In this document: positions 1 to 64,000 of the stretch, piece by piece
Numbering within the stretch: the stretch's first letter is position 1
How the letters are laid out: each line of letters starts with the position of its first letter
NCBI RefSeq assembly: GCF_014280935.1
Contig: NZ_JACLZI010000036.1
Span: forward strand, 310,001 to 374,000
Length of the DNA: 64,000 bases
Direction: 5' to 3'
DNA from: Aquibacillus kalidii
GTDB lineage: Bacteria > Bacillota > Bacilli > Bacillales > Amphibacillaceae
Translations under genes and position numbers: made by a program
The notes under the pieces: model-generated
Told to the model about the DNA's origin: nothing
The model's database searches: none
Seen by the model: only the letters and a program-made list of their open reading frames with translations

Positions 1-181
1 CAACAACACCTTTAGAAAAATTTTCTTTACGAAGAATTTCAGCAATTCCATCTCTTAATTGGTTTTTAGATGCCATACCGACAATTCCGTAACATTCAAT
101 TGCAGCACCACCCGCAACAGTAGATATTACTTCATTTGTAATGGTTACATGACCATCTTTTGTTTTCAGTTCAATGGACAT
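1..181 (-). CDS. yloU: Asp23/Gls24 family envelope-stress protein YloU (5' part only)
   Basis: The first 60 codons of a gene whose 3' end lies outside the window. The product begins MSIELKTKDGHVTITNEVIS and continues with AGGAAIECYGIVGMASKNQL, typical of the Asp23/Gls24 family (DUF322) YloU protein that follows rpmB in Bacillus. Members are small cytoplasmic or membrane-associated proteins linked to envelope or alkaline stress; the exact role of YloU is not established. The ATG is preceded by a clear GGAGG at 5-bp spacing. It is divergent from rpmB, as in B. subtilis. Confidence 0.88.
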   Translation of the reverse strand, partial: MSIELKTKDGHVTITNEVISTVAGGAAIECYGIVGMASKNQLRDGIAEILRKENFSKGVV

Positions 182-519
182 ACAAATCCTCCTTGGCTTC
201 TATCTTTAATTTAAAGTCATTTTACTATAACATTGTCAATTTTGAAAACAGTTTCATTCTAATTATAACGTAAAATGATTTGATTAGAATAATACATTGT
301 CTATATTATCATTATTTCCTAGTCTGCACGTAATTCAAACCCCTTTATACAATGTACGAAAACTTATAATCTGTCAAGTAAGATTTCTTTATATCACTTT
401 TCTGCCATAAAAAACTGAATTTTATTATAACAGCTAAAGATATATTGCAATATAACTCTTCCTATGATAAATTATATTAGTATGTAAAGAGATACATGCT
501 AGGTAGGAGGGAATTTATT
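182..519. promoter_or_regulatory. Divergent intergenic region between yloU and rpmB
   Basis: This 338-bp AT-rich spacer has no gene. On the plus strand TTGCAA (445-450), 17 bp, TAAATT (468-473) is the best sigma-A-like promoter candidate for rpmB. On the minus strand a TTGACA (about 235-240) lies upstream of yloU, but its -10 is poorly defined. Assignments are by eye. Confidence 0.4.
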
Positions 520-708
520 ATGGGACGCAAATGTGTTGTAACTGGACGTAAAACTACTTCTGGTAACAATCGTTCTCACGCGATGAATGCTAATAAACGT
601 ACATTTAAATCAAACGTACAAAAAGTACGTATTATGGTTGATGGTAAACCTAAGCGCGTTTATGTATCAGCTCGTGCATTGAAATCAGGTAAAGTAGAAC
701 GAGTATAA
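520..708 (+). CDS. rpmB: 50S ribosomal protein L28
   Basis: A 62-residue protein, [20 protein letters not shown]..., that matches ribosomal protein L28 over its full length, including the conserved [14 protein letters not shown] segment and the basic C-terminus. It is a component of the large ribosomal subunit. It keeps a single N-terminal CVVTG cysteine with no second zinc-type CxxC pair visible, so it looks like a zinc-independent form (inference). The frame is open from an upstream ATG at 496, but that codon precedes the Shine-Dalgarno TAGGAGGG (504-511), which is correctly spaced for the ATG at 520. It is monocistronic and ends at a strong terminator. Confidence 0.96.
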
Positions 709-714
709 TAGTAC

Positions 715-748
715 AAAAAAAGCACCCGACATTAGGGTGCTTTTTTTG
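715..748 (+). terminator. Intrinsic terminator of rpmB
   Basis: An AAGCACCC / GGGTGCTT stem (arms within 720-742) with a short loop is followed by a run of T. It is flanked by A on the other side, so it can also serve spoVM on the minus strand. Confidence 0.92.
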
Positions 749-754
749 TGTTTG

Positions 755-835
755 TTAATCCTTTTTAAAAGATCCCATTATTGCACGAACAAAGCCACCA
801 ATGAACCTTGGGAGTTTAAAGGTATAAAATTTCAT
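755..835 (-). CDS. spoVM: Stage V sporulation protein SpoVM (26 residues)
   Basis: A 26-codon ORF between thiN and rpmB, too short for routine ORF calling. It encodes MKFYTFKLPRFIGGFVRAIM followed by GSFKKD. This matches B. subtilis SpoVM almost residue for residue (from memory MKFYTIKLPKFLGGIVRAML...). SpoVM is an amphipathic helix that recognises the convex forespore membrane, recruits the SpoIVA coat ATPase, and is an inhibitor and substrate of FtsH. The proline near position 9 and the glycine pair are kept. A GGAGG lies 9 bp upstream of the ATG, and the position between thiN and rpmB is the syntenic one. It shares the convergent terminator with rpmB. Confidence 0.95.
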   Translation of the reverse strand: MKFYTFKLPRFIGGFVRAIMGSFKKD

Positions 836-896
836 GAGAACCCCTCCTCTTTTCAAATAACAAAAGATCCTACAACACTATCCTATGATAATAACC

Positions 897-1550
897 TCAA
901 ATAAGTACATCTCGGCTCTTTATTACTAATAGTATGCCTTCCTTGAATGAAAAAGTACCTGTTTCTGCATTTAATTGATTTGATATACACCTTGTTGAGC
1001 CCCAATAAATATTCTTATTACTTAATTTATAGTAGAAACCTTCGAGAGATATGCCAATAACTTCTTTAGAAAATGGGATAAAAGATATGTATGGGTATTT
1101 TTTATCCTTTTCAACACGATGCTCACCCGAAAAAAACAACTCAATAGAGTTGTTTCTATCTACTATGGTTGCCTTTATCGATTTTTTTCTGAGGGTATAT
1201 AATAATTGGACACTAGCCATTTGATGGTCTAATCTTCCGCCAGTAACACCAAATAGGAAAAGCTGTTTTGGAAAAAGTTCTATTGCTTGTAATAGAGCAA
1301 GTTCTAGGTCAGTCTCATCTTTTTCTACGGGAAATGACAAAAATAAATCCGAGTTATTTTTTACTTCTTCTTTTTCTGCTGTTGATAAAGAGTCAAAATC
1401 TCCAATTGCAATATCCAAGTGTATTCCCGATCTAATAATGGTAAGAGCGCCTCGATCAGCTCCGATCCATCTGTCAATTTCTTGTTTATAATTATCGAGT
1501 GAAGGAATTTGATCTTCTGGACCTGCTGCTACTACTGCTACTTTTTTCAT
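897..1550 (-). CDS. thiN: Thiamine diphosphokinase
   Basis: A 217-residue protein that converts thiamine plus ATP to thiamine diphosphate and AMP; B. subtilis YloS/ThiN is about 214 residues. The N-terminal half has the nucleotide-binding motifs WIGADRGA (around residue 28) and IAIGDFDSLS (around 48), then KDETDLELAL (around 80) and GVTGGRLDH (around 100), all hallmarks of the family. The C-terminal third is the beta-rich thiamine-binding domain. It lies downstream of rpe, separated by a terminator-like hairpin, so it probably has its own promoter or partial read-through. The start has a GGGG about 10 bp upstream. Confidence 0.93.
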   Translation of the reverse strand: MKKVAVVAAGPEDQIPSLDNYKQEIDRWIGADRGALTIIRSGIHLDIAIGDFDSLSTAEKEEVKNNSDLFLSFPVEKDETDLELALLQAIELFPKQLFLFGVTGGRLDHQMASVQLLYTLRKKSIKATIVDRNNSIELFFSGEHRVEKDKKYPYISFIPFSKEVIGISLEGFYYKLSNKNIYWGSTRCISNQLNAETGTFSFKEGILLVIKSRDVLI

Positions 1551-1626
1551 GACACAATATCCCCTTCAAAATTAATTTGTTTATTGTTCACAAGTCTATC
1601 TTTATTTGTAAAACAAGATTCATAAT

Positions 1627-1666
1627 AGTAAAAAGGTTGCCGTTAGTATAGGCAACCTTTTTTACT
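1627..1666 (-). terminator. Terminator-like hairpin between rpe and thiN
   Basis: AGTAAAAAGGTTGCC (1627-1641) pairs with GGCAACCTTTTTTACT (1651-1666) across a short loop. T/A runs inside both arms make it potentially bidirectional. It probably ends the prpC-prkC-rsgA-rpe transcript. Confidence 0.85.
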
Positions 1667-1778
1667 ATTACATAACTCAATCAATCACTATCTTAGCATC
1701 TATATTACTAGAGTTTGTCTATTAGTTTTTATTTAGAACTATTTTCCGCGAAAAGAACCCTTTTAATCCTTGGCAATC

Positions 1779-2429
1779 CTATTTAGCATTACGAATTTCT
1801 TCTATCGCTTTTTGTCGATCCTCTTTATCATAGATAGCACTTCCGGCAACTAAAACATCTACTCCTGCGTTTATGCATAATGGAGCTGTAGTAGTGTTAA
1901 CACCACCATCAACCTCGATCTCAAAGTTTAGTTGCTCCTCTTTACGCCAGCCATCTGCAACTTTTACTTTTCTTAATACATCGTGTATAAAGGATTGTCC
2001 CCCAAACCCTGGATTAACCGTCATAAATAAAACTAAATCTACCTCATGTAAGATAGGCTTTATCATTTCGACTGGAGTCGCCGGATTTAATACAACACCA
2101 GCTTTAACCCCCAACGCTTTAATAGCATGAATCGTACGATGCAAATGTCTGCATGCCTCAACATGCACAGTAATATAATCTGCACCCGCGTCAGCAAAAT
2201 CCTTTATATATTTATCAGGATCTTCAATCATTAAATGAACATCTAATGGTAGTGTTGTGGTCGGTCTTATAGCTTTTACTACTAAGGGTCCTATCGTAAT
2301 GTTCGGCACGAAATGCCCATCCATGACATCTACATGAATATAATCAGCTCCACCCTTTTCCACGTCCATTATTTCCTCTTTAAGACGTGAAAAGTCTGCA
2401 GATAGAATAGAAGGTGCTATTTTTGTCAT
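1779..2429 (-). CDS. rpe: Ribulose-phosphate 3-epimerase
   Basis: A 216-residue TIM-barrel enzyme that interconverts ribulose-5-phosphate and xylulose-5-phosphate in the pentose phosphate pathway. Diagnostic segments are APSILSADFSRL at the N-terminus, HVDVMDGHFVPN (metal-binding His/Asp), VHLMIEDP, MTVNPGFGGQSF and the terminal phosphate-binding EVDGGVN...VAGSAIY. The ORF is open 29 codons further upstream into rsgA, but the ATG at 2429 starts right after the rsgA stop, has GAGGT 6 bp upstream, and gives the usual family start MTKIAPSILSADF. It is translationally coupled to rsgA, as in B. subtilis. Confidence 0.96.
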   Translation of the reverse strand: MTKIAPSILSADFSRLKEEIMDVEKGGADYIHVDVMDGHFVPNITIGPLVVKAIRPTTTLPLDVHLMIEDPDKYIKDFADAGADYITVHVEACRHLHRTIHAIKALGVKAGVVLNPATPVEMIKPILHEVDLVLFMTVNPGFGGQSFIHDVLRKVKVADGWRKEEQLNFEIEVDGGVNTTTAPLCINAGVDVLVAGSAIYDKEDRQKAIEEIRNAK

Positions 2430-2430
2430 A

Positions 2431-3312
2431 TTAATACCTCGGCTTTCTACTTTGTATCTCCTCAAAAAATTGTAGGTAGTGTTCATATCGAAAAGATGGA
2501 ATTGTTTTATCTTCAACTGCAGCCTTTACTGCACAGTGCGGTTCTTTATTATGCATACAACCTCTAAACTTACAATTTTGTCTTAACGCTTGCATCTCTG
2601 GAAAACAATCTGGCAATTCCTCTAACTCGATCTCCGAAAATTCGAGTGAACTAAATCCTGGCGTGTCGGCTACAAGCCCACCATTTATTTCAATTAGCTC
2701 CACATGTCTAGTTGTATGCTTCCCCCTCCCTAAGCTTGCTGAGATCTCATTTGTTTCCAAGCTCAGAACAGGATTAATGGCATTTAACATAGAAGATTTT
2801 CCAACTCCAGACTGACCCGCAATTACAGATATTTTATCTTTGAAATATTTTTTTGCCTCTGATAATCCTCCTGATTGTTTCGTCGAAAGCATTTGCACAG
2901 GATAACCAATTTGTTCATAATCCGTTTTATACTTTTCTATTGCCAGTTCCTGTTGCTCAGGTATAATATCAATTTTTGAAATAAATATCACTGGATCAAT
3001 CTGCTTGGATTCAATTAATACTAAGAATCTGTCTAACAACAAAGAACTAAAATCTGGTTGTGTCGCAGATACAACAATAATAGCCTGATCAATATTTGCT
3101 ATCGGGGGCCTTACCAGTTCATTTTTTCTTGGTTTTACATCAAGAATATATCCCTCTCCAGGGTTACTTTCCTCAAATACAACCTCATCTCCGACGAGAG
3201 GGTTTACTTTATTTTTCCTAAAAACTCCTCTTCCTCGACATTGGAAAAGGTTTTTATCTGATTGTACATAGTAAAATCCACTTAAAGCTTTTACAATTTT
3301 ACCTTCAGGCAT
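2431..3312 (-). CDS. rsgA: Ribosome small-subunit-dependent GTPase RsgA
   Basis: A 293-residue, circularly permuted GTPase that assists late 30S maturation and is released by GTP hydrolysis on the ribosome. An N-terminal OB-fold (about 1-70) is followed by G4 SKID (112-115), the P-loop GQSGVGKSS (166-174) and G3 DTPG (216-219), which is the permuted order typical of the family. The C-terminal zinc knuckle has C247, C252, H254 and C260. It follows prkC with only a few bases between and uses a Shine-Dalgarno (GAGGGTGAG) inside the end of prkC. B. subtilis CpgA/YloQ is in the same place and is reported to be phosphorylated by PrkC. Confidence 0.96.
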   Translation of the reverse strand: MPEGKIVKALSGFYYVQSDKNLFQCRGRGVFRKNKVNPLVGDEVVFEESNPGEGYILDVKPRKNELVRPPIANIDQAIIVVSATQPDFSSLLLDRFLVLIESKQIDPVIFISKIDIIPEQQELAIEKYKTDYEQIGYPVQMLSTKQSGGLSEAKKYFKDKISVIAGQSGVGKSSMLNAINPVLSLETNEISASLGRGKHTTRHVELIEINGGLVADTPGFSSLEFSEIELEELPDCFPEMQALRQNCKFRGCMHNKEPHCAVKAAVEDKTIPSFRYEHYLQFFEEIQSRKPRY

Positions 3313-3316
3313 TCAT

Positions 3317-5371
3317 TCACTCACCCTCCAGATCTTTATAAGATACTGATTTATTTATTATTACTGTATCATCACGCATTACCTTATAGTGTGCTGTTTC
3401 TCCAGGAGCTATAGTTAACCGAATTGTAAATTCTTTATCCTTAGCTATCGACTCCACTGGCTGAAACAGCTCTTCTATATCATGATCCTTATCACCAACA
3501 TAAATTCTAATTTCTTGAGGTTTATGTGTGTCTGTCGCATTGTCATCAGAACCTTCTTCATTCTGTTCCTCCGCTTTATTTCCTGTGTATGGTACATTAA
3601 AGGATATCAACTGTGATAAGGGTGGCTTTTCTTTTGGTCCAAGTGAAACTACAATTTGAACATATGACTTTTCTTCGATTTCTGAATTCGCTTTTGGACT
3701 TTGACTAATGACTAACCCTTTTTCTACATCCTCCGAATTCGCTTCTGTTTTATCTACTAAAAGATTATTCTCCCTTAAATAGCTCCTCGCATCTTCCTCA
3801 GTCATACCAACCAAGTCTTTTATGTTAACTTTTGCCGGTCCAACACTTATTTCAAAAATAACTGTTGTTTGCTTAGGCACAACTTTATCTCCAGGCTGTG
3901 GTTGATATTGAGTAATAATTTCCCCAACAGGCTTGTCAGAATGTGTTTCCCTAAATTGAATGTCTTCATATCCTGTCTGCTCTAATAAACGTTCAATTTG
4001 GTTATAGTCTCTACCAACATAATCTTCAAATGTAACCTTTTCCTGCCCTTGACTAGTAAAAACAGTAACCGTTCTACCTTCTTTGATTGTATCGTTTGCT
4101 TCCGGATTTGTTTTCACAACATACCCTTCAGGAATATCATCTGAATAGATTGGTTCCTCTTCTACTTCTAATTCTAACGCTGTTAATTGTTCCACAGCCT
4201 CCTCATACTCCACACCCTCAAGTTCAGGGATAATTACATCCTTTGGCTGAAGCATATTTGGAATAATGAACAAAGCTGCAAATAACGCCATTATTACCAT
4301 GATAGAAATAATTGAAACCCACATAAATATTTTTCTACCTTTTTTCTTCTTTTTCTTATTTTTTTTCTTGTCTTTTAACTCTTCAGAATTACTGTTATTT
4401 TCCTGTATCTTTTGCATATTATTAGTATTATGGATAATTGTATCCTGTGTTGATTTGTTTGCTTTAAACGTCTCATCCGTAATAATTGGAATTGCCTTCG
4501 TTTCTTCCCCACTATCTTCAGGAGGTAAAAATAACTCTTCATCGATATTAGCTGGATGTAACGACACTTCTAATGCATCTTCCATTTCATAGACAGCATC
4601 ATACCGATGAAAGGGGTCTTTTGTTGTTGCTTTTAACACAATATTTTCAAGTGATTGTGGAATTGCTGGGTTCCATCTTCTAATTGACGGGGTATTACTC
4701 TGCAAATGTTTTAATGCAATAGACACGGCGGACTGACCTGAAAAGGGTAAACGACCTGTCAGTAATTCAAACAGTACAATCCCTAAAGAATAGATATCCG
4801 ATTTTTTATTAGCCATTCCGCCACGTGCCTGCTCAGGAGATAAATAGTGAACAGAACCTAACACTGAATTTGTCTGTGTTAAGGAAGTAGCACTTAATGC
4901 CACCGCAATCCCAAAATCAGTTACTTTTACACTTCCATAGGGATCAATCAATATATTTTGTGGTTTAATATCACGGTGTACGATATCATTTTCGTGTGCA
5001 TGAGTAATAGCAGATGTAATCTGCTTCATAATATCTATGGCTTCTTGTACTTCTACAGGACCATACGTTTGTATGTATTTTTTTAATGTCATGCCATCTA
5101 CATATTCCATTACCATGAAATAAATATTGTCTTCTTCTCCAACATCGTAAATATTAACAATATTCGGATGAGCCAGACTTGTTGCCGCTTGCGCTTCTCG
5201 ATGAAAACGCGCTATAAACTCATCATCATTGGCATATTCTAATCGTAAAACCTTAATGGCAACGTCTCGATCAAGAATAATATCTCTGGCAAGGTAAACA
5301 TTGGCCATGCCACCTCCACCTATCATCTTCTTAATCTTATATCTTTCGTTCAACAACCGGCCTTCTAGCAC
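3317..5371 (-). CDS. prkC: Membrane Ser/Thr protein kinase with PASTA domains (PrkC)
   Basis: A 684-residue Hanks-type kinase that senses muropeptides or lipid II through external PASTA repeats and phosphorylates cytoplasmic targets; in Bacillus it affects germination and wall metabolism. The kinase domain (about 10-268) has the Gly-rich loop GGGGMANVYLARD, K40, HRD (132-134) and DFG (152-154), with a Thr-rich activation loop. A Lys-rich stretch (about 333-347) precedes one membrane helix (348-371). Three extracellular PASTA units follow (about 375-580), then an acidic linker and a beta-rich tail. The start is GTG with AAGGTG 7 bp upstream, and it overlaps the prpC stop by 7 bp. Kinase and phosphatase are therefore translationally coupled. 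Confidence 0.96.
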   Translation of the reverse strand: MLEGRLLNERYKIKKMIGGGGMANVYLARDIILDRDVAIKVLRLEYANDDEFIARFHREAQAATSLAHPNIVNIYDVGEEDNIYFMVMEYVDGMTLKKYIQTYGPVEVQEAIDIMKQITSAITHAHENDIVHRDIKPQNILIDPYGSVKVTDFGIAVALSATSLTQTNSVLGSVHYLSPEQARGGMANKKSDIYSLGIVLFELLTGRLPFSGQSAVSIALKHLQSNTPSIRRWNPAIPQSLENIVLKATTKDPFHRYDAVYEMEDALEVSLHPANIDEELFLPPEDSGEETKAIPIITDETFKANKSTQDTIIHNTNNMQKIQENNSNSEELKDKKKNKKKKKKGRKIFMWVSIISIMVIMALFAALFIIPNMLQPKDVIIPELEGVEYEEAVEQLTALELEVEEEPIYSDDIPEGYVVKTNPEANDTIKEGRTVTVFTSQGQEKVTFEDYVGRDYNQIERLLEQTGYEDIQFRETHSDKPVGEIITQYQPQPGDKVVPKQTTVIFEISVGPAKVNIKDLVGMTEEDARSYLRENNLLVDKTEANSEDVEKGLVISQSPKANSEIEEKSYVQIVVSLGPKEKPPLSQLISFNVPYTGNKAEEQNEEGSDDNATDTHKPQEIRIYVGDKDHDIEELFQPVESIAKDKEFTIRLTIAPGETAHYKVMRDDTVIINKSVSYKDLEGE

Positions 5372-6126
5372 TCAGTTTCACCTTCCTTCGGTGAGTCATA
5401 AAACTTAACCAAGGCTACAGAAATATTGTCTTCACCACCACGCTCATTCGCTAAATCAATCAACCGTTGAGCGATATCTTTTAGTTCCATATCTTCTTTT
5501 ATGTACTCCTCTAACTCATTATCCAATACTTTATTTGTAAGTCCATCGGAACATATTAATATACTATTTCGTACATCCCACCCGATTGTTTGAATATCTG
5601 GTTTCGCTCCTACTTCTGTACCCAATGCTCTTAAAAGAACATTTTTCCTAGGATGATACTCTGCATCCTCTTTTGAGATTTGACCTGTTTTAACTAATTC
5701 ATTAACAAGTGAATGATCTTCCGTTACCTGCTTATACCCTTGATCATTGTACAAATAACATCTACTATCCCCAATGTGAGCAATAGAGATAAAATCAGAA
5801 GTACAAATAACAGCCACAACAGTTGTTCCCATTCCACTGCATTCTTCATTTTCTTGCGCATAAGCATATACTTTATTGTTTGTTTCCAGAATGGAATCGG
5901 ACAGCCATTGTTCTGCATCTCCAGGTGTGGAAAAGGGCTTATCTTCGTCCCATCTTTCACCTAACGACGAAATAACCATCTGGCTGGCTACATCTCCAGC
6001 TTTGTGTCCCCCCATACCATCTGCAACTATTGCTAATAATTGGTTATTCGAGTTTACAAAAATGGCGCCAGAATCCTCATTATGCTCCCTAACTTTTCCT
6101 GTATCTGTCAAAAAATAACCGTTCAT
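5365..6126 (-). CDS. prpC: PP2C-type protein phosphatase PrpC
   Basis: A 253-residue Mn-dependent phosphatase that reverses PrkC phosphorylation. PP2C motifs are seen in order: TDTGKVREHNED at the N-terminus, IVADGMGGHKAGDVAS (metal ligand D36), HIGDSRCYLY, ITEDHSL-like TEDHSLVNELV, LICSDGLTN and the terminal GGEDNISVALV. A 13-codon upstream extension would start at a TTG without a matching ribosome site. The ATG at 6126 follows a GAGGAGACGGGGTG purine stretch and gives the B. subtilis PrpC length (254). In B. subtilis rlmN lies directly upstream; here rsmB does. Confidence 0.95.
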   Translation of the reverse strand: MNGYFLTDTGKVREHNEDSGAIFVNSNNQLLAIVADGMGGHKAGDVASQMVISSLGERWDEDKPFSTPGDAEQWLSDSILETNNKVYAYAQENEECSGMGTTVVAVICTSDFISIAHIGDSRCYLYNDQGYKQVTEDHSLVNELVKTGQISKEDAEYHPRKNVLLRALGTEVGAKPDIQTIGWDVRNSILICSDGLTNKVLDNELEEYIKEDMELKDIAQRLIDLANERGGEDNISVALVKFYDSPKEGETEC

Positions 6127-6230
6127 TTTTACACCCCGTCTCCTCAATACTACAAGTGTCTTCAACTAGAATAGTTAAATAATACTAAACTATAAGTACA
6201 TGGTTTCTATATAGGAAATAAGAGATTGAA

Positions 6231-7580
6231 TCAAGCTTTTCTTTTTAGTCTTGTTAAAAAGAAACCATCTGTATTAAATTCATGTGGAAACAATTGAATT
6301 CCCCACTTTGTTTTACCTGATGACTGTTGAAGTTCTGATGGTAACTCATCGAAAAAATCCATATCCACTTCAAATTCTTCATGTATAGATAGAAAGCTTT
6401 GGACAACTTTTTCATTTTCTGTCTCGTCTACCGTACATGTACTATACAATAGTTTACCATCTTTTTTTAATAGAGTAGAAACACTTTCCATAAGTTCTAG
6501 CTGAATTGTTGATAACTTATGAATATCTGACTCAGTTTTTTGATACTTTATGTCAGGTTTCCCTCTTAGAACACCAAGACCTGAGCATGGAGCGTCTAAT
6601 AAGATTCGATCAAATGTTTCCTTTGCATGCACGTCAACCAATTTACGTGAATCTGCCTGTTCGGCATTTATAATCGTAAGATCTAAATCTAACGCTTTTC
6701 TCTCTACCAGTTTTGCTTTTTTCTGATGCAAATCATACGCGTAAATTTGACCCTCATCTTTCATTTTTTCAGCAATATGGGTTGTTTTCCCACCCGGGGC
6801 ACTACATGCATCGAGAACTGTTAATCCTTTTTCAAGTTGTAGCATCTCCGCCACAAGCATTGAACTTTGGTCTTGAACCGTAACGAAGTTTTTCTGAAAC
6901 AAAGAACTTCGCAAAACATTACCACTTTGTACAATAATCCCTTGTTCTGAAAAAGTCGAAGGTACTACTTTGTACCCTTCTTGCTCTAATTGTTCCATTG
7001 CATCCTTGCGCGAAATTTTCATCGGTTGGATTCTGATATTCATCGGCTTATGTGTTAAGTTTATTTGACACATTGACTCAGTCTGTTCAAAGCCATACAT
7101 ATCAATCCATCGTTTCACCAACCATTCTGGATGACTAGTAGCAATACTTAACCTTTCAACTGGATCAGATATCGTTTCTATTTCAGGTAGACCATTTCTT
7201 TGAACATTTCGTAAAACACCATTTACAAGAGATGCTATTCCTTTGTGGCCTCGTTGTTTAGAAATCTCTACTGATTCGTGGATAATGGCATGATCAGGTA
7301 CTTTATCTAAAAATTTCATTTGATAAAGTGACATATAGAATAACCACTTAACCCAAGGTTCTATCTTCTTATTACCCTGAAGAAAATGCTGTAAATAAAA
7401 GGCTAACGTTAGCTTTCTTTGAATGGTACCATAAACAATCTCCGTTAAGAGACCTTCATCTCGATCATTTAACCCTTTTTTCTTTATCGCCTGATTAATT
7501 AATAAGTGACTAAATCCACCACTCTCTCCTACTCTAACTAAAATATCTAATGCTGTGTTACGTAGTAAGTATTTAGCCAT
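6231..7580 (-). CDS. rsmB: 16S rRNA (cytosine-967-C5)-methyltransferase RsmB
   Basis: A 449-residue SAM-dependent enzyme that methylates C967 of 16S rRNA. The N-terminal NusB-like RNA-binding domain (about 1-140) is followed by a linker and a Rossmann methyltransferase domain. The latter has the SAM motif DACSAPGGKTTHIA, LLDAPCSGLGVLRGKPDIK with the release cysteine in PCSG, and LLYSTCTVDETENEKVV with the nucleophilic cysteine of the TC motif. The ATG has AGGAG 8 bp upstream, overlapping the end of fmt, so the two are coupled. Confidence 0.95.
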   Translation of the reverse strand: MAKYLLRNTALDILVRVGESGGFSHLLINQAIKKKGLNDRDEGLLTEIVYGTIQRKLTLAFYLQHFLQGNKKIEPWVKWLFYMSLYQMKFLDKVPDHAIIHESVEISKQRGHKGIASLVNGVLRNVQRNGLPEIETISDPVERLSIATSHPEWLVKRWIDMYGFEQTESMCQINLTHKPMNIRIQPMKISRKDAMEQLEQEGYKVVPSTFSEQGIIVQSGNVLRSSLFQKNFVTVQDQSSMLVAEMLQLEKGLTVLDACSAPGGKTTHIAEKMKDEGQIYAYDLHQKKAKLVERKALDLDLTIINAEQADSRKLVDVHAKETFDRILLDAPCSGLGVLRGKPDIKYQKTESDIHKLSTIQLELMESVSTLLKKDGKLLYSTCTVDETENEKVVQSFLSIHEEFEVDMDFFDELPSELQQSSGKTKWGIQLFPHEFNTDGFFLTRLKRKA

Positions 7581-7583
7581 AAA

Positions 7584-8522
7584 TTATTCTCCTAACTTTT
7601 CTCCAACTTGAAGCTCACTACCGGTACCTCTTAAGTAGTCTCCTGCCGTCATTTTTTTCTTCCCAGATGGTTGGAGGCTAGTAATACGTATCCCTTTTCC
7701 ATCACCGCAACATACGATAAACCCTTCCTCTTCTATTCTTGTAACTTCTCCTGGTTTTGTTGAAAAGGTTTCCTCTACTTTTTCCCCCCACCAAACTTTT
7801 ACAGTCTTGCCATGTAATGTCGTGTACGCAACTGGCCAGGGATGAAGTCCTCTTATGTGATTGTAGATCTCAATGTTTGATTTATTCCAATCAATTACTT
7901 CTTGTTCCCTTTTTATATTAGAGGCAAATGTTGCTTCATTATCCTCCTGTTCAATCCGCTCTATATCATTCTTGAACAGCTTTGGTAATGTATCATGTAA
8001 TAGACTGGAGCCAACTCTAGCTAGTTTATCATGTAAAGAACCCACATGATCCTTTTCTTCTATTATTACCTCTTTCTGGGAAATAATATCACCAGCGTCT
8101 AATTTTTCTGCCATATACATAATTGTGATACCAGTTTTCGGTTTACCTTGAAGAATAGCGTAGTGTATTGGCGCACCACCTCTTAATTCTGGTAATAATG
8201 AAGCGTGAACGTTAATACAACCATATTTTGGTGCTTCTAACAACGCTTTCGGTAGAATTTGACCGAATGCAGCTGTTACAATCAAATCCGGCTCATATTT
8301 CAATACCTGTTCATACTCATCCTTAATCTTCTCGGGCTGGAAAACTTCGATATTATGTTTCTCTGCTTCTACCTTTACTGGAGAGGGTGTCAATACCTTT
8401 TTTCTACCCTTAGGTCGGTCAGGTTGTGTAACAACAAGAACAACCTCATATTTATCTTCTATTATCTGTTGTAAAACCGGTACAGCAAAATCCGGTGTTC
8501 CCATAAAAACTATTTTTTTCAT
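7584..8522 (-). CDS. fmt: Methionyl-tRNA formyltransferase
   Basis: A 312-residue enzyme that formylates initiator Met-tRNA using 10-formyl-tetrahydrofolate. The N-terminal [18 protein letters not shown], the folate-binding and catalytic segment [20 protein letters not shown] (Asn/His/Asp type), and the C-terminal OB-like domain with [12 protein letters not shown] are diagnostic. The start is the ATG at 8522, with AAAGGGG upstream; the TTG one codon earlier is less likely. In B. subtilis def (peptide deformylase) lies between priA and fmt. Here the genes are only 13 bp apart and def is absent. Confidence 0.95.
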
Positions 8523-8535
8523 CAAATTCCCCTTT

Positions 8536-10944
8536 CTACATTAACTGATATGGTTCTAAATCAACTTGTATTAGCAACTCTTTCTTTTGAATTTCCTTTT
8601 CATAAAAAGATAAAATTTTTCGAATAACGTCCCTTTGATTTGGCTCGTTTTTGTATTTTATCATGCATTGGAATCGATATCTATCTTTAATCCTAGTAAG
8701 TGGTGAGGGAGTAGGACCTAAGATTCTAGCCTGTTCAGATAGGTGTTTATTCAGCAATTGGGCTATTACTTTTGTCACTTCCATAACCTTCGCCTGATTA
8801 GGATGGGATACTGTTATTAACGTTAGGAAGTAATACGGTGGATATTGAAATGTCTTTCGCATATCCATCTCTTTTTTAAAAAATTGTTCATAATCATATT
8901 GACTTGCAAGTTGCACACTATAATGTTCTGGCGTATAAGTTTGGATAATCACTTCTCCAGGTAAAGTATGTCGTCCTGCGCGCCCACTGACTTGTGTCAA
9001 AAGCTGAAATGTTTTTTCTGCAGCACGAAAGTCAGGTAGATTGAGTAAGGAATCAGCAGTTAATACTCCGACTAACGTAACGTTAGCAAAATCTAGACCC
9101 TTGGCTATCATTTGTGTTCCAAGTAGAATATCAGCTTCCTGATTCCCAAACTGATTAAGCAGTTTCTCATGAGAACCTTTCCGCCTAGTTGTATCCACAT
9201 CCATCCTTACTACTCTTGCTTCAGGTATCAATTCCGCCAAGGCTTCTTCTACTTTCTGCGTTCCCGTACCAAAATATCTAATTGTATCACTCTCACACTC
9301 TGGACAAAGACTAGGTAATTGCTCTTCATAAGCACAATAATGACACTTCAACTGGTTATTTTTTTTGTGGTAGGTTAGTGCAATATCACAGTGAGGACAG
9401 TTCATCACATGTCCACAGTCTCGACACATTACAAAAGTTGAATACCCTCTTCTATTTAAAAACAACACGATTTGCTCACGTCTACTCAGCCTTGCTTCTA
9501 TTTCCTCTTTTAAGACCGTTGAAAACATTGTCCGGTTGCCAGCATGAAGCTCATCTCTCATATCGACAATATTTACCTTAGGCATTGCGGAATTATTCAT
9601 CCGATTGGCTAGTGTTAATAGCGTATAAACACCTTTTTTAGCTCTTGCATATGATTCTAACGTAGGTGTCGCACTCCCCAACACTACTGGGCAGTTGTGT
9701 TTTACGCCTCGATAAATTGCTACGTCCTTAGCATGGTATCTTGGATGTTCATCCTGTTTATAACTTGACTCATGCTCCTCATCAATTATAATAATCCCGA
9801 GATTCTCAAAAGGAGCAAAAATCGCTGAACGTGCACCAACCACTACTTTCACTTGTTTCCGTTGGATTTTACGCCACTCATCAAATTTTTCACCAGCAGA
9901 TAAGGCACTATGTAATACAGCAACTTCTGAACCGAACCTACCTTTAAATCTTCGTACCATTTGAGGAGTTAGTGCAATTTCTGGAACCAATACAACGGCT
10001 TCCTTACCTTGATTAAGCACTTCTTGAATGGATTGTAAGTAAACCTCAGTTTTTCCACTACCAGTAACACCGTGCAACAAAAATACTTCATGAGCTGATT
10101 CCACAATAGTTTTTAGTATCGGTTCAATAGCTTGCCTTTGTTGCGCTGTTAAATCCAAGGGTGTTGTCCGAGGATATCTTTCCTCTTTATAGGGGTTTCG
10201 GTACACTTCTTGTTTGTATTCCTTTAAAAAACCTTCATCTAATAAAGGCTTAAGGCTTGCTCTTGTTGTTTTTAATTTTCCTAATAACTTGCTTTGACTT
10301 ATGGCTTCTGGATGTTCAATAAAGTAATTAAGTAACAATTTTTGTTTCTTAGCTTGTTTAGGTAGATTGATTAAGTCTTCTTCCAATCTAAAAGGTTCAC
10401 GATTAGGTGCAATCATCGTCTCCGTCTTAAAAGTCTCACGTGAAGCAACATGATAATTAATTTCCACCAAATCATTGTGTATCGCCTTTTGTAATAGATT
10501 ATAAGGACCATTCCGCTCTACAAACTCGTCATAATCCATATAGTCCCTACTAGCAAAAATATTCTCTAGTTGTTCAGGAAGGCTCTCTTCCGTGACTCTC
10601 CTTATTTCCTTATGGTATTTAGCCTTTAATACCTGAGGCAACATGGCCTGAAACGACGAAATATAAAAACTTAATGTTTTATCAGACAACCATTTGCCTA
10701 ATTCAAGTAATTCTTCTGTTAAAACAGGAGTAACATCTAATAAGTCACTTATTTTTTTGAGTCGCCCAAATTCAGAGTGATCAGTTAATTCCAAAACAAA
10801 CCCCATAATTTTTCTTGGACCAAAAGGAACAATTACCCTCATTCCCTTATGTATTGAGCCTACAAACTTATCTGGTATTTCATAATCAAATACTCGATTC
10901 GTTTGACTTGCAGGTACATCAACTACCACTTTAGCAATATTCAC
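8536..10944 (-). CDS. priA: Primosomal protein PriA (replication-restart helicase)
   Basis: An 802-residue 3'-5' DEAH-type helicase that reloads the replisome at stalled forks. The order is the N-terminal 3'-OH-binding domain, a winged helix, helicase lobe 1 with Walker [14 protein letters not shown] and [20 protein letters not shown], a zinc-binding insert ([14 protein letters not shown]...CHYC...CPEC, eight cysteines), and lobe 2 with [18 protein letters not shown] and QVSGRAGR. Length matches the Bacillus family. The GTG start overlaps the coaBC stop (GTGA), so coaBC and priA are translationally coupled. Confidence 0.96.
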
Positions 10945-12146
10945 ACGTCATCAACCCTTAACTCTGCATCAATTAATTCAAGTATTTGCCTCGCTATATC
11001 TTTTTTAGTAGCACGCCTCAGATGCTTTTCATTCCCTGTTCTATTTAAGTATATAACTTCATTTGTGTCTGATTGAAATCCAGCACCCTTAGTTTGAATA
11101 TCGTTGACAACAATTGCATCTAGGTTCTTTTTTTCTATTTTTTTCTTTGCATTATTTAACACATCATTCGTTTCAGCAGCAAATCCAACTAGAAATTGTT
11201 TTGCTTTTCGTGCACCTAACTCATACAATACATCCTTTGTTCTTTCTAACTCTATTTGGAGATTTCCATCCTTTTTTTTCATTTTTTCATCATAAGTTAG
11301 TACTGGTCGATAATCAGCTACAGCTGCAGCCTTAATAACTACATCTTGTAAAGGGAAAAAAGATAACATTTGCTCATACATTTCAGATGCTGTAGTGACA
11401 TGAATGACTTTAATGCCAACTGGAGTATTTAATGCAGTTGGACCAGATACCAACGTTACCTCAGCACCAAGATCTGCAGCTGCTTCTGCTAGCGCATAAC
11501 CCATTTTACCTGATGAATGATTGGTGAAAAAGCGAACAGGATCTATCTTCTCCTTAGTCGGTCCAGCTGAAATTAAAACTTTTTTCCCCTTCCATTTCAT
11601 ATTGAAGTTATCATCACTTTTAATTACCTCAACTATAGTTTCAGGCTCCTCTAAACGACCCTTCCCAACATATCCACACGCTAAATAGCCATCACCTGGT
11701 TCAATAAAGCGATAGCCCCAACTTGATAGTGTAGTCATATTTTTTACTACAGCTGGATGTTTGTACATATGAACGTTCATTGCTGGTGCGACATATACTT
11801 TTGCTTCTGTTGCTAAGATTGTAGTTGTGAGCATGTCATCCGCAATACCGTTAGCTATTTTCCCAATCACATTAGCTGTCGCAGGTGCAATTAGGATCAT
11901 ATCAGCCCAATCAGCAAGATCAATATGTGCAATTTTTTCAGGATCCTTCTCATCAAAGGTATCTAGATAAACATTATTTCTAGATAACGCCTGAAAAGTC
12001 AAAGGCGAGACAAAATTAACGGCACTTTTAGTCATGATGACTTTTACTATAGCACCTTGTTGCGTCAATTTACTTGTCAACGCACAAGCTTTATATGCTG
12101 CAATACCGCCCGAAACTCCTAATACTATCCGTTTACCCTCTAACAT
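10941..12146 (-). CDS. coaBC: Bifunctional phosphopantothenoylcysteine decarboxylase/synthase CoaBC
   Basis: A 401-residue fusion that catalyses two steps of coenzyme A synthesis: addition of cysteine to 4'-phosphopantothenate (CoaB, C-terminal) and FMN-dependent decarboxylation (CoaC, N-terminal). CoaC motifs are GVSGGIAAYKAC, the PAMN-type APAMNVHMYKHP and the flexible flap ACGYVGKGRLEEP. CoaB starts near residue 185 with VLISAGPTKEKIDPVRF and has NHSSGKMGYALAEAA, AAVADYRP and the K-rich loop EKMKKKDG. The start ATG follows GGGGG at suitable spacing. It lies in the gmk-rpoZ-coaBC-priA order conserved in Bacillaceae. Confidence 0.96.
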   Translation of the reverse strand: MLEGKRIVLGVSGGIAAYKACALTSKLTQQGAIVKVIMTKSAVNFVSPLTFQALSRNNVYLDTFDEKDPEKIAHIDLADWADMILIAPATANVIGKIANGIADDMLTTTILATEAKVYVAPAMNVHMYKHPAVVKNMTTLSSWGYRFIEPGDGYLACGYVGKGRLEEPETIVEVIKSDDNFNMKWKGKKVLISAGPTKEKIDPVRFFTNHSSGKMGYALAEAAADLGAEVTLVSGPTALNTPVGIKVIHVTTASEMYEQMLSFFPLQDVVIKAAAVADYRPVLTYDEKMKKKDGNLQIELERTKDVLYELGARKAKQFLVGFAAETNDVLNNAKKKIEKKNLDAIVVNDIQTKGAGFQSDTNEVIYLNRTGNEKHLRRATKKDIARQILELIDAELRVDDV

Positions 12147-12211
12147 TTTTTAGCCCCCAATTCGACATATGTATCTAGCAATTTACAAGTTAACATTTAC
12201 TATAGAAGAAA

Positions 12212-12239
12212 CCCCCGTCTGCATATTACAGACGAGGGG
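12212..12239. terminator. GC-rich hairpin between rpoZ and coaBC
   Basis: CCCC(C)GTCTG (12212-12221) pairs with CAGACGAGGGG (12229-12239). On the minus strand it is followed only by a mixed TTTCTTC, so termination there would be partial; on the plus strand ACCTTTTTG follows. It could attenuate coaBC relative to gmk-rpoZ (inference). Confidence 0.6.
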
Positions 12240-12307
12240 ACCTTTTTGAAAGTGTGACTTAACCACATTAACTTTTCAGCAAAAACACTGGGTTTTAAAT
12301 GTTTTGT

Positions 12308-13149
<842 letters not shown>

Positions 13150-13410
13150 CTATTCATCTGAAATCTCATCATGACTAATCACACGTTGTCCAACCGTTTC
13201 TGGTTGAACAGCTGATAGCACAACATGATCACTATCTGTAATAATGACCGCCCTCGTACGGCGACCATATGTAGCATCTACTAATTTATTATTGTCTCTG
13301 GCAACGGTAATAATTCGTTTTATAGGTGCAGATTCAGGTGAAACAATCGAAATTATTCTATTTGCAGAAACGACATTACCGAATCCTATGTTTATTAACC
13401 GTAAACTCAA
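13150..13410 (-). CDS. remA: Extracellular-matrix regulator RemA (DUF370)
   Basis: An 86-residue DNA-binding protein; the B. subtilis counterpart activates biofilm-matrix operons and osmoprotection genes as a ring-forming oligomer. The family core [45 protein letters not shown] and LSAVQPETV is fully kept. The start is a TTG with GGGGG about 7 bp upstream, giving the family-like N-terminus [12 protein letters not shown]. It lies between yloC and gmk, its conserved position. Confidence 0.94.
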
Positions 13411-13530
13411 AATGGTTCCCCCTCTTTATGACAAACTAAAATTCTAATGTTCAGCAATACTAATATAGAAACTATTTTTAAGTACTAATTGTAACTATAT
13501 TATATGAAATTGTACAAAGGAACAAAATAT

Positions 13531-14409
13531 TCATTCTACATTTTGAATCTGTTCTTTTATCTTCTCAATTTCACTCTTTAAAACAACTACTAATTCACTT
13601 ATCTTTACGTCGTTTGACTTTGAACCAATAGTGTTTGTTTCCCGGTGCATTTCCTGTAGGATAAAATCTAGCTTCCTTCCTATTGCACCTTTTTGACTTA
13701 TTGTTTTTAAGAATTGATTAACATGGCTACGAAGACGTGTTACTTCCTCTGTAATGTCACCTTTTTCAGCTAAGATAGCTATGTCTTGGTAAACGTTCGT
13801 CTGGAAGCCATCAAGTTGATTTATGTATTCCTCTATTCGAGCCTTGATCCTATCCCGATATTCTATTATAACAATATCTCGCCGTTCACCCAACTTATTT
13901 ACTGTGTTTTCTACTAATTTCACTCTATCAACCAAATCGTCGATCAGTTTCTTTCCTTCTTTTTGGCGCATTTCTTGTACTTTTTGACAAGCTTCGGTTA
14001 ACGCCTCCATTATGCCTTCTTTCAGTTCATCTGGTTGCTGTTCGAGTTCCTTAACCGAAAATACATCTTCAAATTTAGCTAACATCTCAAGTGTTATTTC
14101 TCCTCCTAGCTGGAAGCGGTCCTTTACCTCTTGAAGTTTACTGATATACTGGTTGGCTAAATCCCAGTTGAGATCAACTGTATGTTCGATAAAGCCTGAT
14201 CCCTCGATCGTAATGTATATGTCGACCCTTCCCCGGTGAAAAAAGGTCTGTACAATTCTTTTCAGTTTGTCCTCTAATACTAATAAGGATCTAGGTATTT
14301 TAGTCGAAATGTCCAAAAAACGATGATTGACACTTCTAACTTCCACTACGATATTTGTTCCTTTTACAGTTATGGCAGTATTGCCAAAACCAGTCATACT
14401 ACTTACCAT
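13531..14409 (-). CDS. yloC: YicC/YloC family endoribonuclease
   Basis: A 292-residue protein with the family N-terminus MTGFGNTAI (a few residues after the ATG), VEVRSVNHRFLDI and the C-terminal DUF1732 block GRKLDFILQEMHRETNTIGSKSNDVKISELVV, which carries the conserved acidic and His residues. E. coli YicC is an oligomeric endoribonuclease that cleaves small RNA substrates; the role in Bacillus is less clear. It is divergent from rqcH. The ATG at 14409 is used here; an in-frame ATG 4 codons later is possible. Confidence 0.92.
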   Translation of the reverse strand: MVSSMTGFGNTAITVKGTNIVVEVRSVNHRFLDISTKIPRSLLVLEDKLKRIVQTFFHRGRVDIYITIEGSGFIEHTVDLNWDLANQYISKLQEVKDRFQLGGEITLEMLAKFEDVFSVKELEQQPDELKEGIMEALTEACQKVQEMRQKEGKKLIDDLVDRVKLVENTVNKLGERRDIVIIEYRDRIKARIEEYINQLDGFQTNVYQDIAILAEKGDITEEVTRLRSHVNQFLKTISQKGAIGRKLDFILQEMHRETNTIGSKSNDVKISELVVVLKSEIEKIKEQIQNVE

Positions 14410-14583
14410 TTCATCACATCCAGTTACATTAGTTCATTTTAACACAATGAATACATGTATAATCATCATATCAAAAAAAATATAGTCTGAACACTTTGAA
14501 CCAAAACAAAAATGGAAAGATGATATTTTTTTGCTAAAAAATAAGAATGATCATCCAATATAATAAATTGTGAATGAATATAT

Positions 14584-14637
14584 GAATGCAGACTTATACC
14601 CAATAGTGCTATAATTGCTTGACGAGGTGATTTTAAA
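14584..14637 (+). promoter_or_regulatory. Probable promoter and RBS of rqcH
   Basis: TATAAT at 14610-14615 lies 17 bp after a weak TGCAGA (-35-like). A GAGGTG ribosome site at about 14624-14629 precedes the ATG at 14638. Prediction by eye. Confidence 0.5.
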
Positions 14638-16356
14638 ATGGCATTCGATGGAATAGTCACACGAGCAGTAGTATACGAGTTAAGCCAAGAATTAGTTTCT
14701 GGACGGCTCATGAAAGTTTATCAACCAACAGAGACAGAATTACTTTTTACTATAAGGAGTTTTGGCAAGAATAAAAATCTACTTTTATCTGCCCACCCTA
14801 GCTATGCAAGGTTTCATCTAACTAATGATACCTTCGAAAACCCAAAGGAACCTCCAATGTTATGTATGTTATTACGTAAACACTTGGTAGGAAACTTTCT
14901 AGAAAGCATTGAACAGCATGAAAATGAGCGAATTGTCTATTTTCATTTTAAAGGAAAGAATGAAATTGGAGATGAAACAACGAAAAGTCTTATCATTGAG
15001 GTGATGGGAAAACATAGTAATATTTTATTAATTGATCGTGAAAAAGGACATATTTTGGACAGCATTAAACACATTTCCCCTTCCCAAAATCGTTACCGAA
15101 CAATAATGCCTGGCCAATCCTATATCCTTCCACCCGATCAGGGGAAATATAATCCATTAACAATAGACTCAGACTCTTTTGTTAAGAAATTAGATTTCAA
15201 TGCAGGTAAGCTAGATAAACAAATCGTACAGTTACTAATGGGAGTGTCTCCACTCCTTGCAAAAGAACTAGTACATCGGGCAAATCTTGGATCTACTGAT
15301 ACATATAAACAAGTGTTCTCAGAATTTCAAGAGCGCGTAATCGCAAACAAATACTTACCAGAAATCATAACTGGGGAAAAACAAGATTTTTATGTTTTAC
15401 CTCTATCATCTATAAGAAATGAAAGAGAAAGTTTCTCAAGTATAAATGATATGATTGATCATTTTTATTCAGGTAAAGCAGAAAAAGATCGAGTTAAGCA
15501 ACGCGCAGGGGATTTATTACGTTTCTTAAAAAATGAGTTAGAAAAAAATAAGCGTAAAATAAATAAACACGAGGAAACATTAACTAAAGCAGAACAGGCT
15601 GAACAATACCAACGTTGGGGTGAACTACTAACAGCTAATATGCACACCCTAAAACAAGGAGATGCACTAGCAACTGTTGTAGATTACTATGATCCTGAGC
15701 AACAAGAAATAACAATAGAGCTAAACCCTAATAAAAGTCCAAGTGAAAATGCTCAAAGCTATTTTAAAACCTATCAAAAGCTCAAAAAATCTAAACAAAT
15801 GGTTGAACAGGAAATAGTGAAAACGAAGGAAGAGATTAACTATTTAGATGAACTTATCCAACAGATAAATGGTGCTAGAGAAAAGGATATCGAGGAAATA
15901 CGGGAAGAATTACAAGAACAAGGTTATCTGAAAGTGAAGAAAACTAAAAATAAAAAGCGGAATAAACCAACGAAGCCTGAACCTGAACAGTTTTACGCAA
16001 GCGACGGTACACTAATATTAGTTGGTAAAAATAACAAACAAAATGAATACGTGACAATGAAACTTGCTGCAAGAGACGATCTATGGCTACATACAAAGGA
16101 TATACCTGGTTCTCACGTTGTTATACGCGACAAGAACCCCAGTGAAACAACATTGCTTGAAGCTGGTCAGTTAGCAGCCTATTATAGTAAATCAAAACAA
16201 TCATCTTCTGTGCCAGTAGATTATACTTTAATCCGCCATGTAAAAAAACCGAATGGTGCAAAGCCAGGTTTTGTAACATACGATAACCAAAAAACAATAT
16301 TTGTAACTCCTGATGAAAAGTATATAGATAAATTAAAAAAGAATAATGAAAACTAA
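14638..16356 (+). CDS. rqcH: Ribosome quality-control factor RqcH (Rqc2/NEMF homologue; formerly fibronectin-binding A)
   Basis: A 572-residue NFACT protein. In B. subtilis RqcH binds stalled 50S subunits carrying peptidyl-tRNA and recruits Ala-tRNA to add alanine tails that mark the chain for degradation. The NFACT-N domain begins MAFDGIVTRAVVYEL and contains EVMGKHSNILLID. A long coiled coil occupies about residues 280-430 (charged, with EKNKRKINKHEE). A Lys-rich linker leads into the NFACT-R domain (about 455-565) with DDLWLHTKDIPGSHVVI and the motif VDYTLIRHVKKPNGAKPGFV. The ATG is preceded by GAGGTG. It is alone in its transcription unit, convergent with the pyr operon. B. subtilis yloB, its usual neighbour, is absent. 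Confidence 0.95.
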   Translation: MAFDGIVTRAVVYELSQELVSGRLMKVYQPTETELLFTIRSFGKNKNLLLSAHPSYARFHLTNDTFENPKEPPMLCMLLRKHLVGNFLESIEQHENERIVYFHFKGKNEIGDETTKSLIIEVMGKHSNILLIDREKGHILDSIKHISPSQNRYRTIMPGQSYILPPDQGKYNPLTIDSDSFVKKLDFNAGKLDKQIVQLLMGVSPLLAKELVHRANLGSTDTYKQVFSEFQERVIANKYLPEIITGEKQDFYVLPLSSIRNERESFSSINDMIDHFYSGKAEKDRVKQRAGDLLRFLKNELEKNKRKINKHEETLTKAEQAEQYQRWGELLTANMHTLKQGDALATVVDYYDPEQQEITIELNPNKSPSENAQSYFKTYQKLKKSKQMVEQEIVKTKEEINYLDELIQQINGAREKDIEEIREELQEQGYLKVKKTKNKKRNKPTKPEPEQFYASDGTLILVGKNNKQNEYVTMKLAARDDLWLHTKDIPGSHVVIRDKNPSETTLLEAGQLAAYYSKSKQSSSVPVDYTLIRHVKKPNGAKPGFVTYDNQKTIFVTPDEKYIDKLKKNNEN

Positions 16357-16360
16357 TTTC

Positions 16361-16415
16361 CTTAAAACAATAAGCCCTCTTTAGCATTGAACTATAGAGG
16401 GCTTATTGTTTTAAG
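16361..16415. terminator. Bidirectional terminator after rqcH
   Basis: A perfect 20-bp stem: CTTAAAACAATAAGCCCTCT (16361-16380) pairs with its complement at 16396-16415 around a 15-nt loop. T-rich arm ends on both strands suit termination from either side. Confidence 0.93.
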
Positions 16416-16654
16416 AAAAACTCGAAATTAGTAGAAACAACCAATATTGTGCGCTTGCCCGGGAAATAGTTTATAAATATTAGTTACGGATAATCTGGTC
16501 AAAGTTAGAAGGGTAATATTAACAAATTCCATACATAATCAACAGTTAAAAATGTGTTAGTCCTAATAATAAACTCAGAACGTAGCGTACCCTTTTCATA
16601 TGTGTTTACAACTTGTTGTAGGTACGTACCTTGCATTACATAGATTACCTATCA

Positions 16655-16687
16655 AAAGAAACATTGAAATTAATTCAATGTTTCTTT
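16655..16687 (+). terminator. Orphan terminator-like hairpin
   Basis: A perfect 14-bp stem (16655-16668 with 16674-16687) around a 5-nt loop, ending in TTTCTTTTTA on the plus strand. It does not belong to any annotated gene; rqcH already ends at 16361-16415. See the findings for a possible small transcript. Confidence 0.7.
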
Positions 16688-16754
16688 TTAATCACTACTC
16701 AGTTTATATTGCTAGTATTACGTAAAATGTATAAAGTCTCCAGTAAGTGGAGAC

Positions 16755-16946
16755 GTTGATTTCCGCTCCGGGCAGTTGCTTTCCGTGGGCAACGCCTCAG
16801 CCAGGGAACTACTTGAATTAGCTTCTTTGCGCCCTTGCACCGAGGAAGCATGCTGCGAAGCGTTACTAGTAGACACAGGTGCATCAAGTGGGGTCTTCAC
16901 CTGTTGCTGTTCCCACAGGAGTCAACTGCCCTCCGCTCCAATCAAC
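16755..16946 (-). repeat. GC-rich dispersed repeat, copy A (192 bp)
   Basis: The two ends are imperfect inverted repeats: GTTGATT...GGGCAGTTG near 16755-16778 and its counterpart CAACTGCCC...AATCAAC at 16923-16946. An internal stem pairs ACAGGTG (16875-16881) with CACCTGT (16898-16904). It shares CCTGTGGGAACAGCA (minus strand, 16905-16919) and GCCCACGGAAAGC (minus strand, 16778-16790) with copy B. It is much more GC-rich than its surroundings. It resembles palindromic intergenic repeats that recur in Bacillaceae genomes (from memory). No protein is encoded. Confidence 0.8.
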
Positions 16947-17051
16947 AACAAAGGTGGAAAAATTATTGGAGTAACAGTCCTTAGAAGAAGCGCTTTAGTT
17001 GGACGGTTAGTCGTTAATGTTCTAAAGAGGTAGAAATCTATCATAAGTGTA

Positions 17052-17225
17052 GGCAGAATACGGAGACTCCTCCAAAATACAACCCGATTTTCTTCGTGCG
17101 ATGTCAATTCTGTCGAAGCCTTCCTTGTCCTGTGGGAACAGCACGTGTCCGAAGATCCCGGAAGAGCGTTCTTTGCGTCACGGGAAGGCTTGAGGCCGTG
17201 CCCACGGAAAGCGGAGTATTCTGCC
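17052..17225 (+). repeat. GC-rich dispersed repeat, copy B (174 bp), opposite orientation
   Basis: It is bounded by a perfect 10-bp terminal inverted repeat GGCAGAATAC (17052-17061 and 17216-17225). An inner stem pairs AAGCCTTCC (17116-17124) with GGAAGGCTT (17183-17191). It shares CCTGTGGGAACAGCA (17129-17143) and GCCCACGGAAAGC (17200-17212) with copy A but has different termini. Terminal inverted repeats and the absence of coding capacity are MITE-like, though no target-site duplication was confirmed. Confidence 0.8.
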
Positions 17226-17317
17226 GGAACGAGTTCAAGCACACATCAAAAGGTTCTGATAAGTTACTAGTGATTTCATCTCAACTACGTAATAAGTTAT
17301 CGAAAGGTTTATGTGGT

Positions 17318-17927
17318 TTAAGCTAGGGAACTTCTCCATTCTAGTAAACTAGTTTCTTCTTCAGAGGTGATTTCGCCAACTTTCACTAACTCCTGTAGTA
17401 ATATATCAAAATTTGTAATAGTTTGTAACGAAAATTTTTGCTGATTAAAGTTTTCCTCTGCCTTAGTCAAACCATAAGTGAATATAGCGATAATTCCTAG
17501 TACACTTGCCCCAGCTTCTTGTAAAGCTAGCGCAGAATTAATGGAAGATCCACCAGTTGAAATTAAATCTTCAATAACGACAACCTTTTGACCTTTTGTT
17601 ACCCTACCTTCTATTTGGTTACCTTTACCGTGTCCCTTCGGTTTAGACCGTACATATACCATAGGTAGATTTAACTTTTCAGCAATCCACGCTGCGTGAG
17701 GAATACCTGCAGTAGCACAACCCGCAATAACATCAGGCTTTTCCTCCATATTTTGAATTAGTTCTACAAAGGCATCTGCTATGTTGTTTCGAATATCTGG
17801 ATACGATAGTGTTAAGCGATTATCGCAATAAATTGGAGAATTAATTCCAGAAGTCCAAACAAATGAACGATCTGGTTTGATTTGTATTGCTTCGATTTCA
17901 TATAAGGCCTTGGCTACTTCTTGACTT

Positions 17928-17935
<8 letters not shown>
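17318..17935 (-). CDS. pyrE: Orotate phosphoribosyltransferase
   Basis: A 205-residue enzyme that joins orotate with PRPP to form OMP, the fifth step of UMP synthesis. The orotate/PRPP signature is VVVIEDLISTGGSSINSA (the acidic pair is ED), with VYVRSKPKGHGKGNQIEG forming the flexible catalytic loop and FVWTSGINSPIYCDNR the N-terminal substrate site. It is the last gene of the pyr operon and overlaps the end of pyrF by 8 bp, as in B. subtilis. Confidence 0.96.
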
Positions 17936-20308
<2,373 letters not shown>

Positions 20309-20309
<1 letters not shown>

Positions 20310-23300
20310 CACAGGACAACAGCCTTTCTCTCAACCACTGGCTTTGCTGTAAACGTAGTGGAATCAATTACATTCAAAATTGCTCCTGCAGTATCTAAGC
20401 TCGTTAAACATGCAATTCCATGTTCAACTGCTTCTCGTCTAATTCTAAACCCATCTGAACGTGGTTGTTTGCCAGATGTTAATGTATTAATCACAAATTG
20501 TACTTCTCCATTTTCTATAATGGATAACACATTGGTCCCCTCTGAGCCAATTTTCCCAACTTGTTTAACAGGTAGTCCCTGTTCCTTCATATAGCCAGCA
20601 GTACCTTCCGTTGCGTATAACTGGAATCCTAATTGATAGAACCTCTTTGCAATTTCTGCAGTTTCTTGTTTGTCTTTATCCGCCACCGTTAATAATACAG
20701 AACCCTCCATCGGGATGGATAATCCTGATGCAGTTAAACCCTTATAAAGAGCCTTTTCAAGGGTCTTGTCCCGACCAATTGCTTCACCGGTAGACTTCAT
20801 CTCAGGCCCAAGCATTGTATCCACACTTCTAAGCTTTTCAAATGAGAACACTGGTACTTTTACGGAAACATGAGGTGGTTCAGGTAATAGTCCATTTTCG
20901 TACCCCATGTCAGCAAGAGAATCCCCCAGGATACACCTTGTAGCAAGGTTAGCCATCGTAACCCCAGTTATTTTGCTTAAGAAAGGAATTGTTCTACTCG
21001 CTCTTGGATTAACTTCTAATACATAAACTTCATTCTTATGCACAACAAATTGAATATTGATCAGCCCTTTTACTTGAAGCCTAGAAGCTATTTTAATTGT
21101 TATATCTACACATTTTTGCTTTACTTCACTGCTAATTCGTTGCGTAGGATAAACAGCTATAGAGTCACCAGAGTGAACTCCAGCTCTTTCTATATGTTCC
21201 ATCATTCCTGGAATGATCGTTGTATTCCCATCACTGATTGCATCTACTTCAACTTCAATACCCGTTAAATACTTATCAATCAAAACGGGATGCTTATGCT
21301 TGATATGATTCGTTTTTGCTAGATAACTAGAAAGTTCATCATCGTTATAAACTATTTCCATTTGACTGCCACCAATTACATACGAAGGTCTTACTAGGAC
21401 CGGATAGCCAATTTCTTTCGCAGTTTCGAGAGCTTGATTTAGCTGACGAACACTCTTCCCTTTTGGTTGTGCAATATTTAATTCGTTTAATAACTGTTCG
21501 AACTTATCTCTATCCTCTGCTGTATCAATCGTTTCAAGTGATGACCCTAATATTCTAACACCTCTACGTTGTAAGCCTTCCGCCAAGTTAATTGCTGTTT
21601 GACCGCCAAATTGGACAATTACACCAATCGGATTTTCTAATTCAATAACATGCATGACGTCTTCTAATGTTAGTGGTTCAAAGTAAAGTTTGTCTGAAAC
21701 GCTAAAGTCAGTAGAAACTGTTTCAGGGTTACTATTCATAATAATTGCTTCATAACCAGCCTCTTTTAGTGCAAGTACAGAGTGCACAGTAGCATAATCA
21801 AACTCGATACCTTGCCCAATTCGGATTGGTCCTGAACCGATAACAATAACCTTTTCTCGATTCGTTACGACTGATTCATTTTCTTCCTCATATGTGCTAT
21901 AGAAATATGGTGTTTCTGATTCAAATTCTGCAGCACATGTGTCCACCATTTTATATACTGGTGTTATTTGATGTTGCTTTCGTAATTCAAAAACCTCATC
22001 CACATGTTGACCCCATAATCTTGCAATTTGGGTATCTGAAAATCCTGCTTCTTTTGCAATTCGTAATAATTCTAATGAACCAGAATTGCCAATAAGCTTA
22101 ACCTCTAAATCAATAATGCCCTTCATCTTAATTAGAAAGTATCGATCTATTTTAGTTAGTTCAAAGATTTCCTCGACAGTTACACCTCGACGAAGTGCTT
22201 CTGCTAGTACATAAATACGCTCATCATCTGGTTTGGCAAGTCTTTCTTTTAAGTTTACTGTGTCAACTTTTGTTAGACTTTCTAACCAAAAGTCTTCTGA
22301 GCTTATGTCAAGTGATCTAATACCTTTTAGTAAAGATTCTTCAAACGTTCGACCAATGGCCATAACCTCGCCTGTTGCTTTCATTTGCGTTCCTAGTGTC
22401 CGATTTCCTGTTGTAAACTTATCAAATGGAAAACGTGGGAACTTTGTCACAACGTAATCAAGTGCTGGCTCATACATAGCGTACGTTATGCCTGTAATTG
22501 GATTAATGATCTCATCCAATGTCAAACCAATTGCAATTTTTGCTGCAATCTTAGCAATTGGATAGCCCGTAGCTTTTGATGCAAGTGCAGAGGATCTACT
22601 TACCCTTGGATTCACTTCAATAATATAATATTGGAAACTGTCAGGGTCTAGTGCAAGCTGAACATTACATCCACCCTCAATTTGTAATGCACGAATAATC
22701 TTTAATGATGCATTTCGAAGCATTTGATACTCGCGATCACTTAGGGTTTGAGACGGAGCAGTTACGATCGAATCTCCAGTATGAATGCCGACAGGGTCAA
22801 TATTCTCCATATTACAAACAACGATAGCTTGGTCATTTTTGTCACGCATTACTTCATATTCAATTTCCTTAAATCCGGCTATGTTTCTTTCAATCAAACA
22901 TTGACTAACTGGAGACAATGCCAGCCCATTTCTAGAAATTTCTTTTAATTCCTGTTCGTTGTAACACATTCCGCCACCAGTACCACCTAGTGTATAAGCT
23001 GGACGGACAATTAACGGATATCCAATCTCATCAGCAAAATCTAATGCTTGTTGAACCGTATTGACTATTGTTGATTCTGGTACAGGTTCATTTAGTTCAT
23101 TCATAAGTGTACGGAATTTCTCTCTATCCTCAGCTTGTTGAATGGCATCTAAAGATGTTCCTAGTAATTCGGTATTGTATTCCTCCAATATTCCGGTGGC
23201 TTCTAGCTGAACAGCAAGGTTAAGACCTGTTTGCCCACCCAACGTAGGTAAGATGGCATCTGGCTGTTCTTTGCGTATAATTTTTGACAAGAACTCGACC

Positions 23301-23509
23301 GTCAAAGGCTCCATATAAACTGTATCGGCAATTGTATGATCTGTCATAATGGTGGCTGGATTTGAGTTAGCTAAAATTACTGTGTACCCTTCTTCTTTTA
23401 AAGACTGACAAGCCTGCGTACCAGAATAATCAAATTCTGCTGCTTGCCCGATTACTATTGGTCCAGAACCAATCACTAAAATTTTGTTTATATCTGTACG
23501 CTTAGGCAT
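20309..23509 (-). CDS. pyrAB: Carbamoyl-phosphate synthase large subunit (pyrimidine-specific, PyrAB)
   Basis: A 1066-residue enzyme with two homologous ATP-grasp halves that phosphorylate bicarbonate and carbamate. The N-half begins [20 protein letters not shown], with [11 protein letters not shown] and [20 protein letters not shown]; the second half begins near residue 550 ([20 protein letters not shown]) and has [16 protein letters not shown]. The C-terminal MGS-like regulatory domain (about 930-1066) contains [15 protein letters not shown]. The ATG has GGAGGAAG upstream and overlaps the carA end by 22 bp. In Bacillus the pyrimidine-specific enzyme is inhibited by uridine nucleotides. Confidence 0.96.
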
Positions 23510-24603
23510 GATTCTTCCTCCTTGATCGTTACATGATGTTGGTCAATTTTTGCTAGAAACTTATCAAACAAGTGGTTTGTATCCTCTGGCCCTGGTGAGC
23601 TTTCTGGGTGATACTGTACAGAAAAAGCAGGATATTTACTGTGTTCTATGCCTTCAACAGTCTTATCATTTAATGCAATTTGAGTTAGAAGCAATTCTGT
23701 TTTCTCAAGAGAGGCTTCATTAACAGCATAACCATGGTTTTGTGATGTAAGATAAGTCTTATTTTCGGTTAAATCTTTAACAGGGTGATTAGATCCACGG
23801 TGGCCAAATTTCAACTTCTCTGTATCGGCACCACAGGCTAGTGCAAGAAGTTGGTGACCTAAGCAAATTCCAAATACAGGTATCTCACTCATAATATTAT
23901 GAATCATTTCAATTGCGACCGGTACGCTCTTCGGATCCCCAGGTCCATTCGTCAGCATTACTCCGTCTGGTCTCAAACGTAAAATACTTTCAGCTGAATA
24001 GTGATAAGGAACAACAGTTACATGACAGTTTCTTTTTGTTAATTCTCTTAAAATACCGTGCTTCATGCCAAAATCAACTAATACAATACGATGCCCACGA
24101 CCTGGAACAACATACGGTTTGACAGTTGATACTCTTTCAACTTGATTGTTCATTTGGGGAGTATTGTTTATTAGTTCAAGTGCACTAGTTACTGATGAAC
24201 CCACTTCTGTAAACACACCTCGCATCGTACCGTGTTTACGGATGATTTTTGTTAATTTACGCGTATCAATGCCTGCAATTCCTGGTATGCCATTTGCCTT
24301 TAAATAACTATCTAAACTTTCTTCATTCCTAAAGTTTGAAGGAGAATCACAAACCTCTTTCACAACTAATCCATGGATGGACGGTGTTATCGTCTCAAAG
24401 TCATCACGGTTAATCCCATAATTTCCGATTAGTGGATAAGTCATTGTTACGATCTGACCGCAATAAGATGGATCAGACAATATCTCTTGATAGCCAGTCA
24501 TCCCAGTATTAAAGACTACCTCTCCCACACTTGCTTGTTCACTTCCAAATGCTTTCCCAGTAAATATGGTGCCATCCTCAAGCACGAGTTGTCGCTTTTC
24601 CAT
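23488..24603 (-). CDS. pyrAA: Carbamoyl-phosphate synthase small subunit (PyrAA)
   Basis: A 371-residue glutaminase subunit that supplies ammonia to PyrAB. The N-terminal CPSase domain begins [20 protein letters not shown]. The class I glutamine amidotransferase domain has the nucleophile loop [16 protein letters not shown] and [13 protein letters not shown] with the catalytic His and Glu. A 12-codon upstream extension exists, but GAGGAGG sits 6 bp before the ATG at 24603, which is the better start. Its beginning overlaps the end of pyrC by 26 bp. Confidence 0.96.
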
Positions 24604-25882
24604 AAGAAGCCTCCTCAAAGACGATTTTCCCTTCAACAATGGTCATAACAGGTATTCCATTAACTTTCCAACCATGAAAAGGTGTGTTTTTTCCTTTTGA
24701 AATAAAATCATGTTTATTAATTTCTACTTTTCTATTTAAATCAAGCACGGTTATATCTGCAGGTGCTCCAAGCTTTAGTTCTCCGTATGGTAATTTAAAT
24801 ACCTTAGCAGGTTTTACTGTCATCCATTCTAATAATTGGACTAGTGTAACCTTTCCTGTTTCAACGAGATGAGTGTTTAATAGACTGAATGCTGTTTCAA
24901 AACCTACAATACCAAATGGAGCAAGTAATAGTCCTTGATTTTTTTCTTCTTCCGTATGTGGCGCATGGTCAGTTGCAATGAAATCAATTGTTCCATCTAA
25001 TAGTCCCTCTATCAATGCTTGTTGGTCTTCTACCCCTCTAAGTGGTGGATTCATTTTAAAATTTGCATCATCGGAAACAACACTTTCTTCATTTAATAAT
25101 AGGTGATGGGGAGTAACTTCAGCAGTTACGTTAATCCCTGCACGCTTTGCATCCCTAATCACTCGTACAGATTCTTTCGTACTGACATGACATACATGAT
25201 AATGACAGCCCGTTGCCTCTGCCAATAGGACGTCTCTGGCGATTTGTACTGATTCACAAATCGATGGAATACCCGGTATATCTAATTGTTTACTAGAAAT
25301 CCCTTTGTGAATAACCCCTTTATGTATTAGTGAGTTATCTTCACAGTGAGCCACTACAGCCATGTCTAGCCTTGCAGCTTCTTGCATAGCCTTGAGCATC
25401 ATGTCAGCAGTTTGGACTCCCACACCATCATCAGTAAATGCAAATGCGCCCGCATTTTTCAATTCTTCCATGTTGGTTAACTTTTGTCCTAACAACCTTT
25501 CCGTGATCGAGGCATAAGGCAATACCCTTACCTGTGCAGTTTCTTTAATACGTTGAACGATACCATTAAGTGTTTCCGCTGAATCAGGCACTGGTCTAGT
25601 ATTAGGCATAGAACAGATGGTAGTATAGCCTCCACGAGCAGCTGATTTAGAACCAGTTTCTATTGTTTCCTTTTTTTCTCCACCCGGTTCCCGTAAATGT
25701 ACGTGTACATCAATAAAACCTGGTGTTACTATATTACCTTGACAATCTACTACATTATCACCATCTAGGATTGTAACCTTTTCGGCAATTTCTTCTATTA
25801 CCCCATTACTTATGACAATTTCACAGGCGACCTTACTATTATCTACTGCTAACTGCATCGCGTTGATTAAAATTGTTCGCAT
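24578..25882 (-). CDS. pyrC: Dihydroorotase
   Basis: A 434-residue zinc amidohydrolase that cyclises carbamoyl-aspartate to dihydroorotate. Motifs seen are the metal-binding HVHLREPG near residue 60, [31 protein letters not shown] and the catalytic [13 protein letters not shown]. Length and motifs fit the class I (Bacillus-type) enzyme. The ATG overlaps the end of pyrB by 44 bp, so coupling is tight. Confidence 0.96.
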
Positions 25883-26771
25883 GATTTAATCCTTCCTTTC
25901 CTAGTAGCTTGGACATGACAGCCATTCGAGCTGCAACACCGTTAGACATCTGCTTAAATATTCTAGAACGACCGCACTCAACTAAATCATTGTCTATCTC
26001 TACTCCTCGATTAACGGGAGCTGGGTGCATAATTATCGCATGCTTTAACATTTTGCGTTCTCTTTCTTTTGTTAGACCATAGTCTTGTAGGTATTGTGTA
26101 TCCATGATGACAGACCTACTATCGTGTCTTTCGTGTTGGATACGAAGAAGCATAACAACATCACACTGTTCCATTGCTTCATCCATTGATATATATGGAA
26201 AAGGAAGACTTGGATCTTGCCATTCTTTCATGGAAGAGAGGTAGACCTCAGCACCTAGGGTCGTTAACGCATATGCATTTGAACGAGCGACGCGACTATG
26301 TTTTATATCTCCAACGATAGCTACTTTTATTCCTTTAAATCTTTTATATTCTTGATAAATGGTTAGTAAGTCTAGTAAACATTGCGTTGGATGTTCTCCT
26401 TTACCGTCTCCAGCGTTAATAACGGGAATGGAAATCTGATCGGATAACTCTTTCACAATATTATCTTGTGGATGCCTTACGACTAATAGAGAAGCGCCAA
26501 GAGATTCTAATGTCCTTGCCGTATCATAAATACTTTCTCCTTTTTGGACGCTCGAGAAGTCACTTGCAAAATCTAAAACCTCGATTCCTAGTTTTCTCTG
26601 CGCAACAATGAAACTCATTTTTGTTCTTGTACTTGGTTCAAAGAAAAGGTTTGCTGCGAACAATTGCTCCCTAAATGGTTCAATACCATGCTCCTTAATT
26701 TCATCTGCGGTTTTTATTAACTGTAACAATTCATGTTCAGATAAATTTTTCATGGAAACAAAATCCTTCAT
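25839..26771 (-). CDS. pyrB: Aspartate carbamoyltransferase
   Basis: A 310-residue enzyme that transfers the carbamoyl group to aspartate. The carbamoyl-phosphate-binding motif [12 protein letters not shown] (STRT) is near residue 48, with [29 protein letters not shown] and the aspartate-binding [10 protein letters not shown]. No regulatory pyrI gene is present, as expected for Bacillus. AGAGGAGGAG lies just before the ATG. It follows a PyrR-dependent attenuator that separates it from pyrR. In B. subtilis pyrP sits in this gap. Confidence 0.96.
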
Positions 26772-26828
26772 TTTTACTCCTCCTCTAACCTATATAAATG
26801 ATAGTTTCTTAGTTTCTAGCCTCTTGAT

Positions 26829-26930
26829 AAAAAAAACCTCTTTGCGTGGTCGCAAAGAGGTAGACGTGTTCTTGGGTACACGTATCCTAATAGCAACCTT
26901 GCAAGCCTCTCGGGACTCGATTAAAGGTTT
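26829..26930 (-). promoter_or_regulatory. PyrR-dependent attenuator before pyrB
   Basis: Read on the minus strand, an anti-antiterminator (26895-26929) has outer arms AACCTT/AAGGTT and the PyrR loop GAGTCCCGAGAGGCTTGCAA. It is followed by an intrinsic terminator, CCTCTTTGCG (26851-26860) paired with CGCAAAGAGG (26837-26846), then eight U (26829-26836). With UMP bound, PyrR is known to stabilise the first hairpin and cause termination. Confidence 0.93.
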
Positions 26931-26936
26931 CATATT

Positions 26937-27497
<561 letters not shown>

Positions 27498-27499
27498 TT

Positions 27500-27602
27500 A
27501 AAAAAATCCCATTTTCCGTGAAGAAAATGGGATTGGACAGACGATTCCTACAATAAATTCGGTCCGTTTCCTTTCCAGCCTCACGGGACTGTCTTTAAAG
27601 GG
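27500..27602 (-). promoter_or_regulatory. PyrR-dependent attenuator in the pyrR leader
   Basis: On the minus strand the PyrR-binding hairpin (27570-27602) contains ACAGTCCCGTGAGGCTGG. The terminator follows: AATCCCATTTTC paired with GAAAATGGGATT (27506-27534), then a U run (27500-27505). It is similar to the 5' leader attenuator of B. subtilis pyrR. Confidence 0.93.
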
Positions 27603-27624
27603 TCATATTGAATTCTTATTTGCT

Positions 27625-27653
27625 ATTATTCCAAATATCTCTACTTCTGTCAA
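27625..27653 (-). promoter_or_regulatory. Promoter of the pyr operon
   Basis: On the minus strand TTGACA (27648-27653), exactly 17 bp, then AATAAT (27625-27630). The -35 overlaps the stop codon of rluD. The predicted start lies just before the first attenuator. Confidence 0.8.
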
Positions 27654-28564
27654 CTCATCAAAGCTAAATTTTTTAATAAATCTTGGAATACTTCCGGTGG
27701 TTCCACTTCAAATTCAAGCCATTCCTTTGTTCGAGGATGTTCAAATCCTAACACGGATGCATGCAAGGCTTGTCCATCAATATCAAGCGTTTTTCGTGGC
27801 CCATACTTTGGATCCCCTACTAGCGGAAAGCCAATATATTGCATGTGAACTCTAATTTGGTGTGTTCTGCCTGTTTCTAACACACATTTTACATGTGTAA
27901 ATTTTTCACCAAACTTCTCCATCACTTCAAAGTGAGTAACTGCATGTTTCCCACCATCTACTACCGCCATCTTTTGGCGATCTCTAGGGTCTCTTCCTAA
28001 CGGTGCATCCACAGTTCCATATTCGTGTGTGATTTCTCCATGAACAATTGCTTGATACGAACGCTTCACTGTTTTTTCTTTTAGTTGTTCAACTAAGGAA
28101 ACGTGTGCCTGATCATTTTTCGCTACCATTAGTAAGCCACTTGTATCCATATCGATACGGTGAACGATTCCTGGTCTAGCAACTCCATTTATCCCTGATA
28201 GATCATTGCAATGATAAAGTAAAGCATTTACTAAAGTTCCTGTACCATGACCTGGCGATGGATGTACAACCATACCTCGTGGCTTGTTTACCACTAACAC
28301 ATCTTTATCCTCATAAACGATTTCAATTGGGATATTTTCAGGAATGATATCTAATTCCTGTACCTCAGGGATCTCCCAAATAATTTCAGAACCGACTTGA
28401 CACTTATAATTACTTTTAATCGTTTCGCCGTCAACTTTAACTAAGTCTGCTTTAATCCAAGATTGAACCTGGGATCGAGAAGCCTCTTTATTTAATTCAG
28501 CAAGAACTTTGTCAATTCGCATGCCTTGTTCCTCTGGTTGAATTGTATGATTAAGCAATGTCAT
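27650..28564 (-). CDS. rluD: Ribosomal large-subunit pseudouridine synthase RluD family (YlyB)
   Basis: A 304-residue RNA pseudouridine synthase. The N-terminal S4 domain (about 12-75) has [18 protein letters not shown]. The catalytic domain has [13 protein letters not shown] and the active-site motif [20 protein letters not shown] with the catalytic Asp of HRx[21 protein letters not shown] follows. Exact target uridines in 23S rRNA are not provable here. It overlaps lspA by 4 bp (ATGA) and sits upstream of pyrR as in B. subtilis. Confidence 0.94.
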
Positions 28565-29028
28565 GCTTTTATACTTCCTTTCTTTTTCTCATCCAAAAAC
28601 GTTGCAATTAACACTAAAATAACTCCAGCTACGAGGGCTGAATCTGCCACATTAAAAATCGGATAATCGTAGTTTCCAATATAAATATCTAAGAAATCAA
28701 CTACTTCTTTGCGGAATAATCTATCGATAAAGTTTCCAATGGCTCCTCCTAAAATAAAAGCAAGTGACCATCCCATAAGCTTACTTTCTTTTGCAAATTT
28801 CTGCATGTAATACACTACTGCTATAATGACAATCGTCGTAATAATATAGAAGAAAATCATCTTTCCTGCCAAAATACCCCAAGCAGCCCCAGTATTTCGG
28901 TGTGACGTTATGTAGAAAAAATTTTCAATGACAGGAATGCTTTCCCTTAACTCCATGTTTTTAACTACTATCCACTTTGTAAACTGGTCTATAATGATGA
29001 CGATCAAAGCGATCCAATAGTATCTCAC
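28561..29028 (-). CDS. lspA: Lipoprotein signal peptidase (signal peptidase II)
   Basis: A 155-residue membrane aspartyl protease that cleaves signal peptides of diacylated prolipoproteins. Four hydrophobic segments are visible. The conserved boxes are [26 protein letters not shown] (catalytic Asp) and [15 protein letters not shown] (second catalytic Asp). The start is GTG with GGGGGAA upstream. In B. subtilis the upstream neighbours are ylyA and ileS; here a divergent MFS gene intervenes. Confidence 0.95.
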
Positions 29029-29349
29029 GTTATACGTTCCCCCGTTCTATAATGTTTCTTATCCTTTAGCATTTTATCATAAAATTAGGGAGAATAGGAA
29101 TTTAGATTACTACAGGTATAAACTCTGCCTACAAAATAAGTTGTAAAACATTTCATCCTCTAGCCCGATTCCTTTTTAATTGAATTAATTTAACATTTGG
29201 TTAGTCAACGATCATTTTCCATGATAAACTTTAGTAATTGTTTGCTATTCGCTAAGTAGGAACCCGTTACATAACCTTCCTCCTATGGATCATTACTAAC
29301 TAGCTTAACCCATTTTCATACGACTAACACAACATAAGGAGGGGTATTA
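29029..29349. promoter_or_regulatory. Divergent spacer between lspA and the MFS gene
   Basis: A 321-bp AT-rich region without a gene. On the plus strand TAGTCA, 17 bp, TAAACT (about 29201-29229) is a weak candidate promoter for the MFS gene. No operator-like palindrome was identified with confidence. Confidence 0.35.
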
Positions 29350-30603
29350 TTGACAAAATTCAAAGATTATCATATTAACATTAAAATAAGAATTGTACAA
29401 ATCTTTCTAGCAGACATGGTTTCAGGAGCCATCTTCCCATTTATGGCTATTTATTTCTCACAATATTTTGGAGCAAAGTTAACAGGCATCTTACTACTAT
29501 TAAACATTGTTATAGGGATGGTTGCAGGAATGTATGGTGGTTACTATGCTGATCTAATGGGTAGAAAAAAACTAATGGTTATTGCCGGAATTATAAGGAT
29601 GTTTGCTTTTATTATCATGGCACTTGTAAATTCTCCATTATTGATTTCTCCCAGTATAACTTTTCTAATGGCACTGATTGTTGGAGCATCTTTTGGTTTA
29701 GATGGTCCTGCCGCCGACGCCATGCTCATAGATATAACAAAACCGAAGGAACGAAAAGGTGTCTATTCTCTTATTTATTGGAGCTTTAATCTTGCCTTTG
29801 CAATCGGTGGTGTAATAGGTGCTTTATCTTTCAAACATCATCTTTTTGAGCTACTAATTGTCTTAGCCATAACGAGTATCTTGTCCAACATTTTAGTTAT
29901 TTTCTTCATTAAAGAAACGTTTGAAAAAAAAGAACAAGATCTTCAAATGCAACAGAAGAATGTTTTCTTTAATATGGTAGATAGTTATAAAGAGGTTGCA
30001 GGCGATAAAGTATTTCTATATTTTGTGCTAGCTGGTCTTCTAATCCAATCGATTGAAAATCAGATGGAGAATTATATTGGCATAAGGTTAAATGAAGATA
30101 TTCCCGTTCAATCTATTTTATCTTTTCACATTTCTGGGGTCGAAATGTTAGGTTTTTTAAAAACAGAAAATACAATTCTTGTCGTTTTACTCACTGTTTT
30201 CATTACAAGGTGGGTATCTAAATTAAAAGAAGACCGGACATATTTACTATCGATATTAATATTTACAGTTGGTTATGTGGCCATCAGTTATTTGAACAAT
30301 ATTTGGCTGTTATTTTTCTTTATGGTAATTGCAACAGTCGGTGAACTGATGAGGGTACCAATCCAACAGGACTTCCTTGCAAGTATCCCTACCGATGATA
30401 AGAGAAGCTCCTATATGGCGGTAAATAGTTTAGTTTTTCACGGCTCGATGATGATAAGTTCCGTATTTGTTTCGTTGGGGGCGATCTTTAACAAAGAAAC
30501 CATGTCTCTGTTAATACTAGTTACCGGACTTTCTGGGATGTTGATTATAAAAAAAATATTACCAGATTTAGAAAAAAGAAGGTCCCAACAAGAAACAACA
30601 TAA
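29350..30603 (+). CDS. MFS transporter, probable multidrug-type efflux permease
   Basis: A 417-residue protein with about twelve hydrophobic helices and the MFS motif A after helix 2, GGYYADLMGRKKLMVIAG (G-x(3)-D-x(2)-GRK). The N-half contains DGPAADAMLIDITKPKERKG, common in the drug:H+ antiporter-1 branch. A cytoplasmic loop rich in charged residues (FEKKEQDLQMQQK) separates the halves. The substrate cannot be told. The start is a TTG with AAGGAGG 8 bp upstream; no alternative ATG is near. It is transcribed against its neighbours, with its own promoter and terminator, at a point where B. subtilis has ylyA, suggesting insertion or replacement. Confidence 0.85.
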   Translation: MTKFKDYHINIKIRIVQIFLADMVSGAIFPFMAIYFSQYFGAKLTGILLLLNIVIGMVAGMYGGYYADLMGRKKLMVIAGIIRMFAFIIMALVNSPLLISPSITFLMALIVGASFGLDGPAADAMLIDITKPKERKGVYSLIYWSFNLAFAIGGVIGALSFKHHLFELLIVLAITSILSNILVIFFIKETFEKKEQDLQMQQKNVFFNMVDSYKEVAGDKVFLYFVLAGLLIQSIENQMENYIGIRLNEDIPVQSILSFHISGVEMLGFLKTENTILVVLLTVFITRWVSKLKEDRTYLLSILIFTVGYVAISYLNNIWLLFFFMVIATVGELMRVPIQQDFLASIPTDDKRSSYMAVNSLVFHGSMMISSVFVSLGAIFNKETMSLLILVTGLSGMLIIKKILPDLEKRRSQQETT

Positions 30604-30643
30604 AAAGAATCAACTGCTCTAAAAGAGACAGTTGATTCTTTTT
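30602..30643. terminator. Bidirectional terminator between the MFS gene and ileS
   Basis: AAAAAGAATCAACTG (30602-30616) pairs perfectly with CAGTTGATTCTTTTT (30629-30643), with an extra CTCT/AGAG-type extension near the loop. A run on one side and T run on the other suit both convergent genes. Confidence 0.92.
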
Positions 30644-30648
30644 ATTCT

Positions 30649-33408
30649 TTATTCAACATCTACATAATGTTCTTTAACAATATCTGCACAACGATCACAA
30701 AGTTCTGGATAATCCTGATTAGACCCTACTGTCTCTGACGCAACCCAACAGCGTTCACATCTCTCAGCATCGTGTTTTTCTACATGAACATATACTTGTT
30801 CATATTCCTTAGCACCCTCAGCAGCGTCCACAATATCAGCTTCAGAAACAATTAATAATTGATGTAAATCTTCTATTCCAGCTAAAAGTTCTTTAACATT
30901 GTTATCTTTCGCAACAACTTTCAAACTAGCTTCCAAAGATTTACCAATCACTTTATTAGCACGAGCTTCTTCTAGTGCCTTTAGAATATCGTCACGAACA
31001 TTCATGAACAAATTCCATTTGTCTGTAAGTTCTTTTTCGCCGTCAATTTCTCTTACTTCTGGCATATCTGTCAATTGAACATTCTTAGCCTCTACTCCTG
31101 GAATATAACCCCAAATTTCATCAGCAGTATGGGAAAGAATTGGTGACAATAATTTAACTAAATTAGTAACAATTTCATAATAAACCGTTTGGATACTACG
31201 ACGTCTGCTACTGTCTTTCCCCTCAATATAAAGAATGTCTTTTGCAAAATCTAAATAGAAAGAGCTTAAGTCAATCGAACAGAAATTATGAATAGTATGA
31301 TAGATCGTAGAGAATTCATAATTGTCATATGCATACCTTACTTTAGCAATAAGACCTTGCAATTGAACTAACATGTAACGATCTACCTCTTGTAAATCTT
31401 GATCTGCTACCTTGTTTTGTTTAGGATCAAAGTCGTGTAAATTACCTAACATAAAGCGGAAAGTATTACGAATTTTACGATACCCTTCTGAGGTTTGTTT
31501 TATAATATCATCCGAAATTCTAACATCTGCCTGGTAATCCACCGACGCAACCCATAAACGAAGGATATCAGCACCGTATTGCTTCATAATTTTTGAAGGT
31601 ACAACGACGTTTCCAACTGATTTACTCATTTTTCGGCCTTGGCCATCTAAAGCAAATCCATGACTGATCACATTTTCGTATGGTGCTTTTCCAGTCACAG
31701 CTACTGCTGTTGAAATAGAAGAGTTAAACCAACCACGATATTGGTCAGAACCTTCTAAATAAACATCTGCAGGACGTCTTAACTCTGGACGTTCCTCTAG
31801 CACACCTTGGTGTGAAGAACCTGAATCAAACCACACATCCATAATATCTGTTTCTTTCGTAAAGGTTCCATTTGGACTGTGTTCTGATTGGAAACCTTCA
31901 GGTAATAAATCCTTTGTGTCCCATTCAAACCAAATATTAGACCCATGTTCGCGGAACAAATTGGATACGTGTGTTATTGTTTCATCTGTAATAATTGGTG
32001 TTCTGTCTTCTCCATAAAATACCGGAATTGGTACACCCCATGTACGTTGACGAGAAATACACCAATCTTCACGGTCACGAACCATGTTGTATAACCTTGT
32101 TTCACCCCATTTTGGATACCAATTAATTCTGTTTACTTCTTTCATGATATCTTCACGGAAGTCCTTAATCGATGCGAACCATTGATTGGTTGCGCGGAAG
32201 ATAGTTGGTTTCTTCGTTCTCCAGTCGTGTGGATAGGAATGCGTGATAAATTCTAGTTTTAACAATGCACCAACTTCTTCAAGCTTTTGCGTAATTTCTT
32301 TATTAGCAGCATCATAAAATAAACCTTCATAGCCCGGCGCTTCTTCAGTGAATACACCTTTTTCATCTACAGGGCACAAAACATCTAGTCCATAACGTTT
32401 ACCGACGAAGAAGTCATCTTCCCCGTGACCAGGTGCTGTGTGTACAAGACCAGTACCACTCTCAGTTGTTACATGTTCCCCGTTAATAATTAAGGAATCA
32501 CGATCATAAATTGGATGTTTGGCAACTAAGCGATCTGCTTCCTTACCCTTAAATGTTTTAAGTACCTCAGTAGATTCCCATTCTAATACTTCTGTTACTT
32601 TACCTAACATATCGTTAGCAACAATATACTTGTTATCTTGTACTTTAACGACTGCATATTCTAAATCTGGATGTAAAGAGATTGCAAGGTTAGCTGGAAT
32701 TGTCCATGGAGTTGTCGTCCAAATGATGAACTTCTCGTCTCCATCAAGTAAATCGCGCCCTTCTTTCACATCAAACGCCACGTAAATCGATGCAGAACGT
32801 TTATCTTGGTACTCAATCTCAGCTTCTGCTAAAGCAGATTCTGATGAAGGAGACCAGTAAACAGGCTTTAGTCCTTTATAGATATAACCTTTTTTAGCCA
32901 TTTCTCCAAAAACCTGGATTTGTGCTGCTTCGTAATCTTTCGTTAAAGTAATATAAGGATTTTCCCAATCCCCTCTTACTCCCAACTGCTTAAACTGAGT
33001 TCGTTGGTTGTCTACTTGTTTCAATGCATATTCTGCACATTTCCGTCTAAATTCCGCAACAGACATTTTTTTACGGTCAACCTTTTTCTTTGCAAGTGCT
33101 GATTCAATCGGTAATCCGTGTGTATCCCAACCTGGTACATATGGAGCGTGAAAGCCTGCCATTGATTTATATCGAACGATAAAGTCCTTCAATACTTTAT
33201 TCAATGCATGCCCCATATGAATATCACCATTTGCATACGGAGGGCCATCATGTAAAATAAATAAAGGTCTACCTTCTGTTCTTTGTTGTACTTGACCGTA
33301 AATGTCTTCTTCATCCCATTTTTCTTGAAGCTTTGGTTCCTTGTTTGGTAGATTTCCTCGCATTGGGAATTCTGTTTCTGGCATCAGTAACGTTTTCTTG
33401 TAATCCAT
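30649..33408 (-). CDS. ileS: Isoleucyl-tRNA synthetase
   Basis: A 919-residue class I synthetase that charges tRNA-Ile and edits valine. The HIGH motif is [16 protein letters not shown] near residue 57, and KMSKS is in [15 protein letters not shown] near residue 595. The CP1 editing domain lies between them. The C-terminal zinc finger has CERCWVAS and CDRCADIV. Length fits the bacterial type closest to B. subtilis IleS (921 residues). Expression is controlled by the T-box leader directly upstream. Confidence 0.97.
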
Positions 33409-33479
33409 TCAACTTCCTCCTTATGATCCTATGTTCATGACTATTTACATACAGGCTGTGTTAATTTTTTAAGTAAACA

Positions 33480-33720
33480 AAAAGAGCCCTTCTATCCCAA
33501 AAGGGACGAGAAGGACTCGCGGTACCACCCTTATAGATTTAACATAATGTAAAATCCACTTGAGATTCGTAACGTGAATAAAACGTCCATGTCTACTGAG
33601 AAAAAATCGGTTCAAAATGGATACTTAAGGGTGATTTTCCAATCATAGTTTGCACTAGGCTTACACCGTCCCCAGTTCGCTTGGCCATCTACTCTGATTG
33701 TACTGTCCCTCGCCATGTAT
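33480..33720 (-). promoter_or_regulatory. T-box riboswitch (isoleucine) controlling ileS
   Basis: On the minus strand the 14-15-nt T-box AAGGGTGGTACCGCG lies at 33518-33532. The terminator follows at 33481-33516 (GAGTCCTTCT...AGAAGGGCTC and a U run). Upstream, a Stem I region ends with GGAAAATCACCC; its ATC at 33633-33635 is in the specifier-loop context and fits an isoleucine codon. Uncharged tRNA-Ile would bind and allow read-through. Confidence 0.93.
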
Positions 33721-33784
33721 TTAATCAAATCATTAAATTTTTGGTTAAATTTAACCCGAAATCGAGTTTTACTTATGTTAATGA

Positions 33785-33813
33785 ATTATATGTAAAATTC
33801 CGATAAACGTCAA
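33785..33813 (-). promoter_or_regulatory. Promoter of the ileS leader
   Basis: On the minus strand TTGACG (33808-33813), 17 bp, TATAAT (33785-33790): a near-consensus sigma-A promoter lying immediately after the divIVA stop codon. The predicted start is about 50 bases before Stem I. Confidence 0.88.
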
Positions 33814-33816
33814 GGT

Positions 33817-34329
33817 TTAATAATTTTTTTGTACTTCTTTTTCCAAATCGATGTCTGAACCTAACTCTGTATCGAACAAACCATCCCAATCGTCATTTTC
33901 AACTAAGTCTAACTGAGCTTCAACCAACATTTTTAAACGCGTACGGAAAACCTTTGCTTGTTTTTTTAATTCTTCGACTTCAATAGAGATTCTTCGAGAC
34001 TTTTGCAATGCTTCATTAATGATTCTATCTGCATTTTTCTCCGCCTCTTTAATAATTAGCTTAGACTCCTTGGTAGCATTCCCCTTAACTTCTTCTGCTG
34101 TTTCCTGTGCAATTAAGATAGATTTATTTAAGGTAGATTCAATATTAGAAAAATGTCCAAGTCTTTCATTTAGTTGTTCTACTTGTTCTTTTAATTCTTT
34201 TCTCTCACGTATCACTAATTCATAATCTTTAATGACTTGATCTAAAAATTCATTTACCTCATCTTCATCATAGCCTCTGAATCCTCGTGTAAATTCTTTG
34301 TTGTGAATATCTAATGGTGTTAATGGCAC
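33817..34329 (-). CDS. divIVA: Cell-division initiation / polarity protein DivIVA
   Basis: A 170-residue coiled-coil protein that binds negatively curved membrane at septa and poles and positions Min proteins and the sporulation chromosome. The lipid-binding N-terminus MPLTPLDIHNKEFTRGFRGY is followed by DEDEVNEFLDQVIKDYE and long coiled coils. Start: GTG at 34329, which yields the B. subtilis-like MPLTP... and is 8 bp from AAGGAGG; an in-frame GTG three codons earlier overlaps the ribosome site. It ends the ylm cluster, before ileS, as usual. Confidence 0.95.
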   Translation of the reverse strand: MPLTPLDIHNKEFTRGFRGYDEDEVNEFLDQVIKDYELVIRERKELKEQVEQLNERLGHFSNIESTLNKSILIAQETAEEVKGNATKESKLIIKEAEKNADRIINEALQKSRRISIEVEELKKQAKVFRTRLKMLVEAQLDLVENDDWDGLFDTELGSDIDLEKEVQKNY

Positions 34330-34425
34330 TTTGGCCACCTCCTTAAAGATGTGAAATTATTCGGTTACTTCTAGTATATAACCATTTCGACATAAAACAA
34401 TCAATTCCTCCAAAAAACGTACAAA

Positions 34426-35199
34426 TTATTTTAATTTTTCATAAGTAACCTTCCATTTATCCTTTTTGGATAATCCATGAATCTCTGATAATTTGCTTCT
34501 TCCTTTGCCACGCATCGATAATAAGTCACCCGGTTCAATTTTAAAGGAAGGGTTATCTACCAATTGAAAATTCACTTTTACTAACCCTTTTTGGATAGCA
34601 CTAACTGCATTTTGCCTGGAAATGTTATAAATCTCTTTTAAAACAGCATCTAACCTTAAAGATGAAACAGTAGTATGTTCCGCAATCCAGGCTTCTTTTT
34701 TCTCTAATTGTTTATCAAAGGATTGTTCTTCGAATGTAACACTTGCTTTTTTTATATCTGTTAAATTCATTTTAATGTAGGATACAAGCTCAGATGAAAC
34801 AATAATTTGAATTGTACCATCTGCTACTAGTAAATCCCCCATCTTTTTTCTTTTAATTCCTGTAGATAGAAATGCCCCAAGGACATCACGGTGTTCTAGT
34901 GAAATAAATTTAGTAGGGTAAGTGGCTTCCAGCAGTTCCGTTTCAAAGTCATTCACCGTAATCGTTTCGTAAAATGGTGCTAATATTGCACGCTTACGCT
35001 CCGTTTCTTCATTACCGCCAAAGAAATGTAATTGCATATCTGAATCTTTGCCAATAATCGTTGCAAAAATTGTCTGTTCTCTTGGATTTAAGAAATCTGT
35101 TAATTTAGGTTGAAAATAACGTTCAACCTCATCCTTCCACGAAAGAATTTGATCGATGAAAGGATGTTCTTCTTTTCTAAAATGCTGATAAATATCCAT
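34426..35199 (-). CDS. ylmH: S4-domain RNA-binding protein YlmH (RqcP)
   Basis: A 257-residue protein with a C-terminal S4 domain (about 180-250: SSLRLDAVLKEIYNISRQNAVSAIQKGLVKVN). B. subtilis YlmH/RqcP stabilises the peptidyl-tRNA during RqcH-driven alanine tailing on 50S subunits, so it is the functional partner of the rqcH product encoded at 14.6-16.4 kb. The ATG at 35199 (MDIYQHFRKEEHPFIDQ) has AGGTG 6 bp upstream and gives the B. subtilis length; a GTG three codons earlier overlaps the ribosome site. Confidence 0.93.
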   Translation of the reverse strand: MDIYQHFRKEEHPFIDQILSWKDEVERYFQPKLTDFLNPREQTIFATIIGKDSDMQLHFFGGNEETERKRAILAPFYETITVNDFETELLEATYPTKFISLEHRDVLGAFLSTGIKRKKMGDLLVADGTIQIIVSSELVSYIKMNLTDIKKASVTFEEQSFDKQLEKKEAWIAEHTTVSSLRLDAVLKEIYNISRQNAVSAIQKGLVKVNFQLVDNPSFKIEPGDLLSMRGKGRSKLSEIHGLSKKDKWKVTYEKLK

Positions 35200-35283
35200 A
35201 TATATCACCTTTAAGTATAAACTTTAACTATTGGTAGGACTTTCAAAGACATATACTATTCATTACTTCCAATAATATGAAAA

Positions 35284-35305
35284 AACTTGGCACTGGCCAA
35301 GTTTT
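35284..35305 (-). terminator. Hairpin between ylmG and ylmH
   Basis: AAACTTGGC (35284-35292) pairs with GCCAAGTTT (35297-35305), flanked by A/T runs on both sides. It may reduce read-through from sepF-ylmG into ylmH-divIVA. Confidence 0.8.
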
Positions 35306-35316
35306 TATTACAACTA

Positions 35317-35580
35317 TTAGAACATATTAGGTAAAACCCTTATTCCAGTAGTCGCAAACTGAAGAACTAAAAGTCCAACAATTGGCGAAATATCAATCAT
35401 ACCACCAATTGGCGGAATAATTTTACGAAATGGTTCCAAATAAGGCTCACAAATACTTTCTAAAAATCGTCCAATAGATGACTCCCTAGCCCCTGGGAAC
35501 CAAGACATTAATATATAGATGATTAGTGCAAAGCTATATATTTCAATAACGTTCTCTAAGATTCCAAATACTATATACAT
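35317..35580 (-). CDS. ylmG: YggT family membrane protein YlmG
   Basis: An 87-residue integral membrane protein with two hydrophobic segments. The family signature is [11 protein letters not shown] followed by [28 protein letters not shown]. It belongs to a conserved division-linked cluster with sepF; a role in septum formation or osmotic tolerance has been proposed but not proven. It is 6 bp from sepF. Confidence 0.92.
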
Positions 35581-35586
35581 GCTGTT

Positions 35587-36021
35587 TTACCACCCTTTGT
35601 CTATGTCTTCCTCTAGCATCTCAGTAATATTACCAGATACATCAACATTATCTGGTGTACATAAAAACGTTTTCGTACCTAGCTTCTGAATAGTACCAGA
35701 TAAAGCATATACAGTTCCACTCAGGAAATCCACGATATGTCTAGCATCATTATGGTCAACTCGTTGAAGATTAATAACTATGGAACGTCGATTAATGATA
35801 TGATCTGCAATTTCTTGAGCTTCATTAAAAGAACTAGGTTCACACAAAACAACTTTTGAAGTAGTTTGTACTGATTTGAGACTTACTACATTCTGTTTTT
35901 TATCTCGCCTTGATGGTGTTGAGGGAATATCTAATTCTGGCTGTTCTTGCTCATGTTCCTCAATATACTCGTACTCATCTTCTACTGAGAAGAATGTTCT
36001 AAATTTGTTTTTCAAACTCAC
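35587..36021 (-). CDS. sepF: Cell-division protein SepF
   Basis: A 144-residue cytoplasmic protein that anchors and aligns FtsZ filaments. The N-terminal amphipathic membrane-binding segment is MSLKNKFRTFFSVEDEYEYI, followed by an acidic linker and the SepF core (about 60-144) with VVLCEPSSFNEAQEIADHI, SIVINLQRVD and ARHIVDFLSGTVYALSG. The GTG at 36021 gives the B. subtilis-like start and is 8 bp from GAGG; an in-frame GTG three codons earlier overlaps the ribosome site. Confidence 0.95.
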   Translation of the reverse strand: MSLKNKFRTFFSVEDEYEYIEEHEQEQPELDIPSTPSRRDKKQNVVSLKSVQTTSKVVLCEPSSFNEAQEIADHIINRRSIVINLQRVDHNDARHIVDFLSGTVYALSGTIQKLGTKTFLCTPDNVDVSGNITEMLEEDIDKGW

Positions 36022-36032
36022 TTTTATCACCT

Positions 36033-36710
36033 CTATTTTTCAGACCCTACTAAGTTAGATCCGATTCGAATATGTGTCGCACCTTCCTCAATCGCAATTG
36101 TATAATCATTACTCATCCCCATTGATAAGTAATCACATGGAGCATGGTCATAGTTTTTGTCACGAATTTCATCACGAAGCCTACGCAATCCGCTGAAAGT
36201 ATTCCGAATAATTTGTTGCTCCTCTACATGAGGAGCCATTGTCATCAAACCAACAATCTTAATGTTTTCATATCGCTTTAGGTCTTCTACAAAGTTATGT
36301 ACTTGCTCAACGTTGATACCGTGCTTTGATTCTTCTCCACTCACATTTACTTGGATAAAGCATGAAATAGGATTATCTGAACGTTTATTTATCTCTTTTG
36401 CTAAGGATATCCTATCTAAAGAATGAATGTAATCAATACCATGAATAACATCCTTCACCTTTCTTGATTGAAGGGAACCTATGAAATGCCATGTTGCCTG
36501 GTTGCTAAGTTCTTGATACTTTTCCAGGAATCCTTCCATACGATTTTCACCAAGATTTGTAATTCCCGATTCGACTGCCTCTTTGGCACGTTCTATCGTA
36601 ACATACTTTGTTACACCTATAATGGTAATATCTTCTTCATTTCTATTTGCACGGTTGCATGCTTGTTGTATTTTCTGACGGATTAATTGTAAATTAGCTT
36701 GTACATTCAT
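36033..36710 (-). CDS. ylmE: PLP-binding homeostasis protein YlmE (YggS/PLPBP family)
   Basis: A 225-residue, non-enzymatic pyridoxal phosphate-binding TIM-barrel protein of the YggS/PROSC family that buffers PLP. The PLP lysine is in IIGVTKYV, and LGENRMEGFLEKY, WHFIGSLQSRKVK, CFIQVNVSGEESKHG, LSMGMSNDY and the terminal HIRIGSNLVG complete the signature. It has the conserved position between pgeF and sepF. Confidence 0.93.
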   Translation of the reverse strand: MNVQANLQLIRQKIQQACNRANRNEEDITIIGVTKYVTIERAKEAVESGITNLGENRMEGFLEKYQELSNQATWHFIGSLQSRKVKDVIHGIDYIHSLDRISLAKEINKRSDNPISCFIQVNVSGEESKHGINVEQVHNFVEDLKRYENIKIVGLMTMAPHVEEQQIIRNTFSGLRRLRDEIRDKNYDHAPCDYLSMGMSNDYTIAIEEGATHIRIGSNLVGSEK

Positions 36711-36729
36711 TGGAGCTAAAGCCTCCTTT

Positions 36730-37548
36730 CTAGGACTTAACTGTGTAACCTATAAAGCCGAGCATTCGACCAGTTTTCCCTAAGTCGCCTCGATGGGAGA
36801 AAAATTTATCATCCGTATATGTGCAGTAGCTAGATACGGATATATTCTCAGGCAATACCCCAACTTTCTTTAAGTACATTTGATTAAGCGTCTTTAAATC
36901 TAGTAAGTAATTGCCATTTTCTTTCTGTCTTACTACTTTCGTTATAAATTCTCTTTCAATATTATCTATCACCTTTTGATCAACTTCATAAACATGTTCT
37001 CCGATACAAGGGCCGATAAGTACTTTAATATTATTTAAATTAGCTCCTGATCTCACGAGATTTGCAACCATTTCTTCAGCTATCCCCCCAACTGAACCTC
37101 GCCAGCCTGCGTGGGCAATTCCAATCCACATGGAATTTGGATCGTAAAAGAATAAAGGGACACAGTCTGCAAACAATGCTGCACATAACACTTCAGGCTT
37201 ATTTGTAATTAATCCATCAACACCTTGTATCGTGTTGTCGTGACTCACTGATCCTCTACCTAAATCAGCCTCTTCAATGATTTTAATCGTTGTACTATGG
37301 ATTTGTTCTCCAATCACCCATCTCTCTATTGGAAAAGAGAGCAACGAAGCTAATTGTTTTCTGTTTGATAAAACCAAAGTTGGATCATCAGGTACATGAA
37401 ACCCTAAATTAAAGGAATCAAATGGAGGGTTACTCACGCCTCCATTCCGGGTGGTAAATCCCACCGTAACTTTTATTTTTGAATTTTGTTGGTCCCAGTC
37501 TCTAACAAGTAATATTGATTCGTGCTCTATTGATTCAAAGGGTTCCAA
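36730..37548 (-). CDS. pgeF: Multicopper-oxidase-fold purine nucleoside phosphorylase/laccase-domain protein (YlmD/PgeF)
   Basis: A 272-residue member of the DUF152/LACC1 family. Members act on purine nucleosides; E. coli YfiH/PgeF was also described as a peptidoglycan-editing factor, so the role in division genes is unsettled. The zinc-site residues lie in GEQIHSTTI (His), ALFADCVPLFFYD (Cys) and IGIAHAGWRGSVGGI (His). The start is TTG with GGAGGG 7 bp upstream. It lies downstream of ylmC. Confidence 0.9.
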   Translation of the reverse strand: MEPFESIEHESILLVRDWDQQNSKIKVTVGFTTRNGGVSNPPFDSFNLGFHVPDDPTLVLSNRKQLASLLSFPIERWVIGEQIHSTTIKIIEEADLGRGSVSHDNTIQGVDGLITNKPEVLCAALFADCVPLFFYDPNSMWIGIAHAGWRGSVGGIAEEMVANLVRSGANLNNIKVLIGPCIGEHVYEVDQKVIDNIEREFITKVVRQKENGNYLLDLKTLNQMYLKKVGVLPENISVSSYCTYTDDKFFSHRGDLGKTGRMLGFIGYTVKS

Positions 37549-37614
37549 TATCCACCCTCCTAGTATTTTTCACCATTTTACCACATTTCTCCGTTCATTT
37601 CTTGTAATTCCCTA

Positions 37615-37884
37615 TCAATTTTGGTCTGAATCTGTAAATAATCGTGGATTATTCCCTTTTCGAACTAAAATGACATCTGATCCAATTGTAACAATATTGT
37701 TCCAAGGAACCGTTATTTCCTCCTCTTTCCCAAAAATACCCATTACTTTTCCTTTTGTTCCGATAATAAGAGAAAGTACTTGGCCTTTATCAACATCAAT
37801 ATCCAAGTCTGTGATGTTTCCTAGCTTCCTACCATCTTCAACCATTATAATATCTTTTATTTGTAATTCTGAAAGAGTTATCAT
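37615..37884 (-). CDS. ylmC: YlmC/YmxH family PRC-barrel sporulation protein
   Basis: An 89-residue PRC-barrel protein, MITLSELQIKDIIMVEDGRK..., with the conserved LGNITDLDIDVDKGQVLSLI and VPWNNIVTIGSDVILVR. It belongs to the YlmC/YmxH family found in spore-formers; the biochemical function is unknown. The ATG at 37884 has AGGTG 6 bp upstream. In B. subtilis it follows sigG/ylmA; here ylmA is missing and sigG is directly upstream, separated by a terminator and a 300-bp leader. Confidence 0.88.
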   Translation of the reverse strand: MITLSELQIKDIIMVEDGRKLGNITDLDIDVDKGQVLSLIIGTKGKVMGIFGKEEEITVPWNNIVTIGSDVILVRKGNNPRLFTDSDQN

Positions 37885-38183
37885 AACTAACACCTACCTT
37901 TTGTACTAATATATGCACGAAATTAGTTATCTTTCTTTTTCTTAGCAATCCTTTCAAAAAAATTGATTTTATATTTTTTATAAGTAATTTTGCTTACATC
38001 ATAATGTATAAAATGCATCATTACTATGATTTAGTTTCTGCTATGGCAGAAGAGCATATTAGAGATGAACCCTAACTGAGTTCCTGCCCTTGGAAAATTG
38101 AGAATTCTACTGGAAAAGAGTATGAACACATAACCCTATAAGATGGACTAACCTAATCACTATAATTTAGTCATAAATAAACA
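37885..38183 (-). promoter_or_regulatory. Leader/promoter region of ylmC
   Basis: A 300-bp AT-rich region without a gene. On the minus strand TCATA, 14 bp, TATACATT (about 37995-38020) resembles a sigma-E promoter (ATA -35, CATACANT -10). Prediction by eye; see findings. Confidence 0.4.
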
Positions 38184-38219
38184 CCCCCAAAGTTAGATTT
38201 TCAGTCTAACTTTGGGGGT
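38184..38219 (-). terminator. Strong terminator of sigG
   Basis: CACCCCCAAAGTTAGA (38184-38199) pairs with TCTAACTTTGGGGGTG (38204-38219), a 16-bp perfect stem. The flanking sequence is not very U-rich, but the stability supports termination. Confidence 0.85.
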
Positions 38220-38242
38220 GCAGTACCATATAGGTCCTTTCT

Positions 38243-39022
38243 TTATTCAAACATTTCTTTGTTCATTTCTTGGATAGCTGCTTTTTCTAATCGTGATACT
38301 TGCGCTTGGGAAATACCAATTTCTTCAGCTACCTCCATTTGCGTCTTACCTTGGAAAAATCGCTTATTAAGGATCATCTTTTCTCGTTCGTTTAACCGAT
38401 GCATCCCTTCTTTTAACGATAACATATCCAACCAATTGGAATCTTTGTCATTCTCATCACTTAATTGATCCATTACAAATATTGGATCTCCTCCGTCATT
38501 ATATATTGGTTCAAATAAGGAGACAGGATCCTGAATAGCATCCATTGCAAAAACAATATCTGAATGAGGAATGTCCATTTCTTTTGCTATTTCCATTGGT
38601 GTTGGATCCTTAGATGTTTTACTAATTAATTTTTCTCTTACCTGTAATGCTTTGTAAGCAATATCTCTTAATGAACGAGAAACTCTTATAGGATTGTTAT
38701 CTCTTAAGTACCTTCTAATTTCACCAATAATCATAGGAACAGCGTAGGTTGAAAATTTAACATTTTGACCTAAATCGAAATTATCAATCGATTTCATCAA
38801 TCCAATACAGCCAACCTGAAATAAATCATCACCATATTCACCGCGATTATTAAAACGTTGAATAACACTTAGAACAAGCCGCAAATTACCATTAACTAAC
38901 TGTTCCCTAGCTGATATGTCACCTTCTTGCATCTGCCTAAACAACTTTCGCATTTCTTCATTTTTTAATACAGGTAATTTTGATGTATCTACTCCGCAAA
39001 TTTCTACCTTATGTCTTGTCAT
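38243..39022 (-). CDS. sigG: RNA polymerase sporulation sigma factor SigG (late forespore)
   Basis: A 259-residue sigma-70 family factor that directs late forespore genes after engulfment. MTRHKVEICGVDTSKLPVLK matches the SigG N-terminus (B. subtilis SigG is 260 residues). Region 2 has LFQVGCIGLMKSIDNFD and KFSTYAVPMIIGEIRRYLRD. Region 4 has HRLNEREKMILNKRFFQGKTQMEVAEEIGISQAQVSRLEK. It follows sigE, separated by a 123-bp gap that carries a sigma-F/G-type promoter, as in B. subtilis. Confidence 0.97.
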   Translation of the reverse strand: MTRHKVEICGVDTSKLPVLKNEEMRKLFRQMQEGDISAREQLVNGNLRLVLSVIQRFNNRGEYGDDLFQVGCIGLMKSIDNFDLGQNVKFSTYAVPMIIGEIRRYLRDNNPIRVSRSLRDIAYKALQVREKLISKTSKDPTPMEIAKEMDIPHSDIVFAMDAIQDPVSLFEPIYNDGGDPIFVMDQLSDENDKDSNWLDMLSLKEGMHRLNEREKMILNKRFFQGKTQMEVAEEIGISQAQVSRLEKAAIQEMNKEMFE

Positions 39023-39058
39023 GTTCTACCCTCCCGGTTGGAGTTGCTATTCATGGAA

Positions 39059-39088
39059 CAGTATCACCATTTGGGAGAGATTTTATGC
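39059..39088 (-). promoter_or_regulatory. Sigma-F/sigma-G-type promoter of sigG
   Basis: On the minus strand GCATA (39084-39088), 15 bp, GGTGATACTG (39059-39068). This fits the sigma-F consensus GYATA, about 15, GGNNANANTR at all fixed positions. B. subtilis sigG is transcribed in the forespore by sigma-F and then sigma-G. Confidence 0.82.
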
Positions 39089-39145
39089 AGAGTAAATCTT
39101 TACACCTGTATCAAATCATTCGGATAAATCCGTCTATTATTAGGG

Positions 39146-39865
39146 TTAAACCATTTTATTAAATTCTTTTTTTAATCGACGAATTATCTTTTTTTCCAAT
39201 CTCGAAATGTAGGATTGGGATATGCCTAACATGTCTGCAACATCTTTTTGTGTTTTTTCTTCATCACCAATTAAACCAAATCGTAACTCCATAATCTGTT
39301 TTTCTCGATCATTTAGTTGCTCTAAGGCTTTCATTAATAAATTCTTATCAACGTCTGCTTCAATATCTTTAATAGTCACATCGTCATCGGTACCCAAGAC
39401 ATCTGATAATAACAATTCATTTCCATCCCAATCAATATTCAACGGCTCATCAAATGAGATTTCAGACTTAAGTTTGTTATTTTTTCTTAGATACATTAAA
39501 ATTTCATTTTCAATACATCTTGATGCATAAGTTGCCAATTTAATTTTCTTTTCAGGGTTAAATGTATTAATTGCCTTAATAAGCCCTATCGTTCCTATGC
39601 TTATTAAGTCTTCGATATTAATGCCTGTATTTTCAAATTTTCTTGCTATATATACTACTAAACGTAAATTTCTCTCTATCAACATTGCTCTGGCAGCTTT
39701 ATCCCCTACTGGTAGTCTTTTTAGAAGTTCAGCTTCCTCATCCTTAGACAATGGAGGAGGCAATGCTTCACTCCCACCTATGTAATAAATCTCCTCTGTT
39801 TTGAAACCTAATTTTATTAAGATTTTGTACCACCATAATTGGATTTTCAACTTCCATTTTTTCAT
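39146..39865 (-). CDS. sigE: RNA polymerase sporulation sigma factor SigE (pro-sigma-E)
   Basis: A 239-residue precursor of the first mother-cell sigma factor. The N-terminal pro-sequence [20 protein letters not shown] is amphipathic, and the SpoIIGA cleavage region [17 protein letters not shown] is intact, with the Tyr27-Tyr28 pair at the same positions as in B. subtilis. Region 2 has [16 protein letters not shown] and [16 protein letters not shown]; region 4 has [16 protein letters not shown] and [18 protein letters not shown]. It lies 34 bp after spoIIGA, forming the spoIIG operon. Confidence 0.97.
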
Positions 39866-39899
39866 CTGTTCATCTCTCCTTCATCTAGTATTAATTTTC

Positions 39900-40820
39900 T
39901 TATGCAGAAGTTGCCACCGAATATTTAAAAATTTGTGGATGTAATAAACAATGATAACTACTATCTGAAGATAGTTCACCAAATTGTAGACCGATTAATA
40001 TTTTATTAGTAGAAATTTGTTTTCCTTCGTAGTTTACTAGAATAAGATCAGGTTTTAACACAATCATGAAGGTACGGTTCCCATCCACTCCTTGATAAGG
40101 AACAATATGAATGTTTTCTTCCCATTTACTTGGTAAAGAATCGAACATTAGATTTTCTTGCGCATCTTTCATCAAGTGCCAATCCTCTTCGGAGAACCAA
40201 TTACTCATAAATAGTTGATCACATATCACTACTGGTTTTCGTGATAACGGGTCTACTAGCTGATTTCCACTGTCTATATAGCCAGTAGTTACATGTGTTT
40301 CACCTAATAGTTGAATACTAACCTCATATAAGTGATCGTACCGGAAATTTTCTAGCATTTGCTTGTCCATCCTTGACTTTGTAAAAAACCATATAATTGG
40401 AAATCCTATTCCAACAAATAACCAACTTATCTGATCACCGTATCCTGTTTGGAAGGTTAATATCCCACTATTAGATGCAACCATTTGTTGTCCTAAAAAG
40501 AAATGTAAAGCTATTAATCCACCCCCAAGAGCAAATGAAACAAAATAAAAAGATAACAGTTTTTTTAAAAACTGACGTAAGTTCTTAAATCCAAACGCTG
40601 TTAATACAATAAAGAGCGAGTACACTCCTTTCCCGAAAGGTGTTGTTATTAATGTTTCTGGAAGAAATAAAGTGATAGGAACCAGTATTGAAGCAATAAA
40701 GGCTCCAAAAAAAACTCTCAGATGCCTAGAGTTATCTCTAGTTATAAATTGAGTCAAAAGCAATATCATCCAATCTAATAAAATATTTAATATCCATATT
40801 GCATCTAAATAAATAGTCAC
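39900..40820 (-). CDS. spoIIGA: Sporulation membrane aspartic protease SpoIIGA (pro-sigma-E processing)
   Basis: A 306-residue protein whose N-terminal half has about five membrane helices and whose C-terminal half is an aspartyl-protease-like domain with the catalytic motif IDSGN at D183, the same position as in B. subtilis. It is activated by SpoIIR from the forespore and cleaves pro-SigE. The start chosen is a GTG at 40820, giving MTIYLDAIWILN (B. subtilis: MKIYLDVIWLLN) with AAAGGA 8 bp upstream; the longer reading from a GTG at 40841 lacks a ribosome site. Confidence 0.95.
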   Translation of the reverse strand: MTIYLDAIWILNILLDWMILLLTQFITRDNSRHLRVFFGAFIASILVPITLFLPETLITTPFGKGVYSLFIVLTAFGFKNLRQFLKKLLSFYFVSFALGGGLIALHFFLGQQMVASNSGILTFQTGYGDQISWLFVGIGFPIIWFFTKSRMDKQMLENFRYDHLYEVSIQLLGETHVTTGYIDSGNQLVDPLSRKPVVICDQLFMSNWFSEEDWHLMKDAQENLMFDSLPSKWEENIHIVPYQGVDGNRTFMIVLKPDLILVNYEGKQISTNKILIGLQFGELSSDSSYHCLLHPQIFKYSVATSA

Positions 40821-40861
40821 TTTTTTCTTCCTTTCAAACACTAAGGTAAGGATTTGTTGCT

Positions 40862-40894
40862 AGTATAGCTAATATAACTTCAGAAGTCTGTCAC
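40862..40894 (-). promoter_or_regulatory. spoIIG-type promoter with wide spacing
   Basis: On the minus strand GTGACA (40889-40894), 21 bp, TATACT (40862-40867). The spoIIG promoter of B. subtilis also uses an abnormally wide spacer (22 bp) and needs Spo0A~P. The -35 overlaps TGACAGA, which is a partial 0A box. Confidence 0.65.
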
Positions 40895-40979
40895 ATTTTG
40901 TGACTCAACGACTACTAATTTTCAGAAGTTATTAGTTAATTTGTCATTTAATTTTTCAAGTAATTTACTTGATAGTTTT

Positions 40980-40986
40980 TTCGACA
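40980..40986 (-). promoter_or_regulatory. Spo0A box upstream of spoIIGA
   Basis: A perfect TGTCGAA on the minus strand, about 90 bp upstream of the -35. It equals the consensus Spo0A-binding 7-mer. Its location in the only promoter region of spoIIGA supports function. Confidence 0.7.
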
Positions 40987-41261
40987 CCTATTAGTGTGCA
41001 TGTTAAGCAGTGAAATTCCTAATGATATTTTTTGATAAGAAGATATAAATAAAAAACACAAACTCACTGAAACCGCGAGAGGAGTTAACAACACTCGCCA
41101 CGTAAAGCTTAAGCCTTATTGATAGAGTGAAATTAATGAATTAGTAACGAGAAGTGAAGTATCGTGTAATAAGAATAACTTTTCGAAACCTACAATGAAA
41201 TTATTAGTTTTAAGTATTATTTGTTCGTTTATTTAATTATCCAAATAAAATTCCATTAAAA
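40987..41261. other. Spacer between ftsZ terminator and spoIIGA promoter region
   Basis: About 275 bp, AT-rich, with no ORF of coding character and no repeat recognised. The flanking elements are listed separately. Confidence 0.5.
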
Positions 41262-41287
41262 AAAGCAGATGATTAATCATCTGCTTT
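41262..41287 (-). terminator. Terminator of ftsZ
   Basis: A perfectly palindromic 26-bp hairpin centred on GATTAATC, starting AAAGCAGAT. On the minus strand it is followed by a U run. It ends the ftsA-ftsZ transcript. Confidence 0.92.
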
Positions 41288-41297
41288 AACTCGAATA

Positions 41298-42440
41298 TTA
41301 TCTTCTTCTATTTCTATTTCTTAAGAAAGTTGGTATATCCAAAGTATCTTCATCTTTAGATTTTGGTTGAGTAGATGCAACTGTTTCTCTTACACCTTCT
41401 TCACGCCTTCTTTCACTTTGTTGAGGTTTACTATTACTTGCATTATTCACTACTGGTCTTTGCTTAGGCTGCGCTTTAGCAAGTTGAGCTTCGTCAAATC
41501 CTGTAGCAATTACAGTTACAACTATTTCATCTTTTAAGTCCTCATTTACTACAGAACCGAAAATAACATTAACTTCTTGGTCAGCGGCAGAAGTAACTAT
41601 ATCTGCAGCTTCTTGGACTTCATATAGACTTAAGTTAGTTCCACCAGTAATATTCATTAATACACCATGCGCTCCATCAATAGACGTTTCTAATAGTGGA
41701 GAAGAAATTGCTTTCTTAGCGGCTTCTGTTGCTCTATTTTCTCCAGTAGCAATACCGATTCCCATTAATGCAGAACCCTTATCTGACATAATTGTCTTAA
41801 CATCAGCAAAGTCAACGTTAATTAAACCAGGTGTTGCAATCAAATCAGAAATACCTTGAACACCTTGACGTAATACGTTGTCTGCTTCGCGGAATGCTTC
41901 AAGCATTGGCGTGTTTTTATCAACGATTTCTAATAAACGATCATTAGGAATAACAATTAGTGTATCTACGCTGCTCTTTAGACCATCAATACCAGAGACT
42001 GCTTGTGTGGAACGTTTGCGGCCTTCAAATGAAAACGGGCGTGTTACGACACCAACTGTTAAAGCGCCAAGTTCTTTTGCTACTTGTGCGATTACTGGTG
42101 CAGCACCTGTTCCAGTTCCTCCACCCATACCTGCAGTAACAAAAACCATGTCAGCACCTTTTAACACTTCTTCTAACTGTTCTTTACTTTCTTCAGCAGC
42201 CTTGCGTCCAACCTCAGGATTTGCTCCTGCTCCTAATCCTCGAGTTAATTTTGTTCCAATTTGCATTTTCACTTCAGCTTTAGATAAATTCAAAGCTTGA
42301 GCATCTGTATTAACAGCAATAAATTCTACGCCTTGAACTCCGTGTTCAATCATTCGATTTACTGCGTTACTACCGCCCCCACCTACACCGATTACCTTAA
42401 TCGATGCAAGTTGATCCATATTTGTATCAAACTCTAACAT
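41298..42440 (-). CDS. ftsZ: Cell-division GTPase FtsZ
   Basis: A 380-residue tubulin homologue that forms the Z-ring. [20 protein letters not shown] leads into [15 protein letters not shown], and the tubulin signature [16 protein letters not shown] is near residue 105. [14 protein letters not shown] forms the T7/synergy area. A variable Q/S-rich linker precedes the conserved C-terminal peptide [16 protein letters not shown] that binds FtsA, SepF and other partners. The ATG follows TAGGAGGAAC. It lies 186 bp after ftsA. Confidence 0.97.
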
Positions 42441-42626
42441 TTTCGTTCCTCCTAATTTGCAAGTTTACAAGATTCATTGAAGTTATAGTTAATTTCTGTT
42501 AGAGGATGTCCAAAAAGCTACAGAATATCGTTTTAACAGCTACTTAAGTACCATTTCTAGCAGCCTGTACCATTCCTCTATCAACGAAACGAATAGTCAT
42601 TCATTCCCTATCTATTCTAGATGATA

Positions 42627-43913
42627 TTAATCAAAGAAATATTTAAATAGGTTAGCAATACCAGACTCTTTCTTTTTGGTTGGAGTAGTAGATTCTTTCT
42701 GCTTGACTACGCGCTTGGTTTTTGTAGGTTGTGTAGCTTGAGCTTCTCTAATTGTAACAGCATCAGAAATTTCTTTTCCCTGTATTTTCGCATTCCGATA
42801 GGCAAATTTCAAGATGCCAACACCTGAAGTAAATTGGGGTTCTCTTACTCCAATATAATCCGGGATAGCGATTCTTACATTGCTATAGAAAAGGTCTTGT
42901 GCTAACTCTAAAGCTCCAGGCATACTCATACATCCACCTGTTAAGACATAACCACCTGCTAGCTCTTGATATCCCATCTTTCTAATCTCTCTCTCAGAAA
43001 ATGCGTAAATTTCTTCTAATCTCGCTTCAATCATATCAGATATTTCCAATTGGTTAAACGTCTGTTTCTTATTACTACCAATTATTGTTGCTTCAAACGT
43101 TTCCTCTTCTCTAGCATCATCAAAAAAAGCATGTCCATGATTTAATTTAACATCTTCCGCCTCTTCTGATGTAGTACGAAGACCAATAGATAAATCTTTT
43201 GTTATGTTGTCTCCACCAAGTGGGACAACACGTGTAGATACTAAGTGATCATTTTCAAATACAGACACTGTCGTGCTTCCACCACCAACATCAATAAGGG
43301 CTACTCCTAGGTTCTTTTCATCTTTAGATAAAGCTACTGAACCTGTTGCTAATGGTTGAAGACAAATATCAAGCACCTCTAAATTTGCTCTTTCAACGCA
43401 TTTCAATACATTATGTAGCATTGTTTTAGCACAAGTAATAATTGTGCCTTCCATTTCTAAGCGAACACCAATCATTCCTCTTGGGTCATTAATTTCATCT
43501 AAACCATCCACAATAAATTGTTTTGGTATTACATCTATTACCTCACGCTCAGGAGGAATTGAAATAACTTGAGCAGCGTCAATAACACGTTTTATATCTT
43601 CGTTGCCAATTTCTCTGTTTTCACTGGATACAGCTACCACTCCATGGCAAGGTTGGAGTTGAATGTGATTTCCATTTATCCCAACAATTACGCGGTCTAT
43701 TTGAATATCAACCATTCTTTCTGCTTGTTCCACAGCTGTTCGGATTGAGTGAACCGTTTGGTCTATATCTACAATGGCACCTTTCTTCATTCCGTTGGAC
43801 TTTGCAGTACCAACTCCTATAATATTTAAGGAATCATTGAGAACTTCACCTATAATTACTTTTATTTTTGATGTACCTATATCCAGGCTGACTAAAATTT
43901 CATTGTTGTTCAA
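42627..43913 (-). CDS. ftsA: Cell-division actin-like protein FtsA
   Basis: A 428-residue actin-like ATPase that tethers FtsZ to the membrane. Phosphate 1 is VSLDIGTSKIKVIIGE, phosphate 2 GVALIDVGGGSTTVSVF, the adenosine motif GGYVLTGGCMSMPG, and the 1C domain lies at about 85-165. The C-terminal amphipathic helix GIANLFKYFFD is the membrane anchor. A TTG at 43913 gives MNNNEILVSLDIGTS (B. subtilis MNNNELYVSLDIGTS) and lies 7 bp from GGAGG. An in-frame ATG eight codons upstream precedes that ribosome site and is rejected. Confidence 0.96.
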   Translation of the reverse strand: MNNNEILVSLDIGTSKIKVIIGEVLNDSLNIIGVGTAKSNGMKKGAIVDIDQTVHSIRTAVEQAERMVDIQIDRVIVGINGNHIQLQPCHGVVAVSSENREIGNEDIKRVIDAAQVISIPPEREVIDVIPKQFIVDGLDEINDPRGMIGVRLEMEGTIITCAKTMLHNVLKCVERANLEVLDICLQPLATGSVALSKDEKNLGVALIDVGGGSTTVSVFENDHLVSTRVVPLGGDNITKDLSIGLRTTSEEAEDVKLNHGHAFFDDAREEETFEATIIGSNKKQTFNQLEISDMIEARLEEIYAFSEREIRKMGYQELAGGYVLTGGCMSMPGALELAQDLFYSNVRIAIPDYIGVREPQFTSGVGILKFAYRNAKIQGKEISDAVTIREAQATQPTKTKRVVKQKESTTPTKKKESGIANLFKYFFD

Positions 43914-43950
43914 AGAGGCACCTCCTATTTTCGGCATCTGAATAGTACAA

Positions 43951-43979
43951 ATATTATCGAATATTCACCTGAATTACAA
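43951..43979 (-). promoter_or_regulatory. Promoter of ftsA-ftsZ
   Basis: On the minus strand TTGTAA (43974-43979), 17 bp, TAATAT (43951-43956), a good sigma-A site about 40 bp before the FtsA start codon. A second TATGAT-type -10 lies farther upstream. No convincing sigma-H site was found. Confidence 0.7.
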
Positions 43980-44121
43980 TCTATTTTCAATAATATCTAT
44001 CAGTTTCTAAAAATTACTAATTTTCATCATACCAAACTGACTTTAAAACTTATAATAAAAAACCCTCAAATAACAATATTCAACACAAAACGACGATTTC
44101 CTTTAATTTGCTCGGATTTTT

Positions 44122-44472
44122 TTACATTTCCACATTTTTTTGCTTTTTGTCGATTAACACTCTTCTAATTATAGCGATATTTTGAAAGAGTCTCACACCA
44201 AAAGCAAATACAGCAGCTAGGTATAAATCAACACCTAACTGGACTCCCAAAAATGCCAAGAGTGCAGCTAAGATTATATTAAAGAAAAAGCCTGTCAGAA
44301 ATACTTTTTCATTAAACAGCCCTTCTAAGTGAGCTCTAATACCACCGAAGATCGTATCTAAGGCAGCTAATACTGCAATGGATAAATAATTAGAGTATTG
44401 ATCTGGTACTGTAATATCCGTCATTAATCCTAATGATAAACCAACTATTAAACACAGTGCCGGTAACCACAT
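44122..44472 (-). CDS. sbp: Small basic family membrane protein Sbp (DUF1290)
   Basis: A 116-residue membrane protein with three or four hydrophobic segments. The family core is LDTIFGGIRAHLEGLFNEKVFLTGFFFNIILAA and FAFGVRLFQNIAIIRR. It lies upstream of ftsA in most Bacillaceae; its function is unknown. The second ATG (44472, MWLPALCLIVG) is 7 bp from AGGTG and is preferred over the ATG at 44478, which is 1 bp from it. ylxX ends in the same place. Confidence 0.9.
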   Translation of the reverse strand: MWLPALCLIVGLSLGLMTDITVPDQYSNYLSIAVLAALDTIFGGIRAHLEGLFNEKVFLTGFFFNIILAALLAFLGVQLGVDLYLAAVFAFGVRLFQNIAIIRRVLIDKKQKNVEM

Positions 44473-44474
44473 TA

Positions 44475-45194
44475 TCATTCACCTGCTTCTGCTTGTTCTT
44501 TTACTTTAATTCCTTCCAGGTCCACTACTCCTTCATAGCCTGGCAGAACCAACCCATTTTTAATCTCTGCACTTAAACTAAGATCTTCTATTGCAAAGTA
44601 GTCCTTTGACTCACTAACTTGCACATAATCTAATAAACGCTTTGGGTTTGGCGACAACACTTTAAGCTTAAGAGGAATTCCTGGAAGTGCATGATTATTA
44701 ACATATGTTTTTCCATTTACGTATCGAATCGGCGTTAAATTGATTATTCGCTCATTTTCTATTGCAATATCCTCAGCTCCATAGGTATTTAACTCATTGA
44801 TTAGGCGATTCAGTAAATCCGGGGTTATAGAAGGGTAGGACTCCACTCTTTCAGACTCATTCTCAAAGAGTGGTTCAATAGTTATTAACAGTCCCTTTCC
44901 CTTTTTTTCAGTAAGACCTGCTTTTTCCTTCAACACCTCAGTAGACTCTTTTAGTGTATTCAGTTGCTCTTGCTCAGATTTTTCAGAGTACTCTTCTAAT
45001 ATTCTTTCTGATTCCGTAATTTGATTATACAGAAGGAGTTGTTTCTTTTGTTCTGTTTGTAATTGCTTTCTAATTTCCCACACATCTCTAGTCTCTCGAA
45101 TATCTGGTTTTTGTGTCGATTGAAATTGTATTGCGATCATAAACCCCGTCAATACACAAACAAAGGAAATAAGAGCTTTTCTTTTAAACTTCAA
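44475..45194 (-). CDS. ylxX: DUF881 membrane-anchored protein YlxX
   Basis: A 239-residue protein with one N-terminal membrane helix (ALISFVCVLTGFMIAIQF), a coiled coil (about 45-100) and a C-terminal DUF881 domain with INELNTYGAEDIAIENERI. It is a paralogue of the next gene, ylxW; both occur between divIB and sbp in Bacillus, with unknown function. AAAGGTG is well spaced for the TTG at 45194 (MKFKRKALISF); a GTG three codons upstream lies within the ribosome site. Confidence 0.88.
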   Translation of the reverse strand: MKFKRKALISFVCVLTGFMIAIQFQSTQKPDIRETRDVWEIRKQLQTEQKKQLLLYNQITESERILEEYSEKSEQEQLNTLKESTEVLKEKAGLTEKKGKGLLITIEPLFENESERVESYPSITPDLLNRLINELNTYGAEDIAIENERIINLTPIRYVNGKTYVNNHALPGIPLKLKVLSPNPKRLLDYVQVSESKDYFAIEDLSLSAEIKNGLVLPGYEGVVDLEGIKVKEQAEAGE

Positions 45195-45207
45195 TAATAT
45201 CACCTTT

Positions 45208-45900
45208 CTAGCTAATCCTTGCTTTCATCTCAATCGTATCTTTTTTTTCCATCTCGACATCAATTTGATCATTCACTAATATATCAATAACTCCATTTGT
45301 TAAATTTAAACTGACATTTAAAGTATCTGAATCTCCTATTGCCGCTATGGTAAATGGAGCAGGGTGTTGCACACCATCTACAGAAATAACGGGCCCAACA
45401 CATGATATGTAGCTATCGTGAAAAATTCTTTGCCCATTAATGGAAATGGCTTTTGCACCTGCACTATATAATTCATTTATCACCAATTGAATATGACGGT
45501 CATGAACCATATATTGATTTGCATTTTCCTCGGTAGGAATGTAGGAAGCATCACTTAGAGTTAGCTTTACTCCCTCTCCCTGAATAGGTAATTCACCAAC
45601 AAGCATTTGAAGCTCTTTTTTATCTTCAACAAACTCTCCAATATTTGTTTGCTGCTGACCAAGCTCTTCTTCTAACTCTTGGACTTGTCGGCGATTCTTA
45701 TTTAATTGTTGACGTAACTCAATGTTCTTTGCCTCTAAATCGAGCAATTGTTGTCGGTAGTAGTAATCTTTTTCCCATTCTTGATCAGAGATTTGAACTA
45801 CTCTCGTTTCTGTTTGTGTGTACTGATAACTAAAAGAGATCAGAAACCCAAAGACTAGTAGGACTAAAGACAACACTACATGTCTACCCCTGAATTTCAT
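45208..45900 (-). CDS. ylxW: DUF881 membrane-anchored protein YlxW
   Basis: A 230-residue protein with an N-terminal membrane helix (VVLSLVLLVFGFLISFSY), a Gln/Leu-rich coiled coil (about 50-95: LEAKNIELRQQLNKNRRQVQ) and a DUF881 domain with MVHDRHIQLVINELYSAGAKAISINGQRI. The extracytoplasmic coiled coil is reminiscent of division proteins such as FtsL/DivIC, but no function is established. It overlaps the divIB end by 17 bp. Confidence 0.9.
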   Translation of the reverse strand: MKFRGRHVVLSLVLLVFGFLISFSYQYTQTETRVVQISDQEWEKDYYYRQQLLDLEAKNIELRQQLNKNRRQVQELEEELGQQQTNIGEFVEDKKELQMLVGELPIQGEGVKLTLSDASYIPTEENANQYMVHDRHIQLVINELYSAGAKAISINGQRIFHDSYISCVGPVISVDGVQHPAPFTIAAIGDSDTLNVSLNLTNGVIDILVNDQIDVEMEKKDTIEMKARIS

Positions 45901-46678
45901 TTTGACTCTCCTTCGGTTCTGTTACTTCTTTGTCATACGGATCAAAAACTGCTCCTCCATCACCAATCCGGATAATCCCTTCACTTTTAGGGTCTAATTG
46001 GGAAACAATAGAAGGATAAGCGCGAATCGCTTTTGCAAAATTCCGAATCGAGGCATCCACCTCAAAACCATCATTCATATATACGCGTATTTTATACGGA
46101 TTCCCTTCTGTTGGATTCCATTGGATTTCAGAAACAATCGCAACAACGGTTCGTGGCAAACGCTCTAATTCTATGGTTAGTTCCTGAAGATAGGTATCTT
46201 TTTCAAAGTTGGTGATCAATGGTGCATCACCCTTTAACGACGTTAATGGCTTGGAGTCTAATCTTGTCCCATTCTCTAATAGTTGGTAGTACTTCCCATC
46301 CTGTTTCACATACCCTACAATATGGTATTCTTTTACTGCGACATTAATAGTAGTAGGAAATGTCTTAGATACAGTGACAGACTTGATCTCAGGGTGTTTT
46401 TCTATTTGCTTTTTTACTTGTTTAATATTTACGCTCCAAAAATTATCTTCACTCGTTATCTCACTTAAATCTCTAATTGCCTTATCTTCTAAGTAGTAAT
46501 TTCCAGAAACCTTTACCTCATGTACATGACTTAGGGAAGATTGCAAATAGATAACAATAAAAATTAATGTGAAGAATATGGATAAATAAAAGATCAATCG
46601 CCTGTTTGCTTTTTTCTTTCTAGCCTGTTTTAGTTTCGGTATTCTATCTTCTATCGATACAACGTTTTTTTGACTCAT
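45884..46678 (-). CDS. divIB: Cell-division protein DivIB (FtsQ)
   Basis: A 264-residue bitopic protein. A basic cytoplasmic tail (KLKQARKKKANRR) precedes one membrane helix (FYLSIFFTLIFIVIYL), then a POTRA domain (about 50-120: VHEVKVSGNYYLEDKAIRDL) and the FtsQ/DivIB beta domain. It regulates septal peptidoglycan synthesis with FtsL and DivIC. In B. subtilis murG and murB lie between spoVE and divIB; here they are absent, and a terminator and separate leader precede divIB. Confidence 0.94.
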   Translation of the reverse strand: MSQKNVVSIEDRIPKLKQARKKKANRRLIFYLSIFFTLIFIVIYLQSSLSHVHEVKVSGNYYLEDKAIRDLSEITSEDNFWSVNIKQVKKQIEKHPEIKSVTVSKTFPTTINVAVKEYHIVGYVKQDGKYYQLLENGTRLDSKPLTSLKGDAPLITNFEKDTYLQELTIELERLPRTVVAIVSEIQWNPTEGNPYKIRVYMNDGFEVDASIRNFAKAIRAYPSIVSQLDPKSEGIIRIGDGGAVFDPYDKEVTEPKESQNEIQG

Positions 46679-46876
46679 CTCCTATTTCTTCCCTTTTACA
46701 AAATTAAATTAGGTTTATAAGGTTTTCCAAACCTATTATCTAATAGTATTACTATGAAATAACGAAACGGCATACATGGATGCCGTTAATTGGAACTAAT
46801 AATAAAATTATATCATATTTTATAGTCACTCGTATTCGATTTCTGTTGAAGTTATGCTAATTTTTTAGAAAAAAAT
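46679..46876 (-). promoter_or_regulatory. Promoter and leader of divIB
   Basis: On the minus strand an extended -10 TGATATAAT (TATAAT at 46807-46812) lies about 130 bp before divIB. The leader contains a perfect hairpin AACGGCAT...ATGCCGTT (46766-46787) and a 13-bp palindrome, ATAGTA-T-TACTAT (46743-46755). The roles of these are unknown. Confidence 0.55.
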
Positions 46877-46877
46877 A

Positions 46878-46913
46878 AAATCAGTTAGTCCACCGAAGTG
46901 AATCAACTGATTT
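46878..46913 (-). terminator. Terminator after spoVE
   Basis: AAATCAGTT...CCAC (46878-46893) pairs with GTGaatcAACTGATTT (46898-46913) with a small mismatch. On the minus strand a U-rich run follows. It separates the mraZ-spoVE transcript from divIB. Confidence 0.88.
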
Positions 46914-46953
46914 ATAAATAGTCAATGTAAAAAATATTGTTTTATTAGAGATT

Positions 46954-48069
46954 TTACAATCTCGCATATCTGCTTATGTTCAGCAAGATACCAATGGAAC
47001 ATAATGTCAATGTTAAGGAAGAACCACCATAACTTAAAAATGGTAACGTAATCCCAGTAACAGGTATTAAACCAATTACGACACTGATGTTAATCATAAC
47101 TTGGATACATACCATACCAACTATGCCTAGACCTAATAAACTTCCATACGTATCAGGTGCTGCTAGCGATACTCTAATGCCTCTCCAAAGTAAAAGTAAG
47201 AACAACATCAATACAAATGTTCCACCAAGAAAACCTAATTCTTCAGAAATAATTGCAAAAATAAAATCATTATGTGGTTCTGGTAAATAGAAAAACTTCT
47301 GTAGACTTTGTCCTAATCCCATTCCCATCAGCCCACCAGGACCAATAGCATACAAAGATTGGATAATTTGAAACCCATTCCCTAGTGGATCCTCCCATGG
47401 ATTTAAGAATGCAGTTATTCTGTTAATTCGATACGGAGCTGAAGCAATCAGTGCTAGAAACCCTAGAATACCAAGAGTGCCTAGCCCGACAAAGTGGCTT
47501 ATTTTTGCTCCTGATACAAAGATCATCACCATACAAGTTAGAACTAGGACTACACCTGTACCCAAATCTGGCTGTAGCATAATTAAACCAAAAGCAACAA
47601 ATACTAATAGTAAAGAAGGCATAAATCCTTTCTTAAAAGAAGTAATATACTTTTGATTTGTAGCTAGGTAAGTAGAAAGGAAAATGATTAATCCTAGCTT
47701 CATAAACTCAGCTGGTTGGATACTAAATGCTCCAACACCTATCCAACTTCTAGCTCCACCTCTAACCATCCCTACTCCTGGAATCAGTACGGCAATAAGA
47801 AGTAGAAAACAAACAAACAAGATAACTTTTGCATACTTCCTCCAAGTTAGATAAGGAATATTTGCGATAACAAACATAGCAATAACCCCAGTTGTAGCGA
47901 ATAGTAATTGCCTCTTCGCAAAATAAAAGGAGTCATTGAATTTGTAATCCGCCCAGATAGCTGATGCACTATACACCATTACTATTCCGACAAGTAATAG
48001 TGAAAAAATCGCGATAACCAATAGCATATCTGGTGCACTCTGTGAAGACTTCTGTTTTGTTCTGAACAA
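46954..48069 (-). CDS. spoVE: Stage V sporulation protein SpoVE (SEDS glycosyltransferase, FtsW paralogue)
   Basis: A 371-residue SEDS-family polymerase with about ten membrane helices, partner of SpoVD in spore cortex synthesis. VYSASAIWADYKFNDSFYFAKRQLLF (positions about 25-50), GAFSIQPAEFMKLGLI, FLNPWEDPLGNGFQ, FYLPEPHNDFIFAI and the terminal GITLPFLSYGGSS match B. subtilis SpoVE more closely than FtsW. The ORF is open 19 codons upstream, but a TTG at 48069 follows GGGGTG at good spacing and gives the SpoVE-like length. Start uncertain. Confidence 0.9.
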   Translation of the reverse strand: MFRTKQKSSQSAPDMLLVIAIFSLLLVGIVMVYSASAIWADYKFNDSFYFAKRQLLFATTGVIAMFVIANIPYLTWRKYAKVILFVCFLLLIAVLIPGVGMVRGGARSWIGVGAFSIQPAEFMKLGLIIFLSTYLATNQKYITSFKKGFMPSLLLVFVAFGLIMLQPDLGTGVVLVLTCMVMIFVSGAKISHFVGLGTLGILGFLALIASAPYRINRITAFLNPWEDPLGNGFQIIQSLYAIGPGGLMGMGLGQSLQKFFYLPEPHNDFIFAIISEELGFLGGTFVLMLFLLLLWRGIRVSLAAPDTYGSLLGLGIVGMVCIQVMINISVVIGLIPVTGITLPFLSYGGSSLTLTLCSIGILLNISRYARL

Positions 48070-48201
48070 AAAAACACCCCATTTCCAAATACATAGGAAC
48101 GTGGGGCTGTAGAAGAACTTGTCCAATTCATTCTACGTTAGTAGAAAACAATAGGAAAGTCCTTCTTATCTAATTTATTGCTATATAGATAAAACAAGCC
48201 C

Positions 48202-49548
48202 CTACTTTAATGTATGCACAGCATTCATAAACATGTCTCCTCTTTCCTCAAAAGTGCGATATTGATCCCAACTCGCACAAGCAGGTGACAGTAAAATAAC
48301 ATCATCTTTTTCGGATATGTTATATGCACTTTGCACGGCATGTTTTACATTATCGACGAAATGTATTGAATTTATTCCTGCCATTTGAGCAGTTTTTTCT
48401 AACTTAGGTGCTGTTTCACCAAACAAAACCATCGCTTTAACGTTACTCAAATAGGGAATTAATTCATCAAAATCGTTCCCTCTATCCAATCCTCCTGCAA
48501 GGAGGATTGTTGGTTGGTTAAAAGCAGCAAGAGCTTTTGAAGTAGCCAGAATGTTTGTAGCTTTTGAATCGTTATAAAATAATCGATCATCAATACTATC
48601 AACAAATTGAAGCCTATGCTTTACACCTGTAAAGGTTGTTAACACTTGAGTTATACCTTCTATAGTAGCACCTTGTAACTTTGCTGCCGACACAGCTGCC
48701 AAGATATTTTCTAAATTGTGTTTGCCTACTAAAGCAATTTTTCTTAGTTCTATTATTTTTTCAGACATAAAATATAAATTGTCGTCATCACACCACGCCC
48801 CGCTTGTTTGCTTTTTCGTACTAAAAGGCACTTTAGTGGCATGAGCAAATTGGACTAGTTCAGAAACATCATCATCATCCGCATTATAGACTAAATAGTC
48901 ATCCTTCGTTTGATTCCTGAAAATGTTCGCTTTTGCATGACTATAATGTTCAAAAGTTTTATGGTAGTCTAAGTGAGCTTCGAATAGATTGAGCAGGACA
49001 GAAATATTCGGCTTAAATTTTTCTATACCGAGCAACTGAAATGATGACAACTCCATTACCATCACTTCATCTTTCTTCAAATTTTCAGCTACTTCTGTAG
49101 CTACATTGCCAATATTACCTGCAAGCTGTACTTCTTGACCACTGTGTCTAATCATTTCATAAATAAGTGTTGAAGTAGTTGTTTTTCCATTTGATCCCGT
49201 AATACCAACTATAGGACTTTGCACTAACAACCCTGCAAGTTCCACTTCCGTAATAATCGGTATCCCCAGTTTTTCTGCTTCTGCTATCACTATATTTTCA
49301 TAAGGTATCCCTGGATTTTTCACTACAATCTCAATACCATCCAAAACATTAAGTGGATGGTTACCTACTATCACTTCAATATTAGCATTTTCCAGTTCTT
49401 GTACAACTGGATCATTTTGTTTTGTTTTAAAGTCATTAACCCTTACTTTCTTGCCACTTCTTGCTAGTAATTTAGCGGCAACAGTACCACTTTTAGCTAG
49501 ACCTAAAACTAATACAGAATGGTAAGAAAAATCATCTAATTTATTCAA
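48202..49548 (-). CDS. murD: UDP-N-acetylmuramoyl-L-alanine--D-glutamate ligase
   Basis: A 448-residue ATP-dependent ligase that adds D-glutamate in peptidoglycan precursor synthesis. [21 protein letters not shown] is the Rossmann N-domain, [18 protein letters not shown] the ATP loop near residue 115, [12 protein letters not shown] and [11 protein letters not shown] the metal and substrate site, and FYNDSKATN the D-Glu region. A TTG at 49548 ([12 protein letters not shown]) overlaps the mraY stop (TTGA) and is 8 bp from AGGTG; a GTG three codons earlier is the alternative. Confidence 0.95.
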
Positions 49549-50531
49549 AGTATCCACACCTCAATATACACGCCAAGCGCTGCAAAAATTAATCCAACTA
49601 ACCAAAATGTTGTTACAACTCGCCATTCGGACCATCCCATTAGTTCATAATGATGATGTAAAGGGCTCATTTTGAAAACTCTTTTTCCAGTCGTCTTAAA
49701 TGAAATAACTTGAATAATTACCGATAACGTTTCTAATACAAAAACTCCACCGATAATAATTAAAAGAATTTCTAATTTAGTTAAAATTGCTACTGCAGCT
49801 ATCGAACCTCCGAGGGCAAGAGAACCTGTATCCCCCATAAAAACCTTTGCAGGATGCGCGTTAAACACCAAGAACCCAAGCAAAGCTCCAACAACAGCTA
49901 AACAGAAGATAGTCACCTCAAATTGCGGATAACCATACCAAGCCAATATGCCAAAAGCTCCAAATGCTATTGCAGCAGTTCCAGCTAGAAGGCCATCTAA
50001 ACCATCTGTTAAATTTACTGCATTCGATGAACCTACTAACATGAAAATAATCAATAATGCGTAACCCCATCCTAAATCCCACTGGATGCTCGTTCCTGGA
50101 ATTTGAATATATGTTGGAAAGTCTTTTAACCGCAACACAATATAAAAAATAATAGAAATAATGACTTGGCCTATCATCTTTTGTCTAGATGTTAATCCTA
50201 AATTACGTTTTAGTACTACTTTTATAAAGTCATCCAAAAATCCCAATAGACCGTACCCTAACAAAACCAACAATAAAAGTAATACTTCAAAGCTTAGTGA
50301 GCTATTGTTGAATTTGCTAGTCATTATAAGTGTTGTTACGGCAACACTTAATAAAATCATTATGCCCCCCATTGTTGGAGTACCCATTTTCTTCATATGA
50401 GACTTCGGACCTTCTTCTCTTATACTCTGTCCAAACTTAAGTCTTCTCAAAAAAGGAATAAAAATAGGTGATATAAGGACGGTAATCAAAAATGCTATTG
50501 CCATAGTAATTGCTAATACGTATTCATTCAT
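49545..50531 (-). CDS. mraY: Phospho-N-acetylmuramoyl-pentapeptide transferase
   Basis: A 328-residue membrane enzyme that forms lipid I from UDP-MurNAc-pentapeptide and undecaprenyl phosphate. The pattern of ten helices is clear. Signature segments are [27 protein letters not shown] (DD pair), [30 protein letters not shown] and the HHH motif [15 protein letters not shown]. It lies between a MurF-like gene and murD, a departure from B. subtilis, where murE precedes directly. Confidence 0.97.
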
Positions 50532-50604
50532 TTTACTTCCTCCTTTAGTTCATTTACCCGTCCGTCATTCTTATAAAAGGTGCAAAGGCTCGTTCCCCTA
50601 AATT

Positions 50605-51513
50605 TTATCTATATAGGAAATTATAAATTTGATCTTCTTCTAGTTGAAAGTGGTTCGCTATCTTAATCGCAAAAGCTACTTGCTTAGGCCCATAGCCTTC
50701 TGGGATTTTGTATTGTTTCACTCCACTACTCTCTCGCATAAGTAACTTATTTAGATCACATTCAATATGTATCCTATTAACAGGATCGAAACCAATCGAC
50801 ACAATTATGTCATTATAATTCAATCCATTAAATACAACAAGATCTCCGTCAATAATCCCTTTGCCGTTTTGTTTTATATTAGATAATAGCTCAACACTAG
50901 TTTGTGCAAATTCATTAACAGCACTATGGTAGTTGTTTTCTATTTGGCCAAAATCTGTCATTACAACTAAATCAATTCCTAACTTAGACAAACTCGACAA
51001 TTCCAAAAGGTAGTCCACAGCAACATCTAGACAAAATACCTCGGTAGCCTTAGGCATAGTTAAAATGTTTGTTAACAATTCATCGTTACCTGTAATACGA
51101 GAAGTGCTATGAACACGATATGTTTCATTTAAAAGCGACACTGTCAATTCTTTAGTTTTTAAGTCATCTTTTCCAACAAAAACAATCGTGATAGGCCTTA
51201 CTAGGTTAAGAAAATGTATAGCCAAGTCATGTAGCGCTTCTCTTGTATTAGGCACATAATATATAGGAAAGTCTGTAGGAATGAACCTTGGTAATGGATA
51301 CTCCTTCTCCCAAATAGCTGCTATTGCACCATTATAAAATGCTTCTTCTAATGCTTCTTCTTTACCAGCTTGAGAACGTTCCACAGGTATGAATAATGCT
51401 TTATTTGTTGATTCCTTACTATTAATCGTTACTTCTTTGATTGGAAGGTTATCCTTAACTGCTCCTCTTGTATCTGGGAAAATATCAGTCAAAAAATTTG
51501 TAGTAAATAACAA
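50605..51513 (-). CDS. MurF-like protein lacking the P-loop and the C-terminal ligase domain
   Basis: A 302-residue protein in the murF position of the mra cluster. Residues about 1-85 resemble the UDP-binding domain of Mur ligases (EVTINSKESTNKALFIPVE, EEAFYNGAIAAIWEK). Residues about 105-300 follow the central domain, but the P-loop G-x-x-GK(T/S) has become VGKDDLKTKELT, the usual LEMG is CLDVA, and the NxxEAHL-type metal site is DFGQIENNYH. The protein ends at YGPKQVAFAIKIANHFQLEE, where the substrate-domain helix normally leads into the C-terminal domain, which is missing (true MurF is about 450 residues). The reading frame is intact, with a TTG start after GAGGAG. It is probably catalytically dead; a scaffold or regulatory role is inference. 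Confidence 0.75.
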   Translation of the reverse strand: MLFTTNFLTDIFPDTRGAVKDNLPIKEVTINSKESTNKALFIPVERSQAGKEEALEEAFYNGAIAAIWEKEYPLPRFIPTDFPIYYVPNTREALHDLAIHFLNLVRPITIVFVGKDDLKTKELTVSLLNETYRVHSTSRITGNDELLTNILTMPKATEVFCLDVAVDYLLELSSLSKLGIDLVVMTDFGQIENNYHSAVNEFAQTSVELLSNIKQNGKGIIDGDLVVFNGLNYNDIIVSIGFDPVNRIHIECDLNKLLMRESSGVKQYKIPEGYGPKQVAFAIKIANHFQLEEDQIYNFLYR

Positions 51514-51576
51514 CCTATCCTCTCCTCATCATGTACTGGAATAGTCGGACATCAAAAAATCAATCTAATATATTTA

Positions 51577-53043
51577 TTATTTTGTATTCTCTATCCAGAT
51601 AGCTGCAACGGCCTTATCATCAAAATCAAGAACCTTATCACCAATAATTTGGTAGGTTTCATGACCTTTACCAGCAATTAAAACAATATCATCGTCTTTA
51701 GCTAACTGAATAGCATATGCGATCGCATCTTCCCTGTTTACTATTTGTTTATAATTACCTTCACTTAAATGACTTGTCATGTCCTTAAGAATAGCTTGAG
51801 GGTCTTCAGATCTAGGATTATCTGAAGTGAAAACAGCTTCATCTGCGTATTTTACGGCAATATCTGCCATTAAAGGTCGTTTCTTTTTATCTCGATCACC
51901 ACCACAACCAACAACTACAAATACATTCCCTTTCGCAAAAGACTTAATTGTCGTAAGGACATTTTCTAATGAGTCTGGAGTATGGGCATAGTCCACCACC
52001 ACACCGAATGATTGTCCTTTCACAACAGGCTCAAACCTGCCATTCACCCCTGTTGTAGACTCTAAAGCTTGTTTGATGACATTTAAAGGAACCCCGGCAC
52101 ATAAAGCTGCTCCAGTGGCAGCAAGCATATTATATACACTGAATTTTCCCATCAATTTACTGTTGATTGTTACTGTACCTTTATGTGTATGCATGTCAAA
52201 GTTAGAGCCATTGGCGTTTAAATGTAAGTTCTCAGCAGTGATATCTGCATCCGAGTTAATCCCATATGTGATAATAGGTTGAGCAGTACTCTTTGTTAAT
52301 AAATGACTATGTACATCATCTGAATTAATTACAGCAAATTTTGGATTGTTCTTGTTGTAACTGTTTCCGAGTTGAGAAAACAATAAACTTTTTGCTCTTA
52401 GATAGTCATCCATGTCTTTATGATAGTCTAAATGATCTTGAGAAAGATTAGTAAATACTGCAATGTCAAAATCGCAACCATAAACCCTTCCCATGTCTAA
52501 AGCATGTGACGAAACTTCCATAAACGCTACTTTAACTTGTTCATCAACCATTTTTCTAAAACTACGCTGTAAAAATAGAGCGTCTGGTGTAGTGTTTTTA
52601 ACCTCATAGCTATCCATCCCAATTTTCATTTGAATGGTTCCAATTAACCCAGTTTTCTGATTGTGAAAACGAAAAATTTCCTCTAGGAGGTAGGAAACGC
52701 TTGTTTTTCCGTTTGTTCCAGTAATACCAATTAGTGGAAGATCTTTTGTAGGTTCTTGAAAATAGAAGTTTGCCAACATGGAAATCGCCCTAGAGGAATC
52801 CCTCACTAGAATTACCGGAATAGACACATCTACCGGTTTTTCCGCAATAATGGCAACAGCACCTTTTGCTTCCGCTTGTTTGGCAAAGTCATGTCCATCC
52901 ACAGTAAAACCACTAATACAAATAAACAAATCACCTTTAGATACTTGTCTGGAATCCATTTGCATTCCAGTAATCTCCACGGATCTTATATCTTTCGAAA
53001 TCGTATAAACCTGTAATGACTCAATCAAATTACTTAGCTTCAC
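51577..53043 (-). CDS. murE: UDP-N-acetylmuramoyl-tripeptide synthetase MurE (meso-DAP adding)
   Basis: A 488-residue ATP-dependent ligase adding the third residue of the stem peptide. IGITGTNGKTSVSYLLEEIF (109-) is the ATP loop, EVSSHALDMGRVYGCDF and NLSQDHLDYHKDMDDY the metal and carbamoyl-Lys region, GVVDYAHTPDSLENVL follows, and the DNPR motif (TSDNPRSEDP) indicates meso-diaminopimelate rather than lysine. The GTG at 53043 gives MKLSNLIESL, as in B. subtilis; the upstream ATG at 53061 is only 2 bp from its GGAG. Confidence 0.95.
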   Translation of the reverse strand: MKLSNLIESLQVYTISKDIRSVEITGMQMDSRQVSKGDLFICISGFTVDGHDFAKQAEAKGAVAIIAEKPVDVSIPVILVRDSSRAISMLANFYFQEPTKDLPLIGITGTNGKTSVSYLLEEIFRFHNQKTGLIGTIQMKIGMDSYEVKNTTPDALFLQRSFRKMVDEQVKVAFMEVSSHALDMGRVYGCDFDIAVFTNLSQDHLDYHKDMDDYLRAKSLLFSQLGNSYNKNNPKFAVINSDDVHSHLLTKSTAQPIITYGINSDADITAENLHLNANGSNFDMHTHKGTVTINSKLMGKFSVYNMLAATGAALCAGVPLNVIKQALESTTGVNGRFEPVVKGQSFGVVVDYAHTPDSLENVLTTIKSFAKGNVFVVVGCGGDRDKKKRPLMADIAVKYADEAVFTSDNPRSEDPQAILKDMTSHLSEGNYKQIVNREDAIAYAIQLAKDDDIVLIAGKGHETYQIIGDKVLDFDDKAVAAIWIENTK

Positions 53044-53094
53044 TCTCACACATCCTAACATATCTCCGTTTACTTTATACTAATAAATAGAAAG

Positions 53095-53125
53095 GAACAC
53101 TTCCCACTTCCATGAGAAAGTGTTC
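53095..53125 (-). terminator. Hairpin between spoVD and murE
   Basis: GAACACTT (53095-53102) pairs with AAGTGTTC (53118-53125) around a 15-nt loop. On the minus strand CCTTTCTATTT follows, so it would be at most a weak terminator or attenuator. Confidence 0.5.
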
Positions 53126-53157
53126 ACTCAACCACTCTATTATAACAGATCTACTTT

Positions 53158-55119
53158 TTAGTGGGCATGACTATTATCATTTTCTTCTCCCACATCTTCT
53201 TCTCCAAAAAATAAGCGGATTGACTCACCCTCTTCAATTTTCACCCCTGGTTCAGGCGCTTGATCGATAACATAATCTCCTTCACCACTCGCTTCAATAG
53301 ATATAGTCATCAAATACTGTTGTATTTCTTGTTTAGATAAACCACGTAAATCAGGTACTTCTACTAATGGTTTATCAGGCCATTGAACATCCTTTTCTAA
53401 ACCGTCTGTCCTTTTTTCAACACCCAATGCCCGTAAGCTATCACCAATAATATTCCCGACTATAGGAGCCGCAACAACACCACCAAATTGGATTGTGTTT
53501 TTTGGATTGTCAATAGCAACGTAAACTACAATTTCCGGATCATCCGCAGGCGCAAAACCTATAAAAGATACAATATGGTTGTTTGCCATATACTTTCCGT
53601 CTTTCCCTACTTTTTGAGCAGTCCCCGTTTTACCACCAACTCGGTAGCCATCCACATAAGCTCCCTTACCACTTCCTTTTGCAACTACACTTTCAAGAGC
53701 TTTACGGATCTCTGCAGAGGTATCTTCTGAAATAACCCTATCTTTAAGGACTGGTTCCGTCTTTTCTAATACCTTTCCTGTAACAGAATCGACCCATTCA
53801 TCTGCCACATATGGTTGGTATAAGTAACCACCATTAACTGCTGCAGAAACTGCCATAACTTGCTGGATCGGTGTAACAGAAACCCCTTGCCCAAAAGAAG
53901 TTGTTGCTAGTTCAACTGGACCAACTTGTTCTGGTTTAAACAGAATTCCTTTTGCTTCACCTTGTAAGTCAACTCCGGTTTTTGCACCAAAACCAAAATT
54001 ATGGATATAAGAAAACAATTTATCTTCACCAAGCTCCTGACCTAGAGACACAAATCCTGGGTTACATGAATTTTGTACAACTTCTAAGTATGTTTGGTGC
54101 CCGTGCCCTCCACTCTTCCAACAATGAATGGTCGTACCATCGACGTTTATAGAGCCGTCATCATTAAACTCATCTTTTTCCAAATCAACCATACCTTCTT
54201 CTAAAGCCGCAGCAAGTGTAATGATCTTAAAGGTTGATCCTGGTTCATAGGTACTCCAGATAGGCAGATTACGATTGTAAATATCAGCATCAACACTTTG
54301 ATAATTTTCTGGATTAAAGTTTGGGCGTGAAGACATCGCCAGGATTCCTCCAGTATCTGGGTCAACTGCAATTGCTAAAGCACCATCTGGATTATATTTC
54401 GACTCTGCAATATCAAGTTCTCTTTCAATAATAGTGTTGACTCTAGAATCAATAGTCAGTTTTAGGTTATTACCATCAACCGGTTCATCATACACATCTG
54501 CCATACTAGGCAGTCTTTTTCCCTTAGCATCTGAGAAAAATGAGAGACTCCCTTCTTCACCGCTTAGCTTTTCATCGTAATAAAGTTCTAGTCCCATTAA
54601 CCCTTGATTATCAATCCCAGCAAAACCAAGTACATGTGATAAATCATCACCATTAGGGTAATGTCGTTTAGAATCCTCTGCAATATAGACGCCATCTAAT
54701 CCTAATGTTTGAATCGCTTCCGCTTTTTCTTCAGAAATTTTTATCCCCTCAGGACGAATATCCACTATACTTGCAGATTTAGTTATAGTCTGATAAACCT
54801 CTTTGACAGGCATGTCCAGAATCTGCGCTAAGGCCTCAGAAACCTTCTGTGGATCCTTTATTTGCCTAGGAACTACTCTGACGGTGGGTGCAGATACGTT
54901 TTCCGCAAGAACTTCGCCATTCTTGTCCAAAATTTTACCTCGTTCTGGTTCAAAAATAATGTCTCGGCTCCAAGAAGCCTTAGCTTTTTCCATCAATTCA
55001 TCGCCAATTACAAATTGTACGTAACCTAGACGAATTGCAATTATCCCAAATACTACAATTGCAAAAAGAAATACAGTGACTAATCGTTTTCTCATTGTTA
55101 CATTGGATACACGTTTCAT
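53158..55119 (-). CDS. spoVD: Stage V sporulation protein SpoVD (class B penicillin-binding protein)
   Basis: A 653-residue transpeptidase needed for spore cortex, partner of SpoVE. One N-terminal membrane helix is followed by the PBP dimerisation domain (FEPERGKILDKNGEVLAENV) and the transpeptidase domain with SxxK in EPGSTFKIITLA, SxN in VQNSCNPGF and KTG in GGKTGTAQKVG. A single C-terminal PASTA domain (about 585-645, VEVPDLRGLSKQEIQQYL) distinguishes SpoVD from PbpB. The ATG has AAGGAG upstream. The His-rich tail ends NDNSHAH. Confidence 0.95.
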   Translation of the reverse strand: MKRVSNVTMRKRLVTVFLFAIVVFGIIAIRLGYVQFVIGDELMEKAKASWSRDIIFEPERGKILDKNGEVLAENVSAPTVRVVPRQIKDPQKVSEALAQILDMPVKEVYQTITKSASIVDIRPEGIKISEEKAEAIQTLGLDGVYIAEDSKRHYPNGDDLSHVLGFAGIDNQGLMGLELYYDEKLSGEEGSLSFFSDAKGKRLPSMADVYDEPVDGNNLKLTIDSRVNTIIERELDIAESKYNPDGALAIAVDPDTGGILAMSSRPNFNPENYQSVDADIYNRNLPIWSTYEPGSTFKIITLAAALEEGMVDLEKDEFNDDGSINVDGTTIHCWKSGGHGHQTYLEVVQNSCNPGFVSLGQELGEDKLFSYIHNFGFGAKTGVDLQGEAKGILFKPEQVGPVELATTSFGQGVSVTPIQQVMAVSAAVNGGYLYQPYVADEWVDSVTGKVLEKTEPVLKDRVISEDTSAEIRKALESVVAKGSGKGAYVDGYRVGGKTGTAQKVGKDGKYMANNHIVSFIGFAPADDPEIVVYVAIDNPKNTIQFGGVVAAPIVGNIIGDSLRALGVEKRTDGLEKDVQWPDKPLVEVPDLRGLSKQEIQQYLMTISIEASGEGDYVIDQAPEPGVKIEEGESIRLFFGEEDVGEENDNSHAH

Positions 55120-55195
55120 AGGACATCTCCTTACTTACAGATATGCTTGTATCCAATATATGTACAAGAGAAAATGATTAGAACACTGCAATAGA

Positions 55196-57451
55196 TTACT
55201 CGTTATTTGTATTTTCTTCTTTCGACTTTTCCGACTTTGCATTAGCATTTGTTTTATTAGAAGATGGGGGTGAAAATTCAACCATCAGATAATCATTTGC
55301 TTTAATAGTGGTTCCTTTTTTAACATTCTGAGTTTTAGCGTAACCATTGCCCATCACTTCCAGATCAAGCTCTATAAGATCGCTTAGCTTCAGTACATCT
55401 CTTAATGACCACCCATTTACATCCGGCATCTTTGGTGCATCGGTTATGAGTAAAATACGCTCATTTGGCAGAACTTCTTCTCCCTCTGAAACACTAGCCT
55501 TCACTATTTTCGCTCCATCACCAACGACTGTAACACTTGCACCTAATTGCTCTAGACTCTGTTTAGCATTAGTCACTGTTTTTCCAACCATTTCTGGCAC
55601 TGTTATGGAATGGATTGGTTCAGATTCTGCGCTATCAGGCTGGATCTTTAAATAGCGTAAACTATTTTCCATTACATTTTTAAATATAAACGAAACAGGG
55701 GCAGAACCAGGTTCATATTTCTCTAAATTTAAATCCGGTTGTTTAACAGAAACATACATAATTAATTCCGGCTCTTCTTTAGGAGCCATTCCGAGGAAAG
55801 AGAAGATGTAATTTTCTTCCCCTTCTAGATAAGGGCCTGGATAAAGATTCTCTGTATCTGGAATTTGGGCTGTTCCTGTTTTCCCTGCAACAGAATAATC
55901 ATTTAGTTTGTATGCCTTACCTGTTCCATGTTCAGAAGTGATGACTGTTCCTAATATATCTAATACTTGTTTAGACGTATTCTCCGAGATTGGCGAGCCA
56001 ACCTCTTCTGTTTTATACTCTTCTTTCACTTTACCTGTTTCCGAATCAACCACTTTGGAAATAACGAAAGGTTTTAACATTTTACCGTTATTGGTAATTG
56101 CTGTAGCTGCTTTGACAAGCTGTATTGGTGTTGTAGTAGTACCTTGTCCAAATGCTGTCGTAACTTTTTCAATTGGCCAGTTATATTGGATAACCCCAGT
56201 ATTTTCACCAGGTAAATTAATGCCTGTAGGTTGGTCAAAATCAAATTTCTTTAGATAATCTAAAAATTTATCTGGACCAATTTTTTCGTAAGCAAGTATG
56301 GCGGCAGCTTTATTAGAAGAACGTTGAATACCTTCTAGAAAGGAAATTTCACCCCAACTATCCCAATCATTTATGGAACCACTGCCCATATCTTTATTAG
56401 AATATCTACCAGATTGATAGTATTCATTCGGATTCCAAACGCCTTCTTCAATAGCTGAAGCAAGCGTAAAGATCTTCATCGTTGATCCTGGCTCAAATGG
56501 AGTAGATATGGCATCATTATACCAGTTTTCTACCTCACCTAAATCATTAGGATTATAACTAGGTCTATTACTCATTGCCAATACTTCACCTGTTTTTGCC
56601 TTAACTACAATTGCTGTCATACGTTCTGGTTTATACTGTTTATCTATTTGCGACATCGAATCTTCAAGTAACGTTTGGATTTTCTGGTCAATAGTTAAAT
56701 AGATTTCGTCGCCATCTTTCGCTTCTTTTATTATCTCATTGGGTTCTAGGAGCTTCACATTATATTTATCCCGTTCGTAAGAAATAGAGCCATTTGTCCC
56801 CGTTAATTGATCGTCCAACTGCTTTTCAATTCCTGTCACACCATTTGTCACAGTTAACGTTAATTTTTGTCCGTTATTTTCTTTCGTGACCTCCTGCTTC
56901 TGAGCCAGTCCAATTATGTGTGATGCGAACATTCCATTAGGATAGTACCTCTTTGATTCTTCTAGGAAAGTAATTCCTGGCAAGTCAAGCGCTGCTATTT
57001 TGTCTTTCTTTTCCTGGCTTAAGTCTTTACCTTTCATTCCAAATTCGACTTGGAATCTATCGTTTTCTATACCATTGTTCAAGGATTTTAATATCTCAGA
57101 AGTCTCCATATCTAACAAAGGAGCCAGCACTTCCGCCGTATGTTCCAGGTCGGTAACGTGCTTGGGCTCCTTTTTATCTGTAGTATAACTTTCATCCACA
57201 ATGGCTTGAATACGATATGTAACCCTATCCTGGGCAAGTGGCATACCCTTCCTATCAAAGATTGTTCCACGCGCAGCATCAATCTGATACGTATTTGTAC
57301 GTTTATCTTTTGCCCAATCTTTCAAAGATACTCCTGATACCTCTCCTGTTCCCTGGATATACAGAAACCGACCAGACAAAGTTAAAAACATGACCACAAA
57401 TAGAAGCATTAGCACCGTTGACATGAACTGAGTAGTTTTGTTTTTCTTCAA
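55196..57451 (-). CDS. pbpB: Penicillin-binding protein 2B (FtsI, septal transpeptidase)
   Basis: A 751-residue class B PBP for septal crosslinking. The N-terminal helix (FMSTVLMLLFVVMFLTL) leads to the dimerisation domain. The catalytic motifs are EPGSTMKIFTLAS (SxxK), GIQRSSNKAAA (SxN) and VAGKTGTAQIP (KTG). Two C-terminal PASTA repeats (about 600-730: SITVPEMVGKTVTNAKQ and PKMPDVNGWSLRDVLK) and a charged Asn/Lys tail follow. The TTG start has GGGAG 7 bp upstream. It lies between ftsL and spoVD. Confidence 0.95.
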   Translation of the reverse strand: MKKNKTTQFMSTVLMLLFVVMFLTLSGRFLYIQGTGEVSGVSLKDWAKDKRTNTYQIDAARGTIFDRKGMPLAQDRVTYRIQAIVDESYTTDKKEPKHVTDLEHTAEVLAPLLDMETSEILKSLNNGIENDRFQVEFGMKGKDLSQEKKDKIAALDLPGITFLEESKRYYPNGMFASHIIGLAQKQEVTKENNGQKLTLTVTNGVTGIEKQLDDQLTGTNGSISYERDKYNVKLLEPNEIIKEAKDGDEIYLTIDQKIQTLLEDSMSQIDKQYKPERMTAIVVKAKTGEVLAMSNRPSYNPNDLGEVENWYNDAISTPFEPGSTMKIFTLASAIEEGVWNPNEYYQSGRYSNKDMGSGSINDWDSWGEISFLEGIQRSSNKAAAILAYEKIGPDKFLDYLKKFDFDQPTGINLPGENTGVIQYNWPIEKVTTAFGQGTTTTPIQLVKAATAITNNGKMLKPFVISKVVDSETGKVKEEYKTEEVGSPISENTSKQVLDILGTVITSEHGTGKAYKLNDYSVAGKTGTAQIPDTENLYPGPYLEGEENYIFSFLGMAPKEEPELIMYVSVKQPDLNLEKYEPGSAPVSFIFKNVMENSLRYLKIQPDSAESEPIHSITVPEMVGKTVTNAKQSLEQLGASVTVVGDGAKIVKASVSEGEEVLPNERILLITDAPKMPDVNGWSLRDVLKLSDLIELDLEVMGNGYAKTQNVKKGTTIKANDYLMVEFSPPSSNKTNANAKSEKSKEENTNNE

Positions 57452-57475
57452 TTGGTATCTCCCGCCCTTTTGAAT

Positions 57476-57868
57476 TTAGTTAGCAATCATGCTAGCTTGT
57501 TTCACTTGGGTGTTTTGAATTTGTAATCCATTTTCTTTTGCAATACGGAGGATACGATCTGGATTACTAAGTTCCTTCACCTTAAACTGCAAATTTTCGT
57601 TAGCTGATTGTTGTTCTTGAACTTGTTGTTGTAGTTGTTGAACATCTCGGTTTAATGCATCAGCAGATGAGCTAAATGAAACCGCAAAAAACAACGCTAC
57701 TACAGCAAGTACACTAAAGACAGTATACATCAATTTTTCTCCTGGTGTAACCCATCTTTTATGAACTTTTACTTTCACTTGACGTTTTGGTTCAGCTTGT
57801 CCCGTGTGAGTCACATGTTTTTCTTGCCATGCTGATTGTTGCCAATTTTTAGCTTCACTTGCACCCAT
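57476..57868 (-). CDS. ftsL: Cell-division protein FtsL
   Basis: A 130-residue bitopic protein. A basic cytoplasmic N-terminus (about 1-50) precedes one membrane helix (LMYTVFSVLAVVALFFAVSF) and an extracellular leucine-zipper coiled coil (LNRDVQQLQQQVQEQQSANE) that pairs with DivIC in the DivIB-DivIC-FtsL complex; ELSNPDRILRIAKENGL is the conserved FtsL/DivIC tail. It overlaps the rsmH stop by 1 bp. Confidence 0.94.
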   Translation of the reverse strand: MGASEAKNWQQSAWQEKHVTHTGQAEPKRQVKVKVHKRWVTPGEKLMYTVFSVLAVVALFFAVSFSSSADALNRDVQQLQQQVQEQQSANENLQFKVKELSNPDRILRIAKENGLQIQNTQVKQASMIAN

Positions 57869-58845
57869 TATTTATTCCATCCTTCCTGATACATAAATTT
57901 TTCATCCCAAGGTTTAATCTTCTCTATAATTCGAAGTTTTGCTGATCTAGATCGTCGATTTTCTTCTAGTTCGTTTTCATTCGCCACGATCGGTTTACGA
58001 TTAATAAGTTTAAATGGCGCTTTACTATCCTCAGGTATTATTGGGATATTTTTTGGTATTGGTGGAGTTGTACTCCACTTTTTAAATGCTTGCTTACACA
58101 ATCTATCCTCTAAGGAATGAAAGGTGATAATAGATATTCTCCCACCAACTTCTATTACCTCAGCTGCTTGGTGTAATACATCATAGAATGCATTTAATTC
58201 ATCATTAACAGCGATTCTTATTGCTTGAAATACCCTTTTACCCGGATGCCCACCTTTTCTTCTTGCAGGGGCCGGTATTGCTTCTTTAATTATCTCCACT
58301 AACTCGAAGGTAGTTTTAATTGGGCTAATTTCTCTAGCCGCTTCTATTTTCCGCGCTATTTGTTTTGAAAAGTTTTCTTCACCATAACGAAAGAAAATTT
58401 TCACAAGTTCTGCATATGGCCAGTCATTCACTACATCAAAAGCAGTAATTCCCTGAGACTGATCCATCCTCATATCAAGTGGAGCATCATGATGGAAACT
58501 GAAACCTCTTTCTGCTTCATCTAATTGTGGAGAAGATACGCCGAGATCGAACAATATACCATCAACACTATCAATACCTTGCTCATCCAACTTTTCTTTT
58601 AGATGACGAAAATTAGAATGAATGTATGTAATTCGATCACTATACTTCTCTAATCGTTTTTTAGCAGCATCAATTGCATGTGTATCTTGGTCAAAAGCAA
58701 CCAACATACCTTCTGAACTAAGCTGCTGCGCAATCATTTCCGAATGTCCTCCACCACCGAGAGTACAATCTACATATGTACCATTTGGCTTAATAGCCAG
58801 TCCTTCAACCGCTTCATTTTTTAAAACACTATAATGTTCAAACAA
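57868..58845 (-). CDS. rsmH: 16S rRNA (cytosine-1402-N4)-methyltransferase RsmH (MraW)
   Basis: A 325-residue SAM-dependent enzyme that methylates N4 of C1402 in the ribosomal P site. [19 protein letters not shown] is the SAM-binding loop, [20 protein letters not shown] and the substrate-domain motif [21 protein letters not shown] are family marks, and [18 protein letters not shown] closes the domain. The TTG start ([16 protein letters not shown]) has GAGGTG 7 bp upstream. It is the second gene of the mra operon. Confidence 0.96.
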
Positions 58846-58870
58846 AACCTTTCACCTCTATTACTTGGTA

Positions 58871-59302
58871 TTAAATATCAAAGTCCATCATATTTTCAGC
58901 AATTTCAGCAAAAGATTCTTCAGATTCTTCAAAGTAATCTTCCCACTCACTATTTGCCCAGAATTCTATCCTGTTTGATACGCCTATTACTACACATTCC
59001 TTTTCAAGATCTGCATATTTACGAAGTGGGGCTGGAATGTTTATTCTTCCCTGTTTATCCACTTCACATTCTACCGCTCCAGAAAAGAAAAAACGTGTGA
59101 AAGCACGAGCATCTTTCTTAGTTAGAGGGAGTTTTTTTAATTTTTCTTCGAGAAGACGCCATTCATTCATGGGATAGGCAAACAAACATCGATCTAAACC
59201 TCTAGTCAACACAAACATCTCGCCAAGTCCATCTCTGAATTTAGCAGGGACAATAATGCGACCTTTAGTATCAATATTGTGTTGAAATTCACCCATGAAC
59301 AT
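58871..59302 (-). CDS. mraZ: Transcriptional regulator MraZ
   Basis: A 143-residue protein with two tandem AbrB/SpoVT-type DXXXR domains: [20 protein letters not shown] in the N-half and [20 protein letters not shown] in the C-half. It forms rings and binds short GTGG repeats at its own promoter, repressing the mra operon in species studied. The ATG at 59302 gives the usual MFMGEFQH; five extra codons upstream have no ribosome site. Repeats fitting MraZ boxes lie just upstream. Confidence 0.95.
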
Positions 59303-59313
59303 CTGGACCGCCC

Positions 59314-59359
59314 CCACTTTCTTTTTCTATAGTACCACATTCCCCCACCTTTCACCACC
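59314..59359 (-). promoter_or_regulatory. MraZ-box array overlapping the mra promoter
   Basis: On the minus strand GGTGG (59355-59359), GGTGG (59345-59349) and TGTGG (59335-59339) recur at exactly 10-bp intervals; a fourth, AGTGG (59314-59318), is 21 bp on. A -10-like TACTAT (59329-59334) lies between them, and the -35 position (TGGTGA) is inside the repeats. This matches the known pattern of MraZ operators (GTGG-type repeats one helical turn apart). Confidence 0.8.
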
Positions 59360-59447
59360 TATTTTACCTAACAAATCATATATGTATTAAAAACATTGAT
59401 CTATCTAGGGATAAAGCTCTTACTAAGTATAAATTGAAACAAAAAAA

Positions 59448-59476
59448 AGTATGATTGAGCAATGCTCAATCATACT
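59448..59476 (-). terminator. Terminator of bshC
   Basis: A perfect 12-bp stem, AGTATGATTGAG (59448-59459) with CTCAATCATACT (59465-59476), loop CAATG. On the minus strand it is followed by eight U. Confidence 0.93.
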
Positions 59477-59527
59477 AAAACCGTATCATTTATTCGTTTT
59501 TAATAATTTGTGGGGGAAAGTGGTGAA

Positions 59528-61153
59528 TTATAAATAAACTAAATAATGCTCTTGTTTGTAATCATATGACACACTTAACAAATCATCAATTAGACCTGGT
59601 CCATAATTGTTTAGAAAATAAAATACATTCCACATCCTCTCCTGTAACCCACTTTCAGGAAAGAGATGTACATGGACAGAATCATATTCTTCTAGACTTT
59701 TCTTATATTGTTCTTTTAAGTGCTTGATCATTGCTTCTTGTAAAAAAGATACATCCTTGTATAAATAATACAAGTTCTTTTCAGCCAACCGGCTCAAATC
59801 AGGACCTAAGTTTTCAGCAAGATTTTTTAAAGGTTGGTGTGCAATAGCGATTGACTCCTTGACCTGATCCGCCAACAACTCAATCGGGGGAGAAGTTTGG
59901 GAAGAAAGCCAATTTCCTTTTTCCAAACCCACTCCACGGCTAGCTACCTGTTCTGGGTTTAAAGCATACTTGTGTATTTTTTTATCAATTCCTTGTTCGA
60001 TTAAACTTAAAGATAAACGTGTGATAACTGGCGGCATTTTCATTTCCATAACTTGAAAAGCAGGTTTTAAAATAGACCAATATGCCACCTCGCCTGGCCC
60101 ACCCAAAAACGCTAAGCTCGGAAATAGCAATTCTTGCATTAAAGGTCGTGTGACAACATTATTACTTAACAACTCCGGATTATGCCTGGCAATATTGATT
60201 AATTCCTCTGTACTAAATATACATTCGTTCTGCTTACCAACCCATTTCCCTTCCTTGGATCTTTCCAATAATACCCTTTCTCCATCTTTATGGTAGAATA
60301 GGTGAGCATCGTCTGCTTCAACATCAACAGAAACAGAATAACCCTCTTGTTTTACTTGTTGAAGAGCAGAAAATACTCCCTTACTAATTTCAGCTTGTCT
60401 CTCAATTAATTGTATGAAGTACGAACTCTCCATTCGTCTAACCAATGAATTCCCAGAGTCAATTAGAACTAATCCTGTATTTTGAAATAGTACACATAGT
60501 AACTTAGCAAAAAAATCGACGTATGTTCTTGAATCTTTTAAAGCGGTTTGAATCATTTGGTACATCGATTTTGTATGTTCTGTTTCCGCGAATGTCTTAA
60601 AAAGCTCATTGATCCAATTTTGAGTTTCATTGTAGTCTAACTCACAATCAGACATGGAATTCTTTTTATGTACACGGTGGGTTGTCCGATGCTTTTTCAT
60701 TCTAGAGCCTTGCGGCATCATGATATGGTTTATCTCATCAAAATCGTGATCTTCTCCAGCAATCCAGAAAACAGGAATAACAGGTACATTTAGTTTTAAT
60801 TCTTGTTCTCTGGCCAAATGGATAATGGAAATGATTTTATTAATGGTATAAAGCGGTCCTGTCAATAATCCAGCTTGTTGCCCACCTATCACCACGACGC
60901 TATCTTCTTCTTGCAATCTATTTATGTTATGTAAAGTCGACTCAGAAGCACCCCATTGCAGATTCAGTTCTAGTAACACACGTACTAACGACTTTCTATC
61001 AAAGCTACGCTTTTTTAAATCTTCCACCCTTCTATGAAACGTATTTGGATCATATGGATGATAATCAAATTTATTTAGTATGGTTTGTTTATGATTTATA
61101 TAGTCAGAAATTAACCGACTCTTATTTGTTAATTTTATTGGGTCGACCCGCAT
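59528..61153 (-). CDS. bshC: Bacillithiol biosynthesis cysteine-adding enzyme BshC
   Basis: A 541-residue enzyme that adds cysteine to GlcN-malate, the last step of bacillithiol synthesis, the main low-molecular-weight thiol of Bacillaceae. VVVIGGQQAGLLTGPLYTINKI is the Rossmann nucleotide loop (about 89-110), PVFWIAGEDHDFDEINH the HIGH-like catalytic element, and FLGGPGEVAYWSILKPAF a conserved core; a C-terminal coiled coil follows. In B. subtilis the homologue YllA sits upstream of mraZ, as here. GGAG lies 10 bp from the ATG. Confidence 0.95.
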   Translation of the reverse strand: MRVDPIKLTNKSRLISDYINHKQTILNKFDYHPYDPNTFHRRVEDLKKRSFDRKSLVRVLLELNLQWGASESTLHNINRLQEEDSVVVIGGQQAGLLTGPLYTINKIISIIHLAREQELKLNVPVIPVFWIAGEDHDFDEINHIMMPQGSRMKKHRTTHRVHKKNSMSDCELDYNETQNWINELFKTFAETEHTKSMYQMIQTALKDSRTYVDFFAKLLCVLFQNTGLVLIDSGNSLVRRMESSYFIQLIERQAEISKGVFSALQQVKQEGYSVSVDVEADDAHLFYHKDGERVLLERSKEGKWVGKQNECIFSTEELINIARHNPELLSNNVVTRPLMQELLFPSLAFLGGPGEVAYWSILKPAFQVMEMKMPPVITRLSLSLIEQGIDKKIHKYALNPEQVASRGVGLEKGNWLSSQTSPPIELLADQVKESIAIAHQPLKNLAENLGPDLSRLAEKNLYYLYKDVSFLQEAMIKHLKEQYKKSLEEYDSVHVHLFPESGLQERMWNVFYFLNNYGPGLIDDLLSVSYDYKQEHYLVYL

Positions 61154-61268
61154 GGATTACCTGCTCCTTTGTCATAGTGTAAATAATTCCATTACTATTC
61201 GATTTAGAAAATAATTAATCATAATTCGTATTTTACATAAAGCAAGGTATAAAATCACATATTCTGTT

Positions 61269-61652
61269 TTAAATTGCCATTATTTTTAAACTTAGCCCCA
61301 CAATAACCATCAAGAATTGCCCAACAAAAAATAATAAAAAAGTAAACCGCCAAAACAATTTCCACACAATTGGGATGGCTACTTCCCCTTTACTTTTCCA
61401 TTGAATAATAACGAACAAAGATAATATAAGCAGTAAAATAATAAGAATAATTCCAGTAAAATTTTGGCCGAATAATACGTTTAACATAACTCCTACCGAT
61501 ATTATATAAAAAATAGTAGTAGAGTTGACAGAAAAGTGGATTGCCTTCCATTTATTACGAACGGTCTTTTTTACGATTATATATACAATGCATGTAAGCA
61601 AAAAAGGAAAAGTTATACATACTCCGAGCGTATAAGCAATTAAATCAATCAT
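61269..61652 (-). CDS. DUF3397 family membrane protein
   Basis: A 127-residue protein with four predicted membrane helices and almost no soluble domain. KAIHFSVNSTTIFYIISVGV, GIILIILLLILSLFVIIQWK and KLFWRFTFLLFFVGQFLMV match the DUF3397 pattern of small membrane proteins found next to bshC in Bacillaceae. Function is unknown. It overlaps the panE-like gene by 8 bp, so the two are co-transcribed. Confidence 0.8.
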   Translation of the reverse strand: MIDLIAYTLGVCITFPFLLTCIVYIIVKKTVRNKWKAIHFSVNSTTIFYIISVGVMLNVLFGQNFTGIILIILLLILSLFVIIQWKSKGEVAIPIVWKLFWRFTFLLFFVGQFLMVIVGLSLKIMAI

Positions 61653-62538
61653 CTACCAGATCACGCCTTTCTAATCGTTCTATTGACTTAATAGCATGAT
61701 AGGCAAACTGAATGAAGGGAACTTCCCCGTTTGCATGATTAAGTAAATAACCAGATATAGCTTCTATTTCCGTTTCTCTATTTCTTTTCGTGTCCAAATA
61801 CATGGAAGATTCATTGTTTTTTGTTAGTCTTATCACTCTTCGTACATTGGCCCACTCTTCCTCTGGATCTAGCCCTAACACAGATGAAGCTTCCATGCAT
61901 GTCTGTTTAGCAATTGCTTCTATATGTGGATTTTCCGTTAACGAACCATTTTTCACACGAAAAATACTTGTTAAAGGATTAATGACTACATTTACAATTA
62001 GTTTCTTCGCAAGTATTTCATACCAATCAGGAGCTAAATTAATTGGAAAATCTTCACCAGCAAGCAATTTTGCTACATCATTATACAGAGAAGCGTTACC
62101 TTGAAAGAGGGAAAGATTCAGCTTTCCTTTGCCAGTGTGTTTAACAGTTTTATCATCTATTTTCATCGCTCCATGCTCACATGTTGCGACCAAAATAGTT
62201 TGGTTAAATTCAATAGATTTAATATCATCAATATGGCCCATCCCATTTTGCATGAATAAAAGAGGCGCCTTTGTTTTTTTCAAAGTTGACAACAAACCAG
62301 TAAGTTGGTATTGTTTCGTTGTAATTATAAAAATATCTTCATTATTCAATTCACTAGTTAGTTTTGCATTGATAAAGTATGTATCATCAGGAAGTAAAAG
62401 AATCCCATTTTGGTTTATTCTAGCCTTTTGCTCTTCCCTTCTAACATAGATGGTTACAGCACAGCCCTGCTTTACTAACAAACTGGCCGTTAATAAACCT
62501 ATTGAGCCACCACCAATAATTCCTATCTTCAATTTCAT
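61645..62538 (-). CDS. 2-dehydropantoate 2-reductase family protein
   Basis: A 297-residue NADP-binding ketopantoate reductase-like enzyme (pantothenate pathway). The N-terminal Rossmann motif is IGIIGGGSIGLLTASLLVKQG. MQNGMGHID, ATCEHGAMKID, KLIVNVVINPLTSIFRVKNG (catalytic Lys) and EIEAISGYLLNHANGEVPF (catalytic Glu) mark the family. In B. subtilis ylbQ/panE occupies this position. Whether this is the only PanE cannot be told from the window. Confidence 0.88.
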   Translation of the reverse strand: MKLKIGIIGGGSIGLLTASLLVKQGCAVTIYVRREEQKARINQNGILLLPDDTYFINAKLTSELNNEDIFIITTKQYQLTGLLSTLKKTKAPLLFMQNGMGHIDDIKSIEFNQTILVATCEHGAMKIDDKTVKHTGKGKLNLSLFQGNASLYNDVAKLLAGEDFPINLAPDWYEILAKKLIVNVVINPLTSIFRVKNGSLTENPHIEAIAKQTCMEASSVLGLDPEEEWANVRRVIRLTKNNESSMYLDTKRNRETEIEAISGYLLNHANGEVPFIQFAYHAIKSIERLERRDLVDD

Positions 62539-62752
62539 CCACCTCTAACATAGCCTAAAAGTCATAGTTGTCCCAATGAGATATTACCATTAAAAAACGT
62601 ATAAGTACAAGAATACTAATAAATAAAACCTTAAATGTTAGATTTCAATTCTAAGTTTATGTGGTAATAATTACCTAATTTATTATTATGTTTAGGTTAT
62701 TTAAGTGAAATAACGGATTAACCTCCAGACTGCTCCTAGCTAATGACAATTA

Positions 62753-62802
62753 AAAAGGTAAAAACAACCCTAATTATTTACACTGGGTTGCTTTTACCTT
62801 TT
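62753..62802 (-). terminator. Terminator of rsfA
   Basis: AAAAGGTAAAAACAACCC (62753-62770) pairs with GGGTTGCTTTTACCTTTT (62785-62802) with one mismatch. On the minus strand it ends in a short T run (ATT), and A/T-rich flanks occur on both sides. Confidence 0.88.
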
Positions 62803-62808
62803 AGTCTA

Positions 62809-63282
62809 TTATTTCTTAGATTTATCAACACCACTCCATAACTTTTTCATTTCTTCAAAAGTTTTTTCGTAGCGTTGGATCTGTTCTTTCAAGTGTTTAT
62901 TTTCTTCAGTTAATAATTTTACCTCTTGTTGGATAGAATCAGCCTTCTGTTCATTTGAGTAACTGACTTTCACCTTTTCTAACAAAGAAATCACAGCATC
63001 TAGCGTGCCATCTTCTTGCTCAGAATCTAAAGAAAGAAATGTATTTAATGAATCCGATTGTTGTTTTCTATCTTTCTTCGCGATATTTATAGCTTGCTGA
63101 TATTGTTTACGAATCGAAGCATTCCATCTAAAACCACACGCCGCTGGTGTTCGTGATAGCTTTTTCCCTACTTCTTTGAATGCTTCTAATTGCGTTTTTC
63201 CTTCTCTAATATAGCGTAATACAGTTTCTGCTAGTAACACATCTTCATCCTGACTCCATGCATCTTGTCTTGTATTATTCAT
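62809..63282 (-). CDS. rsfA: Prespore-specific transcriptional regulator RsfA family (YlbO)
   Basis: A 157-residue protein with an N-terminal Myb/SANT-like helix-turn-helix (about 5-60: [20 protein letters not shown] and [15 protein letters not shown]) and a C-terminal coiled coil (about 105-150). B. subtilis has RsfA and YlbO of this family, expressed in the forespore, where they modulate sigma-F/G genes. By position between ylbP/ylbQ and rpmF this corresponds to ylbO. ylbP, which follows in B. subtilis, is absent. Confidence 0.9.
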
Positions 63283-63412
63283 TACACCCCTCCTCTAAAC
63301 ATTCGTTTGCTATCAATGTATGCAAAAAGTAGGAGTGATAGAATAATTCTTTTCTATTTTTTTATATTTTATTAAAGGGAAACAAGAGTGAAACAACGTT
63401 AGAGCACAAAAA

Positions 63413-63436
63413 AACAAGCCTGGAGTCAGACTTGTT
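63413..63436 (-). terminator. Terminator of rpmF
   Basis: AACAAG(C)CTG pairs with CAGACTTGTT (63413-63436) around a short loop, with A and T runs on the two sides. On the minus strand the U run follows the hairpin. Confidence 0.88.
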
Positions 63437-63476
63437 TTTTTATGCTACTCTATTGTAACTAGAAAAAGCATAGTAA

Positions 63477-63650
63477 TTATTGTTCAACAACTTGTTTACC
63501 ATCGTAATGTCCACAAGATTTGCAAACATGGTGTGGCTTAGTGTATTCACCACAGTTTGAACATTCTACCATACCAGGTACGTGTAACTTTTTATGAGTA
63601 CGACGTTGATTTTTAACCTTTTTTGAAGTTCTTTGCTTAGGTACTGCCAT
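63477..63650 (-). CDS. rpmF: 50S ribosomal protein L32
   Basis: A 57-residue protein, [20 protein letters not shown]..., with zinc-ribbon cysteines CSNCGEY...CKSCGHY, that is, ribosomal protein L32 of the zinc-binding form. The short ORF falls below usual ORF cut-offs. AAGGAGG is 8 bp from the ATG. It follows yceD, a pairing conserved widely in bacteria (yceD-rpmF). Confidence 0.96.
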
Positions 63651-63731
63651 GTCTTACACCTCCTTCATACAAGAAACAAAATTCATCCATTCTACTTGCA
63701 AAAGCAAGTGAAAGCTATTTTGTTCACTTTA

Positions 63732-64000
63732 TCAACGATTTTCATTTTCATCGTTATTATCTAGTAATGATTGCAATTTTTGAAGGCGCGGATCAATCTT
63801 TTTCTCTGTCTTTTTATCAGACGAAAGCTCCCAACCTTCTCCTTCTGTCAATGCATTTGCTTGAACTTCCTTATCATCAGAAAACACACGAAAAGGAACT
63901 TCCAATAAAACATTTTCCTTGATATAAGGTGTTAAGTCAAGCATTTCTCTATCTACTGGATGTATTTCTGAGTCATCCTCTTCCTTATAGTAGGGAGAAG
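63732..64000 (-). CDS. yceD: DUF177 protein YceD (large-subunit rRNA accumulation), 5' end outside window
   Basis: The C-terminal 89 or so codons of a gene that continues beyond position 64000; the frame is open to the edge (…SEIHPVDREMLDLTPYIKEN). The DUF177 core LEVPFRVFSDD and the terminal KKIDPRLQKLQSLLD are typical of YceD, which is linked to 23S rRNA accumulation and pairs with rpmF. An internal ATG at 63944 is not the start. It is 81 bp before rpmF, the usual operon partner. Confidence 0.9.
   Translation of the reverse strand, partial: SPYYKEEDDSEIHPVDREMLDLTPYIKENVLLEVPFRVFSDDKEVQANALTEGEGWELSSDKKTEKKIDPRLQKLQSLLDNNDENENR

Follow-up and report, generated by a model that had tools for sequence, protein, structure and literature searches.

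The gene order murE-murF-mraY is among the most conserved in bacteria, and MurF, an essential enzyme, is a target for drugs. In Aquibacillus kalidii, the slot between murE and mraY is occupied by a frame of 302 codons (50605..51513) that resembles only part of a MurF, which raises the question of what this protein is and why its frame has stayed open. We analyzed the window, that is, the whole stretch of 64,000 nucleotides (positions 310,001 to 374,000 of contig NZ_JACLZI010000036.1) in which the gene lies; coordinates below are those of the window, and the gene, its parts and its two neighbors are on the minus strand. The gene begins with a TTG codon, ahead of which a Shine-Dalgarno sequence, AGGAGAGG, was read directly (51519..51526). 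Its neighbors are both intact, with murE (51577..53061) lying 63 nt before it and mraY (49545..50531) 73 nt after it. The intact frame and ribosome site reported between these two genes by the first-pass annotation were thus confirmed. Farther downstream, spoVE (46954..48126) and divIB (45884..46678) are separated by a gap of 275 nt (46679..46953) that contains neither murG nor murB, both of which B. subtilis carries at that place.

To place the protein, which we call pseudo-MurF, profile searches and alignments were carried out. It matched the MurF model TIGR01143 with an E value of 1.2e-10 over model positions 1-197 of 418, at 41 bits against a curated cut-off of 288.6 bits, and its best solved relative was S. 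pneumoniae MurF (3zm5, E 2e-7). These matches bear out the proposed Mur ligase relation of the N-terminal and central domains. Alignment divided the protein into MurF domain 1 (residues 1-108, 51190..51513) and a degenerate ATPase domain 2 (residues 109-302, 50608..51189), with the C domain absent. Full-length slot MurFs of family relatives matched it far better (E 1e-30 to 1e-54); in most genomes of the family the best match was a full MurF of ~455 aa, which in those read occupied the same slot. Among themselves, the nine nearest slot MurFs are 60-80% identical along this stretch, but pseudo-MurF shares only 31-36% identity with them over 300 aa. Conservation was strongest in domain 1, which reached 51% identity to one slot MurF (L007) and retained 28 of the 42 columns invariant among the nine relatives; domain 2 retained 30 of 88. 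Using pseudo-MurF as the query against the genome contigs, we found no relative. An AlphaFold model of pseudo-MurF alone reached a pLDDT of 34 and was left out of the analysis.

The protein also contains the motif PLPRFIPTDFPIYYV (residues 73-87, 51253..51297), which is common to full slot MurFs, to other dead MurFs and to proteins consisting of domain 1 only, and which is replaced by a three-residue gap in most ddl-linked MurFs. The best matches to the family's slot MurFs and the shared insertion and motif indicate descent from the slot lineage. In a tree in which it was placed alone, pseudo-MurF joined the slot MurFs of its own family on a very long branch.

We then compared pseudo-MurF with slot MurFs at the residues required for catalysis and substrate binding. 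The P-loop GSNGKTTTK is replaced by GKD-DLKTK from residue 114 (VGKDDLKTK, residues 113-121, 51151..51177). In the rest of domain 2, the relatives' Glu165 corresponds to Asp163, ESH to QIE190 and HNVKN to YGPKQ274, and Ser206 (50896..50898) stands where the carbamylated catalytic lysine would be. In domain 1, DSR is changed to NSK31 and the DGH loop to GKE50, so that residues 45-53 (51355..51381) read ERSQAGKEE in place of the relatives' FDGH loop; from their conservation in domain 1, we read DSR and DGH as residues that would touch the UDP-sugar. The stop codon falls where domain 2 ends, and there is no C-terminal ligase domain. Pseudo-MurF is therefore like a slot MurF in its gene slot, start, domain 1 and domain 2 fold, and unlike one in lacking the GxxGKT/S P-loop, the glutamate, histidine and carbamylated lysine, and the entire C domain, in addition to scoring below the TIGR01143 cut-off. 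Since all catalytic motifs and the C domain are lost, 50605..51513 almost certainly encodes a MurF-derived pseudoenzyme; on these alignments we consider both its origin and its loss of catalysis firm. The earlier statements that the protein lacks an ATP P-loop, has a disturbed metal-binding site, has no C-terminal ligase domain and is a non-catalytic derivative of MurF all held.

We next asked which protein carries out the MurF step. No canonical MurF was found in the A. kalidii genome, which is reported to be 100% complete, and the possibility that another full murF lies elsewhere in it was excluded. The sole MurF-type ligase of the genome is a 528-aa protein encoded on another contig. Its P-loop and C domain are intact, but a hydrophobic N-terminus with transmembrane helices takes the place of the UDP-binding domain 1. 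Its gene lies in a cassette of alpha/beta-hydrolase, membrane MurF and ddl (L031:197-3753 on contig C9). The first-pass annotation had placed the true murF elsewhere with ddl, as in Bacillus; the gene does adjoin ddl, but its product is not of the Bacillus type, being membrane-anchored and devoid of domain 1. AlphaFold modeling of the P. marinus orthologue (35 sequences, pLDDT 90.6) gave nothing but long helices ahead of the ATPase domain; the best solved matches of the model were MurF structures, led by 4qf5 (E 9e-28). Relatives of the membrane MurF were found in Gracilibacillus, Saliterribacillus, Pontibacillus, Evansella, Alkalicoccus, Alteribacter, Salsuginibacillus, Geomicrobium, Paenibacillus and Clostridia MAGs, in the same cassette wherever it was read. 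The alpha/beta-hydrolase gene preceded membrane MurF and ddl in the inspected cassettes from Bacillales to Clostridia (L125-L193).

Among 120 relatives, five contained the membrane MurF, all five without a canonical MurF, and the other 115 had a full-length match. The mutual exclusion is not absolute, as both types occur in Evansella caseinilytica and apparently in G388, G453 and G549. The last three and G141, which seem to carry a canonical and a membrane MurF, are possible displacement intermediates. The membrane MurF appears now to perform D-Ala-D-Ala addition in the A. kalidii lineage. Searches of the open-licence literature yielded no account of a membrane-anchored MurF, nor of a dead MurF located in the murE-mraY operon.

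Examination of the slot across relatives showed that the A. kalidii gene is not an isolated case. Dead slot MurFs were found in the window, in G095 (302 aa), P. marinus (313 aa) and G436, in three Evansella, in the MAG S6C1421 and in three Alkalicoccus (391-401 aa), with lengths of 305-349 aa in Evansella and the related MAG; all of these genomes carry the membrane MurF. In Alkalicoccus a degenerate C domain remains; in L214, L215 and L218 it ends in the strongly conserved KGANREMIYEILQELNRD. Within the genus of P. marinus (g81), the slot holds a 313-aa dead MurF in both species that carry the membrane MurF and a full MurF in all six that do not. The slot was empty in four genera with the membrane MurF, namely Gracilibacillus, Saliterribacillus, Geomicrobium and Salsuginibacillus, and in Paenibacillus a full MurF was still present in the slot of some genomes, with none seen in others. 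As to conservation of the gene at this locus, a check proposed by the first-pass annotation, dead or domain-1-only forms recur in the slot of relatives, and the slot of four genera is empty. In Geomicrobium sp. JCM 19038 (L222, L223), mraY is split over two frames, probably through a sequencing error.

The dead forms seem to have arisen more than once. When the Pontibacillus proteins were placed alone in the tree, they fell beside the MurFs of their congeners on very long branches, and the window protein, as described above, attached within its own family. These separate placements suggest that the conversion to domain 1 plus a dead domain 2 happened at least twice. A shared origin of the window and Pontibacillus proteins, which were grouped by their long branches when all dead forms were analyzed together, was rejected, as each attaches among its own relatives when placed alone.

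A still shorter protein of ~150 aa (138-167 aa; L224-L253), which consists of domain 1 only, often fills the slot in families whose canonical MurF is ddl-linked. A profile search detected its gene, free of internal stops, in 79 of 397 genomes of the order, representing 13 families. In all 30 loci checked it lay between murE and mraY, at -15 to +18 nt from mraY, and most had a good ribosome site. The slot-lineage motif P...P..FP, absent from most ddl-linked MurFs, is present in this protein, and members from many families share a C-terminal tail, MTKFIF...LN...YDIAV. The protein has no named family in Pfam or NCBIfam. The short form occurs alongside canonical MurF; where domain-1-only genomes were tested for the membrane MurF, none was found.

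These distributions bear on what the dead protein might do. One could imagine that it supplies the membrane MurF with a domain 1 in trans, the two jointly binding UDP-MurNAc-tripeptide, given that their domain content is complementary and that dead MurFs with a domain 2 remnant occurred only in membrane-MurF genomes. We consider this improbable, mainly because several membrane-MurF genera (at least four) have an empty slot. In addition, the domain-1-only form coexists with a canonical MurF in genomes that, where tested, have no membrane MurF, and DSR and DGH are gone from pseudo-MurF.

The loss of DSR and DGH also weakens the earlier suggestion of a UDP-MurNAc-peptide sensor, which would bind its ligand through domain 1 and regulate MurE or MraY. 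Domain 1 is the UDP-binding domain of MurE and MurF (PMC6113224), and DGH is retained in the dead MurFs of Alkalicoccus and E. halocellulosilytica. Both motifs, however, are lost in pseudo-MurF, in the Pontibacillus dead MurF and in the domain-1-only forms, which makes a sensor very improbable. Domain 1 itself persists whichever type of MurF the genome uses, and DSR and DGH do not; this suits protein binding at the MurE/MraY step better than it suits ligand sensing or the lending of a subunit.

We further investigated whether the dead forms are under selection. Within genera, dN/dS of the domain-1-only gene was mostly 0.1-0.25. The Pontibacillus dead MurF had a dN of 0.095 and a dS of 0.233 (omega 0.41), with an excess of third-position changes (p 3e-5), and a third-position excess was also found in Alkalicoccus (p 1e-7 to 9e-13). 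For comparison, the neighboring genes and the genes of the membrane MurF cassette had omega values of 0.02-0.07. The related dead MurFs and domain-1-only genes are therefore under purifying selection, far weaker than that on the surrounding enzymes, and the dN/dS check proposed earlier came out in favor of constraint in these other lineages. The constraint on the window gene itself was gauged by frame survival only; in a codon-position test of its branch, only 15 third positions, those invariant among relatives, were usable. Unconstrained drift to ~36% identity would be expected to introduce ~13 stops into 302 codons, and none of 4000 simulations remained open, indicating that the open frame is not due to chance. 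The simulation gives an upper bound, since some of the divergence dates from before the gene ceased to encode an enzyme.

The same data must be set against slow decay, in which the operon copy would have been functionless since the takeover and would be in the course of being lost. Weak selection would still maintain its frame for the time being, for instance if an untranslated or misfolded stretch interfered with mraY translation. The empty slots, the relaxed omega of the Pontibacillus gene, the very long branch of pseudo-MurF and its weak TTG start (relatives' slot MurFs start with ATG) are consistent with such a relic. Its complete lack of stops is not, nor are the third-position excess in Pontibacillus and Alkalicoccus, the maintenance of the same 313-aa form in two species, the convergence of at least two separate origins on domain 1 plus a dead domain 2, and the stability of the domain-1-only gene in 13 families. 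We regard decay as a serious, though less likely, explanation, and retention of a non-catalytic role as reasonably probable.

On balance, we somewhat favor the following explanation. Pseudo-MurF is the remnant of the operon's own murF, which would have been displaced by the membrane MurF; the latter combines transmembrane helices with the ATPase and C domains, lacks domain 1 and would have taken over D-Ala-D-Ala addition. This takeover would have left the operon copy free to lose catalysis, so that its C domain was lost at the domain boundary and its ATP, metal and carbamate residues disappeared, while its reading frame and domain-1 core were preserved in a protein that would take part in the MurE/MraY step without catalysis, probably by binding other proteins. 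That it is an adaptor at this step is a tentative guess; it may instead be a scaffold, as the first-pass annotation put forward. Two observations count against the displacement of murF with retention of a partner: the constraint is weak (omega 0.41 versus 0.02-0.07), and slots are empty in four genera, where the presence of the membrane MurF without a slot protein means that the dead protein is dispensable.

The two proteins were also compared with known systems. MurT, of the MurT/GatD lipid II amidotransferase, is a Mur ligase homologue without the N-terminal UDP domain that works on a lipid-linked precursor; the authors of that study argued that with such a substrate a UDP domain is not needed and would collide with the membrane (PMC6113224). 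MurT and the membrane MurF are alike in lacking domain 1, and MurT differs in working with GatD. It is also not known to have a multi-helix membrane region. Pseudo-MurF is the opposite piece, keeping domain 1 and losing catalysis; it has neither the middle plus MurT-type C domain architecture without domain 1 nor a gatD neighbor, being flanked instead by murE and mraY. A Foldseek search with the membrane MurF model matched 8r6s chain Q, a plastid RNA polymerase subunit that is a repurposed MurE-like protein. That subunit reuses the Mur ligase fold as a structural element, but in another compartment and process, and it is related to MurE rather than MurF. A MurE-MurF fusion that binds MurG (PMC6420597) is an example of physical linkage between MurE and MurF and of binding among Mur enzymes, although both halves of the fusion are catalytic and it has no dead subunit.

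By analogy with MurT, the wall precursor might receive its last amino acids at the membrane, with the membrane MurF using lipid-linked MurNAc-tripeptide after MraY and the dead MurF acting as an adaptor that passes the tripeptide product of MurE to MraY. This scheme is speculative and we think it rather unlikely. The existence of the membrane MurF raises the question of whether D-Ala-D-Ala is always added before MraY.

Taken together, MurF appears to have been displaced by a membrane-anchored form without the substrate-binding domain, and the old gene to have been retained in dead form on repeated occasions, across several lineages. Should that form have a role, MurF would have a non-catalytic function that is masked by its enzymatic one, and such a non-enzymatic role in wall building, if real, would be previously undescribed as far as the open-licence literature goes. 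The presence of the domain-1-only gene in many families of Bacillales makes this role directly testable in tractable species.
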